This document shows, piece after piece, positions 1-64,000 of a stretch of DNA of 64,000 nucleotides (position 1 is the stretch's first letter; the number at the start of each line of letters is the position of its first letter). This DNA comes from Gammaproteobacteria bacterium (GTDB taxonomy: Bacteria > Pseudomonadota > Gammaproteobacteria > RBG-16-57-12). Below the pieces are notes generated by a model. It had not been told where the DNA came from. It worked only from the letters and a program-made list of their open reading frames with translations, and did no database searches. A program made the translations under genes and the position numbers. The DNA lies in NCBI GenBank assembly GCA_021647245.1, contig JAKIVC010000002.1:1-64000 (forward strand). The letters are read 5' to 3'.

Positions 1-122
1 GTAAGAACCGTCAGAAATTCTTTCCTATCCTCATCGTCAAGATAGATAACATCACGCCCATCACCTCTGGAGGTCACATGGTAAAGCGCTCCGTGATATT
101 CAATTCTCAGCGGTCTTGACAT
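1..122 (-). CDS. REP-associated tyrosine transposase (Y1_Tnp), N-terminal part
   Basis: Only the first 40 codons are in the window; the gene continues past base 1. The start is the ATG read from bases 122-120. The visible N-terminus begins MSRPLRIEYHGALYHVTSRG, the typical opening of the IS200-like/TnpA-REP family, single-strand-specific HUH nucleases that mobilise or domesticate REP-type palindromes. The first catalytic histidine of the family lies downstream and cannot be seen. Just upstream of its start is a GGGGTCAGG-type motif in two tandem copies, as often found beside these transposases. The family call is good; whether the gene is intact is unknown. Confidence 0.8.
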   Translation of the reverse strand, partial: MSRPLRIEYHGALYHVTSRGDGRDVIYLDDEDRKEFLTVL

Positions 123-159
123 GCTCACAGCTTAGTTCAGATATAGCAAAAAACAAGAC

Positions 160-193
160 CTGACCCCATACTCTCGCTGACCCCATACTCTCG
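160..193. repeat. 17-bp tandem direct repeat next to the REP-type transposase
   Basis: The unit CTGACCCCATACTCTCG occurs twice head to tail, at 160-176 and 177-193. Its complement contains GGGGTCAG, a motif often seen upstream of REP-associated tyrosine transposases. It lies between the transposase start and the RhuM remnant and may mark the end of an inserted element. Confidence 0.7.
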
Positions 194-200
194 GGGTGTC

Positions 201-637
201 TCGGTCATCTCACGCCATATTCGCAATGCCTTGAGCGAAGGTGAGATCAGTGAAAAAAGAAATTTGCAAAAAATGCAACAACTGCGGCGGATGGAAAGAC
301 CTACCAAGTTGAATACTTCAACCTGAATGCGATTATCTCTGTGGGATACCGCGTGAACTCGCGTCAGGGCACCCAGTTTCGCATGTGGGCAAATCAAGTA
401 CTGAAAGAGCATCTTGTGCGTGGCTACACCCTCAACCAGCAGCGCTTTGAGCAAAATGCTGCTGAGCTGGAACAAGCTCTAGCCTTAATCAAAAAAGCGG
501 CCCAACCCCCCAAGCTGGGCACGGCACCGGGGCGCGGTCTGGTGGAGATTACCAGCCGTTACATCCAGACATTTTTATGGCTGCAACGCTATGACGAGGA
601 GTTGCTGGAAGCAGCCGCGATTTTGCCCCGATTCTAA
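201..637 (+). pseudogene. RhuM-family gene remnant, truncated and frameshifted
   Basis: Two reading frames together match the RhuM family, described as virulence-associated or abortive-infection-like proteins of unknown activity. The first frame (about 201-254) gives SVISRHIRNALSEGEISE, matching the family's DNA-binding-like N-terminal segment. The second frame, from about 254 to the stop at 637, gives AADGKTYQVEYFNL and then ISVGYRVNSRQGTQFRMWA, the RhuM core, and ends RFLP-like as AAAILPRF. The frames meet in an A-rich run near 254-260, where a few codons also seem missing. The normal N-terminal third is replaced by the repeat at 160-193. It is almost certainly inactive. Confidence 0.7.
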
Positions 638-697
638 AAAACAGCGAGGGGCTTTTGAAGGGTTAAAGGATAACCTGTGGTTTTTGAGGAGGTAAAA

Positions 698-774
698 TGG
701 TGCGCCCGAGAGGATTCGAACCTCTGACCTCCGCCTCCGGAGGGCGGCGCTCTATCCAGCTGAGCTACGGGCGC
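698..774 (-). tRNA. tRNA-Arg(CCG)
   Basis: A complete 77-nt cloverleaf is read on the minus strand, beginning GCGCCCGTAGCTCAGC and ending in the T-arm GGTTCGAATCC and a 3' CCA that is encoded in the DNA. The anticodon stem CCGCC/GGCGG encloses loop CTCCGGA, giving anticodon CCG (arginine, codon CGG). A TACAAT-like -10 box lies 10-15 bases upstream of the 5' end (plus-strand 784-789). Confidence 0.96.
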
Positions 775-1161
775 TTGGTGCGCTATTGTACTATTTTTGA
801 CGGCCAACGCCAGCACCTTATTTTACTGATAGTTTTTGCTGTGTCGGGGGATCTGAGCAGGCTTAAAGGGGGCTACTTATTGCTGCCAAGCTATAAACTA
901 CTAAGTTTTTTCGTGAAATGGCCGAAGGTATAGGTCGGTGTGTGGCCACTCGACTATTTCACTAATGTGCGAAAAAATCGCCCAGGATGTTGGTTTAACA
1001 GGGAAATTTCCGAAAAAATGCTGTGTCAGTGATTACCCACCACGGATCGAGTATTTCCTGTGAAACCAATAGACAATGTGACTGATGAAAATAACTCAAC
1101 CCAACGCTGAACCCCCCTTTAAACCAACCCGTAGCAGCCTCTTATGCTCGAAGATATCTAG
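775..1161. other. 387-base non-coding stretch
   Basis: Between the minus-strand tRNA and the TonB receptor I see no convincing gene. The tRNA promoter lies in the first 40 bases. I looked for a cobalamin riboswitch and a Fur box in front of the receptor and found neither. An open frame at 697-933 only reads through the tRNA. Confidence 0.5.
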
Positions 1162-3315
1162 ATGATTTTTTTGGAAAAATTAACACGGTTAGCCAAGGTG
1201 AAACATAGCCGGTGGCTGTTCGCGCTATGGCTGGTTTTGCTGTGCCCTCTTGCGGCTCTCTCGGTTAGTCATGCCACGGGGCTGGATGATTTGGAGCAGC
1301 TGTTGGGTGATATGGAGGGAGAGGAGACGTTCCTGCTGGGTATTATGGAGGAAGAGACAACCATTGCCACCCGCAGCAAGCTGAATGCCGATTATGTACC
1401 GGGGATGATCACTATTTTACACGGCGATGTTTTGTATGCCCGTGGTGCGACAACGGTAGCTGAGGCGCTGGCATTTGTGCCAGGTATCGAGAAGTCCCAT
1501 GACCGCATCGGCAACCAGGTTGCATTGGTGCGGGGGGTGGGTGGCAGCTTCGCGTCGGGAAATATGAAAGTTTTGGTGGATGGTGTCTCTATCAACTCAG
1601 CCCTCTCGGCATTGGCCGATCCCGTCTTTCTGATGCCTATCGAGCAGGTGGAACGGATTGAGGTGATCCGTGGGCCGGGTTCTGCTCTGTATGGCGAATA
1701 TGCTTATGCGGGTGTCATTAACGTGGTGACTCAAAAAAATATATCACGCTCATTTGCGGGAGGAGGAAGTTTTAATAAACGCTCTATTGGTGGCACATTC
1801 AGCGCGGAAGACCCCCAGTCTGGAGCCAAATTCAGCGTAAGTTTAGCCCGCTGGCAACGGGGTGATACGAATACTCCTGCGGGAGAGGATGTACTGTACA
1901 ACACCCAGATTTCACAGGCGGCCATCAGCAATGCGCCAGGGAGCGTCAACGATGAAGTTGAGTATAAATCAGCGCTGTTTAACCTGGGTTATGGTGATTT
2001 CACACTAAAAGCTCAATTGCTTGATAATAAACGGGGTGATTATTTCGGTACCCTTGATGCACTTCCTGACCCCAACAAGGGGGTCGCCTATCAAAACCAT
2101 CATCAAAACCTGACGCTATCGCACCTTTTCACCCCCAACCCGTACCTTGTTATTCAGCCCGTTTTCGGCTGGCAACGCTACGAAAACAGTTTTGACATTA
2201 CCATGCTGCCAGCAGGTTACATTCCCTATCCAGCGGGATTTCTTGCCAGAGGGTTTTACCGGGAGCGTCAACTGAATGGTAGCGTGGAGCTGCATTGGGG
2301 CGGCTGGCAGGGCCATAATCTCTTGGTCACTGTGGCCGTGAAAGAGATTGAAGTGAGAGAGGCCTGGCGGGAGAGCAATATTGATCTATCAAACGACCCA
2401 ACCTATCCACAATTGCCCTCTATGCAGCGCTTTACCGGCGTTAACAATTGGGTCAATGAAAACAATCGGCGCACTATCCACAGCGTGGTCATACAGGATG
2501 AGTATCTCTATAGTGATCAGACCACCTATACCCTGGGTATGCGCTATGATAAATACAACGATGTGGGTGACAATATTTCACCCCGCTTGGCAGGGGTATT
2601 TCGTTACTCCGACGCGCATATTCTCAAGGTTCAATACGCCCATGCCTTCCGCCCACCCAGCTTCTATGAGCTGTGGAACAGCACCGCCAATGCGATCAAG
2701 CCGGAGACGATTCGCACGCTGGAGCTAGCCTACATCCACCGACTCTGGAACCGGGTCGATCGTATTATTTTGTTCCATTCGAAGATGCGTAACCTGATTG
2801 TCTCTTCTGAAAACCTCATCAACTTTGAGAATTTACGTCATGCGGAGATTAATGGTATTGAGGCGGAAACAGAGCGCTATCTATCCGATTGGATCAAGCT
2901 TAATGCCAACCTCTCTTACAGTAATGCCACCGATAGTGCCACCAGTGAGTCGATAGCCGGTGCTGCCAAGTGGTTAGGCACTTTCGGGGTGTTGATGGAG
3001 CATGACGAGATGACTTTTTCAGTCGACCTCCACTACGTAGGCAGCAGAGCGCGTGAAGCCGACGACCCACGCAGCGACCTTGCCAGCTACCACACCGTGA
3101 ATACTACGATGACTTATACCGTGCCGAATAGTCGATTAACACTGCGGGCGGGGATCAAAAACCTGTTTGACCAAGAGGTTCGTTACCCGGCAAGCATGAC
3201 CACCGATAACACACCGGCCTTTATTGGAGACCCCGTTCGTAGCGTTGTCAGTTATATGAGTGACTACCCGCAGCCGGGGCGCAATGGCTGGGTGCAGATG
3301 AGCTACCCCTTTTAA
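1162..3315 (+). CDS. TonB-dependent outer-membrane receptor
   Basis: A 717-residue TonB-dependent receptor for active uptake of a ligand across the outer membrane. An N-terminal hydrophobic segment (about residues 20-38, ending near SHATG) is the signal peptide. The plug domain occupies roughly residues 75-195, with the motifs VLVDGVSIN, IEVIRGPGSALYGEYAYAGVINV. The rest is the beta-barrel, ending in a C-terminal phenylalanine (MSYPF) as usual for outer-membrane proteins. The barrel motif FRPPSFYELW is typical of siderophore- or vitamin-type receptors, but the substrate cannot be read from sequence. No transport partners are adjacent. The start lacks a strong ribosome site; a GTG about 13 codons later is an alternative that also gives a signal peptide. 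Confidence 0.9.
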   Translation: MIFLEKLTRLAKVKHSRWLFALWLVLLCPLAALSVSHATGLDDLEQLLGDMEGEETFLLGIMEEETTIATRSKLNADYVPGMITILHGDVLYARGATTVAEALAFVPGIEKSHDRIGNQVALVRGVGGSFASGNMKVLVDGVSINSALSALADPVFLMPIEQVERIEVIRGPGSALYGEYAYAGVINVVTQKNISRSFAGGGSFNKRSIGGTFSAEDPQSGAKFSVSLARWQRGDTNTPAGEDVLYNTQISQAAISNAPGSVNDEVEYKSALFNLGYGDFTLKAQLLDNKRGDYFGTLDALPDPNKGVAYQNHHQNLTLSHLFTPNPYLVIQPVFGWQRYENSFDITMLPAGYIPYPAGFLARGFYRERQLNGSVELHWGGWQGHNLLVTVAVKEIEVREAWRESNIDLSNDPTYPQLPSMQRFTGVNNWVNENNRRTIHSVVIQDEYLYSDQTTYTLGMRYDKYNDVGDNISPRLAGVFRYSDAHILKVQYAHAFRPPSFYELWNSTANAIKPETIRTLELAYIHRLWNRVDRIILFHSKMRNLIVSSENLINFENLRHAEINGIEAETERYLSDWIKLNANLSYSNATDSATSESIAGAAKWLGTFGVLMEHDEMTFSVDLHYVGSRAREADDPRSDLASYHTVNTTMTYTVPNSRLTLRAGIKNLFDQEVRYPASMTTDNTPAFIGDPVRSVVSYMSDYPQPGRNGWVQMSYPF

Positions 3316-3344
3316 TGAGCTGCTCTATTTCGTGCGAATACCAG

Positions 3345-3375
3345 TGAGCGGCCTGCTATGGAGCCGCTCATTTTA
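3345..3375 (+). terminator. Rho-independent terminator after the TonB receptor
   Basis: Perfect 8-bp stem TGAGCGGC/GCCGCTCA with a 10-base loop, followed by TTTTAA. It lies 30 bases past the receptor stop and between convergent genes, so it may also stop leftward transcription from folA. Confidence 0.7.
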
Positions 3376-3396
3376 AGGCCGTTCTTAACAAAGCAC

Positions 3397-3882
3397 TCAC
3401 GCTCTTTTTAACACTGTAAAGTCATACTCATAGCCGTTTTTTTCATCAGCACCGTGCTGCTCTCGTGATACCACTTGCCACTGGCCTGCAGCGTAGTCAG
3501 GAAACCAGCTGTCCCCGTCAAAATCGGCATGAATATGGGTAATATAGAGCCGCTCGGCCAGACTAAGTGCCTGTTTATAGATGTTAGCACCACCAATAAT
3601 CATCACCTCTTCAGCGCCACTCGCAGACGCTATTGCGGCCTCTAAGCTATGTACTACCGTCACCCCTTTTGCCCGGTATTTTTGGTTTCGGCTAACCACT
3701 ATATTTTTACGTCCCGGCAGTGGTTTACCAATTGACTCAAAGGTTGTACGCCCCATGATGATCGGCTTGCCCAGGGTGCATTTACGAAACCACTGCATAT
3801 CCGCTGGCAGCTGCCAGGGCAACCTGTTTTCAATGCCGATAACGCGCTCATTTCCCATGGCGGCAATAATTGAAATGATCAT
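3397..3882 (-). CDS. folA: Dihydrofolate reductase
   Basis: 161 residues, the usual length. Reduces dihydrofolate to tetrahydrofolate with NADPH in the cytoplasm, regenerating the folate that thymidylate synthase oxidises. The N-terminus reads IISIIAAMGNERVIG, the substrate site LPWQLPADMQWF contains the catalytic Asp at about residue 28, and the NADPH motifs MGRTTFESIGKPLPGR and VMIIGGANIYKQAL are present. It sits 43 bases downstream of thyA on the same strand, a common pairing in Gammaproteobacteria and functionally coupled. Confidence 0.97.
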   Translation of the reverse strand: MIISIIAAMGNERVIGIENRLPWQLPADMQWFRKCTLGKPIIMGRTTFESIGKPLPGRKNIVVSRNQKYRAKGVTVVHSLEAAIASASGAEEVMIIGGANIYKQALSLAERLYITHIHADFDGDSWFPDYAAGQWQVVSREQHGADEKNGYEYDFTVLKRA

Positions 3883-3925
3883 CTGCTAACTCCCTAGACA
3901 CATGAGATTATGGTCACTACTCAGG

Positions 3926-4759
3926 TTAAATTGCGATGGGGGCTTTAATGTGTGGGTGGGACTCATAACCGATCAGCTCAAAATCATCGAAAGTGAAGCC
4001 AAAAATATCCTTTACCGCCGGATTGATTTTCATTTCAGGCATCGGTAGCGGCTCACGCTCTAGCTGTAGCTGTGCCTGTTGCAGATGGTTCGAGTAGAGA
4101 TGGGCATCACCCAGGGTATGAATAAAGTCGCCCACCGCTAACCCGCACACCTGAGCGATCATCATCGTCATTAGCGCATAGGACGCAATATTAAAGGGCA
4201 CACCGATAAAAATATCGGCACTGCGCTGATAAAGCTGGCAGGAGAGCTTGCCATCCGCCACATAAAACTGAAAAAAAGCGTGGCACGGCGCCAAGGCCAT
4301 CTTCTTATTTTCAACGTTCTTCTGTGGCGAAACCGTCTCATCAGGAAGGTCTGCCACATTCCAGGCCGAAATAATTAAGCGGCGACTATTGGGTGTTTTT
4401 TTGATCTGTTCAATTAACTGGCTCACCTGGTCAATGGTGCTTCCATCCGGCTGTGGCCAGTTACGCCACTGGTGGCCATAGACCGGCCCGAGGTCTCCCG
4501 ATTCTGTCGCCCACTCATCCCAAATTGAGACGCCATTATCTTTCAGATATTGGGTGTTGGTATCGCCTTTAAGAAACCACAACAGCTCATGAATAATGGA
4601 GCGCAGGTGGCATTTTTTTGTTGTCACCAACGGAAACCCCTCACTGAGATCAAAGCGCATCTGATAACCAAATACACTCTGGGTACCGGTGCCGGTACGA
4701 TCCCCTTTCTGGGTGCCCTTTTCATAAACGTGACGCATGAGATCCAGGTATTGTTTCAT
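3926..4759 (-). CDS. thyA: Thymidylate synthase
   Basis: 277 residues. Makes dTMP from dUMP using methylene-tetrahydrofolate, yielding dihydrofolate for FolA next door. The phosphate-binding SRRLIISAW and the active-site Cys (about residue 159) in [12 protein letters not shown] are present, followed by [22 protein letters not shown], abbreviated here as the conserved dUMP-binding segment. Compared with the common 264-residue form there is an insertion of about 13 residues just before the active-site loop (near 139-152, [11 protein letters not shown]). The C-terminal IKAPIAI closes the active site. Confidence 0.97.
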
Positions 4760-4793
4760 GATGGTAGCCGCTCACTCTCTATGTGGGTGCTTT

Positions 4794-5987
4794 TTATCGG
4801 TGCAGAACCCGTGAAAAAATAGCTTTAAGATAGTCCGTTTCCGGAATCACCGGGTGTACAGGGTGGTCTGGCCCCTGGTGCCCCTGTTCCAAAATCTGCA
4901 TATTACGATCAAGGTGCCGTGCTGATTGCTGCATGACACTCTGTAATGAGCTGCGACTCAAATGGTGCGAACAGGAGCCTGAGATCAAAATACCATCTTT
5001 GCTCAATAACTGCATCGCCATTTGATTGGCGCGGCGGTAGGCATTGGTACCCTCTTTAATATCTTTCTTGCGTTTAATAAAGGCGGGCGGATCTAGAATG
5101 ATGACATCAAAGCGTTCACGCTCTTCGCGCAGCGCTTTCATCGCGGCAAAAGCATCGCCCTCCAGGCAGGATATTTTATCTGCCACGCCATTCAGCTCGC
5201 CATTGTGGTGCACAAGATCGAGTGCTTTTGATGAGGAGTCGATACACATCACCTCATCTGCGCCTGCCGTGGCAGCTTGCACCCCCCAGCCGCCAATGTA
5301 ACTGAATACATCCAAAACCCGTTTGCCCTGTACGTAATGTTGCATCCGTGCGCGATTCATTCGGTGGTCATAAAACCAACCGGTCTTTTGTCCATCTTTA
5401 ATCGGAGCTAAAAACTTCACACCATTTTCAACCAGCTCTACCTGTTCTGGCACCTCACCTAATGCACTCTCAACATAGCTCTCCAACCCTTCCATTTTAC
5501 GGATAGCACCATCATTACGCAGTAGAATAGCCTTCGGTTTTATCGCTTTATCCAGCGCGGCAATGACCTGCTCTTTGAGTACTTCCATCCCCGCTGTACC
5601 CAGCTGCACCACCAAAACGTCAAAGTAACGATCAACCACCAAGCCCGGCAACATGTCGCTCTCACCGTGTACCAAGCGGTAACAGGGTTGCTTGAACAGT
5701 CGCTCACGGATGGAGAGGGCTATTTTAAGACGATGGGTAATGAGTGATTGATCCAGTTGATAGCGGCTATCACGGCTGACCATGCGCGCACAAATCAGCG
5801 AGTGAGCATTGACATATCCATTGCCAAGCACTTTGCCGTTATGGGAAATAATGTCAACCAGCTGCCCTGCTGAAAATTCCGTCAGGGGTGTCTCTTTGGT
5901 ATCTACCTCATTGCTGTAAACCCAAACATGGCCGCCAAGAATGCGGCGCTCTTCATTTTTTTTAAGCTTTAAGGGGGCTCGTGACAT
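4794..5987 (-). CDS. rlmI: Class I SAM-dependent rRNA methyltransferase, RlmI type
   Basis: 397 residues, the RlmI length. RlmI methylates C5 of cytosine 1962 in 23S rRNA. An N-terminal PUA-like domain (about 1-85, RRILGGHVWVYSNEVD) is followed by the methyltransferase domain. SAM motif DVFSYIGGWGVQAATAGA, the catalytic motif DPPAFIKRKKD and a later SGSCSHHLS containing a cysteine are all present. It lies 34 bases upstream of thyA on the same strand and behind a probable terminator, so it may head a short rlmI-thyA-folA unit. Confidence 0.92.
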   Translation of the reverse strand: MSRAPLKLKKNEERRILGGHVWVYSNEVDTKETPLTEFSAGQLVDIISHNGKVLGNGYVNAHSLICARMVSRDSRYQLDQSLITHRLKIALSIRERLFKQPCYRLVHGESDMLPGLVVDRYFDVLVVQLGTAGMEVLKEQVIAALDKAIKPKAILLRNDGAIRKMEGLESYVESALGEVPEQVELVENGVKFLAPIKDGQKTGWFYDHRMNRARMQHYVQGKRVLDVFSYIGGWGVQAATAGADEVMCIDSSSKALDLVHHNGELNGVADKISCLEGDAFAAMKALREERERFDVIILDPPAFIKRKKDIKEGTNAYRRANQMAMQLLSKDGILISGSCSHHLSRSSLQSVMQQSARHLDRNMQILEQGHQGPDHPVHPVIPETDYLKAIFSRVLHR

Positions 5988-6014
5988 CGTCTGCTCTCAG
6001 GTGAATCAAATAAT

Positions 6015-6045
6015 TAAACGACAAACGCCCCAGAAAGGGGCGCTT
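6015..6045 (-). terminator. Probable terminator after the metallo-beta-lactamase-fold gene
   Basis: On the minus strand the stem GCCCC/GGGGC (6-bp core, 6026-6031 with 6037-6042) has the loop TTTCT and is followed by TTTGTCGTTT. It separates the long lipA-gcv block from rlmI. Confidence 0.55.
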
Positions 6046-6069
6046 GATAGTGATTAAACTCAATTTAAA

Positions 6070-6852
6070 CTATGGGATCGTGTAGTTGCTTTGATCCATC
6101 AAATCCAGCCCACACTCCAGCTTTTCGACCCAATCAATGAACTGGCCGATCACCTCTTTGCCTTTAAAGGAGCGGCCATGTTGTGGAACAATCATCTCGA
6201 TATCCAGTTGACGCGCCATGTGAGCCCACAAACGACACGCTTTATTACTGGCCATATAGCGTCGGTGAAAACTCGCCATTGTGGGAATATGTGCGTCAAA
6301 ATCGGTAACCGGTTGGTCCAGGTTTTCATCAACCATTGAGGCACCCAAATCGCCCGAGAACAATATTTTACTGATGGGGTCATAAAATTGAAAGTTGCCG
6401 ACAGAGTGTAAAAAGTGTGCGGGAATCGCCTTCAATACCGTGCCACCCAGCGGTAGATCCATACCACCATCCGGGATCGAGATATAGCGACCTTTGCCCA
6501 TACTTCGTTTACTCACCTGCTCCAGATGCCGGGGAATCAGGTGCGGCAAGAAGCGTGACCACAGCTCGGAGCAAGCGATCTGGCAGTTAGTGTAGGTCAT
6601 CCACTTGTCCAGAGAGGCGATGATATCCGGATCCTGATGGGAGGCGATGACATAATCCAGCTCTTTAATGGTGACGTGTTTGATCACTTCCATAAACAGA
6701 GGGGTGTAGGTAAGGTCACCACCTGGATCAATCAACGCGGTGTGGCGATCATGAATCACTAAAAACTGATTCGCTTGTATACCGTCACCACTGACTAAAT
6801 TTTCAAACGCCAGACAGCGATGATTGCCATCGTTGAAAAGTTCAATTGCCAT
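6070..6852 (-). CDS. Metallo-beta-lactamase-fold protein, oxygen-binding diiron (ODP)/flavodiiron-like
   Basis: 260 residues with the metallo-beta-lactamase fold of the flavodiiron/ODP branch but no flavodoxin domain. Visible landmarks are ALIDPGGDL, YVIASHQDPDI, IPAHFLHSVGNFQFYDP, ILFSGDLGAS and MIVPQHGRSF, which supply the second-half metal ligands His, Asp and His. The first cluster reads H-Q-D-P-D-I where the family has HxExDH, so one Glu is Asp and the final His is Ile. That may leave a weakened or altered metal site. It follows the PfkB kinase by 50 bases. A role in oxygen or redox sensing is inferred from the family only. Confidence 0.75.
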   Translation of the reverse strand: MAIELFNDGNHRCLAFENLVSGDGIQANQFLVIHDRHTALIDPGGDLTYTPLFMEVIKHVTIKELDYVIASHQDPDIIASLDKWMTYTNCQIACSELWSRFLPHLIPRHLEQVSKRSMGKGRYISIPDGGMDLPLGGTVLKAIPAHFLHSVGNFQFYDPISKILFSGDLGASMVDENLDQPVTDFDAHIPTMASFHRRYMASNKACRLWAHMARQLDIEMIVPQHGRSFKGKEVIGQFIDWVEKLECGLDLMDQSNYTIP

Positions 6853-6902
6853 CCGAGCCCCTTAATGTAGCATTTTGATTATTGTTTTTTATCCCCCGTA
6901 GT

Positions 6903-7838
6903 TTACAGAGAATAGTCAAAATTGTCTCGGAATAATTTTTTAAACTCATCCGGCTCGAAGCTGTGGTTCTGTGTGCCATGGTCCGCCACGCAGATCGCCC
7001 CCATCAGTGAGGCGATACGGCCTGTTGTTTTCCACTCTAAGCCCTTCATCAGGCCATACAACAAACCGCCACGATACGCATCACCACAGCCGGTTGGGTC
7101 ATTAACAGCTGTGGACTGGGCGACGGGTATTTCGATGCGATGATCTTTGGTGTAAATTACCGAGCCTTGGCCACCCCGGGTAACAATCAGCGCTTTCAAC
7201 TGTGCGGCCAGATCATGGGGTGTTTTTTCGGTGCGATCTTGCATTAACTGCATCTCATAGTCATTGAAAATTGCATAGTCAGCCAGCTCGATAAAGCGCA
7301 GCAACTCTTTGCAACCAAACATCGGCAAACCCTGGCCTGGGTCAAAAACAAATGAAATGCCGGCTTCGGCAAACTGCTCCGCATGTTGAATCATGCCATC
7401 ACGACCATCGGGGGAGACAATCCCAATACTGATATCACTGACAGAGGCAATGCTGTTTTGGTGAGAGAAGCTCATGGCACCGGGATGAAATGCGGTAATC
7501 TGGTTATCATCCAGATCCGTTGTGATAAAAGCTTGCCCAGTATAGCTGTCGGCAACTATTTTTATCTGCTCTTGGCTGATTTTGCACTCAGCCATCCACG
7601 CTGCATAGGGTGAAAAATCTCCGCCGACGGTTGCCATCGGCAGCGCGGTACCGGGGGCAAGCAGGTTAAGATTATAAGCAATATTGCCCGCACAACCACC
7701 AAACTCACGGCGCATCTCGGGCACCAGGAAGGAGACATTCAGCATGTGAACTTTGTCGGGCAAGATATGATTTTTAAAGTGGTCATGAAAAACCATAATA
7801 TTATCATACGCGTAGGAGCCACAAATTAGAGCCGTCAT
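6903..7838 (-). CDS. PfkB-family carbohydrate/nucleoside kinase (adenosine-kinase-like)
   Basis: 311 residues of ribokinase/PfkB fold. The N-terminal GSYAYDNI strand, the FGGCAGNIAYNLNLL substrate motif (PfkB signature 1) and the C-terminal NDPTGCGDAYRGGLLYGL with the catalytic Asp of GxGD (signature 2) are all intact. ATP-dependent phosphorylation of a sugar or nucleoside is expected; the closest family appearance is adenosine kinase, but the substrate is not certain. It lies 51 bases behind gcvPB on the same strand, so it may be co-transcribed with the glycine cleavage genes. Confidence 0.85.
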   Translation of the reverse strand: MTALICGSYAYDNIMVFHDHFKNHILPDKVHMLNVSFLVPEMRREFGGCAGNIAYNLNLLAPGTALPMATVGGDFSPYAAWMAECKISQEQIKIVADSYTGQAFITTDLDDNQITAFHPGAMSFSHQNSIASVSDISIGIVSPDGRDGMIQHAEQFAEAGISFVFDPGQGLPMFGCKELLRFIELADYAIFNDYEMQLMQDRTEKTPHDLAAQLKALIVTRGGQGSVIYTKDHRIEIPVAQSTAVNDPTGCGDAYRGGLLYGLMKGLEWKTTGRIASLMGAICVADHGTQNHSFEPDEFKKLFRDNFDYSL

Positions 7839-7889
7839 CCCATTTCCTTTAATTTTTATGGTTCAATCAATCACGAGGGGAGCGCACAA

Positions 7890-9338
7890 CTAGTCACCCG
7901 TCCAGCGCAGATCGAGTTCGCGGGCAGCACGCACATCATCTAACCGTTTAACCGGCAGGGTGTGGGGTGCGCTTTTTACTTTTTCAGGGTCACTGTAAGC
8001 CTCTTGCTTCACTGCCGAGAGTGCCGCAATAAAACCGTCAATTTCCTCTTTCGATTCAGTCTCTGTGGGCTCTATCAACAAGCATTCGGGCACAATCAGC
8101 GGGAAATAAGTTGTCGGCGCATGGTAACCGTAGTCCAAAAGCCGCTTGGCAACATCCATTGCGGTAACGCCGGTCTCACGGGTCAATTTTTTCAGGGTGA
8201 TGATAAATTCATGGGTGGCCCGGCGGCCCGGCAGTGCCACTTCGAAACCCGCCTCCATAAGTTTTACCATGAGATAGTTGGCATTCAGTGTTGCGTAATC
8301 AGCCACCCGCTCCAACCCTTCTCGGCCCAACATGCGCGCATAGATGTAGGCACGCAACATAATGCCGCTATTCCCCATGTTGGCAGAGAGTCTACCGATG
8401 GATTGGGGGCACTCTTTTTCGGTAAGCCAATGGTAATCATCGCCCGTTTTGGCCACCATGGGCACGGGGATGAAGGGAAGTAGGCGCTCACTTACACCTA
8501 CCGGCCCGGAGCCTGGCCCACCCCCGCCATGGGGGGTAGAGAAGGTTTTGTGCAGATTAATATGAATCACATCAAACCCCATATCACCCGGTTTTACCTT
8601 ACCCAAAATGGCATTCAAATTGGCCCCATCATAATAGAGCAGGCCACCGGCTTGGTGTACCAAGTCAGCAATCTCTTTAATATTGCGATCAAAGACACCC
8701 AACGTGGAGGGGTTGGTCAGCATAATGCCTGCCGTCTGAGGGCCCACAACGGTTCTTAGCGCTTCAAGATCTACATCACCCTCTTTACCGGTGGGAATCT
8801 CCCGCACCGTATAACCGCACATGGTGGCGGTAGCGGGGTTGGTGCCATGAGCGGCATCAGGGCAGAGAATTTCGCTGCGTGCGGTATCACCACGGGAATC
8901 ATGATAAGCGCGAATCATCGCCACACCCGCAAACTCTCCTTGCGCACCCGCCATTGGCTGCATTGAGACACTTTTCATACCGGTGGCCTCTTTGAGTATC
9001 TCCTGTAATTCATAGATACATTGCAGAAAGCCTTGGCCATTGCTGGCGGGTGTAAGCGGGTGCTGCCCCAGAAAGTTGCTATGCATCGCCAAGCGGTTAC
9101 ACGCCCGTGGATTGTATTTCATGGTGCACGAACCCAGTGGGTAAAAATGGGTATCGATGGAGAAGTTTTTCTGTGAGAGCCGGGTATAGTGGCGCACACT
9201 CTGTAGCTCAGAGACACCTGGCAGTGCCACGCGTTTTTGACGACGAAATTCGGCAGGAATATTACTCAACTCAATGGCTTCGCCGGGCTGTTGCGCTTTG
9301 TTAAAACGGTCAGCTTGAGATTGTTCAAAAATCAACAT
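7890..9338 (-). CDS. gcvPB: Glycine dehydrogenase (decarboxylating) subunit 2
   Basis: 482 residues, the PLP-binding half of the two-subunit P-protein. With GcvPA it decarboxylates glycine and passes the aminomethyl group to lipoylated GcvH. The PLP lysine is in [17 protein letters not shown] (near residue 265). Neighbouring motifs [11 protein letters not shown] and [14 protein letters not shown] line the cofactor pocket. It is 12 bases behind gcvPA. Splitting P-protein into PA and PB is common in many bacteria, whereas Escherichia coli has a single GcvP. Confidence 0.97.
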
Positions 9339-9350
9339 TTTGGTGTTCTC

Positions 9351-10709
9351 CTAGCGCAGCATTTGGGCAAAGGCACTGGCAAATTGGCTTATCTCGTCAT
9401 CACTCTTGGTTTCGGTAACACAAACCAGCAGCGCATTCCCCAGCTCGGCATAGTCAGCCATCAACGAAAACCCACCCAGATAACCGGCTTTGGCCAGTTT
9501 TTCCAGTACCGGGGCAACCGGCTGGTTCAGCTGAATAACGACTTCGTGGAAGCAGGGCGCGCTAAATTGTTTATCGACCCCCTCAATGGCCGTGAGCTGC
9601 TCAAGCAGTGCTTTGGTATTGGTATGGGAGTGCATCGCTGTGCGCTCAACCCCTTCAGCCCCCATCAAGCTCATATAGATGGTTGATGCGGTCACCATCA
9701 GCCCTTGATTGGTACAGATATTCGAAGTCGCCTTGGAGCGGCGAATGTGCTGCTCTCGCGCTTGCAGTGTTAATACAAACCCGCGATTACCATCACGGTC
9801 TACGGTGCGCCCGATGATACGCCCCGGCATTTGGCGTACCTGCTTCTGCTTGCAGGCGATAAAGCCATAAAACGGCCCACCCCATGAGAGTGGAATGCCC
9901 AGTGGCTGGCCTTCGCCACAGGCGATATCGGCACCCCGCTCTCCCCACTCGCCTGGCGGGGCAATAACGGCCATGGCCATCGGATTGACCACGCCAATCA
10001 CCAGCATTTTATTCTCATGAGCCCAATCCGTCAGCTGATCTACTTGCTCCAGATTGCCAAAAAAGTTGGGCTGGGGGATGACGATTGCCGCGTAGTCGGA
10101 CTGCTGGTATTGAGCCAGTGAATCGACTGTAATCTGGCCACGCTCAGTGCAATAGTCCAGTTCAACCAGTTCAATACCTTGATTATTTACAATATTTTTT
10201 ACTACACGACGGTAATCGGGGTGTACCGTGGTGGGCATCAAAACAGACCTGCTTTTCGATTTTCGGTTGGCCCTGATTGCCATTAGCACCGCTTCTGCCA
10301 GTGCAGAAGCTCCGTCGTATAACGAAGCATTAGAGACATCCATCCCCATTAAGCTGCTCATCATGGTTTGATATTCATACAGCAGCTGCAAAGTACCCTG
10401 GCTCGCTTCCGCCTGATAGGGTGTATAGGCAGTATAAAACTCGCCACGGGTGGTCAGCTCCCAGACTGCTGCCGGAATGTGGTGCTCATAAGCTCCTGCC
10501 CCGGCAAAACAGATTAATGGCTGGTCTCGGTTTGCCCGCTGCTTAATCAGCCGTGTCACCTCAAGCTCATTAAGCCCCAGTGGAATATTGGCCAACCCTT
10601 TGGTACGCAACGCCTCTGGAATTTCATCAAACAGCTGTTCGATGCTTTGCACGCCAATGGCATCGAGCATCTGTGCGGTATCGTGTTCAGTATGTGGAAT
10701 AAAAGGCAT
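9351..10709 (-). CDS. gcvPA: Glycine dehydrogenase (decarboxylating) subunit 1
   Basis: 452 residues, the N-terminal half-homologue of P-protein, which pairs with GcvPB. The start [15 protein letters not shown] is typical, as are [33 protein letters not shown] and the C-terminal [13 protein letters not shown]. It lacks the PLP lysine, as expected for this subunit. It sits between gcvH (30 bases upstream) and gcvPB (12 bases downstream), in an order matching the reaction cycle. Confidence 0.97.
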
Positions 10710-10739
10710 AAAAAATCACTATCAGCTTATTGGGTGAGG

Positions 10740-11135
10740 TTACTCTTCGTCTTCAGCGACCATGGCGCTGTACTCTTCTGCCTGCATCAAGCCTTTTACA
10801 CTCTCTAGGCTGAAGGGCTGTAGCTTGAAAATCCACCCCTCACCATAGGCATCACCGTTAATTGTCTCCGGTGAATCTTCCAGCTCTTCATTGATTGCGA
10901 TAACCGTACCCGCAACAGGTGTGTACAAATCTGACGCGGCTTTAACTGATTCAATCACCGCACAATCCTGCTCGGCATCGAGTTCACTACCAACCTCGGG
11001 AAGCTCAATATAGACAATGTCGCCGAGTAGCTCTTGGGCGTGATCTGAAATACCGATGGTGAAAGTGCCATCATCTTCAATGCGCACCCACTCGTGGCTT
11101 TTAGTGTAGAACAGTTCATTGGGTGTATTGCTCAT
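10740..11135 (-). CDS. gcvH: Glycine cleavage system H protein
   Basis: 131 residues. This small lipoyl carrier shuttles the aminomethyl intermediate between P-, T- and L-proteins. The lipoylated lysine is residue 65 in IESVKAASD, and the HEWVRIEDDG and GDIVYIELPEVG segments are standard. It overlaps the end of gcvT by 4 bases (ATGA), so translation is coupled. Its lipoyl group depends on LipA, encoded two genes upstream. Confidence 0.97.
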   Translation of the reverse strand: MSNTPNELFYTKSHEWVRIEDDGTFTIGISDHAQELLGDIVYIELPEVGSELDAEQDCAVIESVKAASDLYTPVAGTVIAINEELEDSPETINGDAYGEGWIFKLQPFSLESVKGLMQAEEYSAMVAEDEE

Positions 11136-12250
11136 CGGGGCAATCCTTCTTTTTGAGTAATAGGTTCTTTATAACAGGCTTCACCATTGCGGACAAAAGG
11201 TGGCTTAACCACGCGGGCATTCAGCCGCTTACCGCGAATCTCCACCTGACAGCGGTTACCCATGGCCACAGGTACACGCGCCAAAGCGATGGACTGACCT
11301 AGTGAGGGTGAAAAGGTACCACTGGTGATCTCCCCCTCACCACACTCACTGATCACTTTCTGGTGATCGCGCAATACACCGCGTTCTTCAAGGAGTAGAC
11401 CCACAAGTTTAGTTCTACCACCGGCATCACGCTGTGCTTGTAACGCACTACGGCCGACAAAATCACGCTCCGCAGGCTGCCAGGCAACCGTCCACTCAAG
11501 ACCACACTCCAGCGGAGAGATGGTCTCATCCATTTCGGCACCATACAGACTCATGGCCGCTTCCAGGCGCAGGGTATCTCGCGCCCCGAGGCCAATCGGC
11601 GCAACACCCGCCTGGTGTAACTGCTGCCATAGAGCCACCGCCTCACCCGCAGACAAAATAATCTCGTAACCCTCTTCACCGGTATAACCTGTTCGTGCAA
11701 TAAACAGCCCGTCACAAAAGCAGGCGTTGAAAGGTTTCATTTTGGCTATTTTAGTGCCCACCCCCTCACCCAGCACTTGCTCAGTTTTAGCGCGTGCATT
11801 AGGGCCTTGTACGGCAATCATCGCCAAATCAGCGGGACTCTCCAGCACAACCTCAAAACCCGCTGACTGCTCGGTAATCCAGGCCAGGTCCTTTTCGCGA
11901 GTTGCGGCATTCAATACGATACGGTAATCACCTTCACGGATAAAATAGATAATCAGGTCATCAATGACTCCAGCCTGCTCATTGAGCATGCAGGTATAGA
12001 GTGCTTTACCTTCATCTTTTAGCCGAGCGACATCATTGGCAACCAGCTTTTGCAGGAAAATTTTTGCCTGACGGCCCCGCAGATCCAACACATTCATGTG
12101 TGAAACATCAAACATACCCGCATCACTGCGTACAGTTTTATGTTCGTTGAGCTGCGAACCATAGTGAATAGGCATCTCCCAACCAAAAAAATCCACTATC
12201 TTGGCACCCATTGCCACATGCTGATCATAAAGTGGAGTTCGACTTGCCAT
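11132..12250 (-). CDS. gcvT: Aminomethyltransferase (glycine cleavage T protein)
   Basis: 372 residues, the full T-protein length. Transfers the one-carbon unit from lipoylated GcvH to tetrahydrofolate, releasing ammonia. Folate-binding landmarks FDVSHMNVLDLRG, ARTGYTGEEGYEI and IGLGARDTLRLEAAM, including the conserved Asp and Arg of the last, are present. It starts 20 bases after lipA and overlaps gcvH. No glycine riboswitch is seen in the 20-base gap, so control presumably comes from upstream of lipA. Confidence 0.97.
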   Translation of the reverse strand: MASRTPLYDQHVAMGAKIVDFFGWEMPIHYGSQLNEHKTVRSDAGMFDVSHMNVLDLRGRQAKIFLQKLVANDVARLKDEGKALYTCMLNEQAGVIDDLIIYFIREGDYRIVLNAATREKDLAWITEQSAGFEVVLESPADLAMIAVQGPNARAKTEQVLGEGVGTKIAKMKPFNACFCDGLFIARTGYTGEEGYEIILSAGEAVALWQQLHQAGVAPIGLGARDTLRLEAAMSLYGAEMDETISPLECGLEWTVAWQPAERDFVGRSALQAQRDAGGRTKLVGLLLEERGVLRDHQKVISECGEGEITSGTFSPSLGQSIALARVPVAMGNRCQVEIRGKRLNARVVKPPFVRNGEACYKEPITQKEGLPR

Positions 12251-12270
12251 GCTGCTGCCCCTGTTTGAAA

Positions 12271-13197
12271 TTACGCTTCTGCATGGTACGAAGAGCGTAC
12301 CATCGGTGCAGATTTTACCCAGCTAAAGCCCATCGCCTCGGCTTGCTCACCATACCAGGCGAATTTATCGGGATGAATATACTCATCCACTGGCAGATGT
12401 GCACGGCTGGGGCGCAGGTATTGCCCTATGGCGATACGCGATACCTGATGACTCCGCAGGTCCGCCAAGGCCTGCAACACCTCATGCTCACACTCTCCCA
12501 AGCCGAGCATAATCGACGATTTGCTCTCCACCCCTTCAAGCTGTGCTGCTGATTTTAGCAGATCGAGTGAGCGTTGATACTTTGCACCCTTTCGTGCAAC
12601 CCAATAGAGGCGAGGCACCGTTTCGATATTATGCCCCCAAACCAAAGTAGTCGCGTGCTGTGCCAAACCGGGTTGAACCGCCGAATAGATCACCTCAAGA
12701 GCATTTTGTTGGCATTCACGAAAATCAGGGGTCAGAATTTCCAGCCCAATCTCAGGCTGTTTCTTACGCAAGCGCCGCAGGGTTTCGGCAAAGATAAAGG
12801 CACCACCATCCACCAGTTCATCACGGTTAACCGAAGTTAAAACCACATAATCCAGCGCCATTTTTGACACTGCCTCGGCTACACGGCGCGGCTCGTCCAG
12901 ATCATATACCGGTGGTCGCCCGGTCTTTACATGACAAAAGCCACAGGCTCGAGTACACGTATCACCCAGCAACATCAAAGTCGCCGTGCCCCTGCTCCAG
13001 CACTCACCGCGATTGGGGCAACGTGCCGCTTCACACACCGTATTCAGACGTTGTTGGCTGATTGTGCGAGAGGTATCGCCATAGGAGGGGTCACTACTCA
13101 ACGAGGCACGAATCCACTCCGGCATACGCTGTCGATTAGGCGGCAAATTCACCTGTTCAACCTTCACAGGAATATGCTGTAGACGCTGTGATTTCAT
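12271..13197 (-). CDS. lipA: Lipoyl synthase
   Basis: 308 residues. A radical-SAM enzyme that inserts two sulfurs into octanoyl groups on lipoyl domains such as GcvH. The auxiliary cluster ligands CEAARCPNRGEC (CX4CX5C) and the radical-SAM CTRACGFC (CX3CX2C) are both intact; the conserved C-terminal serine is in VRSSYH. It leads the gcv block, which is unusual because lipA is normally paired with lipB; no lipB is in the window. The link makes sense, since LipA products are used by the H protein. Confidence 0.97.
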   Translation of the reverse strand: MKSQRLQHIPVKVEQVNLPPNRQRMPEWIRASLSSDPSYGDTSRTISQQRLNTVCEAARCPNRGECWSRGTATLMLLGDTCTRACGFCHVKTGRPPVYDLDEPRRVAEAVSKMALDYVVLTSVNRDELVDGGAFIFAETLRRLRKKQPEIGLEILTPDFRECQQNALEVIYSAVQPGLAQHATTLVWGHNIETVPRLYWVARKGAKYQRSLDLLKSAAQLEGVESKSSIMLGLGECEHEVLQALADLRSHQVSRIAIGQYLRPSRAHLPVDEYIHPDKFAWYGEQAEAMGFSWVKSAPMVRSSYHAEA

Positions 13198-13285
13198 GAC
13201 AACCTGAAAAGTGATAACAATAAAGAGAGGCGTATTCTACAACGAGATGAGATAAACGGGGAGAGATAAATCCGGAAAAGATAGC

Positions 13286-13309
13286 AGCAGGCTGCCACCG
13301 CAGCCTGCT
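13286..13309 (-). terminator. Hairpin after the cytochrome c gene
   Basis: Perfect 10-bp stem AGCAGGCTGC/GCAGCCTGCT with loop CACC, 12 bases past the cytochrome stop. On the minus strand it is followed by ATCTTTTCC, a poor T tract, so termination may be weak or the hairpin may act as an mRNA end stabiliser. Confidence 0.5.
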
Positions 13310-13320
13310 TTCATACCAGC

Positions 13321-13635
13321 CTACTTATTCTTATTGTGCTCCAGCACAAATGCCGTAATGGCCTCCAGCTCAGCACCCTTGATATTGGGGAAAGAGGGCA
13401 TTGACATACTACCCTGGGTTATTTTTGCCGCCACGTAAGCAGCATTCATATTTTCAGGTGTCACCTCCCAAAAGGTGGTGAGCTCTTCTTCACTCAGGGG
13501 ACCATGGCAGCCAATACAAGCCTTGGCAAAAATCTCCTGGCCGGAAGTGCCTGCGGTAGGTGCATAATCCTTAGAACCGGAACAACCACTCAAAACAGCC
13601 ACAACGGCGGCGACTAATAACATCTGTTTTTTCAT
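13321..13635 (-). CDS. Monohaem cytochrome c lipoprotein
   Basis: About 104 residues from the chosen start. MKKQMLLVAAVVAVLSGC is a lipoprotein signal with lipobox LSGC, so the mature protein should be anchored by a lipidated Cys in the periplasm. One haem site, CIGCH, and a likely axial methionine in SMSMPSFP mark a class I cytochrome c domain. A role as an electron shuttle is inferred. The frame is open upstream to 13707, but only the starts at 13647 (MSRK) or 13635 give a proper signal peptide. It is divergent from bioD, whose start lies 73 bases away. Confidence 0.85.
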   Translation of the reverse strand: MKKQMLLVAAVVAVLSGCSGSKDYAPTAGTSGQEIFAKACIGCHGPLSEEELTTFWEVTPENMNAAYVAAKITQGSMSMPSFPNIKGAELEAITAFVLEHNKNK

Positions 13636-13708
13636 TTTTCTGCTCATCCATATACTATGTGAATTCAACGATCGGCTAATGGTTACTAATTTTGTCAGGA
13701 ATTGCAAT

Positions 13709-14386
13709 ATGAATAGTGGTTATTTTGTTACCGGCACGGATACAGAGATAGGAAAAACCTATGTAAGCTGTGCGTTACTGCGTGCTTTTTCCAGCCATGG
13801 CAAGCAAGTAGCCGCCATGAAACCAGTGGCTAGCGGCTGTCACAACAGCGAACAGGGGCTGCGCAATGACGACGCCCTACAACTCATTGAAGATAGTGAC
13901 CACTCACTACCTTACGAAACTATTAATCCCTATGCTTTTGCGCCAGCCATCGCCCCGCACATTGCCGCACAGCAAGCGAACACCTCCATTGATTTTTTGC
14001 ACCTAAAGCAGTGTTTTAACACCATCGCCGAACGGGCTGATATTACAATTGTCGAAGGGGCTGGGGGCTGGCTGGTACCTCTGGATAATCGACAGAGCAT
14101 CGCCGACCTTGCCGCCATGCTGGCACTGCCGGTGATACTGGTCGTCGGAATTAAATTAGGTTGTATCAACCACGCACTCCTCACGGCGGCAGCGATCCGC
14201 GAAAAAGGGGTAACGCTTGCCGGCTGGGTAGCCAACCGCATTGATCCAGAGTGTGCCTGTGTTGAAGAGAACATTCAGTCCATCACCCAGCGCATCAACA
14301 CCCCTTGCCTAGGAGACCTCCCCTACGCTCCACACATGAAGGCAGAGGAGCGGAGCCACTATCTACACCTTCACACTCTGCTATAA
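13709..14386 (+). CDS. bioD: Dethiobiotin synthase
   Basis: About 225 residues. ATP-dependent closure of the ureido ring of dethiobiotin from diaminopelargonic acid and CO2. The P-loop GTDTEIGKT is at residues 9-17, and MKPVASGC and VEGAGGWLVPL are the substrate-binding motifs. The start MNSGYFVTG is preferred over the frame's first Met because CAGGA lies 8 bases before it and it aligns with the family. bioA lies 37 kb away, so biotin genes are scattered. Confidence 0.95.
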   Translation: MNSGYFVTGTDTEIGKTYVSCALLRAFSSHGKQVAAMKPVASGCHNSEQGLRNDDALQLIEDSDHSLPYETINPYAFAPAIAPHIAAQQANTSIDFLHLKQCFNTIAERADITIVEGAGGWLVPLDNRQSIADLAAMLALPVILVVGIKLGCINHALLTAAAIREKGVTLAGWVANRIDPECACVEENIQSITQRINTPCLGDLPYAPHMKAEERSHYLHLHTLL

Positions 14387-14414
14387 TCCCCAAAAAACCA
14401 TAGGAAAATCAACC

Positions 14415-14897
14415 ATGAAATGGTCTGTACAAATATTGTTATCTCTGTTTATCGCCCTGTCATTGCACTCGGCTGCCTATGCAGAGAGTATCTGGGACCC
14501 CAAACAACCCCCAGCCTTGATTGAAAAACCCCTCAATATCACCGTCTATCGCGCCGCCTCATGCGGCTGTTGCAAAGATTGGATTGATCACTTGGAAAAG
14601 CACAACTTCAAAGTAGAAGATGTGGTGAGTGATGATATGAATACCATCAAGCACAAACTGGGCCTGCCCGGTGAGCTGGCATCTTGCCATACCGGCATCA
14701 TCGATGGCTATGTTATCGAAGGGCATGTGCCCGCGCAGGACATCAAGCAGCTCATCAATCGCAATTTAGATATTGCAGGGCTAGCCGTGCCACAGATGCC
14801 CCATGGATCACCCGGCATGGAGACGGGCCGCAAAGATGATTTTTCTGTCATTGCATTTGATAAAGAAGGGAATTTTGAGCTGTTTAATCAATATTAA
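14415..14897 (+). CDS. DUF411 periplasmic metal-binding protein
   Basis: 160 residues. A signal peptide (about 1-24, ending SAAYA) precedes a DUF411 domain with CGCCKDW and LASCHTGIIDGYVIEGHVP. DUF411 proteins are thought to bind copper or related metals through the paired cysteines and are often encoded near metal-resistance genes. Here the neighbours are bioD (28 bases upstream) and tag, so context adds nothing. Metal binding is inferred from the family and the Cys pattern. Confidence 0.85.
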   Translation: MKWSVQILLSLFIALSLHSAAYAESIWDPKQPPALIEKPLNITVYRAASCGCCKDWIDHLEKHNFKVEDVVSDDMNTIKHKLGLPGELASCHTGIIDGYVIEGHVPAQDIKQLINRNLDIAGLAVPQMPHGSPGMETGRKDDFSVIAFDKEGNFELFNQY

Positions 14898-14947
14898 ACA
14901 GTACCACGTTTTTAGCCCGCTCCCGCCTAAAAACCTCCATTGTTTAA

Positions 14948-14980
14948 AGTGGCCTGACAGGCCACTGTAAATTTACAGTG
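14948..14980. terminator. Convergent hairpins between DUF411 and tag
   Basis: Two overlapping palindromes sit between convergent genes. AGTGGCCT/AGGCCACT (14948-14955 with 14959-14966) has a 3-base loop, and CACTGTAAATTTACAGTG (14963-14980) is a perfect 18-bp palindrome extending into the last codons of tag. They could form alternative structures and terminate both directions. Confidence 0.55.
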
Positions 14981-15539
14981 CCACCACCTCAGAGTAGCGA
15001 AAGCATGAGGTTAAATGGTCATTCACCATGCCGACGGCTTGCATATAAGCGTAGCAAGTTGTTGGGCCAACAAACTTGAAACCCCTGCTCTTCAAATCTT
15101 TGCTCATTGCCTCGGAAGTCGGGGTATTAACCGGCACTTCTGACAGGTTACACCAAGCATTTTTTATTGGCCTTCCATCAACAAATGACCAGATGTAGCG
15201 GTCAAAAGAGCCATACTCATGCTGTATAGTTAAAAACAGTTTTGCATTTTCTATGGTTGCTTTGATTTTCAGCTTATGCCGGATAATGCCAGCATCCTGG
15301 AGCAATGCGGCTGCTTTTTCATCGGTATAGCGAGATATTTTTTCGGCATCAAAATTATCGAATGCTTTTCGATAGCCCTCCCGTTTTTTAAGAATGGTTG
15401 CCCAGCTCAACCCTGACTGCATACTTTCCAAAACCAACATTTCAAAAAGTAACCGATCATCGTGCACAGGAACCCCCCACTCCTCATCATGGTGCACTGT
15501 TTCCAGAGCGTTACCGTTTGCCCAATCGCATCGCTTCAT
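14973..15539 (-). CDS. tag: DNA-3-methyladenine glycosylase I
   Basis: About 188 residues. Removes 3-methyladenine from alkylated DNA. The zinc-snap ligands are in place: Cys4 (MKRC), His in the HHDEEWG region, and His and Cys in VNDHLTSC near the end. The catalytic-pocket segment DEEWGVPVHDD and the FVGPTTCYAYMQAVGMVNDH region are typical. The start MKRCDWANG is chosen because AAGGAG lies 9 bases upstream and it aligns with the family; the frame is open for 9 more codons. Confidence 0.95.
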   Translation of the reverse strand: MKRCDWANGNALETVHHDEEWGVPVHDDRLLFEMLVLESMQSGLSWATILKKREGYRKAFDNFDAEKISRYTDEKAAALLQDAGIIRHKLKIKATIENAKLFLTIQHEYGSFDRYIWSFVDGRPIKNAWCNLSEVPVNTPTSEAMSKDLKSRGFKFVGPTTCYAYMQAVGMVNDHLTSCFRYSEVVAL

Positions 15540-15565
15540 AAGCAGTCGCTCCTTATTAATGTACA

Positions 15566-15585
15566 AAGGTCTTCAGGAAGACCTT
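15566..15585. repeat. Inverted repeat in the tag leader
   Basis: AAGGTCTTC and GAAGACCTT form a perfect 9-bp inverted repeat with a 2-base centre, about 27 bases upstream of the tag start. It may be an operator or a leader hairpin. The remaining 180 bases up to the ATPase gene hold nothing I recognise. Confidence 0.4.
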
Positions 15586-15768
15586 GAAGAAGATAACCCT
15601 CTACTATAACCAATCCATCTCACCGGACAAATTAAGCTTAACCCACCTCGTTTAAGGTTGGACAGGCCAAAGCAGGCTGTACTAGCAAAGATAACACGAC
15701 TTTTAACTGCTATCGTCATACAATAAACCCAATGCAAAAACGCATCTCAATATTGATTATTAAAAACT

Positions 15769-16749
15769 GTGGCTAGTTCTGAGCAAATAAAAGCGCTATT
15801 ACTCTCGCATCTCGCAAAGGATGAGGAACGCTTCTTGTCTGTTGCTCTACAAATGGCAGCACACGAGGCTCGCAGCGGACACGGAAAACTCGCCAAAGAC
15901 CTGAGAGAGATCGTCGATAAAGCCAAAAAACAAACCAAATCCAGTCCACCTGTCCCAATATCCAAGGGATTAAAAGACTCGTCAGGGTTGCTATACGCGA
16001 CAACGCCCCACTTCCGGCTGACTGACCTCATCACCAAAAGTGATCTCACAGATAAGCTTGTTCGTGTCATTCGTGAACAGCGTCATATCAGTAAATTAAA
16101 AAATCACGGCCTATCACCCAGGCGCAAATTGTTGCTCATCGGGCCGCCAGGTACAGGGAAAACATTCACCGCATCGGTGCTAGCCTGTGAACTAGGCTAT
16201 CCGCTATTCCAAGTTAGGCTTGATGCCGTGATTACTAAATTCATGGGCGAATCATCGGCAAAACTTAGACAAGTCTTTGATGCCATTCGTGAGGTAAGAG
16301 GCATCTACTTTTTCGACGAGTTTGACGCGCTTGGTTCTCAGCGCACAACGCCCAATGACGTTGGCGAAGCAAGACGGATACTGAATAGTTTCTTACAGAT
16401 GATTGAACAAGATGACTCCAACAGCTTAATTATCTGCGCCACCAACCACGCTGAGATTTTGGATTACGCCTTATTCCGGCGTTTTGATGATGTCATCCAA
16501 TATCAACTACCCGAAAAGAGCGAGATTGTTATCTTACTCAAAAACAGACTTCAACCCTATGTCACAAAAAGATTTCCGTGGTCCAAACTCGCAACCCAAG
16601 CGACAGGATTGAGCAGCGCAGAAATCACCCTTGCTGCCGAAGATGCGATCAAGGAACTGCTTATTCACGAATACAAAACAATCAGCCCAAATATCATTGA
16701 ACTCGCCATTAATGACCGTCGTGAAATGAGCTATCAAAAACACCGATAA
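15769..16749 (+). CDS. AAA+ ATPase of an IetAS-like cassette (IetA-like)
   Basis: 326 residues from a GTG start. An N-terminal helical segment (1-80) is followed by an AAA+ domain with Walker A GPPGTGKT (125-132), Walker B IYFFDEFDAL (179-188), sensor 1 IICATN (221-226) and an arginine-finger region FRRF (236-239), all apparently intact. It is immediately followed, 9 bases on, by a subtilisin-like protease gene. This pairing is that of IetAS, first described as a Ti-plasmid stability/incompatibility toxin-antitoxin module in which the ATPase is the antitoxin, and later reported as antiphage. Assignment rests on gene pairing and domain content. Confidence 0.8.
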   Translation: MASSEQIKALLLSHLAKDEERFLSVALQMAAHEARSGHGKLAKDLREIVDKAKKQTKSSPPVPISKGLKDSSGLLYATTPHFRLTDLITKSDLTDKLVRVIREQRHISKLKNHGLSPRRKLLLIGPPGTGKTFTASVLACELGYPLFQVRLDAVITKFMGESSAKLRQVFDAIREVRGIYFFDEFDALGSQRTTPNDVGEARRILNSFLQMIEQDDSNSLIICATNHAEILDYALFRRFDDVIQYQLPEKSEIVILLKNRLQPYVTKRFPWSKLATQATGLSSAEITLAAEDAIKELLIHEYKTISPNIIELAINDRREMSYQKHR

Positions 16750-16758
16750 GGAGACAGG

Positions 16759-19257
16759 GTGACTGATCGAAAGGACGCGAAACCACATTTTTTTCTTGGC
16801 CGAACAGGCAAATCTGAGCCATACACTTCAGTCTCAACCGGGGGCGGTAAAAAACAGGCAATCCCTGAACAAAACCGACAACAACACGGCTTAGCTCTCC
16901 TTGGGCAACTTCAACAAATCCAAACTGATCAACAGGATCTCAAAACTGAAGCGTCAGATTATCCGCTAGAATCTGTAATCGGCATACAGATAGAGTTCGA
17001 AAGCTTTCCTGATATAGCACTTGCGGTTGAAAGCCTCGCCAATGAGACGCACAAAATTGAACTGTTAAATGTAACCCATCGTAACGATAAAACCTTCGCA
17101 ACTATTTTTGTGCCTGAAGGCAAACTGTCAGCTTTTGAAAAAAAGCTACGTGACTACCTTTCTGAGAAAAAGAATAAAAACGGCGGGGCTATCGATAATC
17201 GTCCGCTGATTGATGCCATACGGTCATTTAGAGTGGCTGCGCTAGAGGTCCTTTGGACAGATGACCTCGACCAACTTCCTGAAGACTTCGAACAGAGTTT
17301 TTGGTGGGAAGTATGGTTGCCAGTCCGAGGAAATAGGCAAGGTGTTCTCCATGACTTTACTTTGTTAGCAAGTGCTATAGGGATCGAGGTATCACCGCAA
17401 TCGCTGCGCTTCCCAGAAAGCTCCGTGTTACTTGCTAAAAGCAATCGCAGACAATTTTCACAAACCAGCTTGTTACTCAATAACATTTCAGAACTGCGTA
17501 GAGCAAAAGAGACTGCCGCTTTTTTTGATGAAATACCAGCCAATCAGCAGCATGAATGGACGGATGAACTACTAAGCCGTGCTTCATTTTCAAAGGCCAC
17601 GGATACAACGCCCTACGTATGTATTTTGGATACAGGTGTCAACATAGGGCATCCATTGCTAAACCCTGTGATTGGCCGTGAAGATCAATTTTCCCTTGAT
17701 GAAAATTGGACAGGCACGGATGATGATGGTCATGGAACCGGCTGTGCAGGTTTAGTTGCTTGGGGTGATTTAACCTCTGTGCTTGATAGCGATTCCATGA
17801 TTGAAATAGATCATCGTTTAGAGTCTGTAAAAACACTACGTCGCCACGGGGACAACGAAGGAAAGCACCTTGGCATCGTTACCGCCGATAGTATTTCCCT
17901 GCCTGAAATTGAAAACCCGTTTCGAACAAGAATTATCTCAATGGCGTTATCCGCGACGGATGCCAGAGACAGAGGCAGACCATCGGCTTGGTCTGCGGCA
18001 ATAGATAGTTTGTCAGCAGACTATCTGGGGGAGAGTGAAAAACCTCGTCTCATCGTGCTATCAGCAGGCAATGCCAGTAATAGCCTGACCGATATGATTA
18101 AGTACCCTGACTATAACGTATTGCAAGATGTGCATGACCCAGCTCAGGCATGGAACGCTATCACTGTTGGGGCATACACGGAAAAGGTAACGATAACTGA
18201 TGACGACTGCGCTGATTACACCGCACTTGCCCCTTTTGGTGGTCTATCTCCTTTTAGTACCACATCAACTACATGGGAAAAGTCCACGCCAATCAAACCT
18301 GAAATTATGTTTGAAGGAGGAAATGTAGGTATCGATCAACATAGCTGTGCATCCATTCCGAGCTTATGCCTGTTAACCACGCACAATGAGATTACGACAA
18401 GACTATTTTCCACTTTCCATGCAACAAGTGCGGCTACCGCGCTGGCCAGTCGGTTCGCGGCTGAAATATATGTTCAATACCCAAAGCTCTGGCCAGAAAC
18501 GGTTCGAGCGTTAATGGTTCATTCAGCACAATGGACTGATGCCATGTGTGAACAATTTTCACATGGGAGCACACCACGCCAACAAGCCCAACACCGTATT
18601 CGCTGCGTAGGGTTTGGCGTACCAAACTTAGACCGCGCGCTTTGGAACGCTAACAATTCACTCGCATTGGTCATAGAAGATCAGCTACAACCCTTCGATA
18701 AAATCAAAGGCAAGGCGGTTGCCACGAGAGATATGCACCTGCATGATCTGCCTTGGCCGAAGGAGTCACTTCTTGAGTTAGGCGAAACTCATGTAGAGAT
18801 GACAGTTACCCTCTCTTATTTCATCGAACCAAACCCATCCAGTCGTGGTGTAAAGGGTAAATATAGCTACCCCAGCCACAGCCTGAAATTCGATGTAAAA
18901 CGTGCTACTGAATCTGTGGATGACTTCAGAAAGCGTATTAACCGCCAAGCGCGAGATAAGGAGGAGGGTACGTCAGGCAAAACCACCGATCCTGATTGGC
19001 TTCTTGGATCGCAATTCCGACATAAAGGCTCAATCCATAAAGATGTATGGAGTGGTACCGCAGCAGATTTGGCCGAACGAGGAAAGATTGCCATATATCC
19101 CGCCATTGGTTGGTGGAAAACAAGAACAAAGCTGGCGCGCTATAATAAATCGGCACGATACGCATTGATTGTTTCCATATCAGTACCGGACGTGAAAACA
19201 GATATCTATAACGAAGTCTTTAACCTGCTAGAGATCGAGCAGCTTGTTGAAGTATAA
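16759..19257 (+). CDS. Subtilisin-like serine protease of an IetAS-like cassette (IetS-like)
   Basis: 832 residues from a GTG start; AAGGAG lies 5 bases before it, inside the end of the ATPase gene. There is no signal peptide, so the protease is probably cytoplasmic. The S8 catalytic triad is complete: Asp291 in CILDTGVN, His325 in DGHGTGCA and Ser557 in FHATSAATALA; the oxyanion Asn438 is in SAGNAS. An N-terminal region of about 280 residues and a C-terminal region of about 230 flank the protease core. The opening HFFLGRTGKSEPYTS resembles other ATPase-linked bacterial subtilases. The ATPase next door likely restrains or directs it; that is inferred from IetAS. Confidence 0.82.
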   Translation: MTDRKDAKPHFFLGRTGKSEPYTSVSTGGGKKQAIPEQNRQQHGLALLGQLQQIQTDQQDLKTEASDYPLESVIGIQIEFESFPDIALAVESLANETHKIELLNVTHRNDKTFATIFVPEGKLSAFEKKLRDYLSEKKNKNGGAIDNRPLIDAIRSFRVAALEVLWTDDLDQLPEDFEQSFWWEVWLPVRGNRQGVLHDFTLLASAIGIEVSPQSLRFPESSVLLAKSNRRQFSQTSLLLNNISELRRAKETAAFFDEIPANQQHEWTDELLSRASFSKATDTTPYVCILDTGVNIGHPLLNPVIGREDQFSLDENWTGTDDDGHGTGCAGLVAWGDLTSVLDSDSMIEIDHRLESVKTLRRHGDNEGKHLGIVTADSISLPEIENPFRTRIISMALSATDARDRGRPSAWSAAIDSLSADYLGESEKPRLIVLSAGNASNSLTDMIKYPDYNVLQDVHDPAQAWNAITVGAYTEKVTITDDDCADYTALAPFGGLSPFSTTSTTWEKSTPIKPEIMFEGGNVGIDQHSCASIPSLCLLTTHNEITTRLFSTFHATSAATALASRFAAEIYVQYPKLWPETVRALMVHSAQWTDAMCEQFSHGSTPRQQAQHRIRCVGFGVPNLDRALWNANNSLALVIEDQLQPFDKIKGKAVATRDMHLHDLPWPKESLLELGETHVEMTVTLSYFIEPNPSSRGVKGKYSYPSHSLKFDVKRATESVDDFRKRINRQARDKEEGTSGKTTDPDWLLGSQFRHKGSIHKDVWSGTAADLAERGKIAIYPAIGWWKTRTKLARYNKSARYALIVSISVPDVKTDIYNEVFNLLEIEQLVEV

Positions 19258-19892
19258 CGCTAACCGTTCAAATGACACATGAACTGCATTTTCTCCGTGC
19301 CAAAAACGAGTCGTCAACTCTAATGAAAAATTAACACTATTCCACCGTTGATTCCGAGGCCGTACAGGTGTTTACCTTATTCGCTAGGATACTCTCCAGC
19401 ATGTACCAATGAGTGGAAACAGGGTGTTTGTGAAAAGCTACGTATAAAGTGTTCTGATTGTTTCAATCACTCATCAAACCACCTTTGATCACTTGGCTGG
19501 AAATCACACCGTGGGTATCTGCCCCCTTCTGAGCGATGACAGTTGCTACTTTCTTGCCCAAATGTTCGATTGCGGCGCTGGCCCGTTAACTCATTCAAAA
19601 CGCTCTGTCAGTATCACTCAGCAAGCGCAGAGTATCACCACCAGAGATAACCCAGGTGTGATTAATCAACATAGTTGTAAAACACTTGTAGTGGTATTGT
19701 TGCGGGTAACTGCCTGCCTGAAAATCTTTAATATCCATCTTATGTTAGAAACCCCACCTGTATTCGATATATGGTGCGCTCTATGTCAAAACCTGCCGCC
19801 AAACACCTGCAAACACCTGTTATGTCATGTTAGCGGGTGGTTTCCGATATAAGCAGCACTCCTATGTCAGTTCTCATGGTCATTGCGGTTTT
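19258..19892. other. 635-base decayed stretch with a broken minus-strand frame
   Basis: No intact gene is visible. On the minus strand, about 19670-19600 reads TWVISGGDTLRLLSDTDRAF and then stops; about 19582-19465 reads ASAAIEHLGKKVATVIAQKG in another frame and ends in LMSD and a stop. These look like pieces of a degraded gene, but I do not recognise the family. It separates the protease cassette from the next leftward operon. Confidence 0.35.
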
Positions 19893-20702
19893 TTATATCT
19901 TTTTCATCCAGCGTAATAGGCGCAGTCTCCAGCGCAGCAAAGTAACACCATAGTAGATGTTATGGCTGTATTCACCAAAAGGGGTGCCACTACGCTGTAA
20001 TAGTTGCCGACTGCGCTGTGCCAGTTGCGATTTTGACCACGCTGTACAACTGGAGAAGAGCACCAGGTTACTCCCTGTTTTATCTTTGTGGTAAGCCATT
20101 ACAGGCAAGCGCTGTTTTAACACGCCCAGCAGCGCTAAATTATCCTCAATGCGGCGCTGCCATAGGTTACTCACCAATACACCTTGCCGACCCAGCAGGC
20201 GTGCTACTTGTTGATGAAGTTCATCTGCATAGAGCGCGGCATCGGGCCCTTGGTCTGAGTAGGCATCATTAAAGATAAGGTCATATGGCCCGGTGAGGGT
20301 GGGGATAGTCTGCTGTGCATCACCACAGTAAAGTTGAATGCGCTTATCTTCCGGCAGCAGAAAGTAGTCGCGGGCCACTTGAATAACGGTGGGTATTTTT
20401 TCAATGACATCAATCTGCATTTCCGGAAAATAGTGGTGGATAAAGTGCACCAATGAGCCGCCGCCTAGGCCAATCAATAACACCCGCTGGGGTGCTGCAT
20501 GGATTAACGTCGCCAATGCCATTGCAATGGTGTAATCAAGCTGAAGTTTTTCTGGTGCCTGAGGATCCTGCAGGCTCTGGATGGCAGGTGAGGAGAAGTG
20601 CAGTGCGCGCAGGCCCGCACGATCGACAACCGAGATGCGACCCTCGCCACTCCCCGCAATGAAGAGGCGCAGCTGATCATCAGACGGGGTGGTTGCGGAC
20701 AA
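19893..20702 (-). CDS. Spermidine-synthase-like methyltransferase-fold protein
   Basis: 269 residues with a Rossmann SAM-binding-like fold related to spermidine synthase. VLLIGLGGGSLVHFIHHYFP is the nucleotide-binding motif, IDVIEKIP the acidic second motif, and LIFNDAYSDQG the active-site-like Asp region. Aminopropyltransferase activity cannot be assumed; many such stand-alone proteins have no known substrate. It starts 4 bases after a small membrane-protein gene on the same strand. Confidence 0.75.
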   Translation of the reverse strand: MSATTPSDDQLRLFIAGSGEGRISVVDRAGLRALHFSSPAIQSLQDPQAPEKLQLDYTIAMALATLIHAAPQRVLLIGLGGGSLVHFIHHYFPEMQIDVIEKIPTVIQVARDYFLLPEDKRIQLYCGDAQQTIPTLTGPYDLIFNDAYSDQGPDAALYADELHQQVARLLGRQGVLVSNLWQRRIEDNLALLGVLKQRLPVMAYHKDKTGSNLVLFSSCTAWSKSQLAQRSRQLLQRSGTPFGEYSHNIYYGVTLLRWRLRLLRWMKKI

Positions 20703-20706
20703 CAGG

Positions 20707-21021
20707 CTACTCCATATCCAGCAGTTTGCGCAGCATCGGGGCTACAATGATTGCGATCAACAGGGCGAGCACAATATCGCGATCATAACCGATACTTGCC
20801 GCTGCCTCGCCTGAGAGGCTCGCCGCAGTGGCCAAGATAACCACCAGTAGCATGATGACAATGCTGTGGTTCATTGTCAGCCAAGCGATCAACAAGGCCG
20901 CTGCGGCGGTTGCCAGATAGTTGGCCTCAAAGCCAAGCCGGCCAATAAAGCTATTCGACATATCCAGTGCCATCACCAGAAAAAGTACGATGAAGAGTCC
21001 TGTGAGCTTGAGATATTTCAT
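20707..21021 (-). CDS. Small integral membrane protein, function unknown
   Basis: 104 residues and very hydrophobic, with roughly three membrane segments: LFIVLFLVMALDM, ATAAAALLIAWL plus IVIMLLVVILATAASL, and IVLALLIAIIVAPML. I do not recognise a family. It is translated just ahead of the spermidine-synthase-like gene, only 4 bases apart, suggesting a shared transcript. Confidence 0.6.
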   Translation of the reverse strand: MKYLKLTGLFIVLFLVMALDMSNSFIGRLGFEANYLATAAAALLIAWLTMNHSIVIMLLVVILATAASLSGEAAASIGYDRDIVLALLIAIIVAPMLRKLLDME

Positions 21022-21141
21022 TCAGAGCAGTCCAGACCTTGCCAGTCCATGGTGTTTCCACTTATAGCGTAGATAGATACGCTTTTGTAGCGAACATTAA
21101 TGGCAAGACTTAACAGCAGAGTGTAACTCCCCCCATCCAGT

Positions 21142-21930
21142 CTACCCTTTTAGGGCGCTAACCCGGTTACTCAGCAGGGCAAACGCTTGCTGGGTTAAGG
21201 TTTCTGCTCGTGCGGATGGGTTTATTCCCAGTGCTTCAATTTCATCTGAGCTGAGCAGCTCTTTAAGGTTGTTGCGCAGTGTTTTGCGACGATGGGCAAA
21301 TGATTTTGTCACCACCATGGCGTAGGTTTTCAGGTTATCGACTTTTATCGGCAACTCATTATAGGGTGTTAGGCGAACAATCGCCGAATCGACTTTGGGT
21401 GCCGGGTCAAATGCTTCGGGGGGCACATCAAACAATTTATCCACTTGGCAGAAATACTGCAACATGATGCTCAAGCGGCCATAGTGTTTATTGCCGGGTA
21501 TCGCTGACATGCGATCAACCACCTCTTTTTGCAGCATGAAGTGCATATCCTGAATCTGCTCGCTGTACTCCATCAGGTGGAACAGCAGCGGGGTGGAGAT
21601 GTTGTAGGGCAGGTTACCGACGATGCGCATTTTTTTGTCGGGCTGAGCCAGGGCTGAAAAATCAAACTTCAGGGCATCCGCCTGGGTGATCCGTAAGCGC
21701 CCTAAACCGTCACAGATCTTCTCTAGATGGGGAATAATATCCCGATCCAGCTCAACAACCTGCATCTCGCCGGCCAGTGGCAGTAGTTGTGAGGTGAGCG
21801 CCCCCAGTCCGGGGCCAATCTCGATCAGGTTATCCTCTTTTTTAGGGTAGATGGCATTAACAATGCTCTGGATTACCCCCTGATCATGCAGGAAATTCTG
21901 TCCGAATCGTTTGCGTGCTTTATGCTGCAT
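21142..21930 (-). CDS. rsmA: 16S rRNA dimethyladenosine transferase
   Basis: 262 residues. RsmA (KsgA) dimethylates A1518 and A1519 of 16S rRNA late in 30S assembly. The N-terminal RFGQNFLHDQGV, SAM motif IEIGPGLGALTSQL and catalytic NLPYNIST are present. It overlaps pdxA by 11 bases, in the classical surA-pdxA-rsmA order. Confidence 0.97.
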   Translation of the reverse strand: MQHKARKRFGQNFLHDQGVIQSIVNAIYPKKEDNLIEIGPGLGALTSQLLPLAGEMQVVELDRDIIPHLEKICDGLGRLRITQADALKFDFSALAQPDKKMRIVGNLPYNISTPLLFHLMEYSEQIQDMHFMLQKEVVDRMSAIPGNKHYGRLSIMLQYFCQVDKLFDVPPEAFDPAPKVDSAIVRLTPYNELPIKVDNLKTYAMVVTKSFAHRRKTLRNNLKELLSSDEIEALGINPSARAETLTQQAFALLSNRVSALKG

Positions 21931-22933
21931 TGTCTGCTTCCACCATCTCTAATGCCACTTGTATCGCGTAATCCAAACTACCACCCTCCGCTTTTCCGGT
22001 TGCGGCAAGCTCCAGTGCGGTACCGTGGTCCACAGAGGTGCGAATAATCGGCAATCCAAGAGTGACATTGACCGCTCGACCAAAGCCACGGTATTTCAAC
22101 ACCGGCAAGCCTTGATCGTGATACATCGCCAACACCACGTCTGCCCACTCAAGGTGCTTGGGAATAAACAGTGTATCCGCAGGCAGCGGGCCTCGCAGCG
22201 CTACCCCTTCATTTTTGAGCTTCTCCATCACCGGTATCATGATATCAAGCTCTTCACGGCCAAGGTGGCCATCTTCCCCGGCGTGGGGGTTGAGGCCACA
22301 GACGGCAATTTTCGGGTTTTTTATGCCAAAACGCTGCTGCAGGTCGCGTTGTAATATTCGTATGATCAACTCTAGCCGCTGCGGGGTAACCTGCTGCGCC
22401 ACTTTTGCCAGTGGCAGGTGGGTGGTCAACAGTGCAACTCTAAGCCCTTCGGTAGCCAGCATCATGACCGGCTCCTGTGCGGAGGTGATCTCTGTCAAAT
22501 ACTCGGTATGACCACTAAAGGGGATACCCGCCTGATTGATTATGCCTTTATGCACCGGGCCGGTGACCAGTGCGGCGGGGTAGCCTGCTTTGAGTGCGGC
22601 AACGGCTTTATCCAGACAGGCCAACACATAACGCCCGTTATGGCTGTTCAGTTGGCCGGCCACTACCGCCGCTTGCAGTTGGACCGGAATCACCTTCAAC
22701 ACACCCGGTATATTGGGCTGGGGTGGCTGGGCGGGTTCGATAAGTTGCAGTTTTATATTTTTTCCCAGCAACAACGCCCGCTGTTCAATCAGTGCGGGGT
22801 CGGCAACCAGAACCAGCTCTGCATTATTCGGCTTTTCAGCCAGACCAATCGCCAAGTCGGGGCCAATGCCCGCCGGTTCGCCGGGGGTGATTAGCAGCCG
22901 ATAGAGTGGCTTATCATTTTTTATCATCGCCAT
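21920..22933 (-). CDS. pdxA: 4-hydroxythreonine-4-phosphate dehydrogenase
   Basis: 337 residues. Oxidises 4-phosphohydroxy-threonine in the DXP-dependent route to pyridoxal phosphate. GEPAGIGPDLA at the start, the metal-ligand histidines in FSGHTEYLTE and AMYHDQGLPVLKY, and the substrate-binding NVTLGLPIIRTSVDHGTA are intact. It follows surA by 19 bases. Confidence 0.97.
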   Translation of the reverse strand: MAMIKNDKPLYRLLITPGEPAGIGPDLAIGLAEKPNNAELVLVADPALIEQRALLLGKNIKLQLIEPAQPPQPNIPGVLKVIPVQLQAAVVAGQLNSHNGRYVLACLDKAVAALKAGYPAALVTGPVHKGIINQAGIPFSGHTEYLTEITSAQEPVMMLATEGLRVALLTTHLPLAKVAQQVTPQRLELIIRILQRDLQQRFGIKNPKIAVCGLNPHAGEDGHLGREELDIMIPVMEKLKNEGVALRGPLPADTLFIPKHLEWADVVLAMYHDQGLPVLKYRGFGRAVNVTLGLPIIRTSVDHGTALELAATGKAEGGSLDYAIQVALEMVEADNAA

Positions 22934-22952
22934 CTCGCCTGAAAGCAGTCAT

Positions 22953-24242
22953 TTAAATTTTCAGTTCAACGAAGGCTTCGTCACGCAGGCGACGCAGCCA
23001 CAGTTGATACTCCTCTTCAACCAGCCGCTGTTTAATCGCTTTTTGTGCGGCTATTCGTTGCAGCTCTTCGGTATTGTCGTGCTCACGGTGGGCCAGCACC
23101 TGGACAATGTGCCAGCCAAAACGACTCTGGAATACTGGGCTGATTTCACCGTCGGCCAGCTTACCCATCTCCTCTTCAAATTCGGGTACCATCACGCCTG
23201 GATTAACCCAGCCCAGCGAGCCACCCTCCACTGCGGAGCCACGGTCATCTGAGTGGTTTTTAGCCAGTTCAGCAAAATCTTCGCCGTTTTCAATCCGTTC
23301 AAGAATGCGTTCCAACTGTGCTCGGCTCTCTGCCCTGTCGGCTCGATTTTTCGGCTTGATTAAAATGTGACGCGCCTGACGCTGAATAATGACATTGCGC
23401 TGAGCCGAGGCGCTGCGCTTTTCAGCCAGTTTGATAATATGAAAGCCATTTGGGCTGCGGATTAAGTTGCTGATGCCACCCGTCTCCAGGCTGGCCACAA
23501 TATCTGCAAACGCGCTGGGGAGTTCGCCAAGTTTACGCCAGCCCAGATCACCACCATCCAGCGCTTTTTGGCCTGCCGAGTGGGCAATTGCCATCTCTGA
23601 AAAATCAGCACCCGCTCTCAACCGCTGGACCAGCTCGGCCGCCTGCTGTTGGCTCAGTTTCAGCTGTTCCGGAGAGACCCCTTCTGGCAGTGCGATCAAG
23701 ATATGTTGCAGGCGATACTCCTGATCACCCCCTTGTTGGGTTTTTTGGGTCAACAGATAGTTATCAACATCCTGCTTTGTCACCAGAATACGGTTATCCA
23801 CTTCTCGCTGACGTAACCGTGAAAGTGTCAGCTCTTTTCTGATATCTTCTCGAAACTCGGCAAAATCAATACCATCTCGGGTTAAAACATCACGAAATTC
23901 CCGAATCGTTAAGTTATTTTGTTGCGCAATATTTTCAAGGGTGCGATCCAGGGTGGCATCATCAATACGAATACCGGTCTGCTCTGCCATGCTTAATTGC
24001 AGACGCGTTAATACCATGCGTTCAACAACCTGTTTTTTTAGTAATGATATGGCGGGCAATGATTTGCCCTCACTGCGTAACTGCGTAATGATGCTGTCGA
24101 GTTTTTTCTGCAACTCGCCCTGGGTGATCACTTCATCATTAACAATCGCTGCAACCCCATCAATCCAAACCACATCGCCATCAGCCTGTGTGTGAGTACT
24201 TACACTTATCAACAATATGAGTATAATTGCTATTTTTTTCAT
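22953..24242 (-). CDS. surA: Periplasmic peptidyl-prolyl isomerase and chaperone SurA
   Basis: About 429 residues. SurA helps fold outer-membrane barrels such as LptD, encoded immediately upstream. The start MKKIAIILILLISVSTHTQA gives a clean signal peptide; the open frame runs 14 codons further into lptD but that form would hide the signal. An N-terminal SurA domain (about 30-150) is followed by two parvulin PpiC domains (near YRLQHILIALPEG and ARHILIKPKN). One base separates it from the lptD stop. Confidence 0.96.
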   Translation of the reverse strand: MKKIAIILILLISVSTHTQADGDVVWIDGVAAIVNDEVITQGELQKKLDSIITQLRSEGKSLPAISLLKKQVVERMVLTRLQLSMAEQTGIRIDDATLDRTLENIAQQNNLTIREFRDVLTRDGIDFAEFREDIRKELTLSRLRQREVDNRILVTKQDVDNYLLTQKTQQGGDQEYRLQHILIALPEGVSPEQLKLSQQQAAELVQRLRAGADFSEMAIAHSAGQKALDGGDLGWRKLGELPSAFADIVASLETGGISNLIRSPNGFHIIKLAEKRSASAQRNVIIQRQARHILIKPKNRADRAESRAQLERILERIENGEDFAELAKNHSDDRGSAVEGGSLGWVNPGVMVPEFEEEMGKLADGEISPVFQSRFGWHIVQVLAHREHDNTEELQRIAAQKAIKQRLVEEEYQLWLRRLRDEAFVELKI

Positions 24243-24243
24243 A

Positions 24244-26391
24244 TTAATTTTCTTCAGAAAAGCCTCTGATTTTAGAGCCAACACTGGTCAGCCCCTTGAG
24301 TTCGAATTGTACCGCGATGCCACTATTGCGACCGCCATCATTATCACTGATATATTCTTGCGCCGCTATGCGCACACGCCAGCAACAATTATCATACTCA
24401 AGCCCTAGTTGAGTATTGAGCGCACCATTACGGTAAAAAGAGTAGGTTACATTGCCCATCATTGACCAGCGACTACTCAATGGCCAACGAGCTTGCAGGG
24501 TGCTTTGCTTGATGAGTGTGCGACGAAAATTCAGCCCCAATGAAACCCGGCGTTTTTTGTCCCGCTCAAAAGCCACTTGAAAATTAGCCTTCTCAAGCCA
24601 ACCCTGACGAGTATTCCACTCCGCCAAACCACGGGTGGTTACAAAGCGGTTTACCTCGCCATCAATCGCTGCCAAAAGGTTTGACCACCCTTTTTCGGTA
24701 ATGGTTTCATTTGGAATAGTTACCCGCTGTTCACTTAAGTGATAAAGCTGACCTAGGCGTATTTGCAGACGTTGGCGACCCTGCTCATCAAACCAACGAC
24801 TAGCCAGTGACAGGGTGACTCTCTGCTCATCACCTACTCGATCGATGCCACTGTAACGGTTTTCTGTAAAGAGCGAGTCAAAATCAAACTCACTCAGTTG
24901 TGTATCAAACAACGTACCACTGGCGGGCAGACTATCTTGATCCCGATAGGGTACATAGAGAAGGTAGAGCCGGGGCTCTAATGATTGCTGGTAATGTTTT
25001 TCACCGATCTGCAGGCTCCGCTCAAACCACAGGCCACTATCAAGGCTTACCCTCGGCAGCTGGCGCATTTCACCCGAGCCATTATTGACCCAGTAGCCTG
25101 TCGCCTGCCAGCTGATAGTTGGTTTCAAGTAGGCTGCACTGTCACCATAGTAGGCTGAAAGCGTCGGTTTTATATCCAAACGCAGTGCGTTTAAACCACC
25201 ACTCTGACGAAAAGAGGCAAACTCACCCTGTAGCGAAAGCTTGACACGCTCGGCAAGCTCACGGTAGTGGGCAAAGCGCAGCTGGGGAAGGCGCTGGGCT
25301 GGTGGGGTGGCAGCTGGTATTTCATCCAGGATTTTATTATTTTGCAGTGCCAACGAACCATACCATGCATCATCGGCATAACTCAGCACCGCCTGGCTCT
25401 CAAGCAGGCGGCTACTGTAACGCTCTTTTTCTCGACTCAGGTCACGGAAGTAGTCACGGTCACTGATTTGCTGGAAGTTTATGGATGCTTGCCAGGCCTG
25501 CCAATAACTTTGATTCTGGTAACGTACAAAGTGGCGCGCACGCGCACTCTGTTGGTCATTATCCATATATTCAACATCAAGCTGCCCCTCGCCATTATCA
25601 TTCAAATAACGAAATTCACCCGTTAATTGGGTGCCGCGCTTGCTCATTTGATGAACCGAGAGCGTGGCATCACGGTCAGGAGCGATATTCCAATAAAAAG
25701 GAATGGTTACCTCCTGGCCAACACTTTTTGATGAGCCAACATTGGGTAGCAGTAGTCCGCTTTTTCGCTCGCCCAGCGGGAAGTTGATATAGGGGAAGTA
25801 GAAGACTGGTACGCCCATCATTTCCAATCGCATATGTTTAGCCACACCGCTGTTCTCTGCCGGTTTCAAGGTGATGGTTGCGGCACGAAAGCGCCAACTC
25901 TCATCACCCGGCGGGCAGGTTGTGTAGCTCGCATCTTCCAGCAAAATCTGCTCTCTGTTGATAATGGATATTATCTCAGCCGCGCCGCGGGCAGCCTGGC
26001 CCGCTATTTGGTACTCCCCCCCCTCCAGGGTCATCGCTTCATCCTGAACATTCAGCATAATCCGCCGCCCCTTCAGCAGCAGACCCTCCTCGATGAGAGA
26101 GATATTCCCTTCGGCAGTAATTTGTTGATTTTCATGGGAGTAGAGCATCTGCTCGGCACGCAAAAACCGTACGCCTTGGGTCAGTTCAATATCACCACGC
26201 AGCCTGATATCGCCCTTTCCCCAGGACTCACTCTCATCAGCACTTATAAAAATGGTCTGCTCATCTCCTGTTGACGCGGGCGGCGGCAGACTCGGCAGTG
26301 GCGCAAAACAGCTCTGCTCCGCCTGTACGTTATGGCTTATCGACAGACTGCCGAAAAGGAGTGCAGCGAGGGGTAGATGGCGAAATTTCAC
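24244..26391 (-). CDS. lptD: LPS-assembly outer-membrane protein LptD
   Basis: 715 residues. LptD with LptE inserts lipopolysaccharide into the outer leaflet. The signal peptide ends near VQAEQ. An N-terminal jellyroll (OstA-like, about 40-160) precedes the barrel, which begins with YFPYINFPLGERKSGLL. Cysteines near the N-terminus (SCFAPL, YTTCPPG) and the late NDNCCW correspond to the disulfides needed for activity in E. coli. It lies 3 bases after mnmE and directly ahead of surA. Confidence 0.96.
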   Translation of the reverse strand: MKFRHLPLAALLFGSLSISHNVQAEQSCFAPLPSLPPPASTGDEQTIFISADESESWGKGDIRLRGDIELTQGVRFLRAEQMLYSHENQQITAEGNISLIEEGLLLKGRRIMLNVQDEAMTLEGGEYQIAGQAARGAAEIISIINREQILLEDASYTTCPPGDESWRFRAATITLKPAENSGVAKHMRLEMMGVPVFYFPYINFPLGERKSGLLLPNVGSSKSVGQEVTIPFYWNIAPDRDATLSVHQMSKRGTQLTGEFRYLNDNGEGQLDVEYMDNDQQSARARHFVRYQNQSYWQAWQASINFQQISDRDYFRDLSREKERYSSRLLESQAVLSYADDAWYGSLALQNNKILDEIPAATPPAQRLPQLRFAHYRELAERVKLSLQGEFASFRQSGGLNALRLDIKPTLSAYYGDSAAYLKPTISWQATGYWVNNGSGEMRQLPRVSLDSGLWFERSLQIGEKHYQQSLEPRLYLLYVPYRDQDSLPASGTLFDTQLSEFDFDSLFTENRYSGIDRVGDEQRVTLSLASRWFDEQGRQRLQIRLGQLYHLSEQRVTIPNETITEKGWSNLLAAIDGEVNRFVTTRGLAEWNTRQGWLEKANFQVAFERDKKRRVSLGLNFRRTLIKQSTLQARWPLSSRWSMMGNVTYSFYRNGALNTQLGLEYDNCCWRVRIAAQEYISDNDGGRNSGIAVQFELKGLTSVGSKIRGFSEEN

Positions 26392-26394
26392 ACT

Positions 26395-27783
26395 CTATTT
26401 ACCGATACAGAAGCTGGAAAATATTTTCCCTAGCAACTCATCACTGCCAAATTCTCCAGTAATTTCATTCAGTGCACCTTGTGCCTGACGGAGCTCTTCT
26501 GCTAGCAGCTCACCCGCGCCCATACCCAATAACTGTGCTTCGCCCTGGCTGATATGCTGCATCGCTCTATTCAACGCATCCAGATGACGATGACGCGCCA
26601 TAAAGCCGCCTTCGGCACCACTCTGATACCCCACACAGGCTTTAAGGTGTTGACGCAATAACTCAACACCTTCGCCCCGCTTCGCTGAGAGGCTTATGGT
26701 CGGAATGGCAGCCTCTTCATCAAATGCGGCGTGTTGAGAGTGATTATCAATTTTGTTGCGTATCAAGGTCATCGGTGGAGATGGCTCGGACAACTGGTCA
26801 ATAATCGACTGATCTTCAGCGGAAATCCCTTCTGCGCCATCCACAATCAATAACAGCCGGTCCGCCTTACTGATTTCGTCCCGCGCACGTTGGATACCAA
26901 TTTTTTCAACCTGATCACTTGTTTCGCGCAATCCTGCGGTATCAATAATGTGAAGTGGCAGGCCATCGATCAATATCTGTTCACGCAAGAGATCCCGCGT
27001 GGTACCGGGAGTATTGGTCACAATGGCGGAGTCGCGGCCCGTCAAGCGGTTAAGCAACGTTGACTTGCCCACGTTGGGCTGGCCGGCAATAACAATGGTT
27101 GCCCCTTCACGTAACAGCTGACCTTGATGAGCTGAGTCAATTACCTGCTGAAGTGATGCTTTTAACTCTGCAACCTGTGCGGCGACATTCCCCTCGGTGA
27201 GAAAGTCGATCTCCTCTTCGGGGAAATCTATGGCTGACTCAACATAGACACGTAAATTAATAAAGCGCTCAACCAGTTGGTTAATCTGATCTGAAAAAGC
27301 ACCTTGCAGTGAGCGCAGTGCCATGCGGGCGGCCTGTTGCGACGCGCTATCAATTAAATCAGCAATGGCTTCAGCCTGGGTAAGGTCAAGTTTATCGTTC
27401 AGGAAAGCTTGTTCAGAGAATTCGCCGGGCCGGGCGATGCGTGCACCTAACTGCACAACACGCTCAAGTAACATATCCATCACTACCGGGCCACCATGGC
27501 CTTGCAGTTCAAGTACATCCTCTCCGGTAAATGAGTGGGGGTTAGGAAAAAATAGCGCAATTCCCTGGTCTATAGCCAGGCCATCGCTATCTTTAAAAGG
27601 AAGGTATTCTGCTCGACGAGGCGAAAGTTGTCGCCCCAAGACCTGCTCAGAAATGGCGGCTGTAGCGGGGCCTGAGACACGGACAATGCCTACGCCACCT
27701 CGACCGGGCGGCGTAGCCACTGCTGCGATTGTCTCATGACAACCCAGCAGCCTATCCCCCTGCTTCGACTTTCTTGGTGACAT
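26395..27783 (-). CDS. mnmE: tRNA modification GTPase MnmE
   Basis: About 462 residues. With MnmG it installs the carboxymethylaminomethyl group on wobble uridine 34. The N-terminal formyl-THF-binding domain begins [20 protein letters not shown]; the inserted G domain has [17 protein letters not shown] and NKID; the C-terminal Cys motif CIGK is intact. The start is uncertain. The ATG at 27783 overlaps yidC by 32 bases; a CTG near 27749, right after the yidC stop and behind GGGGGATAGG, would give a start closer to the usual one. Confidence 0.95.
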
Positions 27784-29404
27784 ACCACTGCTGCAAAATC
27801 GATAGCAGGTTGTTGAAGAACCAGTACAGAACCAAGCCAGCGGGGAAAAACGCGAAGAAGATACCAAATACAATCGGCAGTGACATCATCACTTTTTCTT
27901 GTATTGGGTCACTTGGCTTAGGGCTAAGCCGCTGCATAATAAACATACTTATCGCCATCAAGAGTGGCAATATATAATATGGATCTGGAGATGAGAGGTC
28001 ATTCAACCACCACATAAAATCAGCCTGGCGAATCTCTACGCTCTCTACAAGTACCCAATAGAGTGCGATAAAGACAGGGATTTGTACCAGAATCGGCAGA
28101 CAACCCGCTAGCGGATTAACCTTCTCCTTCTTATACATCTCCATCATCGCCTGACCCATTTTCTGGCGGTCACCATCGTGGCGCTCTTTAATCGCCTCCA
28201 TCTTAGGCTGCAACTTACGCAAGTTAGCCATCGAACGATACTGTTTGTCTGTGAGTGGATAGAAACAAAGCTTGATAATTATGGTGAGTACGATAATCGA
28301 CCAGCCCCAATTACCCAGAATGTCATGGATAAAACGCAGTAACCAAAATAGCGGCTCGGCCAATACACTCAAAATACCGTAATCAACGGTCAAGCGAAGG
28401 TCAGGGGAGGCCAGCTCCATACGCTCTTGATCTTTAGGACCAATAAACATGCGTGTATGCAGTGTTTCGCTCTCACCTACGGGTAATGTTTTCTCGGCGG
28501 TGCTGATGCCGATAACATATCGGCCATCACTCAACGCCTTCGAGTAGAAGCGATTATCTTCGCCATCATTCGCTAACCAGGCGCTGGTAAAATAGTGCTG
28601 TAACATGGCGATATAGCCACCCTGTGCATAGTCATGCTCTGGCTGCCAATCTTCCATGTCATCAAACTGAATCTTCTCATACCTATTGATGCTGTTAGAG
28701 ACAACCGCACCGGTAAAGGTGTAGATAAAGCTATTCTCACCTTGAATAGAGTAGTCACCACGCTGTAGTTGACGATACATCGCCAGAGAAAGTGGCTTGT
28801 TGGTTCTGTTTTCAACTAAGTAATCGATATCAATTTCATAACTGTCACGCTTGAAGGTGAGCTGCTTAACAACCCTGATGCCCTCTTCATTCTGCCAAAT
28901 TAAATTCACCTTTAGCTCATCTTCACCATCCGCCAAGCGATATTCACTCTTTTCGGCCTCATAAACAGTGTGGTGATCCGGTAATTTGGCATTGCGAGAG
29001 ATCAGGCCACTCTGCGCAACAAACAGGCGTGGCATGGTGTCATTCATCAGTCGAATAACCTTATCGGGCTCTTGTAGCTCAATGGGGTATTTTAGTAAGC
29101 TTGCTTTACGTATATCGCCTCCCGCACTGCTTATCTCAATATCCAAAAGATCAGTAACAATACGAATTGTTTTAGCTTCTGCTGAAGGTGTTAACTGCTG
29201 CTCGGTTTCAATGCTCAGCCCCTTGGCAGAGGCGATTTCCGGCGGCATCTCAGGTACTGATTCATCAGCAGGCTGCAGCGGTTTTGCACCCTCTTCATAG
29301 CTTATATTTTGAATGGGTTGGCCATGGCGTATCTCCCAACTCTGCCAGAGCAGAAGAGTGGTAATCATCAGCGCAACTATCAATATTAATCTTTGAGTTT
29401 CCAT
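27752..29404 (-). CDS. yidC: Membrane protein insertase YidC
   Basis: 550 residues. Inserts and folds inner-membrane proteins, alone or with SecYEG. The first membrane segment is at the N-terminus ([15 protein letters not shown]), followed by the large periplasmic beta domain and the conserved helical core with [19 protein letters not shown] and [16 protein letters not shown]. It is 3 bases from yidD, in the usual rnpA-yidD-yidC-mnmE order. Confidence 0.97.
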
Positions 29405-29407
29405 TAA

Positions 29408-29632
29408 TTACTCTTTTTTATTGTCAGGAACGGGGTCAAACCCACCAGGATTAAAGGGATGGCAGCGTAACAGACGCCGAATCGTCAGCCAAAGCCCTTT
29501 CACACCACCGTGCACTTCAATCGCCTCTTTAGCATAGTGTGAACAACTTGGATAGAAACGACAATTATCGCCTAATAGCGGGCTAATAAGAAGCTGATAA
29601 CCCCTAATAAACAGAATTAAGATTTTGCGCAT
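29408..29632 (-). CDS. yidD: Membrane protein insertion efficiency factor
   Basis: 74 residues. YidD supports membrane protein insertion next to YidC. The hallmark [15 protein letters not shown] and the [13 protein letters not shown] tail are both intact. It overlaps rnpA by 16 bases. Confidence 0.95.
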
Positions 29633-29973
29633 CGTTTTACCAAACGAGGCCAGTGCTTTTTCAACGAGTTGTGCAGCGCGCTCTTTTTAGCGCCTGCTAC
29701 ACCATTTCGGTTCATGACCACGATATCCACACCGACTAACTCATCTTGCTGTGCACGAAATGTTTCACGAATGATGCGTTTGGCATAATTACGGTCAACA
29801 GCCCTTTTTAAGCGTTTTTTGGTGATTGCCATACCTAACCGGGAGTATCCCAGCTCATTTTTTCTGACCAGCAGGGTAAACAAATTATCAACAGAGCGTT
29901 GATCCGGTGCATCGAACACCCGCTTAAAATCCGCAGCGGTCAAAAGTCGCAATTTTTTACTAAAGCCAGCCAC
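29617..29973 (-). CDS. rnpA: Ribonuclease P protein component
   Basis: 118 residues from a GTG start. The protein subunit of RNase P, which matures tRNA 5' ends. The RNR motif region reads [22 protein letters not shown], given here only as a landmark near residues 50-71. A perfect hairpin terminator lies between it and rpmH, so it may be transcribed mainly from its own promoter in the 150 bases upstream. Confidence 0.95.
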
Positions 29974-30121
29974 ACTACTCTCAAATCACTGCATGCTAGC
30001 CCGTACATTTCATAAGTTATCTACACTCTCACTTCTCTATACTAATTTCACAAAAGTATTTACCCTGTGAAACCAACACTCTGTGTGGTCTGTGCGAAAA
30101 CCGATGAAACCTATTGGCTAA

Positions 30122-30159
30122 TAACAAAAATCGGTAGCAGACTAGTGCCTGCTACCGAT
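30122..30159 (-). terminator. Rho-independent terminator after rpmH
   Basis: Perfect 11-bp stem ATCGGTAGCAG/CTGCTACCGAT with an 8-base loop, followed on the minus strand by TTTTTGTTAT. It lies 28 bases past the rpmH stop and ahead of rnpA. Confidence 0.8.
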
Positions 30160-30187
30160 CTATTTCTCTATTACTTAACCGCCTCTG

Positions 30188-30322
30188 TTATGCAGAGAGA
30201 CGGACACGGCCTTTAGCACGACGAGCTCGAATGATTGCTCGACCACCTTTAGTGGCCATACGTGCACGAAAACCGTGTGTGCGTTTGCGTTTAATAACGC
30301 TTGGCTGGAATGTTCTTTTCAT
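30188..30322 (-). CDS. rpmH: 50S ribosomal protein L34
   Basis: 44 residues, [20 protein letters not shown] and onward to RVRLSA, the standard L34 sequence. A strong sigma-70 promoter lies just upstream and a terminator just downstream, so it is largely its own transcription unit. It faces away from dnaA across the intergenic region, the usual gammaproteobacterial arrangement. Confidence 0.97.
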
Positions 30323-30363
30323 CGTGGAAGTCCTACAGTTGTATCGATCTTAACGAGCCGCCA

Positions 30364-30392
30364 AAGATACTTTTCTCGTTAGCTTATGTCAA
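30364..30392 (-). promoter_or_regulatory. Sigma-70 promoter of rpmH
   Basis: On the minus strand, -35 TTGACA (30392-30387), a 17-base spacer and -10 TATCTT (30369-30364) precede the rpmH ATG by about 41 bases. It is the clearest promoter in the window. Confidence 0.8.
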
Positions 30393-30408
30393 GTAATTAA
30401 ATCAGCCC

Positions 30409-30560
30409 TCATCCCCCGATAGAGACACGCATGCGGCACAAGCGATTGATTCCACAGCAAAACAAAAAATAGCCACCGAACCTGCGGGTGCGACTAATAT
30501 TTTAGTTTCACTGTGAAACTAAACGCTTACACATTACCTCGCGTTTCTATCGGGGGATGA
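30409..30560. repeat. Inverted-repeat element between rpmH and dnaA
   Basis: The left arm (30409-30430) contains CATCCCCCGATAGAGAC, and the right arm (30541-30560) reads the inverse, GTTTCTATCGGGGGATG. About 110 bases lie between. Inside is a second perfect palindrome, TTTAGTTTCAC/GTGAAACTAAA (30501-30511 with 30513-30523). A further single copy of the arm is at 40709-40745. The arrangement resembles a small non-autonomous or REP-like element sitting between two divergent promoters. Confidence 0.6.
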
Positions 30561-30596
30561 TGGATTAGTCGAAAGCCTTAGATACTGTGGAAAGGT

Positions 30597-30605
30597 TGTG
30601 GATAA
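30597..30605 (-). promoter_or_regulatory. DnaA box upstream of dnaA
   Basis: TGTGGATAA is a perfect DnaA box on the minus strand (TTATCCACA), 67 bases before the dnaA start. A weaker TGTGGAAAG lies at 30586-30594. Such boxes usually mediate dnaA autoregulation. Confidence 0.7.
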
Positions 30606-30671
30606 CTTGCTGCTAAATGCGTAAAATCTATCTTAAAACCTACCCTACTATCTTCCGCAGGTTACCAATCG

Positions 30672-32012
30672 ATGTCCGATTCACTTTGGAAACAATGTCT
30701 TACTCACCTTGAAGATGAGTTAAGCACCCAAGAGTTCAATACCTGGATTCGTCCGCTACATGTCATAGAGAGCGCTCAATCCATTCAGTTATTAGCACCG
30801 AACGAATATGTTATGAACTGGGTCAAGAGTAATTTCCACACACAAATTAATAGCCACCTGAACCTATTAACCAAAGGGGCGGCACCCGAACTTCAATTTC
30901 GCGTTGGCGGCGAAGCACCCAGAATGGTACAAGATAATGGTGGGGTACAGGCAAACCAAAACCACAGCTCCACAAACTTACCCGTACACACGGGTAGTCA
31001 TCTTAATCCCAATTTTACATTCGATAGCTTTGTTCCTGGAAAAAATAGCCAGCTTTGTTATGCCGCAGCACAGCAGATTGCCTCCAATCCTGGCACTTCC
31101 TACAACCCGTTTTTCATCTATGGTGGCGTGGGCCTAGGAAAAACTCATATCATGCATGCCATCGGTAATCATGTGAAGCAACAAAACCCTGCGGCAAAAG
31201 TGCTCTATCTGCACTCAGAGCGTTTTGTTCAGGATATGGTAAAAGCGCTACAGCTCAACTCTATTGAAAACTTCAAAAATTTCTACCGTGGTCTTGATTG
31301 CTTACTGATTGATGATATTCAGTTTTTTGCTGGGAAGGAGCGTTCACAGGAGGAGTTTTTTCATACTTTTAATGTTCTCCTTGAAGGGCAAAAGCAAGTT
31401 GTACTCACTTGCGACCGCTACCCTAAAGAGGTCGATCAACTTGAAGACCGTCTTAAATCCCGGTTTGGCTGGGGACTCAGTGCGCTGATCGAGCCACCCG
31501 ATACTGAAACCCGAGTGGCTATCCTATTAAAAAAAGCAGAGCAGATCGATATTACTCTACCAAGTAATGTTGCATTTTTTATAGCTAAGCGGATTCGTTC
31601 TAATGTGCGTGAGCTTGAAGGCGCACTTCGTCGCGTAACCGCAAACTCAAAGTTTACCGGCAAACCAATCACCCTTGATTTTGCAAAGGATGCACTTAAA
31701 GATCTGCTATCACTTCAGGAGAAGCTGGTCTCAATTAACAACATTCAAAAAACTGTCGCTGAGTTTTATAAACTGCGCGTTGCTGAACTGCTGTCTAAAA
31801 AACGTAGTCGCTCAATCGCACGTCCACGACAAGTTGCCATGTATCTCTCCAAGGAGCTTACCAGCCATAGCCTTCCTGAAATTGGTGATGCCTTCGGTGG
31901 CCGTGACCACACCACTGTGTTACATGCTTGTCGAAAAGTAAAATCACTCATGGATGAGGATAGCCGTATTAGCAGTGATGTGGATAACCTACTGAAGATA
32001 CTATCAACATAG
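30672..32012 (+). CDS. dnaA: Chromosomal replication initiator protein DnaA
   Basis: 446 residues. Opens the origin and loads DnaB. Domain I at the N-terminus ([21 protein letters not shown]), a variable linker, the AAA+ domain with Walker [10 protein letters not shown] and Walker [15 protein letters not shown], and the C-terminal DNA-binding helix with [18 protein letters not shown] are all present. It heads the dnaA-dnaN-recF-gyrB set. Confidence 0.98.
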
Positions 32013-32078
32013 TGTGCACAATCTGTGTATAAAACAGAGTCGACCACTAAATCGTAGGTTATTCACATTCTATACACA
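31979..32078. other. Cluster of DnaA boxes: probable oriC
   Basis: Within 100 bases at the end of dnaA and just after it are three boxes fitting TTATNCACA exactly (31979-31987 and 32024-32032 reversed; 32059-32067 forward) and two one-mismatch boxes (32013-32021, 32070-32078). An AT-rich run follows between about 32110 and 32460 and would serve as the unwinding element. Position between dnaA and dnaN fits the chromosomal origin. Confidence 0.8.
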
Positions 32079-32550
32079 GCTTTTAACTCGCTTTTATGCG
32101 ACTTAAACAGAGCCTTATCATTTAAATAACCATTTGAATTTATTAAAAAATTACAAGTTATACAGAAATAACGGCTAGCTAATAGTAATAATAGTTCTTT
32201 ATATTCTATATAACTAATATTAATAAAGAGCCTATTATTCTCAAGAAACAATTAGCCGTTACCCTATTTACTGACTAAGAGTTATCCTCCCTATACGATC
32301 ATTTTTCATAAAAATAGAAAAGCAGATAATGGCTTATTTCTCTGTCATGTATAATCCTGTAAGCTATTAAAAATAACTACTTTAGTTCTGTTATTATAGG
32401 ATATATTCTACTCGGTGATTACAGACTTAAAATTTAAAAACTACTCTTCTGATAAAGACACGATATCAAGCACTTGTAGTATTAAAGAGCTGCTCTCTTA
32501 TCCGATGTGTAGACTCAAAGCTAAAAATTACCATTTAAGGGTAACGTGAA
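32079..32550. other. AT-rich dnaA-dnaN spacer
   Basis: About 470 bases with no gene. It is strongly AT-rich, for example AATTTATTAAAAAATTAC near 32136. It probably contains the origin's melting region and the dnaN promoter, although I cannot place a single promoter with confidence. Confidence 0.6.
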
Positions 32551-33654
32551 ATGAAATTCCTTATTAAACGTGAAGAGATTCTAAAACCACTGCAAGCAAT
32601 CAGCGGCGTTGTTGAACGTCGTCAGACGATGCCTGTGCTCTCCAATGTATTGCTCAATATCGACAACAAAAAAATGGAACTGAGTGGCACTAACCTGGAA
32701 GTGGAGTTAAAAATAGCAGTTACAATTGATTCATCCGATTGTGGTGATATAACGCTACCCTCTCGTAAGTTTCTTGATATTTGCAAAGCACTTCCTGATA
32801 ACGCAATGATTGAAGTCACCATTGATGAGAATAGAGCGATACTGCGTTCCGGTAAAAGCCGCTTTACCTTATCCACACTGCCTGCAACTGAATATCCTAA
32901 TATGGAGTCTATAGAGGGTTTAGTGGAGTTCACTATTCCTCAGTTTCAACTCAAGGAACTTATTGAAAAAACACAGTTTTCAATGGCTCAACAAGATGTT
33001 CGTTACTACTTAAACGGTCTGATGATTGAAATAAACAGCGACCATCTGCTGAGTGTAGCAACCGATGGCCACCGCCTTGCTCTCTGTGAAATACCTTGCA
33101 AGGTCGCTATTAGTGAGCCAAGACAAATCATCATTCCCCGTAAAGGTGTTGCGGAACTATCACGGCTACTTGATGAGAGTGAGAACGAGGTTCTTGTTCG
33201 CATTGGCCATAAACAGATTAGAGTTTCGGTTAGAGATTTCACTTTTACTTCAAAGTTGGTTGATGGCATCTTCCCTGATTACAAACGTGTGGTTCCACAA
33301 AACTGTGACAAACTTGCTACCGTCGACCGTACTGTTATTCGTCAATCATTAACCCGCGCCTCTATTCTATCAAATGAAAAATATCGAGGCATCCGGCTCC
33401 AACTTCAAGATGGGTTGGTTAAAGTGAATGCAAATAATCCAGATTTAGAAGAGGCCGAGGAGGAATTTGAAGTCGAGTACAACGGGCCACCACTGGAAAT
33501 TGGCTTCAATGTCAGTTATGTGCTTGATGCACTTAATGCGCTAACAGATAGTACCGTTGTGCTTCACTTTAGCGACTCAAACAGTAGTTGTTTAGTGACT
33601 GGAAATGTTGAGGGTAATAACTGCAAATATGTCGTTATGCCGATGCGGCTCTGA
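32551..33654 (+). CDS. dnaN: DNA polymerase III sliding clamp (beta subunit)
   Basis: 367 residues. The dimeric ring that tethers polymerases to DNA. It begins MKFLIKREEILKPLQAISGV, and the ring-opening and hydrophobic-cleft segments (YYLNGLMIEI, VATDGHRLALCE, YVVMPMRL at the C-terminus) are standard. AAGGGTAACG precedes the start. It is 45 bases ahead of recF. Confidence 0.98.
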   Translation: MKFLIKREEILKPLQAISGVVERRQTMPVLSNVLLNIDNKKMELSGTNLEVELKIAVTIDSSDCGDITLPSRKFLDICKALPDNAMIEVTIDENRAILRSGKSRFTLSTLPATEYPNMESIEGLVEFTIPQFQLKELIEKTQFSMAQQDVRYYLNGLMIEINSDHLLSVATDGHRLALCEIPCKVAISEPRQIIIPRKGVAELSRLLDESENEVLVRIGHKQIRVSVRDFTFTSKLVDGIFPDYKRVVPQNCDKLATVDRTVIRQSLTRASILSNEKYRGIRLQLQDGLVKVNANNPDLEEAEEEFEVEYNGPPLEIGFNVSYVLDALNALTDSTVVLHFSDSNSSCLVTGNVEGNNCKYVVMPMRL

Positions 33655-33699
33655 TTAAAAGCTACATTGACTCTTATTTTCCTTATCTCTTAAAACACG

Positions 33700-34785
33700 A
33701 TGTCCATCGAAAAGCTGCAAATAACCCAACTGAGAAACCTTGGTTGGGTTGATATATCCCCATCTAGCGATCTCAATATTTTATTTGGCTTAAATGGATC
33801 AGGCAAAAGCAGCCTCTTAGAAGCTATTTACCTACTGGCTCATGGTCGATCATTCAGAAGCAATAATATTCGCAATGTTATCTCTCGTGATAATAAGAAT
33901 CTTGTTGTTTTTTCAGAATTAATTTCAAATTCTATAAAAATACCCATTGGCATCGAACGCGGTGTTGGCCTTAGTCGAACACGTATTGCCGGAAAAAATG
34001 CCGCTTCATTAGCTGAACTTGCATCATTACTTCCATTGCAATTTATTGGCCCTGATTTGCAAAAAGCGATTGAAGGTGGACCAAAGGAGCGTCGTACACT
34101 GCTGGATTGGGGAGTGTTTCACGTGGAACACTCTTTTTATCAATGCTGGCTTTCATACAAAAAACTACTTAAGCAGCGAAATTCAGCGCTCAGGCAACGA
34201 CAACACCATCAAACCATCACCTGTTGGGACAGTGAATTGGTGAAAGTTGGAAATAGACTGAATGGTTATCGAGAAGTGTACATACGACTATTACTGCCTT
34301 ATTTGGATAAATTACTGGATGAGATGTTTTCTCTAACGGATATTAGTTGTTCATTTAACCAAGGGTGGTCAGATGAAAAATCATTTGATGAGATTTTAAA
34401 GAAAACATTATCATCAGATATAAAAAAAGGTTTTACAGGTTATGGGCCGCATCGAGCAGATCTTATATTTAAATACTTAGGTTGTTCCGCTGTTGATCAA
34501 CTCTCGCGTGGGCAATTAAAATTATTAGTTATCGCATTCAAACTTGCACAAGTTCAACTACTTCAGTCGATGCGCTCAAAGTGCTGTATTATCCTCATGG
34601 ATGATTTACCTGCTGAACTTGATGTTGAAAATAGAAGTAGAGTCTTAAATACACTGTTAAATTCTAACGCTCAACTATTTGTAACAACCACAGAGCGCAG
34701 ATTAATAGACTGTTCAGAGCTTGCTAATGATAAAGATAAAAAAGTGTTTCACGTGGAACATGGTCTAGTGATAGAAGTGGTATAA
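33700..34785 (+). CDS. recF: DNA replication and repair protein RecF
   Basis: 361 residues. An SMC-like ATPase that helps load RecA at gaps. The Walker A motif GLNGSGKSS is near residue 32, the signature LSRGQLKLLVIAFKLAQ and the Walker B ILMDDLPAELD near the C-terminus. Two ParB-type palindromes are embedded in its coding sequence (see the parS entries). Codon composition is AT-richer than in most of the window. Confidence 0.97.
   Translation: MSIEKLQITQLRNLGWVDISPSSDLNILFGLNGSGKSSLLEAIYLLAHGRSFRSNNIRNVISRDNKNLVVFSELISNSIKIPIGIERGVGLSRTRIAGKNAASLAELASLLPLQFIGPDLQKAIEGGPKERRTLLDWGVFHVEHSFYQCWLSYKKLLKQRNSALRQRQHHQTITCWDSELVKVGNRLNGYREVYIRLLLPYLDKLLDEMFSLTDISCSFNQGWSDEKSFDEILKKTLSSDIKKGFTGYGPHRADLIFKYLGCSAVDQLSRGQLKLLVIAFKLAQVQLLQSMRSKCCIILMDDLPAELDVENRSRVLNTLLNSNAQLFVTTTERRLIDCSELANDKDKKVFHVEHGLVIEVV
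34115..34130. promoter_or_regulatory. Putative parS site 1, inside recF
   Basis: TGTTTCACGTGGAACA differs from the ParB consensus parS (TGTTTCACGTGAAACA) at one position and is part of a 20-base imperfect palindrome extending to 34113-34132. It encodes Val-Phe-His-Val-Glu-His in RecF. No parA or parB is in the window. Confidence 0.8.
34745..34760. promoter_or_regulatory. Putative parS site 2, inside recF
   Basis: The identical TGTTTCACGTGGAACA recurs 630 bases on, 26 bases before the recF stop, again coding Val-Phe-His-Val-Glu-His. Confidence 0.8.
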
Positions 34786-34814
34786 TAGTTATTCTTCTTG
34801 TGGGAGTTTTTTAA

Positions 34815-37226
<2,412 letters not shown>

Positions 37227-37317
37227 GGTTTAGCTTGTGTGTGAGTGCGGGTATTATTAACCCCGCGCTGATCAATGCAAAAATAACCGACTTATTTAGT
37301 GTATACGATTTTCGCGA

Positions 37318-37734
37318 CTATGTAAGATCCGGCTCAGCGTGCGAGAAGAGCGTTTTAATCTCATCTGGCAAGTAGGGCCTGCCCCGATCATTGAGTGAGG
37401 TTCCTGTTATTTTAGCCTTTAAAATCAATTTGTTATCGCTTGTTCGGTAGATATCCTGCAAGAAATCAAAACGTACTCTCGATGATTTTACCAAGTTGAT
37501 GCCAACCCAAAACTGATCACCACTGAGTAGTGGTAGCTTGTAATCCAGCTCAGCACGTATCACGACTAGATTGATGTTGTTATTTGCCAGCTCTGAAAAA
37601 TTTATACCTCTCTCCAGCAGAAACTCATGACGCGCATGCTCTAGATAGTTCATATAGACACTGTTATTAACAATACCTTGAATATCACACTCGTAATCAC
37701 GCACCTTTAGTATCAGCTTGTAATCATGTTCCAT
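37318..37734 (-). CDS. Acyl-CoA thioesterase, hotdog fold
   Basis: 138 residues of the 4-hydroxybenzoyl-CoA thioesterase-like family. The catalytic region CDIQGIVNNSVYMNYLEHAR has the conserved Asp and the helix that follows. It should hydrolyse a short or medium acyl-CoA; the natural substrate is unknown. It lies 10 bases after the PreP-like protease gene and converges on gyrB. A weak GCGGG/CCCGC hairpin (37247-37266) separates the two. Confidence 0.8.
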   Translation of the reverse strand: MEHDYKLILKVRDYECDIQGIVNNSVYMNYLEHARHEFLLERGINFSELANNNINLVVIRAELDYKLPLLSGDQFWVGINLVKSSRVRFDFLQDIYRTSDNKLILKAKITGTSLNDRGRPYLPDEIKTLFSHAEPDLT

Positions 37735-37744
37735 GATGATGCCT

Positions 37745-40663
37745 TTATAGCTTAATCTGTTTCAGATTGAGGGCCGATGCCTTATCCAGGGTCTCTTCAT
37801 TACAGATTACGGCGGTATTGGCCTGGCCGTTAATCAAATAGTGTTCTGCTACCCGTTGTAGGTCATTAATGGTGACTTGTAGCACCCGTGAGCGGAAGTT
37901 GCGTCGTTGTGCTGGGGTACGCCCATGCAGGTTGTTATGGAAGGCTCGCTTGGCTTCGCCTGCGGGGGATGCGGGTTGATCCAGGCGAGAGACAATACCG
38001 AGGATCGCCTCTTCCAGCATATGTTTGGGTTGTTGCTCGTTGAGCAACCACTGTACCGAGTTATCGAAGTCGGCCAGCGTCTCTGTTAAGCGTGGATCGC
38101 GATAAGAGTAGAAGCGGAAGCTACCTGAGCTGCCATCGAAGCTTGCGCCGCCGCCATAAGCACCACCCTGCTCACGAATTGTGCGGTGCAGGAAGCCATT
38201 ACGCAAGTAGGGAGCTAAAATCATTAATGCGGGTGCATCGAGATGGTTAGCAGCAACACCCGCATAAGCTTTGGCGGTAAAATTAACCTGGGTACTGGTG
38301 GTCCACGCCTCAGTGGTTAGACCGGGCGTGTAGTCAATAGTGAAGGGTGTGTGCTGCTGGCTGGCTGGGTGTTGCCATTGACCGAGATTGTTCAAGAACT
38401 GCTGGTGGTGCTCTTGCTCTCCAACCACCAGTAGCTGGCGTGGTGCCCGCTGCATAATTTCATGGATCTGTTGTAGTTTATCTGCAAACGCTTGTAGCTC
38501 GGCATTTTCAGAAAATGACTTGTCCAGCGCTTTTATCTGCTGAATGCTACACAACCCCTCCCAGTGGTGGGAAAGCGCTGCACTGGGTGCAAGGCGGCTG
38601 CTAGCGGCAACCATTGCAAGGCCATGCCCCTGGTCGGTAACCCCCTGTTCACAGTGGAACCGTACCTGAGTGATCAACTCTTTGAGGCGTGGCAACTCAT
38701 CAAAGCGTGGCTGCTCGAAGGTTTGCTGCATCAGGGAGGTGAGCTTATCCTGGTTATGTACCAGTGCTTTGCTGCTAATAACTAGGAAGCTGTTGGTTCT
38801 GTTGACATCATCGGGGTCACCACGGTAGGCGATATTAGCACTGATACCACCACTGACAGCCGCTTGGAAGGCCTGGGTTTCCAGGTAGTCACGACCGGCG
38901 CTGCCCACTTCGCTGAGGCAGTCACAATAGAGGGGCAGGAGTTGCTTAAGGCTTTCATCCATATTGGGCAGATCGACAACTAACTGTTGGTAGATCAGAC
39001 CATTGGTACCTTGCGCATAAAGCGTGGTGGGTATGCCATTGGATGTCTGTTGTGTGCCGTCAGGAATGAGCAGGTCAGAGGGTACATCATTCAGCCCAAC
39101 TTTTGGTAACACATCCGGGTCATCTTGTTGGCACTGACGTGCTTTTAGTTGAGCGGCCTGATCGATAATCGCTTGTTTCTGCTGTTGGCTCAACTGAGCT
39201 TTAATTGCCGCCAGTTGTGCAGCTTCTTGTTGTGCTGAACGCTTATTAAGTTCGCTGTCGGGTTGATAGGTGATGCGAACTCGATGTGGGTTATTGAGTA
39301 GCAGGTTTTTGATTTGTTGCTGTATAAAACCGGGTTGAGCAGCCTTTTTACGCAGTGCCGCGAGGCTTTTATCTACATTGAGTTGTGCCACCATATCACC
39401 ACCATGAATGGCGCTAGAGAGGCCGTTGAGAATCAGTGTCAGACCATAGGGGTAGCTATCTCCCCCCACTTCTCGCTGGCTTAATTCCAATTGGTGCAGC
39501 ACTGAATCCAGCTGCTCTTGCGCCACTCCCTCTTTAGCGACCCGGTTCAAAACTTCGAGAATAAGTGCTTCTACAGCCTCAGCATTCTCTGCCTCAGCCC
39601 CCTCAACCCCGCAGACAAAAACCATCTCCTTGTTGGTATCTTCCAGGCCACATAAGGGTGAAGGTGCATTCGCCAGCTCGGTGGTCTCCAACGCATTACG
39701 CAGTGGTGAGGCACTGTTGTCCAGTAACAGGTCGGATAGCAGGTTGGCGGTCAGGTTGGCTTCTAGGTCGGTACTCTCACCCAGCAGCCAGCCGAGATTG
39801 ATGAAGGTTTTGTTATCACTCTCCTCCTCATCTTCCAGCGCATAATATTTAGTGACGTGCTGAGGTTCGCTGTAGCGCTGCTCGTTGGCGACTTTTATGT
39901 TGATATCCAGCTTGTCAAAGCGCTTGAGTGCGTGCTCCTCAAATTGCAGTTGCAGCTCTGCCGCATGGGTATTGCCATAGGTCATAAAAATGGCATTTGA
40001 GGGGTGGTAATGGTCGTGGTGAAACGCCTTTAGCTCGTCGTAGCTGAGTTTAGGAATCTCTGTTGGCTCTCCGCCACTGTTGTAGTGGTAGGTGACGGTG
40101 GGAAACAGTTGACTGGTTAGCGCTTGCCACAGTGAGCGTGATGGTGAGCCCATCGCGCCCTTCATCTCATTGAAGACGACTCCTTTGTAGACTAGCTCAG
40201 AGTCAGGGTTGCCCTCTTCGGCAAACTCTACACGGTGCCCCTCCTGTGCAAAATCTAATTCATTCAGGGTCGGAAAAAATACCGCATCCAGGTAGACCTG
40301 TAACAGGTTGGTGAAATCTTTTTGGTTCTGGCTGGCAAAGGGGTAGGCCGTCCAGTCGCTGGAGGTGAAGGCGTTCATAAAGGTGTTGAGTGAGCGGCGG
40401 CTCATCATGAAAAAAGGGTCACGAACTGGATATCGCTGGCTGCCGCAGAGCGTGGTGTGCTCTAGAATGTGCGCAACACCTTTAGAGTCATGAGGTACCG
40501 TACGAAAGGCCACCAGGAAGACGTTATTGCTGTCATCAGCTGCGATATGAAAGTGCTGTGCACCGGTCTTTTTATGACGATATTCCTGAATCTCTATATT
40601 GAGTGAGGCGATGCTTTCGCTGCGGATCCATTCAAAACTTGGAGAGGCCTGGTTTGAGCTCAT
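37745..40663 (-). CDS. M16C metallopeptidase, PreP-like
   Basis: 972 residues, the size of presequence-protease-type (PreP) insulinases, which form a closed chamber and degrade unfolded peptides. The inverted zinc motif HxxEH is HILEH at residues 65-69, followed by FMMSRRSLNTFMNAFTSSD and a downstream Glu in the next helix. The C-terminal half carries the conserved GGAYGGGASFDGSSGSFRFY. A signal peptide is not seen, so it is probably cytoplasmic. A copy of a dispersed repeat lies just upstream of its start. Confidence 0.9.
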   Translation of the reverse strand: MSSNQASPSFEWIRSESIASLNIEIQEYRHKKTGAQHFHIAADDSNNVFLVAFRTVPHDSKGVAHILEHTTLCGSQRYPVRDPFFMMSRRSLNTFMNAFTSSDWTAYPFASQNQKDFTNLLQVYLDAVFFPTLNELDFAQEGHRVEFAEEGNPDSELVYKGVVFNEMKGAMGSPSRSLWQALTSQLFPTVTYHYNSGGEPTEIPKLSYDELKAFHHDHYHPSNAIFMTYGNTHAAELQLQFEEHALKRFDKLDINIKVANEQRYSEPQHVTKYYALEDEEESDNKTFINLGWLLGESTDLEANLTANLLSDLLLDNSASPLRNALETTELANAPSPLCGLEDTNKEMVFVCGVEGAEAENAEAVEALILEVLNRVAKEGVAQEQLDSVLHQLELSQREVGGDSYPYGLTLILNGLSSAIHGGDMVAQLNVDKSLAALRKKAAQPGFIQQQIKNLLLNNPHRVRITYQPDSELNKRSAQQEAAQLAAIKAQLSQQQKQAIIDQAAQLKARQCQQDDPDVLPKVGLNDVPSDLLIPDGTQQTSNGIPTTLYAQGTNGLIYQQLVVDLPNMDESLKQLLPLYCDCLSEVGSAGRDYLETQAFQAAVSGGISANIAYRGDPDDVNRTNSFLVISSKALVHNQDKLTSLMQQTFEQPRFDELPRLKELITQVRFHCEQGVTDQGHGLAMVAASSRLAPSAALSHHWEGLCSIQQIKALDKSFSENAELQAFADKLQQIHEIMQRAPRQLLVVGEQEHHQQFLNNLGQWQHPASQQHTPFTIDYTPGLTTEAWTTSTQVNFTAKAYAGVAANHLDAPALMILAPYLRNGFLHRTIREQGGAYGGGASFDGSSGSFRFYSYRDPRLTETLADFDNSVQWLLNEQQPKHMLEEAILGIVSRLDQPASPAGEAKRAFHNNLHGRTPAQRRNFRSRVLQVTINDLQRVAEHYLINGQANTAVICNEETLDKASALNLKQIKL

Positions 40664-40708
40664 GCTGTTGCGTTACCTTAGGGAGTTGAAATCAATTTGG
40701 CCAATATA

Positions 40709-40745
40709 CCCTAATCCCCCGATAGAAACACGCCTGCTGCACGAC
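40709..40745. repeat. Single arm of the dispersed CCCCCGATAG repeat
   Basis: CTAATCCCCCGATAGAAACA and the following CGCCTGCTGCACGAC match 30406-30442 at about 31 of 37 positions. Only one arm is found here, between the mobA stop and the PreP-like gene's start. Confidence 0.65.
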
Positions 40746-40747
40746 GA

Positions 40748-41335
40748 TTACTCTTGGTTTACGGCCTGAACCTGTGCCAGGGTATTAATATTTTTGAAGG
40801 GTTTATCACTTTGATAATGGGTGATAGCCGGTTGTTGCTGTCGCATCCACTCTTGAACACGCCGCTCACCACGGTTCAGGTAGTTGAGTAGTGATGGCTG
40901 CAGTGAGCGGTGCATCAGGCAGCAGAGTGGTTGTATCCCCCGGGGTGATTCGACGATAGTGAGCGGGTTCTGTTGTTGGTTTTGGCTCTTGATTAGGCGA
41001 GTCACCAAATCTTTTGGAATCAGTGGGGTATCACAAGGGCAGAACAACAGATAGGGTGTATCAATTGAGTCAAAGGCGCTGGCTATACCGGCGAGTGGCC
41101 CTCGATAATCGGGCCAGCGGTCCTGACAGAGTGTTAATTTGTATTTACGGTATTGTTGTTGATTGCGGTTGATGTTGATAGCGAGCTGTTTCAACTGGGG
41201 TTGCAGGCGAGCTAACAGATGTTCAACCAAAGGGCGACCCTGATACTCCTGTAATCCTTTATCACCACCGCCCATACGTCTGCCGCGCCCACCGGCCAGA
41301 ATGACGCCGCACAGGTTGCCGATTTCAGCTCTCAT
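40748..41335 (-). CDS. mobA: Molybdenum cofactor guanylyltransferase
   Basis: 195 residues. Attaches GMP to molybdopterin, giving bis-MGD for DMSO-reductase-type enzymes. The nucleotide-binding VILAGGRGRRMGGGDKGLQ and the FCPCDTPLIP metal site are typical. Its ATG shares one base with the moeA stop (TGATG), so the two are translationally coupled. Confidence 0.95.
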   Translation of the reverse strand: MRAEIGNLCGVILAGGRGRRMGGGDKGLQEYQGRPLVEHLLARLQPQLKQLAININRNQQQYRKYKLTLCQDRWPDYRGPLAGIASAFDSIDTPYLLFCPCDTPLIPKDLVTRLIKSQNQQQNPLTIVESPRGIQPLCCLMHRSLQPSLLNYLNRGERRVQEWMRQQQPAITHYQSDKPFKNINTLAQVQAVNQE

Positions 41336-42573
41336 CAGCTGAAATATGCACTGTAGGGTATAAACTCCAGGGAGTCGCTCTCTGAAACTGCCTGCTCCTC
41401 AGGGATAACCACTAACCCTTCACTTTGAGTGAGAGAACTCATCATGGCAGAACCTTGTTGTGGTAGTGGCACTATCCTCCCCTGCTCAATATTGGCTCGC
41501 AGGTATTCGCGGCGGCGGCCCGGTTTGTGGCTGAACCCGGCGGGTAGCGTTATTGAGAGAGGTGTGTGGTGGTGGATGCCTTGCATGCTCTGTAGATAGG
41601 GGCGGACAAATAGGCAGAAGGTGATGAATGTTGCAACCGGATTACCCGGAAGACCAAAAAAAGGGGTCTCCTTAACAGTGCCATAGGCGAGCGGTTTGCC
41701 CGGCTTAATGGCGATGCGCCAGGAGTCGATTGTCCCCAATTGTGCCACGGCAGCTTTGACGTGATCTTCATCCCCTACTGAAACACCGCCACTGGTGATA
41801 ATAAGGTCTGCCTTTGCCGCTTCACGCAGTGTATCGCAGATTGCCTGCAGGTGATCTGGAACCACTCCCAGGTCAATCACCTCATGTCCCTGAGTTTGTA
41901 GAAGGGCATTAAGGACGTAGCGGTTACTGTCGTATATATGACCACTTGCACGCAGCTCTCCCAGTGGTGTGAGCTCATCACCGGTTGAAAATATCGCGAC
42001 CTTAAGCGGACGTGTAACGGTGACGCGTGCCAAACCCAACGTAGCGATCATGCCAAGCTCTTGTGCTCTGATCTTTTGCCCCTTGGAGAGCAGCTTGTCA
42101 CCACCGGAAACCTCTTCACCCTGGCGGCGAATATTGGCACCCTCCTCTATTTGACCAGGAAAAATAACCCACCCATCTTCAATATTACACGCCTCTTGAG
42201 GGATAACAGTATCGGCACCGGTTGGCAAGGGCGCACCGGTGAAGATGCGCGCACAGCTCCCTTGCTTAAAGGGTTGCACCGCAGCGCCAGCAGGAATCGT
42301 CTGCGCTATTTTAAGTCGCCGTTCATGGCTGCTTTTGAGATCATTAAGGTGAATGGCATAACCATCCATGGCGCTATTATCGACGGTGGGCATATCGAAT
42401 GGGGAAAAAATATCTTCGGTAAGCACCCTGCCCAGCGCTTTTTGAGTGGGTATCGATTCGTGTTGTGTGATCAACGGTGCACTGTTGAGAAAGAGCGATA
42501 GCGCCTCCTCAACCCGTAGCAGTTTTCGGGCATGCTCTTCACAGATATCCATGGGTTTGTCAGAGGTGTTCAT
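41335..42573 (-). CDS. moeA: Molybdopterin molybdenumtransferase
   Basis: 412 residues. Inserts molybdate into adenylylated molybdopterin. The landmarks are VDNSAMDGYAIH, RIFTGAPLPTGADTVIPQE, FSTGDELTPLG, TSGGVSVGDEDHVK and FGLPGNPVATF. It follows moaB by 6 bases and overlaps mobA. Confidence 0.96.
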   Translation of the reverse strand: MNTSDKPMDICEEHARKLLRVEEALSLFLNSAPLITQHESIPTQKALGRVLTEDIFSPFDMPTVDNSAMDGYAIHLNDLKSSHERRLKIAQTIPAGAAVQPFKQGSCARIFTGAPLPTGADTVIPQEACNIEDGWVIFPGQIEEGANIRRQGEEVSGGDKLLSKGQKIRAQELGMIATLGLARVTVTRPLKVAIFSTGDELTPLGELRASGHIYDSNRYVLNALLQTQGHEVIDLGVVPDHLQAICDTLREAAKADLIITSGGVSVGDEDHVKAAVAQLGTIDSWRIAIKPGKPLAYGTVKETPFFGLPGNPVATFITFCLFVRPYLQSMQGIHHHTPLSITLPAGFSHKPGRRREYLRANIEQGRIVPLPQQGSAMMSSLTQSEGLVVIPEEQAVSESDSLEFIPYSAYFS

Positions 42574-42579
42574 AACCGT

Positions 42580-43110
42580 TTAACGCTCTTTGAGGCGGGG
42601 AATCAGGTTGATAAAATTGCAGGGTGTGGTGCGGCTATCCAGCTGCTGTTGAAGGATACCATCCCATGCCAGCTTGCAGGCACCACTGGAGCCGGGGATA
42701 CAGAAAATGAGGGTGCCATTTGCCACCCCCGCCACTGCCCGTGACTGAACTGTTGAGGTGCCAATATCATCCAGAGAAAGAAAACGGAATATTTCACCAA
42801 AACCATCAATATTTTTATCAAATAGCGGCATCATGGCTTCAGGGGTAATATCACGCCCGGTCATCCCCGTTCCGCCGGTAATGATGACCGCTTGTACTTC
42901 ATCATCGGCAATCCATTGAGAAACCTGGGCGCGCAACTGATAACGATCATCAACCAAAATCACCTTTTCAGCAAGCATGTGCCCATGCTGGGTGAGACGC
43001 TCGACAAGTATTTTACCTGAGCTGTCGGTCTCTTCAGTACGGGTATCTGAAACGGTTAATATGGCGATATTAATGGCTTTAAATTCAGTATGCTCTGGCG
43101 TATGTGCCAC
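42580..43110 (-). CDS. moaB: Molybdopterin adenylyltransferase-like protein
   Basis: 176 residues from a GTG start with AGGAGA 7 bases before it. Of the MoaB/MogA family, which adenylates molybdopterin ahead of Moe[14 protein letters not shown], the [10 protein letters not shown] loop and [17 protein letters not shown] are intact. It heads moaB-moeA-mobA. Whether it acts as MogA or MoaB cannot be settled from sequence alone. Confidence 0.93.
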
Positions 43111-43201
43111 TCTGCTCTCCTACTCTGTTCAGTTTCTATCTTTTTACTATGCATCATTGTACAGAGTTTAACCAGTGGCGCGCTTGGTGTGAAGGGAGTC
43201 T

Positions 43202-46200
43202 TTATGAGTTATTCGGATGAGTGTTACTTTCAATTTTTGTATGCAGGCTATCAATGAGCTGGGGGCGCTGTATGGCGTATCCCTGCGCATAATCAACCCC
43301 AATTTGTCGCAAAACCTCAAGCGAAGCGTTGCTCTCCACACATTCGGCGATAATTTTTTTACCCATAAAGTGGCCAATTTCGGTGACTGATTTCACCATC
43401 GCGTGGTCACTTTTGTTGTTGACAATATCGCGCACAAAAGAGCCATCTATTTTGATGTAATCGACTGGCAGGTTTTTCAGGTAGGCGTAAGATGACATGC
43501 CGGTGCCAAAATCATCCAGCGAAAAACTGACGCCACACTGTTTTATTTCATTGATAAATTCAGCGGCACCAGAGAGATTTTCGATACCGGCCGTTTCGGT
43601 TATTTCGAAACAGATGTGTGAGGCGGGGAGTTGCGATGCCTTTAGCTGGTCCATGATAAAAGGGATAATCTTGTCATCATTTACCGACAGCCCAGAGAGG
43701 TTGATGGCGATGCCACCTAGTCTATCCAAGTGTGAGGGGTGATTCTTAAAGAATTTTAGTACGTTGCTGATTACCCAGCGGTCAATCTCCGGCATACGGC
43801 GGTATCGCTCTGCGGCGAGTATGAAGTGTTCGGGGGAGACGAGGCTGCCGGTTTGGTCGGTGATCCCCAGTAGAATCTCTGCATGTGGTCGCAGTGTTTT
43901 ATCAGTGACCGGAACGATGGGCTGATAGCGCAACATCAAGCTGTTGCTGTTGAGTTTGTCATCTATTTTGGATGCCCAGTAGATGACCAGATTACTTTTT
44001 TTCAGGTCATGGTCATCAGCTTGAATGACATGCAGCTGGTTAACACCCCTCCCCTTAGCCAGGCGGCAGGCGGCTTCAGCGGTCTGTAACAGGCGAGTGG
44101 CCTCGTGTTGCTCCAGATTGATAGGGACTACGCCACTACAGAACGATACCGCACTTCTACTCTCTTCATAGATAAATTGATACGCTCTCAATGCGTCTTT
44201 GAACTGCTCGGTAATCGTAAGCGCATCATCAACCGTGAACGCTTTTAGTAACAGGGCAAACTCATTGCCACCCACCCGTGCTAAAAGCCCTCGCTCTGCC
44301 AATACCTCTTCGAATATATTGGCCACTTCTATCAGTAGCTTATCCCCTGCTTCGTAGCCAAAAGAGTTGTTAATAACATCAAAATAATCCAGGTCGTAGT
44401 AGCAGATAATGTCTTGGCTATCTGATGGTGTGGAGTGTAGCTGTTTTAGGCTTTTCTCAAACTCTCGCCGGTTGACCAACCCGGTAAGGGCATCGTGGGT
44501 GGTTTCGTGCAGGAGCTTCTCATTGAGCTTCTGCAGCATACTGTATTGTGCTCGATCAAACGCGCTGTCATCGGCATTATCAAGCACCACCGCCGCACCG
44601 CTGTATAGCTGTAGCGCCAAAATATCGACCTTGATGGTGCCTTGCATTTGCCCTTTCAGGTTAACAAAAGCGTAGTCGGTAAAATCATCTGAAACCCAGG
44701 TCAGGCAGAGGCGCTTGGCATCGCTGTCGCCCGCATCAAACAGAACCCAGTCCCCTCTCCTCATGCGCCGAATGCGTTTTCGCCACTCTTTTAACTGCTC
44801 TTCATCGGTATCGGGGCTCTGTATGGATAAGCTGTTGATCTGCAGTGAGGGGAGCGTGGCGTGGTCACTACAGGCATGAAGAGCATCACTGAGGTTGTGT
44901 TGATAAGCCTTATCCTGAACATGCAGTAGAGACTCTACCTTTTCCAGTAGCTGTGTTACCAGCACAGGCTCCATGCTTTGTTGTTGCGAGAGTTGCTGCA
45001 ACATACTTTCAATGTTTTTTCGCAGGTCCCCTTTGAGGTTGTCCAACTCCTGATCGTTGTAATATTCCAGCTGGGTCAGCTTGTTGATAAAACGTCGTGC
45101 CAGATGGTCTGAATCGTAGAGAATGGAGTCATCTTGGAGTGCTTCATCCAGCATAGGCAGCTCAAGCTTACCCAGCCACTCTTTTACCCCGTGGGTGATT
45201 TGGCTATCTTGATACATCTCTTCGTAGAGTGTGCCGGTGGTCTCCATAACCCGCATCTCTTCAGGTGAGAGGGTTTTTCCATCATGGCGGCTCTCAATCT
45301 CCTGCAGCAGCTGCAGTGTGATGGAGCGCTGTGTTGACTCCTCACTGGTCGCTACTGGAGGTGTTGCATGTTGGTTTGAATTGAGTTTTTTAAGTGTCTC
45401 AACAAGCTCTTGTGGCGAGTAGTGGTGGTGGCTCTCATGATGATGCTCTGTCGGCTCTTTTTGCGTTGTCTGATGGAGGAATTGTAGTGTCGATATCAGG
45501 TTATAGAGCTCTTCTGACTCATCTGCTTGCGGGTTATTTTTTCTCTTTTCGGCGGTGGGCTCAGCAACGCTGTTTTTGGGGTTGCTGGGTGTTGATGCCG
45601 TGGTTTTCTTAATCGAATAACTGATCTCAGACGGCAAGCCAAGCGCAATCATTCGTTGACTTACCTGCTGATAAACAGAGCCCATACCGTCGGACAGGGT
45701 GTCGCGAAATATTCTGCAACAGGCCGAATAAACCTCATGATTCAGGGTGAGGCTTTTGAGTGCCCCCTGATAGGCATTGGAGATAGACTCTGGCCCCATT
45801 GGGTTATTGCGGGCAGAGATGGTATAGCCCAGTAGTTGCGTGAGGCGCTGCTCAATACCGACGAGCTCTTGGTGGTAACATGACTCTATTTTGTTGGCAA
45901 TATCTGAGCGGGCAATCCAGTCATTTAGCTCATCATCATTCACCAGTGAAAAGTCTTCGGCCTGTTCTAGGTTATTGGTGGGCTGAGCGGGTGAGCTTGG
46001 CTGCGTGGAGCGCTCGGCCAGCACCTGTTGCAAGGTTGTCAAAAAGTCATTTTTGAAGCGTTTTCCGGCCGGCCCGTTAAACTGCTCAATCACACTAAAG
46101 TAGCTGTTTTGTTGAATGTGAGTGTCGGCGTTTTTAGCCAGGCTCATCAACGCTGCCTCCTGCTTCAGCAGATAGTCATCAATAACATCCTGCATTTTTT

Positions 46201-46624
46201 TCATTAGCAGCGTGGCGATTTCAGAGTAGCTGTCACCGGCTTTCTGGTCGGTGACTGCGAGTGGTGTGGCTGCGGGTTGTTGTGCTACGGCGTAGTTTAA
46301 AATGCTTTGCAGAGTGGTTTTGTTGGGGTTGAGAAAGGCAACACCCAGGCTGTTGCTGGTCACACGTATTACCCGTGCTTGCAGGTGGTGGGAGTGGCTG
46401 AGGTTGTCTGGCAGAATGAAGTTGATATCAATGACTTCATGATGACTCACCGGCGTAGTGTTTGTACCCATATGGCCTGTTACCAGATACATGCCACCGA
46501 TACAAAAATCATAAATTTCAACGACTTGTTGGGATGGCAGGGCGCGAGTAATGGTTGCTGGCAGCTTCAAGGTATAACGGGTATGAGCTCGTTTGTTGTT
46601 TTCTGTTTGCTGCCCTACGGTCAT
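43202..46624 (-). CDS. PilZ, DUF1631-like, GGDEF and EAL domain c-di-GMP protein
   Basis: 1140 residues. An N-terminal PilZ-like domain (about 1-110; RAHTRYTL and FCIGGMYL) should bind c-di-GMP. A long helical region resembling DUF1631 follows. The GGDEF domain, near residue 785, reads RVGGNEFALLLK. Its third position is Asn instead of Asp or Glu, so cyclase activity is doubtful. The EAL domain, from about residue 900, keeps its key residues: AEILLG (EAL variant), INLSGLS, DDFGTGMSSYAYL and AECVES. Net phosphodiesterase activity is likely. It has no membrane segment. Confidence 0.88.
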   Translation of the reverse strand: MTVGQQTENNKRAHTRYTLKLPATITRALPSQQVVEIYDFCIGGMYLVTGHMGTNTTPVSHHEVIDINFILPDNLSHSHHLQARVIRVTSNSLGVAFLNPNKTTLQSILNYAVAQQPAATPLAVTDQKAGDSYSEIATLLMKKMQDVIDDYLLKQEAALMSLAKNADTHIQQNSYFSVIEQFNGPAGKRFKNDFLTTLQQVLAERSTQPSSPAQPTNNLEQAEDFSLVNDDELNDWIARSDIANKIESCYHQELVGIEQRLTQLLGYTISARNNPMGPESISNAYQGALKSLTLNHEVYSACCRIFRDTLSDGMGSVYQQVSQRMIALGLPSEISYSIKKTTASTPSNPKNSVAEPTAEKRKNNPQADESEELYNLISTLQFLHQTTQKEPTEHHHESHHHYSPQELVETLKKLNSNQHATPPVATSEESTQRSITLQLLQEIESRHDGKTLSPEEMRVMETTGTLYEEMYQDSQITHGVKEWLGKLELPMLDEALQDDSILYDSDHLARRFINKLTQLEYYNDQELDNLKGDLRKNIESMLQQLSQQQSMEPVLVTQLLEKVESLLHVQDKAYQHNLSDALHACSDHATLPSLQINSLSIQSPDTDEEQLKEWRKRIRRMRRGDWVLFDAGDSDAKRLCLTWVSDDFTDYAFVNLKGQMQGTIKVDILALQLYSGAAVVLDNADDSAFDRAQYSMLQKLNEKLLHETTHDALTGLVNRREFEKSLKQLHSTPSDSQDIICYYDLDYFDVINNSFGYEAGDKLLIEVANIFEEVLAERGLLARVGGNEFALLLKAFTVDDALTITEQFKDALRAYQFIYEESRSAVSFCSGVVPINLEQHEATRLLQTAEAACRLAKGRGVNQLHVIQADDHDLKKSNLVIYWASKIDDKLNSNSLMLRYQPIVPVTDKTLRPHAEILLGITDQTGSLVSPEHFILAAERYRRMPEIDRWVISNVLKFFKNHPSHLDRLGGIAINLSGLSVNDDKIIPFIMDQLKASQLPASHICFEITETAGIENLSGAAEFINEIKQCGVSFSLDDFGTGMSSYAYLKNLPVDYIKIDGSFVRDIVNNKSDHAMVKSVTEIGHFMGKKIIAECVESNASLEVLRQIGVDYAQGYAIQRPQLIDSLHTKIESNTHPNNS

Positions 46625-46768
46625 CTAAATGCTATTCCCTGCGCGGGTGTTTTGTTGTCTATGCGCCACTATTAATGGTTACTACACAATAAATCGGAAC
46701 ATGTTTCATGTTCTTGATCAAACCACTCACTTAAATCCACAGGCCGTTGAAACTGCGGCTTTTGGTGC

Positions 46769-47686
46769 TCATGGTGATGGTTTTTTTTTGGCCCTTGGGT
46801 GTGCTTTATCATACACCTCGGCAAGGTGTTGAAAGTCGAGGTGGGTGTAAATTTGGGTAGTTGAGATGTCGGCGTGGCCGAGCAGCTCTTGTACAGCGCG
46901 CAGATCACCACTGGATTCGAGCAGGTGGCTGGCGAAGGAGTGGCGAAGGCGATGGGGATGTACGTTGGCCATAAGCCCCTGCCTTAAGCCCTGTTCTTTA
47001 ATGCGCTTTTGTACCGCGCGGGGGGTGAGACGCTTACCCTGTTTGCCGACGAAGAGTGCTGTTTCGTCGGTGTTGGCAAGGGAGGGGCGAATCTTGAGCC
47101 AGTCACGCAGCGCGGCAACTGCTTTACTACCCACCGGCACTTCGCGGGTTTTGTTGCCCTTTCCCAGTACGCGCACCATGGCGCTGTTAAGGTCGAGACC
47201 ACTCATATCCAGTGTGACCAGCTCAGTGAGTCGTAAACCACAGGAGTACATCAGCTCGATCATGGTGAAATCACGCAGTTGCAGCGGATCTTCGGGGTCA
47301 ATGGCAGGGCCATCCAGCAGCTGGCTAATTTCATCAACATCGAGGGTTTTGGGTAGCTTTCGCCCTCTCTTGGGGGCGCTCACCCCTTGCGCTGCGTTGT
47401 TGTTTAGGCGCTTTTCTCGAATGAGATAATTGAAGAAGGAGCGTATTGCCGAGAGCTCACGTTGCAGGCTACTGCCTGCTAGGCCATTACGGTGTCGCCA
47501 TGCTATATAGTGGCGAATGGCGGCGCTGTCGAGCTGTCTCCAGTGCTCAATTTTCTGCTTATCACAATAGCGTTGTAGCTGCTTGAGGTCACGCTGGTAG
47601 TTGTTACGGGTGTGGGGTGAGAGTTGTCGCTCATTGCTGAGGTGGCCGATAAAATCACTGATCCAGTCGGCTTCGGAGGCATCCAC
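46769..47686 (-). CDS. xerC: Tyrosine recombinase XerC
   Basis: 305 residues. With XerD it resolves chromosome dimers at dif. Catalytic residues are in place: Arg152 (CGLRLTEL), the Lys of GKGNKTR, HPHRLRH (His245 and Arg248), His271 (LLGHADIS) and Tyr280 (TTQIYTH). It sits 3 bases behind the DUF484 gene, as in the dapF-DUF484-xerC order of E. coli. Its last codons run through nine adenines on the coding strand. Confidence 0.96.
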   Translation of the reverse strand: MDASEADWISDFIGHLSNERQLSPHTRNNYQRDLKQLQRYCDKQKIEHWRQLDSAAIRHYIAWRHRNGLAGSSLQRELSAIRSFFNYLIREKRLNNNAAQGVSAPKRGRKLPKTLDVDEISQLLDGPAIDPEDPLQLRDFTMIELMYSCGLRLTELVTLDMSGLDLNSAMVRVLGKGNKTREVPVGSKAVAALRDWLKIRPSLANTDETALFVGKQGKRLTPRAVQKRIKEQGLRQGLMANVHPHRLRHSFASHLLESSGDLRAVQELLGHADISTTQIYTHLDFQHLAEVYDKAHPRAKKKPSP

Positions 47687-47689
47687 TGA

Positions 47690-48334
47690 TTAGTTTAAAC
47701 GCGCTAAAATTACTTTGACCACGGCGGCAAGCTGCTTGAGGTAGTCGGTGGCAACATCTTTGTGAAAGTGCTCGCTGTCGTGGCTGCCGATGGCTAGCAA
47801 GCCCGCTTCACCCAGCGAAATGAGCGCAACAGAGTCGATTCCATCGGCCATTTCACCAAACAGTTGCTGCTTGTTGCTCTCTGCGGGGCTGCCGCACTTC
47901 ACACCCTCTTGTTTAACGATTTGGTAGAGATCTTGCCAGCCAGGCTCAATATCCCCTTCACGCAGGTGCAGGGTGACGATATCAGCTGCAAAGTCATCAT
48001 GTAGCCGTTTTTTTAGCTGCGTGATGAAAGCCTCTCTATCTTTTTCAAGTAACAGAGCCAGCGTAAGGCTGTTGAGGCGTTTATTCAGGCTATCATTATC
48101 CCGGGCGATGGCAATCAACTCTTGCAGGTGCACCTTGAGTTCGCCCTTTTGCTCGCGCAATATTTTGACCTGGCGTTCAATCAATGAGACTCGATTGCCC
48201 GACTGCACATGGGGCACCTCCAGCTCAGCCAGCAGTGCCGCGTTGTCGTTAAAAAACCCAGGGTGGTTACGCAAATATTCGATGGTTTGCTTCTCTTGCT
48301 CTTCCATCGTTGCGCTTTTTTGTTGTGAACTCAT
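47690..48334 (-). CDS. DUF484 family protein
   Basis: 214 residues, the DUF484 (GAF-like) family nearly always encoded between dapF and xerC. A coiled-coil-like stretch ([15 protein letters not shown]) leads into the GAF-like part. Function unknown. Its ATG overlaps the dapF stop by 4 bases. Confidence 0.92.
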
Positions 48335-49161
48335 AACACCATACTACCTTCAAAAACAATGACCGCCGGGCCACTCATCTCAACCGATTGACCCTCACCA
48401 GGCCAACGGATCATTAAATCCCCCCCAGGGAGGGAGACCGTAACAGACTCATCCAGCCAGCCGCGCATTCTACCAGAAACCACCGCCGCACATGCGCCAC
48501 TGCCACAAGCGAAGGTTTCGGCAGCACCCCGTTCATATACTCGCAGTTTGATATGCTGTGGGCTGAGCCGCTGCATAAAGCCTACATTTACCCGGTTTGG
48601 GAAACGTGGGTGTGACTCCAGTAAGGGTCCTAGCGTTGTGACGGGTGCCTGCTGAATATCATCAACCGCGACCACCACATGGGGGTTGCCCATCGAGACC
48701 GCTCCCACCTGCCATGTTTTGCCGGCAACATCAATTTCGTAACGGCTGGCCTGCTGTGGTGCATCGAAAGGGATCTTGGCGGGTTGCAACTGCGGCACCC
48801 CCATATCGACTCGCACCTGCTCATTTTCCAGCAAGTGGAGCGTCATGTTGCCAGCGCAGGTTTCAACCACGATGACATTTTTATTTGTCAGCCCCTTATG
48901 CCGCACAAAGCGCGCAAAACAGCGGGCACCGTTACCACACTGCTCCACTTCGCTGCCATCGGCATTCAGAATCCGGTAGCGAAAATCAACGCCGGGTAGT
49001 GCTGTTTTTTCCACTAGCAACAGCTGATCACAGCCAACACCAAAGTGACGATCAGCAATAAATCGGGCTTGCTCCGATGTCAGTTCAACCGCTTGGTTGA
49101 TGGCATCAATCACCACAAAATCGTTACCCAAGCCCTGCATTTTTGTAAAGGATAAATTCAT
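48331..49161 (-). CDS. dapF: Diaminopimelate epimerase
   Basis: 276 residues. Converts LL- to meso-diaminopimelate for peptidoglycan and lysine. The two active-site cysteines are in [12 protein letters not shown] and [11 protein letters not shown], and the start [17 protein letters not shown] is typical. A 39-codon ORF lies 54 bases upstream on the same strand. Confidence 0.97.
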
Positions 49162-49215
49162 TGTGGTAGCTTACCCTCTCTATTGAGAGATTGAAACTCT
49201 GCCGCTGTACGGTCA

Positions 49216-49335
49216 TCATGTGTTTTTGAGTAGGTGCTGCACATTGTGTTGAGTGTGATAGTCCATATATGATGGTGATACCCCCCACCCGTGGCCGCGT
49301 GGTTTATTATCAGAATCGGTGACTACTGCGTTCAT
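49216..49335 (-). CDS. Small ORF coupled to mnmC, 39 residues
   Basis: MNAVVTDSDNKPRGHGWG is the opening; the rest, SPSYMDYHTQHNVQHLLKNT, is rich in His. Its ATG overlaps the mnmC stop in a 4-base ATGA, the usual sign of coupled translation, and dapF follows. I do not recognise it. It is not the LptM lipoprotein that precedes dapF in some enterobacteria: there is no signal sequence and no Cys. Confidence 0.4.
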   Translation of the reverse strand: MNAVVTDSDNKPRGHGWGVSPSYMDYHTQHNVQHLLKNT

Positions 49336-51320
49336 AATGATGCCTCTGTTTTCCACTTGCCTCGTTTCAGGTCTCGCACCAGAAAACGTGCCGGGTTGAG
49401 GGCATCCACCAACGTTTGTGGCAGGGGGAGTGGCTCGTTGTTAATCTGGCAGGCTAGCAATTCGGCACAGAGCAGTGCGCTGGTTATCCCTCGTGAGCTC
49501 AAACCACCTAAAATGTAGAGGCCATCCAGGTGGCGTGGGCTGGGGTAGCGCGCAGGGCGATGTCCGTGACAGAGCGTGGCATAATCTTTTACATAAGCGT
49601 GATGATTCGGTATCGCCCCCACCAGTGGTAAACGATCTCGGGTGGTCGCTCGCAGTCCTACCCGCTCCTTGCCCTGTTCGTGGATATTGATGTATTCAAA
49701 AAAATTGCTTTGGCGTGTTTTCAGCAGCATCAGATTATGTTGCCGATCTTCTATACGAATGCGGCTATCACGGTCATTCACGCCATAACTGGCACCCACG
49801 ACGTGTTGATTGCCTATGGCGGGTAGTAGGTAGCCCTCGTGGCAGACGGCACACTTGAGTTTTTTACTCTGCTCGGAGGCTGTCAGCAGGCTGATTTGAC
49901 CACGGGCAATGGTGATGGGAAAAGGCTGGCTCTGTTTGAGGTGTTGAATGCCATCGCCAGCAGCAACCACTACAATATCTGCCTCCAACTCACATTGATC
50001 AGTGATTAATCGCCAGCCCTTTCCACTCCGCTCCAGGCGCTTAACCGTTGTGTTGTAGTGCTGCTCTGGCTGTGACTGCTGTAATAAAAATTCACATAAC
50101 TTGCCTGGGTCTAACCAGCCACCCTGGGGGAAAAAGATTCCGCCGGTGTGTTGTGGAATACCACTCTGCTCACTGGCTTGCTCTCTATCCAGGTGTAGCG
50201 CAATGGCGCTCTCGCCCAGTAGTTTGATAATGCCTTGCTGGCGTTGTTGGCGTAAATCATCATATGCGAGTTGCAGCAACCCTTTACCCAGCAGGCCAAA
50301 CTGCTTACCCGCCGCTTGCCACTGGGAGAAACAGCGAGTGGTGTAGAGGAATGCACTGAGGTAGAAGCGGCAGTAAGGGCTTAAGTCATTGCTGAGTGCC
50401 GGATAAAAAGCGCCTGCTGGATTACCGGAGGCACCCTGAGCTTGGGCGGGGTGTTGATCTACCACCGAGACTTGCCAGCCGTGGCGTGAGAGCTGATATG
50501 TACAGGCTGCTCCGGCAATACCGGCACCAATGATGACGGCTCGTGGTGTTGAGTTTGTTTTGAATGCGGGTTTAGGTAGATCAAACCAGGGGGCTTTACT
50601 GGCGGGTTTAGTAGCGTGTGGCAAGAGACCCCGAAGCATCTCTCGCTTGCGGCCAAAGCCCTTAACCTTTTGCACCTCAAAGCCGGCAGTCTGTAAACCT
50701 CGCCGCACCTTTCCGGCGGCGGTAAAGGTTGCGAAAGTGCCTTGGGATGCGGTGAGTCGTGCCATCTGCTGGTAGAGGCGATCACTCCACATTGCGGGGT
50801 TTTTGGCTGGATCAAAACCATCCAGAAACCAGGCGTCAACCCGGGCGTGCAGGCTGGGCAGCACCTCGCTGATATCGCCAAATAACAGGGTTAAGCTAAC
50901 ATTATCATCAAGTTGCAAGCGATGGGTGCCCGCAACCGACGCGGGATAGGCCGCTAACAGCTTTTTTACCAGTGGTTGGAGTGATGGCCATGGGGCGGTT
51001 GCACGGCATAAATCGTCATGGGTGAGTGGATGGCCCTCTACCGATATAAAGTGTAGCCGCTGACTGGGTTGGCTTTTTTTGCGCCATAATTGCCATGTCA
51101 GTAAAAAGTTAAGTGCGGTACCAAAACCGGTTTCGGCAATGGTAAAGTGGCCACCCTCCTTCCAGCGTTGTGGCAGGTGATTTTGCTCTAAAAAAACGTA
51201 CTGACTCTCCTCTGGCCCTAAACCCTGGGAGAAATAGATATCATCATAGTCGGTTGCGCGGGGAGTCTGCTCTTGCCATTGAAGTTTAGGGGGGGGGATG
51301 TAGAATGATTCAGACATCAC
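49332..51320 (-). CDS. mnmC: Bifunctional tRNA 5-methylaminomethyl-2-thiouridine biosynthesis protein
   Basis: 662 residues with both MnmC activities. The N-terminal methyltransferase (about 1-250; FTIAETGFGTALNFLL and DAWFLDGFDPAKNPAMW) methylates nm5U. The C-terminal FAD oxidoreductase (from about 260; AVIIGAGIAGAACTYQLSRH) removes the carboxymethyl group made by MnmEG. MnmE is also encoded in this window. The C-terminal LGGLSSRGITSALLCAELL completes the FAD site. Confidence 0.96.
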   Translation of the reverse strand: MMSESFYIPPPKLQWQEQTPRATDYDDIYFSQGLGPEESQYVFLEQNHLPQRWKEGGHFTIAETGFGTALNFLLTWQLWRKKSQPSQRLHFISVEGHPLTHDDLCRATAPWPSLQPLVKKLLAAYPASVAGTHRLQLDDNVSLTLLFGDISEVLPSLHARVDAWFLDGFDPAKNPAMWSDRLYQQMARLTASQGTFATFTAAGKVRRGLQTAGFEVQKVKGFGRKREMLRGLLPHATKPASKAPWFDLPKPAFKTNSTPRAVIIGAGIAGAACTYQLSRHGWQVSVVDQHPAQAQGASGNPAGAFYPALSNDLSPYCRFYLSAFLYTTRCFSQWQAAGKQFGLLGKGLLQLAYDDLRQQRQQGIIKLLGESAIALHLDREQASEQSGIPQHTGGIFFPQGGWLDPGKLCEFLLQQSQPEQHYNTTVKRLERSGKGWRLITDQCELEADIVVVAAGDGIQHLKQSQPFPITIARGQISLLTASEQSKKLKCAVCHEGYLLPAIGNQHVVGASYGVNDRDSRIRIEDRQHNLMLLKTRQSNFFEYINIHEQGKERVGLRATTRDRLPLVGAIPNHHAYVKDYATLCHGHRPARYPSPRHLDGLYILGGLSSRGITSALLCAELLACQINNEPLPLPQTLVDALNPARFLVRDLKRGKWKTEASL

Positions 51321-51441
51321 ACCACTATAGCGGTTTTAGCAGATAGCTTCACTCGTAATAAACACCCTATTTCTGTCCGATGACTAGTACATCAACCACT
51401 ATTTAGTCCGACCTACCCTTTACCGATAAATAGGAACTGTT

Positions 51442-52788
51442 ATGAATAACGCTGACCTGATTCAACGTGACCTTGCGGCCATCTGGCACCCCTGTAGCCA
51501 GATGAAAGACCATGAATGGTTACCCATGACACCGATTAAACGTGGTGAAGGGGTCTGGCTGGAGGATTTTGATGGTAATCGTTATATCGATGCCATTAGC
51601 TCGTGGTGGGTCAATATTTTCGGCCATGCCAACCCGCGTATTAATGCGGCACTACGTGAGCAGATGGAAGATCTGGAGCATGTGATTCTTTCCGGCTTTA
51701 CCCATTATGCTGCCATTGAATTGGCCGAGCGCCTTATTAAACTGACACCTGAGGGGCTCAACCGCTGCTTTTATGCGGATAATGGCTCCTCAGCGGTGGA
51801 AGTGGCACTTAAAATGAGCTTCCACTACTGGTACAACACTGGGCAGAATAAAAAGAAGCGCTTTATCAATCTCTCCAATAGCTACCATGGTGAGACGCTG
51901 GGTGCGCTGGCGATGGGTGACGTGGCGCTTTATAAAGAGATCTACGCCGAGTTGCTACTAGAGCCGATTACGGTTGCTTCACCCGACTGTTTCTATCGTG
52001 ACGAGGGCGAGAGTGAAGAGGCTTATAGTCGTCGCATGTTTGTGCAGATGGAGCAGACACTGGAGCAGCATGCTGATGAGGTGTGTGCCGTGATTATTGA
52101 GCCCCTGATCCAGTGTGCAGGCAATATGCGTATGTATCACCCAGTCTACCTGGAGTTGTTGCGTGAGGCCTGTGATCGTCACAATGTCCACCTGATTGCA
52201 GATGAGGTTGCGGTGGGCTTTGGCCGCACCGGCACCTTGTTCGCCTGCGAGCAGGCCGATATTACCCCGGACTTCATGTGTCTCTCTAAAGGGCTCACCG
52301 GTGGTTATTTGCCGCTTTCAGTTACCATGACTACCGATAAAATCTACGACGCTTTTTATGATGACTACGATACCTTGAAAGCCTTTTTGCACTCTCACAG
52401 CTATACCGGCAACGCACTCGCTTGTCGTGCCGCACTGGCGACGCTGGATATTTTTGAGCAGGATAATGTGATTGAGAGTAATCGGCACCTTGCGCGTCAC
52501 ATGCAGCAGGCGACTGCACATTTTGCGGAGCATCCAAATGTTGCCGAGGTACGCCAAACGGGTATGGTGCTGGCCATTGAGATGGTAAAAAATAAAAAGA
52601 GTCGCGAGCCATTCCCATGGCAAGAGCGACGTGGTTTGATTGTTTACCGGCACGCGCTTAAGCACCAGGCGCTGTTACGCCCACTGGGTAATGTTATCTA
52701 CTTCATGCCCCCTTATGTGATCTCTACGGATGAAATTGATCACCTTGCTGAGGTGGCATGGCAAGGTATTCAGCTTGCTTGCGAGTAA
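51442..52788 (+). CDS. bioA: Adenosylmethionine-8-amino-7-oxononanoate aminotransferase
   Basis: 448 residues. PLP-dependent transfer of the amino group from SAM to make diaminopelargonic acid, the substrate of BioD. IWHPCSQMKDHEW, SSWWVNIFGHANP, ADNGSSAVEVALKM and the PLP lysine in CLSKGLTGGYLP are present. It is divergent from mnmC across 121 bases and stands alone; bioD is at 13.7 kb. Confidence 0.96.
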   Translation: MNNADLIQRDLAAIWHPCSQMKDHEWLPMTPIKRGEGVWLEDFDGNRYIDAISSWWVNIFGHANPRINAALREQMEDLEHVILSGFTHYAAIELAERLIKLTPEGLNRCFYADNGSSAVEVALKMSFHYWYNTGQNKKKRFINLSNSYHGETLGALAMGDVALYKEIYAELLLEPITVASPDCFYRDEGESEEAYSRRMFVQMEQTLEQHADEVCAVIIEPLIQCAGNMRMYHPVYLELLREACDRHNVHLIADEVAVGFGRTGTLFACEQADITPDFMCLSKGLTGGYLPLSVTMTTDKIYDAFYDDYDTLKAFLHSHSYTGNALACRAALATLDIFEQDNVIESNRHLARHMQQATAHFAEHPNVAEVRQTGMVLAIEMVKNKKSREPFPWQERRGLIVYRHALKHQALLRPLGNVIYFMPPYVISTDEIDHLAEVAWQGIQLACE

Positions 52789-52811
52789 AGCACCACAAAC
52801 TCTGCGGATAC

Positions 52812-52838
52812 TGTTGTCTTTTGTCTTAAAAGACAACA
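52812..52838 (+). terminator. Hairpin after bioA
   Basis: Perfect 11-bp stem TGTTGTCTTTT/AAAAGACAACA with a 5-base loop, 24 bases past the bioA stop. No U tract follows, so it may be a weak terminator or a stability element. The next 190 bases hold no gene except the promoter region of the small membrane peptide. Confidence 0.5.
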
Positions 52839-53031
52839 ACATACCTAGAGTCTGATTATTTTTAGCAATATTGCAAATTGGCGGTTGAAATGTATGGACA
52901 CTGCTCAGGAAAGCGACTAGATTCGACTCATCCGGTCTGAACGCGAGTGACAAATAAAGGGTTATGGGGATCCTGTCATTGGCGGCCGGTATAATATTAT
53001 AACTATATAGACTAGAGAGAGGATTGTTGCC

Positions 53032-53160
53032 ATGGAACACCTGACTATACCCTTTTATGGGATTGTAGCTTTTTTCACCATACTGCCGCTGGTTATTGTT
53101 ATTATGGGCTTGATTACCAAAACCGTAAGTACTGAGAGTGAGTTGGAATATAATCACTAA
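53032..53160 (+). CDS. Single-pass membrane peptide, 42 residues
   Basis: MEHLTIPFYGIVAFFTILPL is the first half; one membrane helix spans about residues 9-29 and a short polar tail ends ESELEYNH. GAGAGGA lies 7 bases before the ATG, a TATAAT -10-like box is about 40 bases upstream (52990-52995) and a strong terminator closes the unit. I do not recognise the family. Promoter, ribosome site, helix and terminator together make it a likely real gene. Confidence 0.6.
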   Translation: MEHLTIPFYGIVAFFTILPLVIVIMGLITKTVSTESELEYNH

Positions 53161-53204
53161 ACGGCTTGTGTCGGTTTTATGGCCTTAACGGGCTGTTTCC
53201 GCTT

Positions 53205-53239
53205 AAACCCCCGCCAGATTAATTTTGGCGGGGGTTTTT
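53205..53239 (+). terminator. Strong Rho-independent terminator
   Basis: 12-bp stem AAACCCCCGCCA/TGGCGGGGGTTT with a 9-base loop, then TTTTT overlapping the stem end. It terminates the small membrane peptide gene and may also stop yicC from the other side. Confidence 0.85.
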
Positions 53240-53253
53240 AGTTATAACCCTTT

Positions 53254-54120
53254 CTACTCTATATTTTGTATCTGTTCGCGAGCCTGCTCAATCAGCACTT
53301 TTAGCTCGACTGCAGCGCGGGTAATCTCTGTATCGACCGATTTTGAGGCAATGGTATTGGCTTCGCGATTGAACTCCTGCATCAGGAAGTCGAGCCGGCG
53401 ACCACAGAGGCCACCCTTGGCGAAAATATGAGCCACCTCCTTAAGGTGTGCCTCAAGACGATCCAGCTCCTCATCAATATCACTCTTTTGTACCAGTAAC
53501 AGTACCTCTTGCTCGAGGCGGTTATTATCAAACGCTTCACTCAGTTCAGCCAGTTTTTGTTGCAGGCGGCTTTTTATAGCACTGCGGAGTTGCGGCATCC
53601 GCTGACGAATCAGCTCGAGCTGCTGTTGAATGCCGCTAGCGCGCAGCTCAATGAGTTGCTGTAGGTTGCTCCCTTCCCGCTGACGGTTTTCAACCAGTTG
53701 TTGCAGTGCTTGATCCAGTAACGCCATCGCGGTGGTTTCGAGTGGCTTGAGGTCGAGTGGCGGAAATTGCAGCACACCCGGCCACTTCATCACCTCAAGG
53801 GAGCTGACAGGGGATGGGCTATATAGAAAGCCATCCACGGTGCGACTGGCCTGTGCCAGTTGCCGGGCCAGTGGTTCGTTAATTGAAAATTCACTCTCTT
53901 GCGGAGTGGCGGCCTTAAAGCGTAGCTGACACTCTACTTTCCCCCGCTTCAGGCTGTGGTTGATGCGCGCTCTTATTTTTGGCTCGAAGAGACGAAATTC
54001 ATCTGCAAGACGGAGTTGGCAATCAAGGTGGCGCTGGTTGACTGCCCTTATTTCCCAGCTGAGCTCTCCCTGGGGTGTTTGGGCTTCACTGCGCGCAAAG
54101 GCGGTCATGCTGCTAATCAT
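53254..54120 (-). CDS. yicC: YicC/YloC family endoribonuclease
   Basis: 288 residues. The family includes E. coli YicC, implicated in cleavage of small RNA and in RNase regulation. The N-terminal MISSMTAFARSEAQ, WEIRAVNQRHLDC and the C-terminal GRRLDFLMQEFNREANTI are diagnostic. It is divergent from the kinase gene across 290 bases. Confidence 0.93.
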   Translation of the reverse strand: MISSMTAFARSEAQTPQGELSWEIRAVNQRHLDCQLRLADEFRLFEPKIRARINHSLKRGKVECQLRFKAATPQESEFSINEPLARQLAQASRTVDGFLYSPSPVSSLEVMKWPGVLQFPPLDLKPLETTAMALLDQALQQLVENRQREGSNLQQLIELRASGIQQQLELIRQRMPQLRSAIKSRLQQKLAELSEAFDNNRLEQEVLLLVQKSDIDEELDRLEAHLKEVAHIFAKGGLCGRRLDFLMQEFNREANTIASKSVDTEITRAAVELKVLIEQAREQIQNIE

Positions 54121-54410
54121 GGGTTTTCCCCTCGCAACAATTCATGTCACTGTTCAGCGTATTCATCTTTTACCTCAACTCTGGGTTATTTTCGTACTCA
54201 ATCGGTTACATAGGTTCAATATGCTCCCTCTTTCCGTGTGAAAATGCCTTGATTTGAGGCAAAATCTAAACACGCTGAATAGTTACAAATTCATTATAAC
54301 TATACCGAGAGCGCTGCACGATTTATACTTCCCGTCGCATCTTTCCATACTGTGAATGAAATATTCCAATTAGCATGAAAAGAAAACCCTACTTTAACCG
54401 ATAGTTTTTT
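54121..54410. other. 290-base divergent spacer
   Basis: It should hold the promoters of yicC and of the kinase-phosphatase pair. I see no gene and no clear repeat or operator in it. Confidence 0.5.
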
Positions 54411-55394
54411 ATGAACCAAAAAGTTAAAACGCTCAAAGCGGGCTGTATCGTCGATAATTACCAGATTCAAGAGGTGATAGGGACGGGTGGGTTCAGCGTG
54501 GTCTACAGTGCAGCTGATCTGGAAAACAGTAACCAAAAGGTGGTGATAAAGGAGTACATGCCCAGACGGTTGGCGATGCGCGAGGAGAATGGCAACGTTG
54601 CCCCGAAAAGTGAGGCGGATATTGCCTTGTTTAACCAAGGGCGCAGCCTGTTTCTTCACGAGGCGCGCACCCTGGCCAATATCAAACATGAAAACATTGT
54701 TGATGTGAGTAATTTTTTCAGTGCCCATGAGACGGTCTATATGGTCATGGGTTACGCCGAAGGGGTGAATTTACGCGCTTATATTCGTGACCATAAAGGG
54801 GGGATGAGCGAGCGCTTTATTCGTACCATCTTCAGTCGACTACTTGAGGGGCTCAAACATATCCATTCGATGGGTATTCTTCACCTCGATATTAAGCCAA
54901 GTAATATTCATATCTGTCGAGGTGGTGTGCCGGTTCTTCTCGATTTTGGTGCGGTACACCAGCAGCATATCAGCCGTCAAAATAAACCGGGGCAGGTGGT
55001 ATCACCGGGCTACTCGCCCTATGAACAGTGTCAGCCCGGGGGGTATATGGGCCCATGGTCTGACATTTATGCGATTGGCACTACCATGCGCGCCTGTATT
55101 GAAGGGGAGTCCCCTATTCCGGCTAATCAGCGCATGGAGCATGACAAACTCAAGCCGATGCTATCCCTCTATCGAAAACGCTATTCAGAGAGTTTGTTGA
55201 CGGCGATAGATTGGGCAATGGAGCCAGACCCGCTGTTACGGGCACAGAGTGTTGATGAGTTTCTTAATGCGCTGAATGATGGGTATGGCGAAAATGAGAA
55301 CACGCCTGATGACACACAAGATGCCTTCATGGAGTGGGTGAGCGACAACCTCACCAAAATTCGCACCGCACTCTCGAGTTTTAATAAGGACTAG
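54411..55394 (+). CDS. Hanks-type serine/threonine protein kinase
   Basis: 327 residues, cytoplasmic and with no membrane segment. The glycine loop GTGGFSVVYS, the ATP lysine in VVIKEYMP, the catalytic loop HLDIKPSN and DFGAV are all present; HLD in place of HRD is a common bacterial variant. VSPGYSPYEQ is the activation-segment end. One base separates its stop from a PP2C phosphatase gene, so the two form a reversible phosphorylation pair. Targets are unknown. Confidence 0.92.
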   Translation: MNQKVKTLKAGCIVDNYQIQEVIGTGGFSVVYSAADLENSNQKVVIKEYMPRRLAMREENGNVAPKSEADIALFNQGRSLFLHEARTLANIKHENIVDVSNFFSAHETVYMVMGYAEGVNLRAYIRDHKGGMSERFIRTIFSRLLEGLKHIHSMGILHLDIKPSNIHICRGGVPVLLDFGAVHQQHISRQNKPGQVVSPGYSPYEQCQPGGYMGPWSDIYAIGTTMRACIEGESPIPANQRMEHDKLKPMLSLYRKRYSESLLTAIDWAMEPDPLLRAQSVDEFLNALNDGYGENENTPDDTQDAFMEWVSDNLTKIRTALSSFNKD

Positions 55395-55395
55395 G

Positions 55396-56367
55396 ATGAA
55401 ATATCAGCTTGGTACCGTCACTCGTATTGGTAATCGTAAAGAGAACCAGGATAGCTATGGCAGCTTCTCTAATGGTGAGGCGCTAGTGATGGTTGTTGCC
55501 GATGGAATGGGTGGTCACCGAGGGGGGCTGTTGGCCTCTCAGACGGTTATTCGTTGTGTCGCCTCCTCATTTGAAAAAGAGCAGGGTTTAATAAAAAATC
55601 CGGTCACTTTTTTACAAAAATTGGTACTGGAATCCCATGCCGAAATTAACCGTGTCGGTATCCGTCAACAACCGCCTATCCAACCTCGTACCACTGCTGT
55701 CATTTGCTTGGTTCAGGCCGGTATGGCTTGGTGGGCGCATGTGGGTGATAGCCGCCTCTATCTTTTTCGTCAGAGCGAGCTGATGTTTCGAACCCGCGAT
55801 CACTCTCGCATAGAAGAGCTGATGCAGGAGGGTTCATTGACCGCTCAACAAGCGTTGACGCATCCGGAGCGTCACCGGGTAACGCGCTGTCTGGGTGGTT
55901 TAGAGGCGATTAAATCGATCAGTGTTAGCAAAGCGGTGCCCTTAAAGATGGGAGATATGGTGTTGCTCTGCACCGATGGGCTGTGGAGCGCAATGGGTGA
56001 CCAGAAAATTGAAACATTGGTTAATGGCTATTATGTCGATGATATGGCCAGCAAACTCGCCACCGAGGCGGATAAGCGATCAGCACCCCGTGCTGATAAT
56101 ATTACGATCATACTGATGCGCTGGTTAAGTGCTAGCCAGAACATATTACCGGCCTTGAAAAGGCAGGCGGCAGTGAGTGTAGAAAACCCCACCGTGCTCA
56201 GACCACCTGTAATAGACAAGCGTCCAGCAGCGGCTAAGGCCCCAGCCCCTGCAAAGGAGGAGAGCCCAATAGCGGATAAGAGCCCAACAAAATCGAAGGA
56301 TGATGTCAGCGATGCGGTCGATGCGTTAAAGGCGATTTTTGATGAGTACAAAAAAGAGTTAAAATAG
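55396..56367 (+). CDS. PP2C-family serine/threonine phosphatase
   Basis: 323 residues. The PP2C domain (about 1-235) has RKENQDS, VADGMGGHRGG, AHVGDSRLYLF, LLCTDGLWSAM and the final RADNITII, giving the Asp metal ligands. A Pro/Ala-rich linker (about 265-300; AAAKAPAPAKEESP) leads to a short acidic helix at the end. It is translated directly after the kinase and should reverse its phosphorylations. Confidence 0.93.
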   Translation: MKYQLGTVTRIGNRKENQDSYGSFSNGEALVMVVADGMGGHRGGLLASQTVIRCVASSFEKEQGLIKNPVTFLQKLVLESHAEINRVGIRQQPPIQPRTTAVICLVQAGMAWWAHVGDSRLYLFRQSELMFRTRDHSRIEELMQEGSLTAQQALTHPERHRVTRCLGGLEAIKSISVSKAVPLKMGDMVLLCTDGLWSAMGDQKIETLVNGYYVDDMASKLATEADKRSAPRADNITIILMRWLSASQNILPALKRQAAVSVENPTVLRPPVIDKRPAAAKAPAPAKEESPIADKSPTKSKDDVSDAVDALKAIFDEYKKELK

Positions 56368-56402
56368 AAGCGCTTACCCCCTGCTGCCTTGTTAGACCAA
56401 CC

Positions 56403-57077
56403 CTACAGCAACCCTTTTTCGGCAAAAGAGAGCGCCTCGCCATCCCCTACAATAAAGTGATCCAATACCCGGATATCCACCAGCTTTAAGGCGTTGCAAA
56501 TCTGCTGGGTAATCTGTTTGTCTGCCAGACTAGGCTCTTTTATACCCGAAGGGTGGTTGTGGCTCAATATCACGGCGGCGGCATTATATTGAAGTGCTTT
56601 TTGCACGATAATTCTGGGGTAGATCGCCGCGCCATCAATGGTGCCATTAAAAAGCTCTTCAAATTGGATGACCTGATGACGTGTGTCCAAGAACAGGCAG
56701 GCAAAAACTTCATGTCGATAGTGGCGTAGCCGAGCACTCAAAAATTGCCGAGTAGCATCGGGGCTGGCAATGGCATCACCCCGCTGCAAAGACTCAAAAA
56801 GATAACGACGCCCCATTGCCAATACGGCTTGCAGTTGGCCATATTTTGCCTCGCCTAGCCCGGCACCCTGACAAAACTGCTGCTGATCAGCGCGAAGCAA
56901 AGCATTGAGTGAGCCAAATTCATTGAGCAGTTCACGGGCAAGATCGACCGCGGTCTTTCCACGGGTGCCAGTACGCAAGAAAATAGCGAGAAGCTCTGCA
57001 TCGGAGAGTGCATCGGCACCCCGAGCAAGTAATTTTTCGCGGGGCCGCTCTTCTTTGGGCCAGTCGGTAATTGCCAT
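56403..57077 (-). CDS. radC: DNA repair protein RadC, JAMM/MPN+ domain
   Basis: About 224 residues. The MPN+ metal motif [14 protein letters not shown] is intact; a helix-hairpin-helix-like N-terminal region precedes it. The name is historical, and the true role of the family is unsettled. The start [12 protein letters not shown] is chosen because GGGAGAG lies right before it; the frame is open 13 codons further. It is divergent from coaBC, a common pairing. Confidence 0.94.
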
Positions 57078-57195
57078 AATCTCTCCCTGTATTATGGTGG
57101 TGTTCGATTTAGCCACAAAGGGTGACTTACGGTGATCTTTTTCGTGTAAAGATTTCTAATCCTGTATAAAGTAGCGCAAACAACCTGAATTGTTA

Positions 57196-58416
57196 ATGAA
57201 ATTGATGAGTCTACTCGACAAAAAACATATTATCGTGGCGGTAACGGGCAGTATTGCCGCCTATAAATCGGCCGATCTGGTTCGTCAGCTGGGCAGCCTT
57301 GGGGCAGAGGTGCGGGTCGTGATGACCCGAGGGGCTTGTGAGTTTATTACTCCAATGACTTTTCAGGCGCTCACAGGCAACCCCGTGCATCTCGATCTAC
57401 TCGACTCTGCCGCTGAGGCATCCATGGGGCACATTGAGTTGGCGCGTTGGGCGGACCTTATTTTGATCGCACCGGCGAGCGCCAATACACTGGCACGTTT
57501 AGCGGCTGGGATGGCGGATGATCTATTGACGACGCTCTGCCTGGCAACCTCTGCGCCACTTGCTCTTGCCCCAGCGATGAATCGTTTGATGTGGGAGAAT
57601 AAGGCGACTCAACATAATGTAGCGCGGCTGCAACAGCGTGGGTATAGCTGCCTTGGTCCCGCGAGTGGACAACAGGCGTGTGGTGAGGTTGGGGCGGGGC
57701 GGATGCTGGAGCCTGCTGAGTTGGTTGATGGTTTGTTACAGCTGTTTAAGGGGCAATCTGTGATGGCGAGCATCAAACTTGTGGTGACCGCTGGCCCGAC
57801 CTATGAAGATATTGACCCGGTGCGTTACATTGGCAATCGCAGCTCCGGAAAAATGGGCTACGCAATTGCTGCTGCTGCTGCTCGTTCAGGGGCCAGTGTG
57901 ATATTGGTGAGTGGCCCAGTATCACTTGCTGTGCCGCCAGGCGTGCAGTGCAAAAAAGTACGCTCAGCTCAAGATATGCAGCGCTGTGTGCTCTCCCACC
58001 TTGCCGGTGTTGATATTTTTATTGCTGCCGCTGCCGTTGCTGATTTCAGACCCACAACTTTCTCAGAGCAAAAGATAAAAAAGGGTGAATCCGAGCAGGT
58101 ACTGACACTAACGGCTAATCCGGATATTTTACGTTGTGTAGCCGACCAAGAAGGTGCTCCCTTTACGGTGGGTTTTGCAGCTGAAACGCAGCGTGTTGAA
58201 CAGTATGCACGTAGCAAGCTGGCGGATAAAAAGCTGGATATGATTTGTGCTAATCGGGTAGGCAGCGCAGAAGGTGGCTTTGAAAGTGATAAAAATGCAC
58301 TGGATATCTATTGGCAAGGGGGTGGGACGGCGCTGCCAATGAGCGATAAAACGTTGCTAGCAGAGCAGCTACTAGCCGAGGTAATGCTCCGTTATCAGCA
58401 TAAAATCACACTATGA
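57196..58416 (+). CDS. coaBC: Bifunctional phosphopantothenoylcysteine decarboxylase/phosphopantothenate-cysteine ligase
   Basis: About 406 residues. The N-terminal CoaC half (flavoprotein; VAVTGSIAAYKSADLVRQL, MNRLMWENKATQHN) decarboxylates, and the C-terminal CoaB half (VVTAGPTYEDIDPVRYIGNR) joins cysteine to phosphopantothenate. Both steps lie in coenzyme A synthesis. The ATG at 57196 is chosen over an upstream TTG. Confidence 0.95.
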   Translation: MKLMSLLDKKHIIVAVTGSIAAYKSADLVRQLGSLGAEVRVVMTRGACEFITPMTFQALTGNPVHLDLLDSAAEASMGHIELARWADLILIAPASANTLARLAAGMADDLLTTLCLATSAPLALAPAMNRLMWENKATQHNVARLQQRGYSCLGPASGQQACGEVGAGRMLEPAELVDGLLQLFKGQSVMASIKLVVTAGPTYEDIDPVRYIGNRSSGKMGYAIAAAAARSGASVILVSGPVSLAVPPGVQCKKVRSAQDMQRCVLSHLAGVDIFIAAAAVADFRPTTFSEQKIKKGESEQVLTLTANPDILRCVADQEGAPFTVGFAAETQRVEQYARSKLADKKLDMICANRVGSAEGGFESDKNALDIYWQGGGTALPMSDKTLLAEQLLAEVMLRYQHKITL

Positions 58417-58435
58417 AATATCCGAGCTAAGAGGC

Positions 58436-58586
58436 TGCCGGACTGAGGTGATCATAGCGAGGGAAAGCCATTTTGAGTCCATTTTTTGATCGCTTGAGGC
58501 GAATATTGGGCATATTCAACGAAAAGGACCGGAGAAATGGGCCGGAATGGCTTTTCCGCAGTAGATTCACTCTAAGTCCGACAGAT
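58436..58586. repeat. Fold-back (MITE-like) element at the end of cheW
   Basis: CTGCCGGACTGAGGTGA (58438-58454) pairs with TCACTCTAAGTCCGACAG (58568-58585, plus strand), which also encodes the last codons of the CheW-like gene. Inside, GGGAAAGCCATT (58463 on) pairs with AATGGCTTTTCC, and further in GAATATTG faces CATATTC. The nested arms make a nearly continuous fold-back of about 150 bases between coaBC and cheW. Confidence 0.55.
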
Positions 58587-59034
58587 TCCTAGCCAGCGCC
58601 TCTTCAATGGCATACAGGTTGGGCACCAAAACATTTTTTTTACCCAGTGGATATTGGGCATGAATGTAGCGGCTGCTGTGCTCTTCAGCAAGCGCATTAT
58701 CGATAACATTTTCGAGTAGTTTCATCAGGTGAGGGTTGCCTGCAGCTGCAACTGCAACGAAAGCGATTTCACTGTCGTCGCTGATACTGTTGAGCACCAC
58801 AATGCGCGGGTTTTTATTGAGCACCGCGTTGTCACCCGTTATAAGTGCGTCAATATCAATCAATGGCAGGCTGAGGCCTCGCCATTGAATGAGCCCATGC
58901 ACCCATAAGGGGGCAGAGGCGAGTGGCTCGAGACCATCGAAACGGGTCACCTCTGCAACTGCCATATTGGGTAGCAGCAGGGTTGAGCGACTCAGATAGA
59001 TGAGTTGTGCACGCAATATATGCTGATTACTCAT
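58567..59034 (-). CDS. CheW-like chemosensory coupling protein
   Basis: 155 residues of CheW-like fold. LLLPNMAVAEVTRFDG, WVHGLIQWRGLSLPLIDID and the final LVPNLYAIEEALA are landmarks. It overlaps the end of the ChpA-like gene by 8 bases and likely works in the same pathway as a CheW/ChpC-type coupler. Confidence 0.85.
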   Translation of the reverse strand: MSNQHILRAQLIYLSRSTLLLPNMAVAEVTRFDGLEPLASAPLWVHGLIQWRGLSLPLIDIDALITGDNAVLNKNPRIVVLNSISDDSEIAFVAVAAAGNPHLMKLLENVIDNALAEEHSSRYIHAQYPLGKKNVLVPNLYAIEEALARNLSDLE

Positions 59035-62000
59035 GGTGACTACCTATCTCCCAGCCAGTTAATTTAGCAATGCTCTCAAGCAGCTCCTGCTCGTTATAGG
59101 GTTTGCCCAGATAGCGATTTACGCCAATGCGCGCCGCTCGCTCTCGGTGTTTTTCGCCGGTTCTGGAGGTGATCATAATAATTGGGGTCTCTTTCAGCTT
59201 TTCATCACTACGCAGGTGTGTCGCAAATTCAAAGCCATCCATTCGCGGCATCTCAATATCCAGCAGGATGATATCAGGACGTATCTCCTGGACCTTTTCA
59301 AGCGCGTCAAAACCATCGTTTGCGGTGCTAGCAAGCATTCCATTTCGTTCAATAAAGCGTGAACTCACCTTCCTTACTGTGAGTGAATCATCAACAATCA
59401 TTACAGATAGCTTGGGCTTCACCTCTTTATTTTGCTCGGCAAGTGGCTGTAGTGCCTGCTTTTTCCCCTGGTGTGTAAGGTGTGCACGCAAGGCGGCAGC
59501 CAGGTCGATTATTAGCACCACGTTACCATCGGCCATAATGGTGCCGCCTGCGACAGAGGGCAGCGCACTGGCTTGAGGGCCTAATGGCTTCATGACGATT
59601 TCATGGTGCCCCTGCAGCCTATCGGCATGCAGCGCCAGGTTGTGGTCATTAAGGCGATATAGCAGCAGATAGGCTTGTTTGGCGCGTAGTTTTTTAGCCC
59701 GCTTGTGTCCCATCACCTCTTCCAGGCTGAGTAGCTGGTAGTCCACCCCATCATGATGCAAGGTGGGTTGCTCTGCTTCTAGCTGTGTAAGGTATTTATC
59801 ACCACTCATGCGGGCAAGGCCAAGAAAGCCATTCAGCGGTAACCCGTAGGTGCAGTCGGCAACTTTGGCCATTAAGACATGCTGTATCGCTAGCGTGAGC
59901 GGTAACACCATGGAGAAGGTTATGCCCTGCTGGGGGGTGGAGCGTAACTGTAGTGAACCACCCAGCTGTTTAATCTCGGTGTTGACCACATCCAGCCCTA
60001 CACCACGACCGGAAATTTGCGTCACTTCGCTGGCGGTTGTAAAACCTGGTTCTAAAATATATTGGTAAATATCAACATCACTGAGTTGTTGACTATCTTG
60101 TAAGTCAAGCATCTCCAGTGAGATGGCTTTGTGGGTGATTTTGTCACGATCCAGGCCGGCTCCATCATCACTTAGCTGGACACCAATCTGGTTTGCCATC
60201 TGCTCCAGGGTGATGGTAATGGTGCCATTTTTAGGCTTTTTGTTTTTTTGGCGCTGTTGAGGAGACTCAATACCGTGATCAACCGCATTGCGTAACAGAT
60301 GCTCAAATACCGGTAGTAGGCGATTGAGTATGGCACGGTCGAGCTCTATGTGTTCGTTGATAATCTGCAATGAAACCTGTTTGCCAAGTGCTTCTGAGGT
60401 TTGGCGAATAATACGGCGCAGTCGTGGCGTGATGCTGGAAAATGGCACCAATCTGGTGTGCATCAAGTTATCATGTAACTCACTATGGCGACGCTGTTGT
60501 TGCTCAAAGAGGACCTCAGTATCACGCACTTGGTTTTGCAGCAGTTTATGCAGGCTTTCGAGATCGCTCATCCCCTCCGTCAGGCTGCGAGCCAGTTGGT
60601 GAATAGTCGAAAATCGATCCAGCTCCAGTGAATCAAAATCATCATAGTGACTGGGGTCGATCTCGACACTGCGGTGTTGCATATGGGTTTCAGCTTCGAT
60701 CTCTAGGCTGCGAACCTGGTGATTTACCCGGATGATGGTTTGTTGCAGTTCATTTAGATTATAGCTGGCAGAGTTTAGCTTCTGGCTAATACGGGACCGA
60801 AAGACACCCAGCTCTGCAGAGTCGTTAACCAGTGTGTCGAGCAGCTCCGAACGAAGCCGAACAAGCTCACCTGCGGACTGTTTTGCCTCCACCCAAACCG
60901 GCTCATGTGTGGTGTTATTACTCTCATCAGTGGTTTCGGCTTTATCGTCATCAGTTGCATATAACAGCTCGGGATTGGCGATCCACTCTTCGATTTGTGC
61001 TAATAGGGTGTCTGCCGCAACGGGTGTGCGATGCTGTTGCACGGTTTCAATCATGGATAACAGCTGGTCATGCCCCTGCTGCAGGAACAGCATCAAAGAC
61101 TTCGGAATTCCTTTTTGTTGCTCATTTAATAGCTCAAGCAGAGATTCCAGCTCATGGCCGAGGTCACCCACTGAGCTAACATTGGCCATGCGTGCACTCC
61201 CTTTGAGGGTGTGCAGGTCTCGGTGGAGCTCTGCTATCCAGTCGCCACTTTCACGATTATTCAGGTTTTCATGCAAGGTTGCATCAATGCGCCCCAGTAG
61301 TTCGACGGCCTCCTCGAGAAATATCTCCGTCACCTCATCAAATTCAGCCGGGGTGGAGGTGGGCTCCTCGGTCTCTTTATCAGGGGTGATTTCACGGGGT
61401 TCTGGCTCAGCTACGGCGGACTCTTCTGATACCATTTTTTGTGCTTGCTCAATAAAGGCAGCAACTTCAGTGGCGCGGGACTCCCCCTCACTAAATGCCG
61501 TGATAAGTGATGGGATAAGCTCTTCAGCACGGCTAATCAGCGCAACCAACACCTCGCTATCGTCAACTTTTCCCTCAATCTTTTCATTGAGTTCTTTTTC
61601 AACACTCCAAGCAAAGTCACCAATCTCCATCGCATCGACCATGCGCCCACTCCCCTTGAGGGTATGGAAAGCACGGCGGATCTCTTCAAGGGCCACTTGG
61701 TTATTGGGGTTGCTGGAGTAGAGCGCCAGCTGTTGAGAGATAATCTTGAGCTGTTCGTTGGCCTCTTCGATGAAAATTTCGATAATTTCATCATCTGAGT
61801 CATCAATGCTGGTATCTGCTTGGTTTTCTGTATCAGGTTGTTCTGTTTCTGTTTCTGTTTCTGTTTCTGTTTCTGTTTCTGTTTCTGTTTCTGTTGCGGA
61901 GTCTATCCTAGCCTCACTGCTCACCGGTGCGACAGTCGCTGTGCTGGGGGTGGTATCGATGTCATCACTTGCCAGCGCGTCTGCCTGTTGGCTGAGGGTA

Positions 62001-64000
62001 TCAACATCAGCTGTGTGCGGTGTTTGTGTGCGTAGCGATATAATCAGTGCGGGCAAAATCTGGACGGTTTTCTGCAGAATTGCAAAGATTTCACTGCACG
62101 GCTTGAGTGTTTCAGCGATTACTTTATTGAGTAAGCGTTCAATTGACCAAGCGAGTTCCGCAATTTCATCTGCACCCACCAGTCGACCACTCCCTTTTAG
62201 GGTGTGGAAAGAGCGTCGCAGCGTACTGAGTGCTGCTTGGTCATCATGGCTTTGTTGCCAGCGTGCCAGCTGGATAGTGATACTCTCCAGCTCTTCTTCA
62301 GCCTCCTCCAGGAAGACCTCTTGTATTTCATCCAGCTCATCGTCCTTAACATAAGGCACCGCCTGGGGTTCAGGCTCAGGTGTGGCGATCTGTTTTTCGG
62401 GCCTAATATCACGCTGTAAGGCATCCAAGCTGTGCTGAGCAAAGCTAAGTATTTCAGGGCGATCACTGCGGTGCTCAATCAGCGCTTCTAGGTAGTACTC
62501 AATTCCGGTGATGGTATCGGCCAGCAGGTTAATATTGTGCTGATTGACAGCGTCTTGTTTGCCTAGGAGGTGCTGGCTAATGAGCTGGCTGATCTTCTCC
62601 AGCAGTGTCGACGGCTGCTCAATGCCCAGCATCAGCAATCCGCCTTTTATTCGGCTGAGCAGTGAGGGAACTTCGGTAAGCAGAGAGCTGTTTTCTCTAG
62701 TTTTGGCAAATTGAATGACACGCTCTTTTACCTGTGCGATCTCCTGCAGTGCTTCGCGCACCACATCCATCATCAGTTGATGGTATTCCGGGTCTTGGTC
62801 AACGCCTTTGATGTCAGACTGCTCTCGGGTGTCGAGTTTGCTATGATCTGCTAGGGAGCTGAGTGAAGACTCCACAGAAAGCAGTGCGCTGGCCACCTTC
62901 ATTAAGTGGCTATCATTAAGCTGGCCACTCTCATCAATCAAGCTATCAATATACTCACTCTGTTCAATAATACGGTTACGCAATACACCCTGGCCCAGCA
63001 TGCCGAGTGTGTCACCAACCTGGCGGAGGTTTTCCCTCATCTCTTCGATATTAAGCTCGGCTTTATCTGGATTGCGAACAAAGAGATCCAACGTATCCTT
63101 TATTTTGAGCAGCTCCTCTTTCAACGCCTGAGAGACGGTGTCAAGCAAGTTACTATCCAGTCCACCGAGCTCTCCTGAGGAGCCATCGTCTAGCTGCTCT
63201 TTGCTGGGTAGCAGTTGCGCTAAGTTAAATGTTTTCTGTATTTCATTGACCAGTACACTCTCTTGATCACTGTGGCCAATGTAGAAGAGCATATTTTTTG
63301 TGAGCTGTGCGGCATGCTTTGGGCTGTAATCCTCTTTTTGGTCGATGAGCTGCTTGATCTCACGGTCAATCTGCCCGATTAACATCTTGATGGCGGTGCT
63401 CAGCTCGGTGCCACCCAAGGTAATGGTTTCAAATAACCCTCTGGCAACCCACCAGACCTGGGCATTATCAGGTTGGTGTGCTTCAATTTTATCCAACACC
63501 TCAGCCATCTGTCTCAGTGGTTTGTGTTGAGTTGGGTTGCGATACCAGATAACCAGATTGGCTTGGAATTGGTGACGCAGCTTTCGTAGTGCTGTTTCAC
63601 TCTGCTGCTTCTCTTCCTTTTCCGGTCTACTGGGAGCGGCTGTGGAGAGGTCGGGTGAAAAGAGTGAGTTGCTACTGAGCAGGCTTTGGCTTCGACTGGC
63701 ACGCAGGTCGTTGAGTAGTGGCAGCAGGATAATGGGTACATCGGTATGACCAGAAGAGATCCGTTCCAGGTAGCCCGGCATGCGCAGAATGGCACCGAGT
63801 AGTACGGCATAGGCATCATCACGCTGACTGATCTTCTCATCAAGCAGTGCCTGAACAACTTTTTCCATCTCTTCAGCAAGTAGCTCAGCGCCATATAGTT
63901 CGAGTATTTTCAGCGTGCCACGCACCTGATGCAGGTAACTGGCACAAAAACGGAGCTGGGTAATATCACTGGGTGTTTCTACATAGCTTTCGAGGGCATT
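59027..64000 (-). CDS. ChpA/PilL-type hybrid histidine kinase-response regulator, 5' end outside the window
   Basis: The first internal Met is at 63925, but the frame continues to the window edge with family-like sequence (QLRFCASYLHQVRGTL), so the gene is partial. Three Hpt domains keep their phosphorylatable His in FHTLKGSGRLV, FHTLKGSGRMV and LHTLKGSARMA (about 573, 753 and 905 residues from that Met). A CheA-like core follows with the N-box RNAVDHGIES, the DDGAGLD and GRGVGLDVV motifs, then a CheW-like domain and a C-terminal receiver with MIVDDS and LLDIEMPRMDG. Such proteins control type IV pili and twitching motility. Confidence 0.9.
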   Translation of the reverse strand, partial: NALESYVETPSDITQLRFCASYLHQVRGTLKILELYGAELLAEEMEKVVQALLDEKISQRDDAYAVLLGAILRMPGYLERISSGHTDVPIILLPLLNDLRASRSQSLLSSNSLFSPDLSTAAPSRPEKEEKQQSETALRKLRHQFQANLVIWYRNPTQHKPLRQMAEVLDKIEAHQPDNAQVWWVARGLFETITLGGTELSTAIKMLIGQIDREIKQLIDQKEDYSPKHAAQLTKNMLFYIGHSDQESVLVNEIQKTFNLAQLLPSKEQLDDGSSGELGGLDSNLLDTVSQALKEELLKIKDTLDLFVRNPDKAELNIEEMRENLRQVGDTLGMLGQGVLRNRIIEQSEYIDSLIDESGQLNDSHLMKVASALLSVESSLSSLADHSKLDTREQSDIKGVDQDPEYHQLMMDVVREALQEIAQVKERVIQFAKTRENSSLLTEVPSLLSRIKGGLLMLGIEQPSTLLEKISQLISQHLLGKQDAVNQHNINLLADTITGIEYYLEALIEHRSDRPEILSFAQHSLDALQRDIRPEKQIATPEPEPQAVPYVKDDELDEIQEVFLEEAEEELESITIQLARWQQSHDDQAALSTLRRSFHTLKGSGRLVGADEIAELAWSIERLLNKVIAETLKPCSEIFAILQKTVQILPALIISLRTQTPHTADVDTLSQQADALASDDIDTTPSTATVAPVSSEARIDSATETETETETETETETETEQPDTENQADTSIDDSDDEIIEIFIEEANEQLKIISQQLALYSSNPNNQVALEEIRRAFHTLKGSGRMVDAMEIGDFAWSVEKELNEKIEGKVDDSEVLVALISRAEELIPSLITAFSEGESRATEVAAFIEQAQKMVSEESAVAEPEPREITPDKETEEPTSTPAEFDEVTEIFLEEAVELLGRIDATLHENLNNRESGDWIAELHRDLHTLKGSARMANVSSVGDLGHELESLLELLNEQQKGIPKSLMLFLQQGHDQLLSMIETVQQHRTPVAADTLLAQIEEWIANPELLYATDDDKAETTDESNNTTHEPVWVEAKQSAGELVRLRSELLDTLVNDSAELGVFRSRISQKLNSASYNLNELQQTIIRVNHQVRSLEIEAETHMQHRSVEIDPSHYDDFDSLELDRFSTIHQLARSLTEGMSDLESLHKLLQNQVRDTEVLFEQQQRRHSELHDNLMHTRLVPFSSITPRLRRIIRQTSEALGKQVSLQIINEHIELDRAILNRLLPVFEHLLRNAVDHGIESPQQRQKNKKPKNGTITITLEQMANQIGVQLSDDGAGLDRDKITHKAISLEMLDLQDSQQLSDVDIYQYILEPGFTTASEVTQISGRGVGLDVVNTEIKQLGGSLQLRSTPQQGITFSMVLPLTLAIQHVLMAKVADCTYGLPLNGFLGLARMSGDKYLTQLEAEQPTLHHDGVDYQLLSLEEVMGHKRAKKLRAKQAYLLLYRLNDHNLALHADRLQGHHEIVMKPLGPQASALPSVAGGTIMADGNVVLIIDLAAALRAHLTHQGKKQALQPLAEQNKEVKPKLSVMIVDDSLTVRKVSSRFIERNGMLASTANDGFDALEKVQEIRPDIILLDIEMPRMDGFEFATHLRSDEKLKETPIIMITSRTGEKHRERAARIGVNRYLGKPYNEQELLESIAKLTGWEIGSHHE
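61841..61894. repeat. (TTCTGT)9 hexanucleotide repeat in the ChpA-like gene
   Basis: Nine perfect copies of TTCTGT on the plus strand encode nine Thr-Glu pairs in a linker between Hpt domains. The unit is six bases, so copy-number change would keep the frame and only vary linker length. Confidence 0.85.

Follow-up and report, generated by a model that had tools for sequence, protein, structure and literature searches.

A gene for an AAA+ ATPase and a gene for a cytoplasmic S8 subtilase stand next to each other near the chromosomal origin in the 64,000-nucleotide stretch of gammaproteobacterial DNA analyzed here (hereafter the window), where a sequence-only reading had taken them for IetAS, a plasmid-stability and anti-phage module. 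IetAS has been known as a plasmid-stability module since 2009, and its entry in the anti-phage catalogue came later. The locus raises the questions of whether the pair belongs to this family, how it came to occupy a chromosomal site, and what it may do there.

Identity of the gene pair

As had been described, both reading frames are intact; they lie on one strand with the ATPase gene first and a gap of 9 bp (Table 1). The ribosome-binding site of ietS, previously placed within the ATPase gene, does overlap the ietA stop codon but is inside the gene by two bases only, and this overlap makes translational coupling of the two genes likely. No clear ribosome site precedes the GTG start of ietA. 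The box upstream of this start is present in all three copies of the cassette (the window and the two metagenome-assembled genomes, MAGs, L033 and L034, discussed below); a promoter consensus scan did not list it, the -35 match being too weak, and we therefore propose a promoter here from conservation. Small helix-turn-helix regulator genes lie directly 5' of ietA in plasmids of Cupriavidus (L036:6682-8023) and Burkholderia (L037:6654-8020), and none was seen 5' of ietA in the window.

Table 1. Features of the ietA-ietS locus, in window coordinates.
Feature	Position	Strand	Remarks
tag (3-methyladenine glycosylase)	14973..15566	-	PF03352, E=4e-83; inside variable segment
Cassette left edge and probable promoter/leader	15682..15768	+	conserved ACGAC[T/A]-N17/18-TACAAT box, then GTG start
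ietA	15769..16749	+	AAA+ ATPase, 326 aa, GTG start; probable antitoxin/regulator
ietS ribosome-binding site	16748..16753	+	AAGGAG; overlaps ietA stop codon (16747-16749)
ietS	16759..19257	+	cytoplasmic S8 subtilase, 832 aa, GTG start; probable toxin/effector
TOTE-type archaeo-eukaryotic primase-helicase pseudogene	19272..19570	+	tblastn/blastn with intact L033 gene
Fic (SoFic) pseudogene	19561..19740	-	match to intact G002 gene (L025:10415-11551)

The ATPase matches the PADLOC IetA profile (E=8e-68) and the protease the PADLOC IetS profile (E=7.5e-36), with a catalytic domain (PF00082, E=9e-54) that covers residues 284-597 only. Compared over their full length with the founder pair, taken from pTiC58 (NC_003065.3), the window IetA is 50% identical (328 aligned positions, E=4e-109) and IetS 38% identical (853 columns, E=5e-172). 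This Agrobacterium pair (328 and 836 aa) has the same ATPase-protease order and catalytic residues, and it resides on the Ti plasmid, whereas the window pair is chromosomal and close to oriC. In a conservation set of 40 IetS and 39 IetA sequences, mostly from viral contigs, the catalytic triad (Asp291, His325, and Ser557, exactly where the sequence-only reading had located it) and the oxyanion-hole Asn438 are unchanged in 40/40 IetS homologues. The motifs of IetA are likewise intact, including Walker A (GPPGTGKT), Walker B (DEFD), sensor-1 Asn226, and Arg237/238, all invariant or near-invariant across the 39 homologues, and a pore loop (F158-M-G) whose aromatic-hydrophobic-Gly pattern (F/Y-M/L-G) is kept in every one of them. 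An IetA-homologous ATPase with Walker motifs and an IetS-homologous protease with its triad, encoded by adjacent genes in ATPase-first order, bear out the proposed assignment to IetAS.

The anti-phage label carries over by family only. The NCBIfam anti-phage equivalogs IteA and IteS (NF042959 and NF042956) share the two-gene architecture and the family with the window pair and represent a different branch: the pair scores 187.5 and 81.4 bits, missing the respective cut-offs of 510 and 900 bits by a wide margin. The pTiC58 pair misses them too, its IetA reaching 198.8 bits and its IetS giving no match to the IteS model at E<=1e-12, and a second IetAS pair in the source genome is also under the cut-offs. 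Since its scores lie so far below these thresholds, the window pair falls outside the NCBIfam anti-phage branch; judged by sequence, it is an IetAS member nearer to the plasmid-stability branch of pTiC58 and SGI1. The sgiAT genes (S026-S025) of SGI1 similarly combine an AAA-ATPase with a subtilisin, in the roles of antitoxin and toxin, and sgiA and sgiT are 50% and 36% identical to IetA and IetS (PMC5006074). In a tree of IetS, the window copy clusters with those of L033 (91%) and L034 (87%), next come the copies of genomes G251 (68%) and G241 (63%), and further out are plasmid copies (Cupriavidus, Burkholderia, and a conjugative plasmid of E. coli) and copies from viral contigs.

A mobile cassette at a variable chromosomal site

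The dnaA gene starts at ~30.6 kb and is followed by dnaN, recF, and gyrB, the GC-skew minimum falls at 32-33 kb, and the cassette lies 11-15 kb from this origin region, in keeping with the earlier estimate of about 15 kb. The sister genome G002 shares both flanks at 84-88% DNA identity, one with bioD and DUF411 and the other with the methyltransferase gene, ksgA, and pdxA. The segment enclosed by DUF411 and the methyltransferase gene differs: it contains tag, ietA, and ietS in the window, as against genes for an HNH nuclease and a Fic protein in G002. The same-genus genomes G001 and G002 have no copy of the pair, nor does the same-family genome G003; in G001 the DUF411 contig ends just past DUF411 and ksgA is found elsewhere, so that the site itself is compared with that of G002. 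The different gene content in G002, together with the absence of the pair from all three relatives, indicates from sequence comparison that the pair is an insertion, as the sequence-only reading had suspected, and that the site is variable within this genus. A core chromosomal protease system, which would be present at this locus in relatives, is ruled out by the same absence.

The flanking genes named earlier, tag and a spermidine-synthase-like gene, do border the pair, but tag is not a fixed core neighbor: it is located elsewhere in G001 (between acetylornithine-deacetylase-like and serB-like genes) and in G002, which has none at this site. The other flanking gene scores weakly, either as a SAM methyltransferase (PF05430) or as a spermine-synthase fold.

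The lack of other defence genes had been thought unusual, a point now weakened by the content of the sister site and by the second IetAS pair of the source genome. At the former, the SoFic and HNH endonuclease genes are intact (L025:10415-12394; SoFic model E=3e-116, HNH E=3e-77), and the locus provides a clear chromosomal example of IetAS, at a variable position occupied in a sister species by defence genes of other kinds. The second pair (L008, contig C39, 4659-8299, minus strand) has the same architecture as the window pair, with PDLC04232 and PDLC04233 as its best PADLOC models (IetS of 870 aa, 1084 bits with PDLC04233), yet the two are only 31% (IetA) and 23% (partial IetS) identical. Its neighbors are genes for a RhuM-Fic protein (PDC-S23) and an exonuclease of the DnaQ type.

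Close relatives of the cassette occur in L033 (Gammaproteobacteria MAG D100SM.bin.11) and L034 at 85-89% DNA identity, placing this 3.6-kb unit at three unrelated chromosomal sites. Homology to the window starts at 15682-15686 and stops just past ietS, and the surroundings are wholly different, with catalases in L033 and an aminotransferase in L034. The confinement of homology to this unit amid unlike surroundings indicates, at the sequence level, that the cassette has moved as a unit. No convincing terminal or direct repeats were found at its edges. In SGI1, the island that carries sgiAT is integrative and mobilizable and occupies the trmE 3' end; an SGI1-type island was considered here and ruled out, as the mnmE/trmE 3' end is ~7 kb from the window pair and no integrase was seen nearby.

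Both genes are under strong purifying selection, with dN/dS among the three copies of 0.05-0.07 for ietA and 0.08-0.11 for ietS. In the L034 copy (L034:1392-2378), codon 43 of ietA reads TAG in frame, beside an intact ietS; this may be an assembly error, given that L034 is a MAG, or the protease may be an orphan that its host tolerates.

In a sample of the class, 9/369 genomes carry IetS, and within the family no other genome does. Homologues were found in 474 plasmid records, 331 of which are typed conjugative, and in 47 IMG/VR contigs (L084-L130), where IetA lies immediately 5' of IetS at 43/43 loci with enough upstream DNA (IetS identity ~33-49%). A curated phage collection held IetS homologues in two records only, of 5 kb and 1.6 kb, and because of this disparity many of the IMG/VR contigs may be provirus-flank or contamination calls.

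Decayed neighbors and a possible third gene

The decayed DNA previously noted beyond the pair can now be identified as two abutting gene remnants. The first is a TOTE-type primase-helicase gene of which residues 1-12 and ~34-141 persist in three frames with stops, the remainder being lost. The gene is intact in L033 (784 aa, PF22548, E=2.6e-103), 14 bp past ietS, and reduced to its first 42 codons in L034. The second is a Fic remnant that retains codons 1-47 and 354-367, with the middle ~920 bp deleted.

The intact gene in L033, and the remnants that follow ietS in both the window and L034, could mean that IetA, IetS, and TOTE once formed a three-gene defence system, now crippled in the window. 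We consider this very improbable. No TOTE gene adjoins IetS at any of the 47 IMG/VR loci (0/47), beside IetS in G251, the next closest copy, or in the class sample, where TOTE occurs in 33/369 genomes and IetS in 9/369 and the two are never adjacent; in addition, IetAS has remained conserved after the loss of TOTE. A recurrent IetAS-TOTE system is rejected on the absence of adjacency in the 369 genomes and 47 viral contigs, and although TOTE is an intact third gene in the L033 cassette, it does not form part of IetAS across the wider family and, from these sequence comparisons, probably does not belong to the system. Three close cassettes in which the partner gene has decayed to differing degrees offer a natural test that two genes suffice.

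Other partners, named by eye, were seen elsewhere. In G358 (L135:3899-12757), a tight operon holds IetAS, with a gene for an adenine-methyltransferase-like protein of 1081 aa on one side and one for a RelE-UvrD-type helicase of 690 aa on the other, and in an Acidobacteria MAG (L035:3304-9786) the methyltransferase is cut to 179 aa and the helicase apparently truncated, with IetAS intact. The coupling of IetAS to larger systems appears to recur with differing partners, and IetAS appears to survive their decay. It is conceivable, if doubtful, that IetAS is a portable guard or effector module, repeatedly coupled to nucleic-acid conflict machines (the TOTE gene at this locus; an adenine methyltransferase with a RelE-UvrD helicase at the two loci just described), which outlives them because its toxin enforces retention.

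The same decay bears on a second alternative, in which the pair is a purely selfish addiction remnant that persists because its loss kills the cell and that has no present defence role. TOTE has decayed in two of the three copies and IetAS has stayed intact under selection, the pair in the Acidobacteria MAG is flanked by a shortened methyltransferase gene and an apparently truncated helicase gene, and among tested relatives those closest to the pair are stability modules. However, addiction and defence are compatible, members of the family have been reported as anti-phage, and one study of Pf phages associates IetAS with resistance (PMC11878078), and we regard a purely selfish role as quite unlikely.

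A restrained protease as the probable function

The observation made from the sequence is confirmed and its interpretation partly supported; what is new is that insertion has been demonstrated and the decayed debris identified, and the pair itself is an ordinary member of a known family. We think it probable that the cassette is a horizontally acquired, self-contained module in which IetS is a toxic protease held in check by IetA, acting in addiction or abortive infection. Free IetS, a cytoplasmic subtilase, would damage the cell, and IetA, translated just ahead of it, would restrain it. Were this balance lost, either because the genes are lost or because IetA is disturbed when a phage infects or a rival element arrives, the freed IetS would cleave cellular or invader proteins and growth would stop; the pair would in this way stabilize itself and could serve as an abortive defence. 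For the window pair, we infer the toxic and antitoxic roles, what sets IetS free, what it cleaves, and any activity against phages in this host.

This model is favored because the relatives that have been tested possess a toxic protease that is neutralized by its ATPase. S025 of SGI1 (36% identical to IetS) cuts transformation 100-1000-fold in E. coli and S026 rescues it (PMC5006074), and in the TA132/133 pair of M. mycoides the toxicity of T133 is neutralized by A132, again in E. coli (PMC8562856). The profile and founder matches, the invariant catalytic residues, the strict pairing, the low dN/dS beside a decayed TOTE gene, and the patchy spread are all consistent with a restrained protease. 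Against it, sgiAT under its own promoter gave no post-segregational killing (PMC5006074), and the stop codon in the L034 ietA beside an intact ietS disfavors a strict toxin-antitoxin pair, unless it reflects an assembly error or is bypassed by an internal start. Surveys list the anti-phage mechanism of IetAS as unknown (PMC9958689, PMC11878078).

The threading-type pore loop of IetA would fit an activating role as well. IetA is modelled by AlphaFold (mean pLDDT 83) as a three-helix N-terminal bundle followed by an AAA domain bearing this loop, and in model comparison its AAA fold is closest to those of PAN, the 26S ATPases, p97, FtsH, and Vps4. With strict gene pairing and a pore loop retained in 39/39 sequences, this resemblance fits an alternative in which the two proteins form an ATP-dependent protease machine, with IetA unfolding phage or plasmid proteins and feeding them to IetS as an activator and not an inhibitor. 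We regard this as unlikely, given the behavior of the tested relatives, in which the protease is toxic without its ATPase (PMC5006074, PMC8562856), and an IetS sequence and model that bear no sign of a ring-forming proteolytic chamber.

Outside its core, IetS has 282 N-terminal and 230 C-terminal residues, to which the sequence-only reading had drawn attention. Both regions are family-wide and not specific to this protein; neither gave a significant Pfam match. Mean conservation is the same, at 0.51-0.58, for the C-terminal blocks (635-790) and the catalytic core, and it is lower in the N-terminal blocks (0.24-0.45). Relatives of IetS by sequence in the PDB were subtilisins only, with no solved IetS among them. 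The AlphaFold model (mean pLDDT 85) has the Tk-SP pro-form as its top Foldseek match, and Vpr, Kex2, and furin rank high as well. Because the superposition on Tk-SP is poor (TMt 0.49, rmsd 23), we offer as a suggestion that the N-terminal domain may be propeptide-like and the C-terminal domain P-domain-like. The latter, unannotated yet conserved like the active site, is a target for work on IetA binding or substrate recognition.
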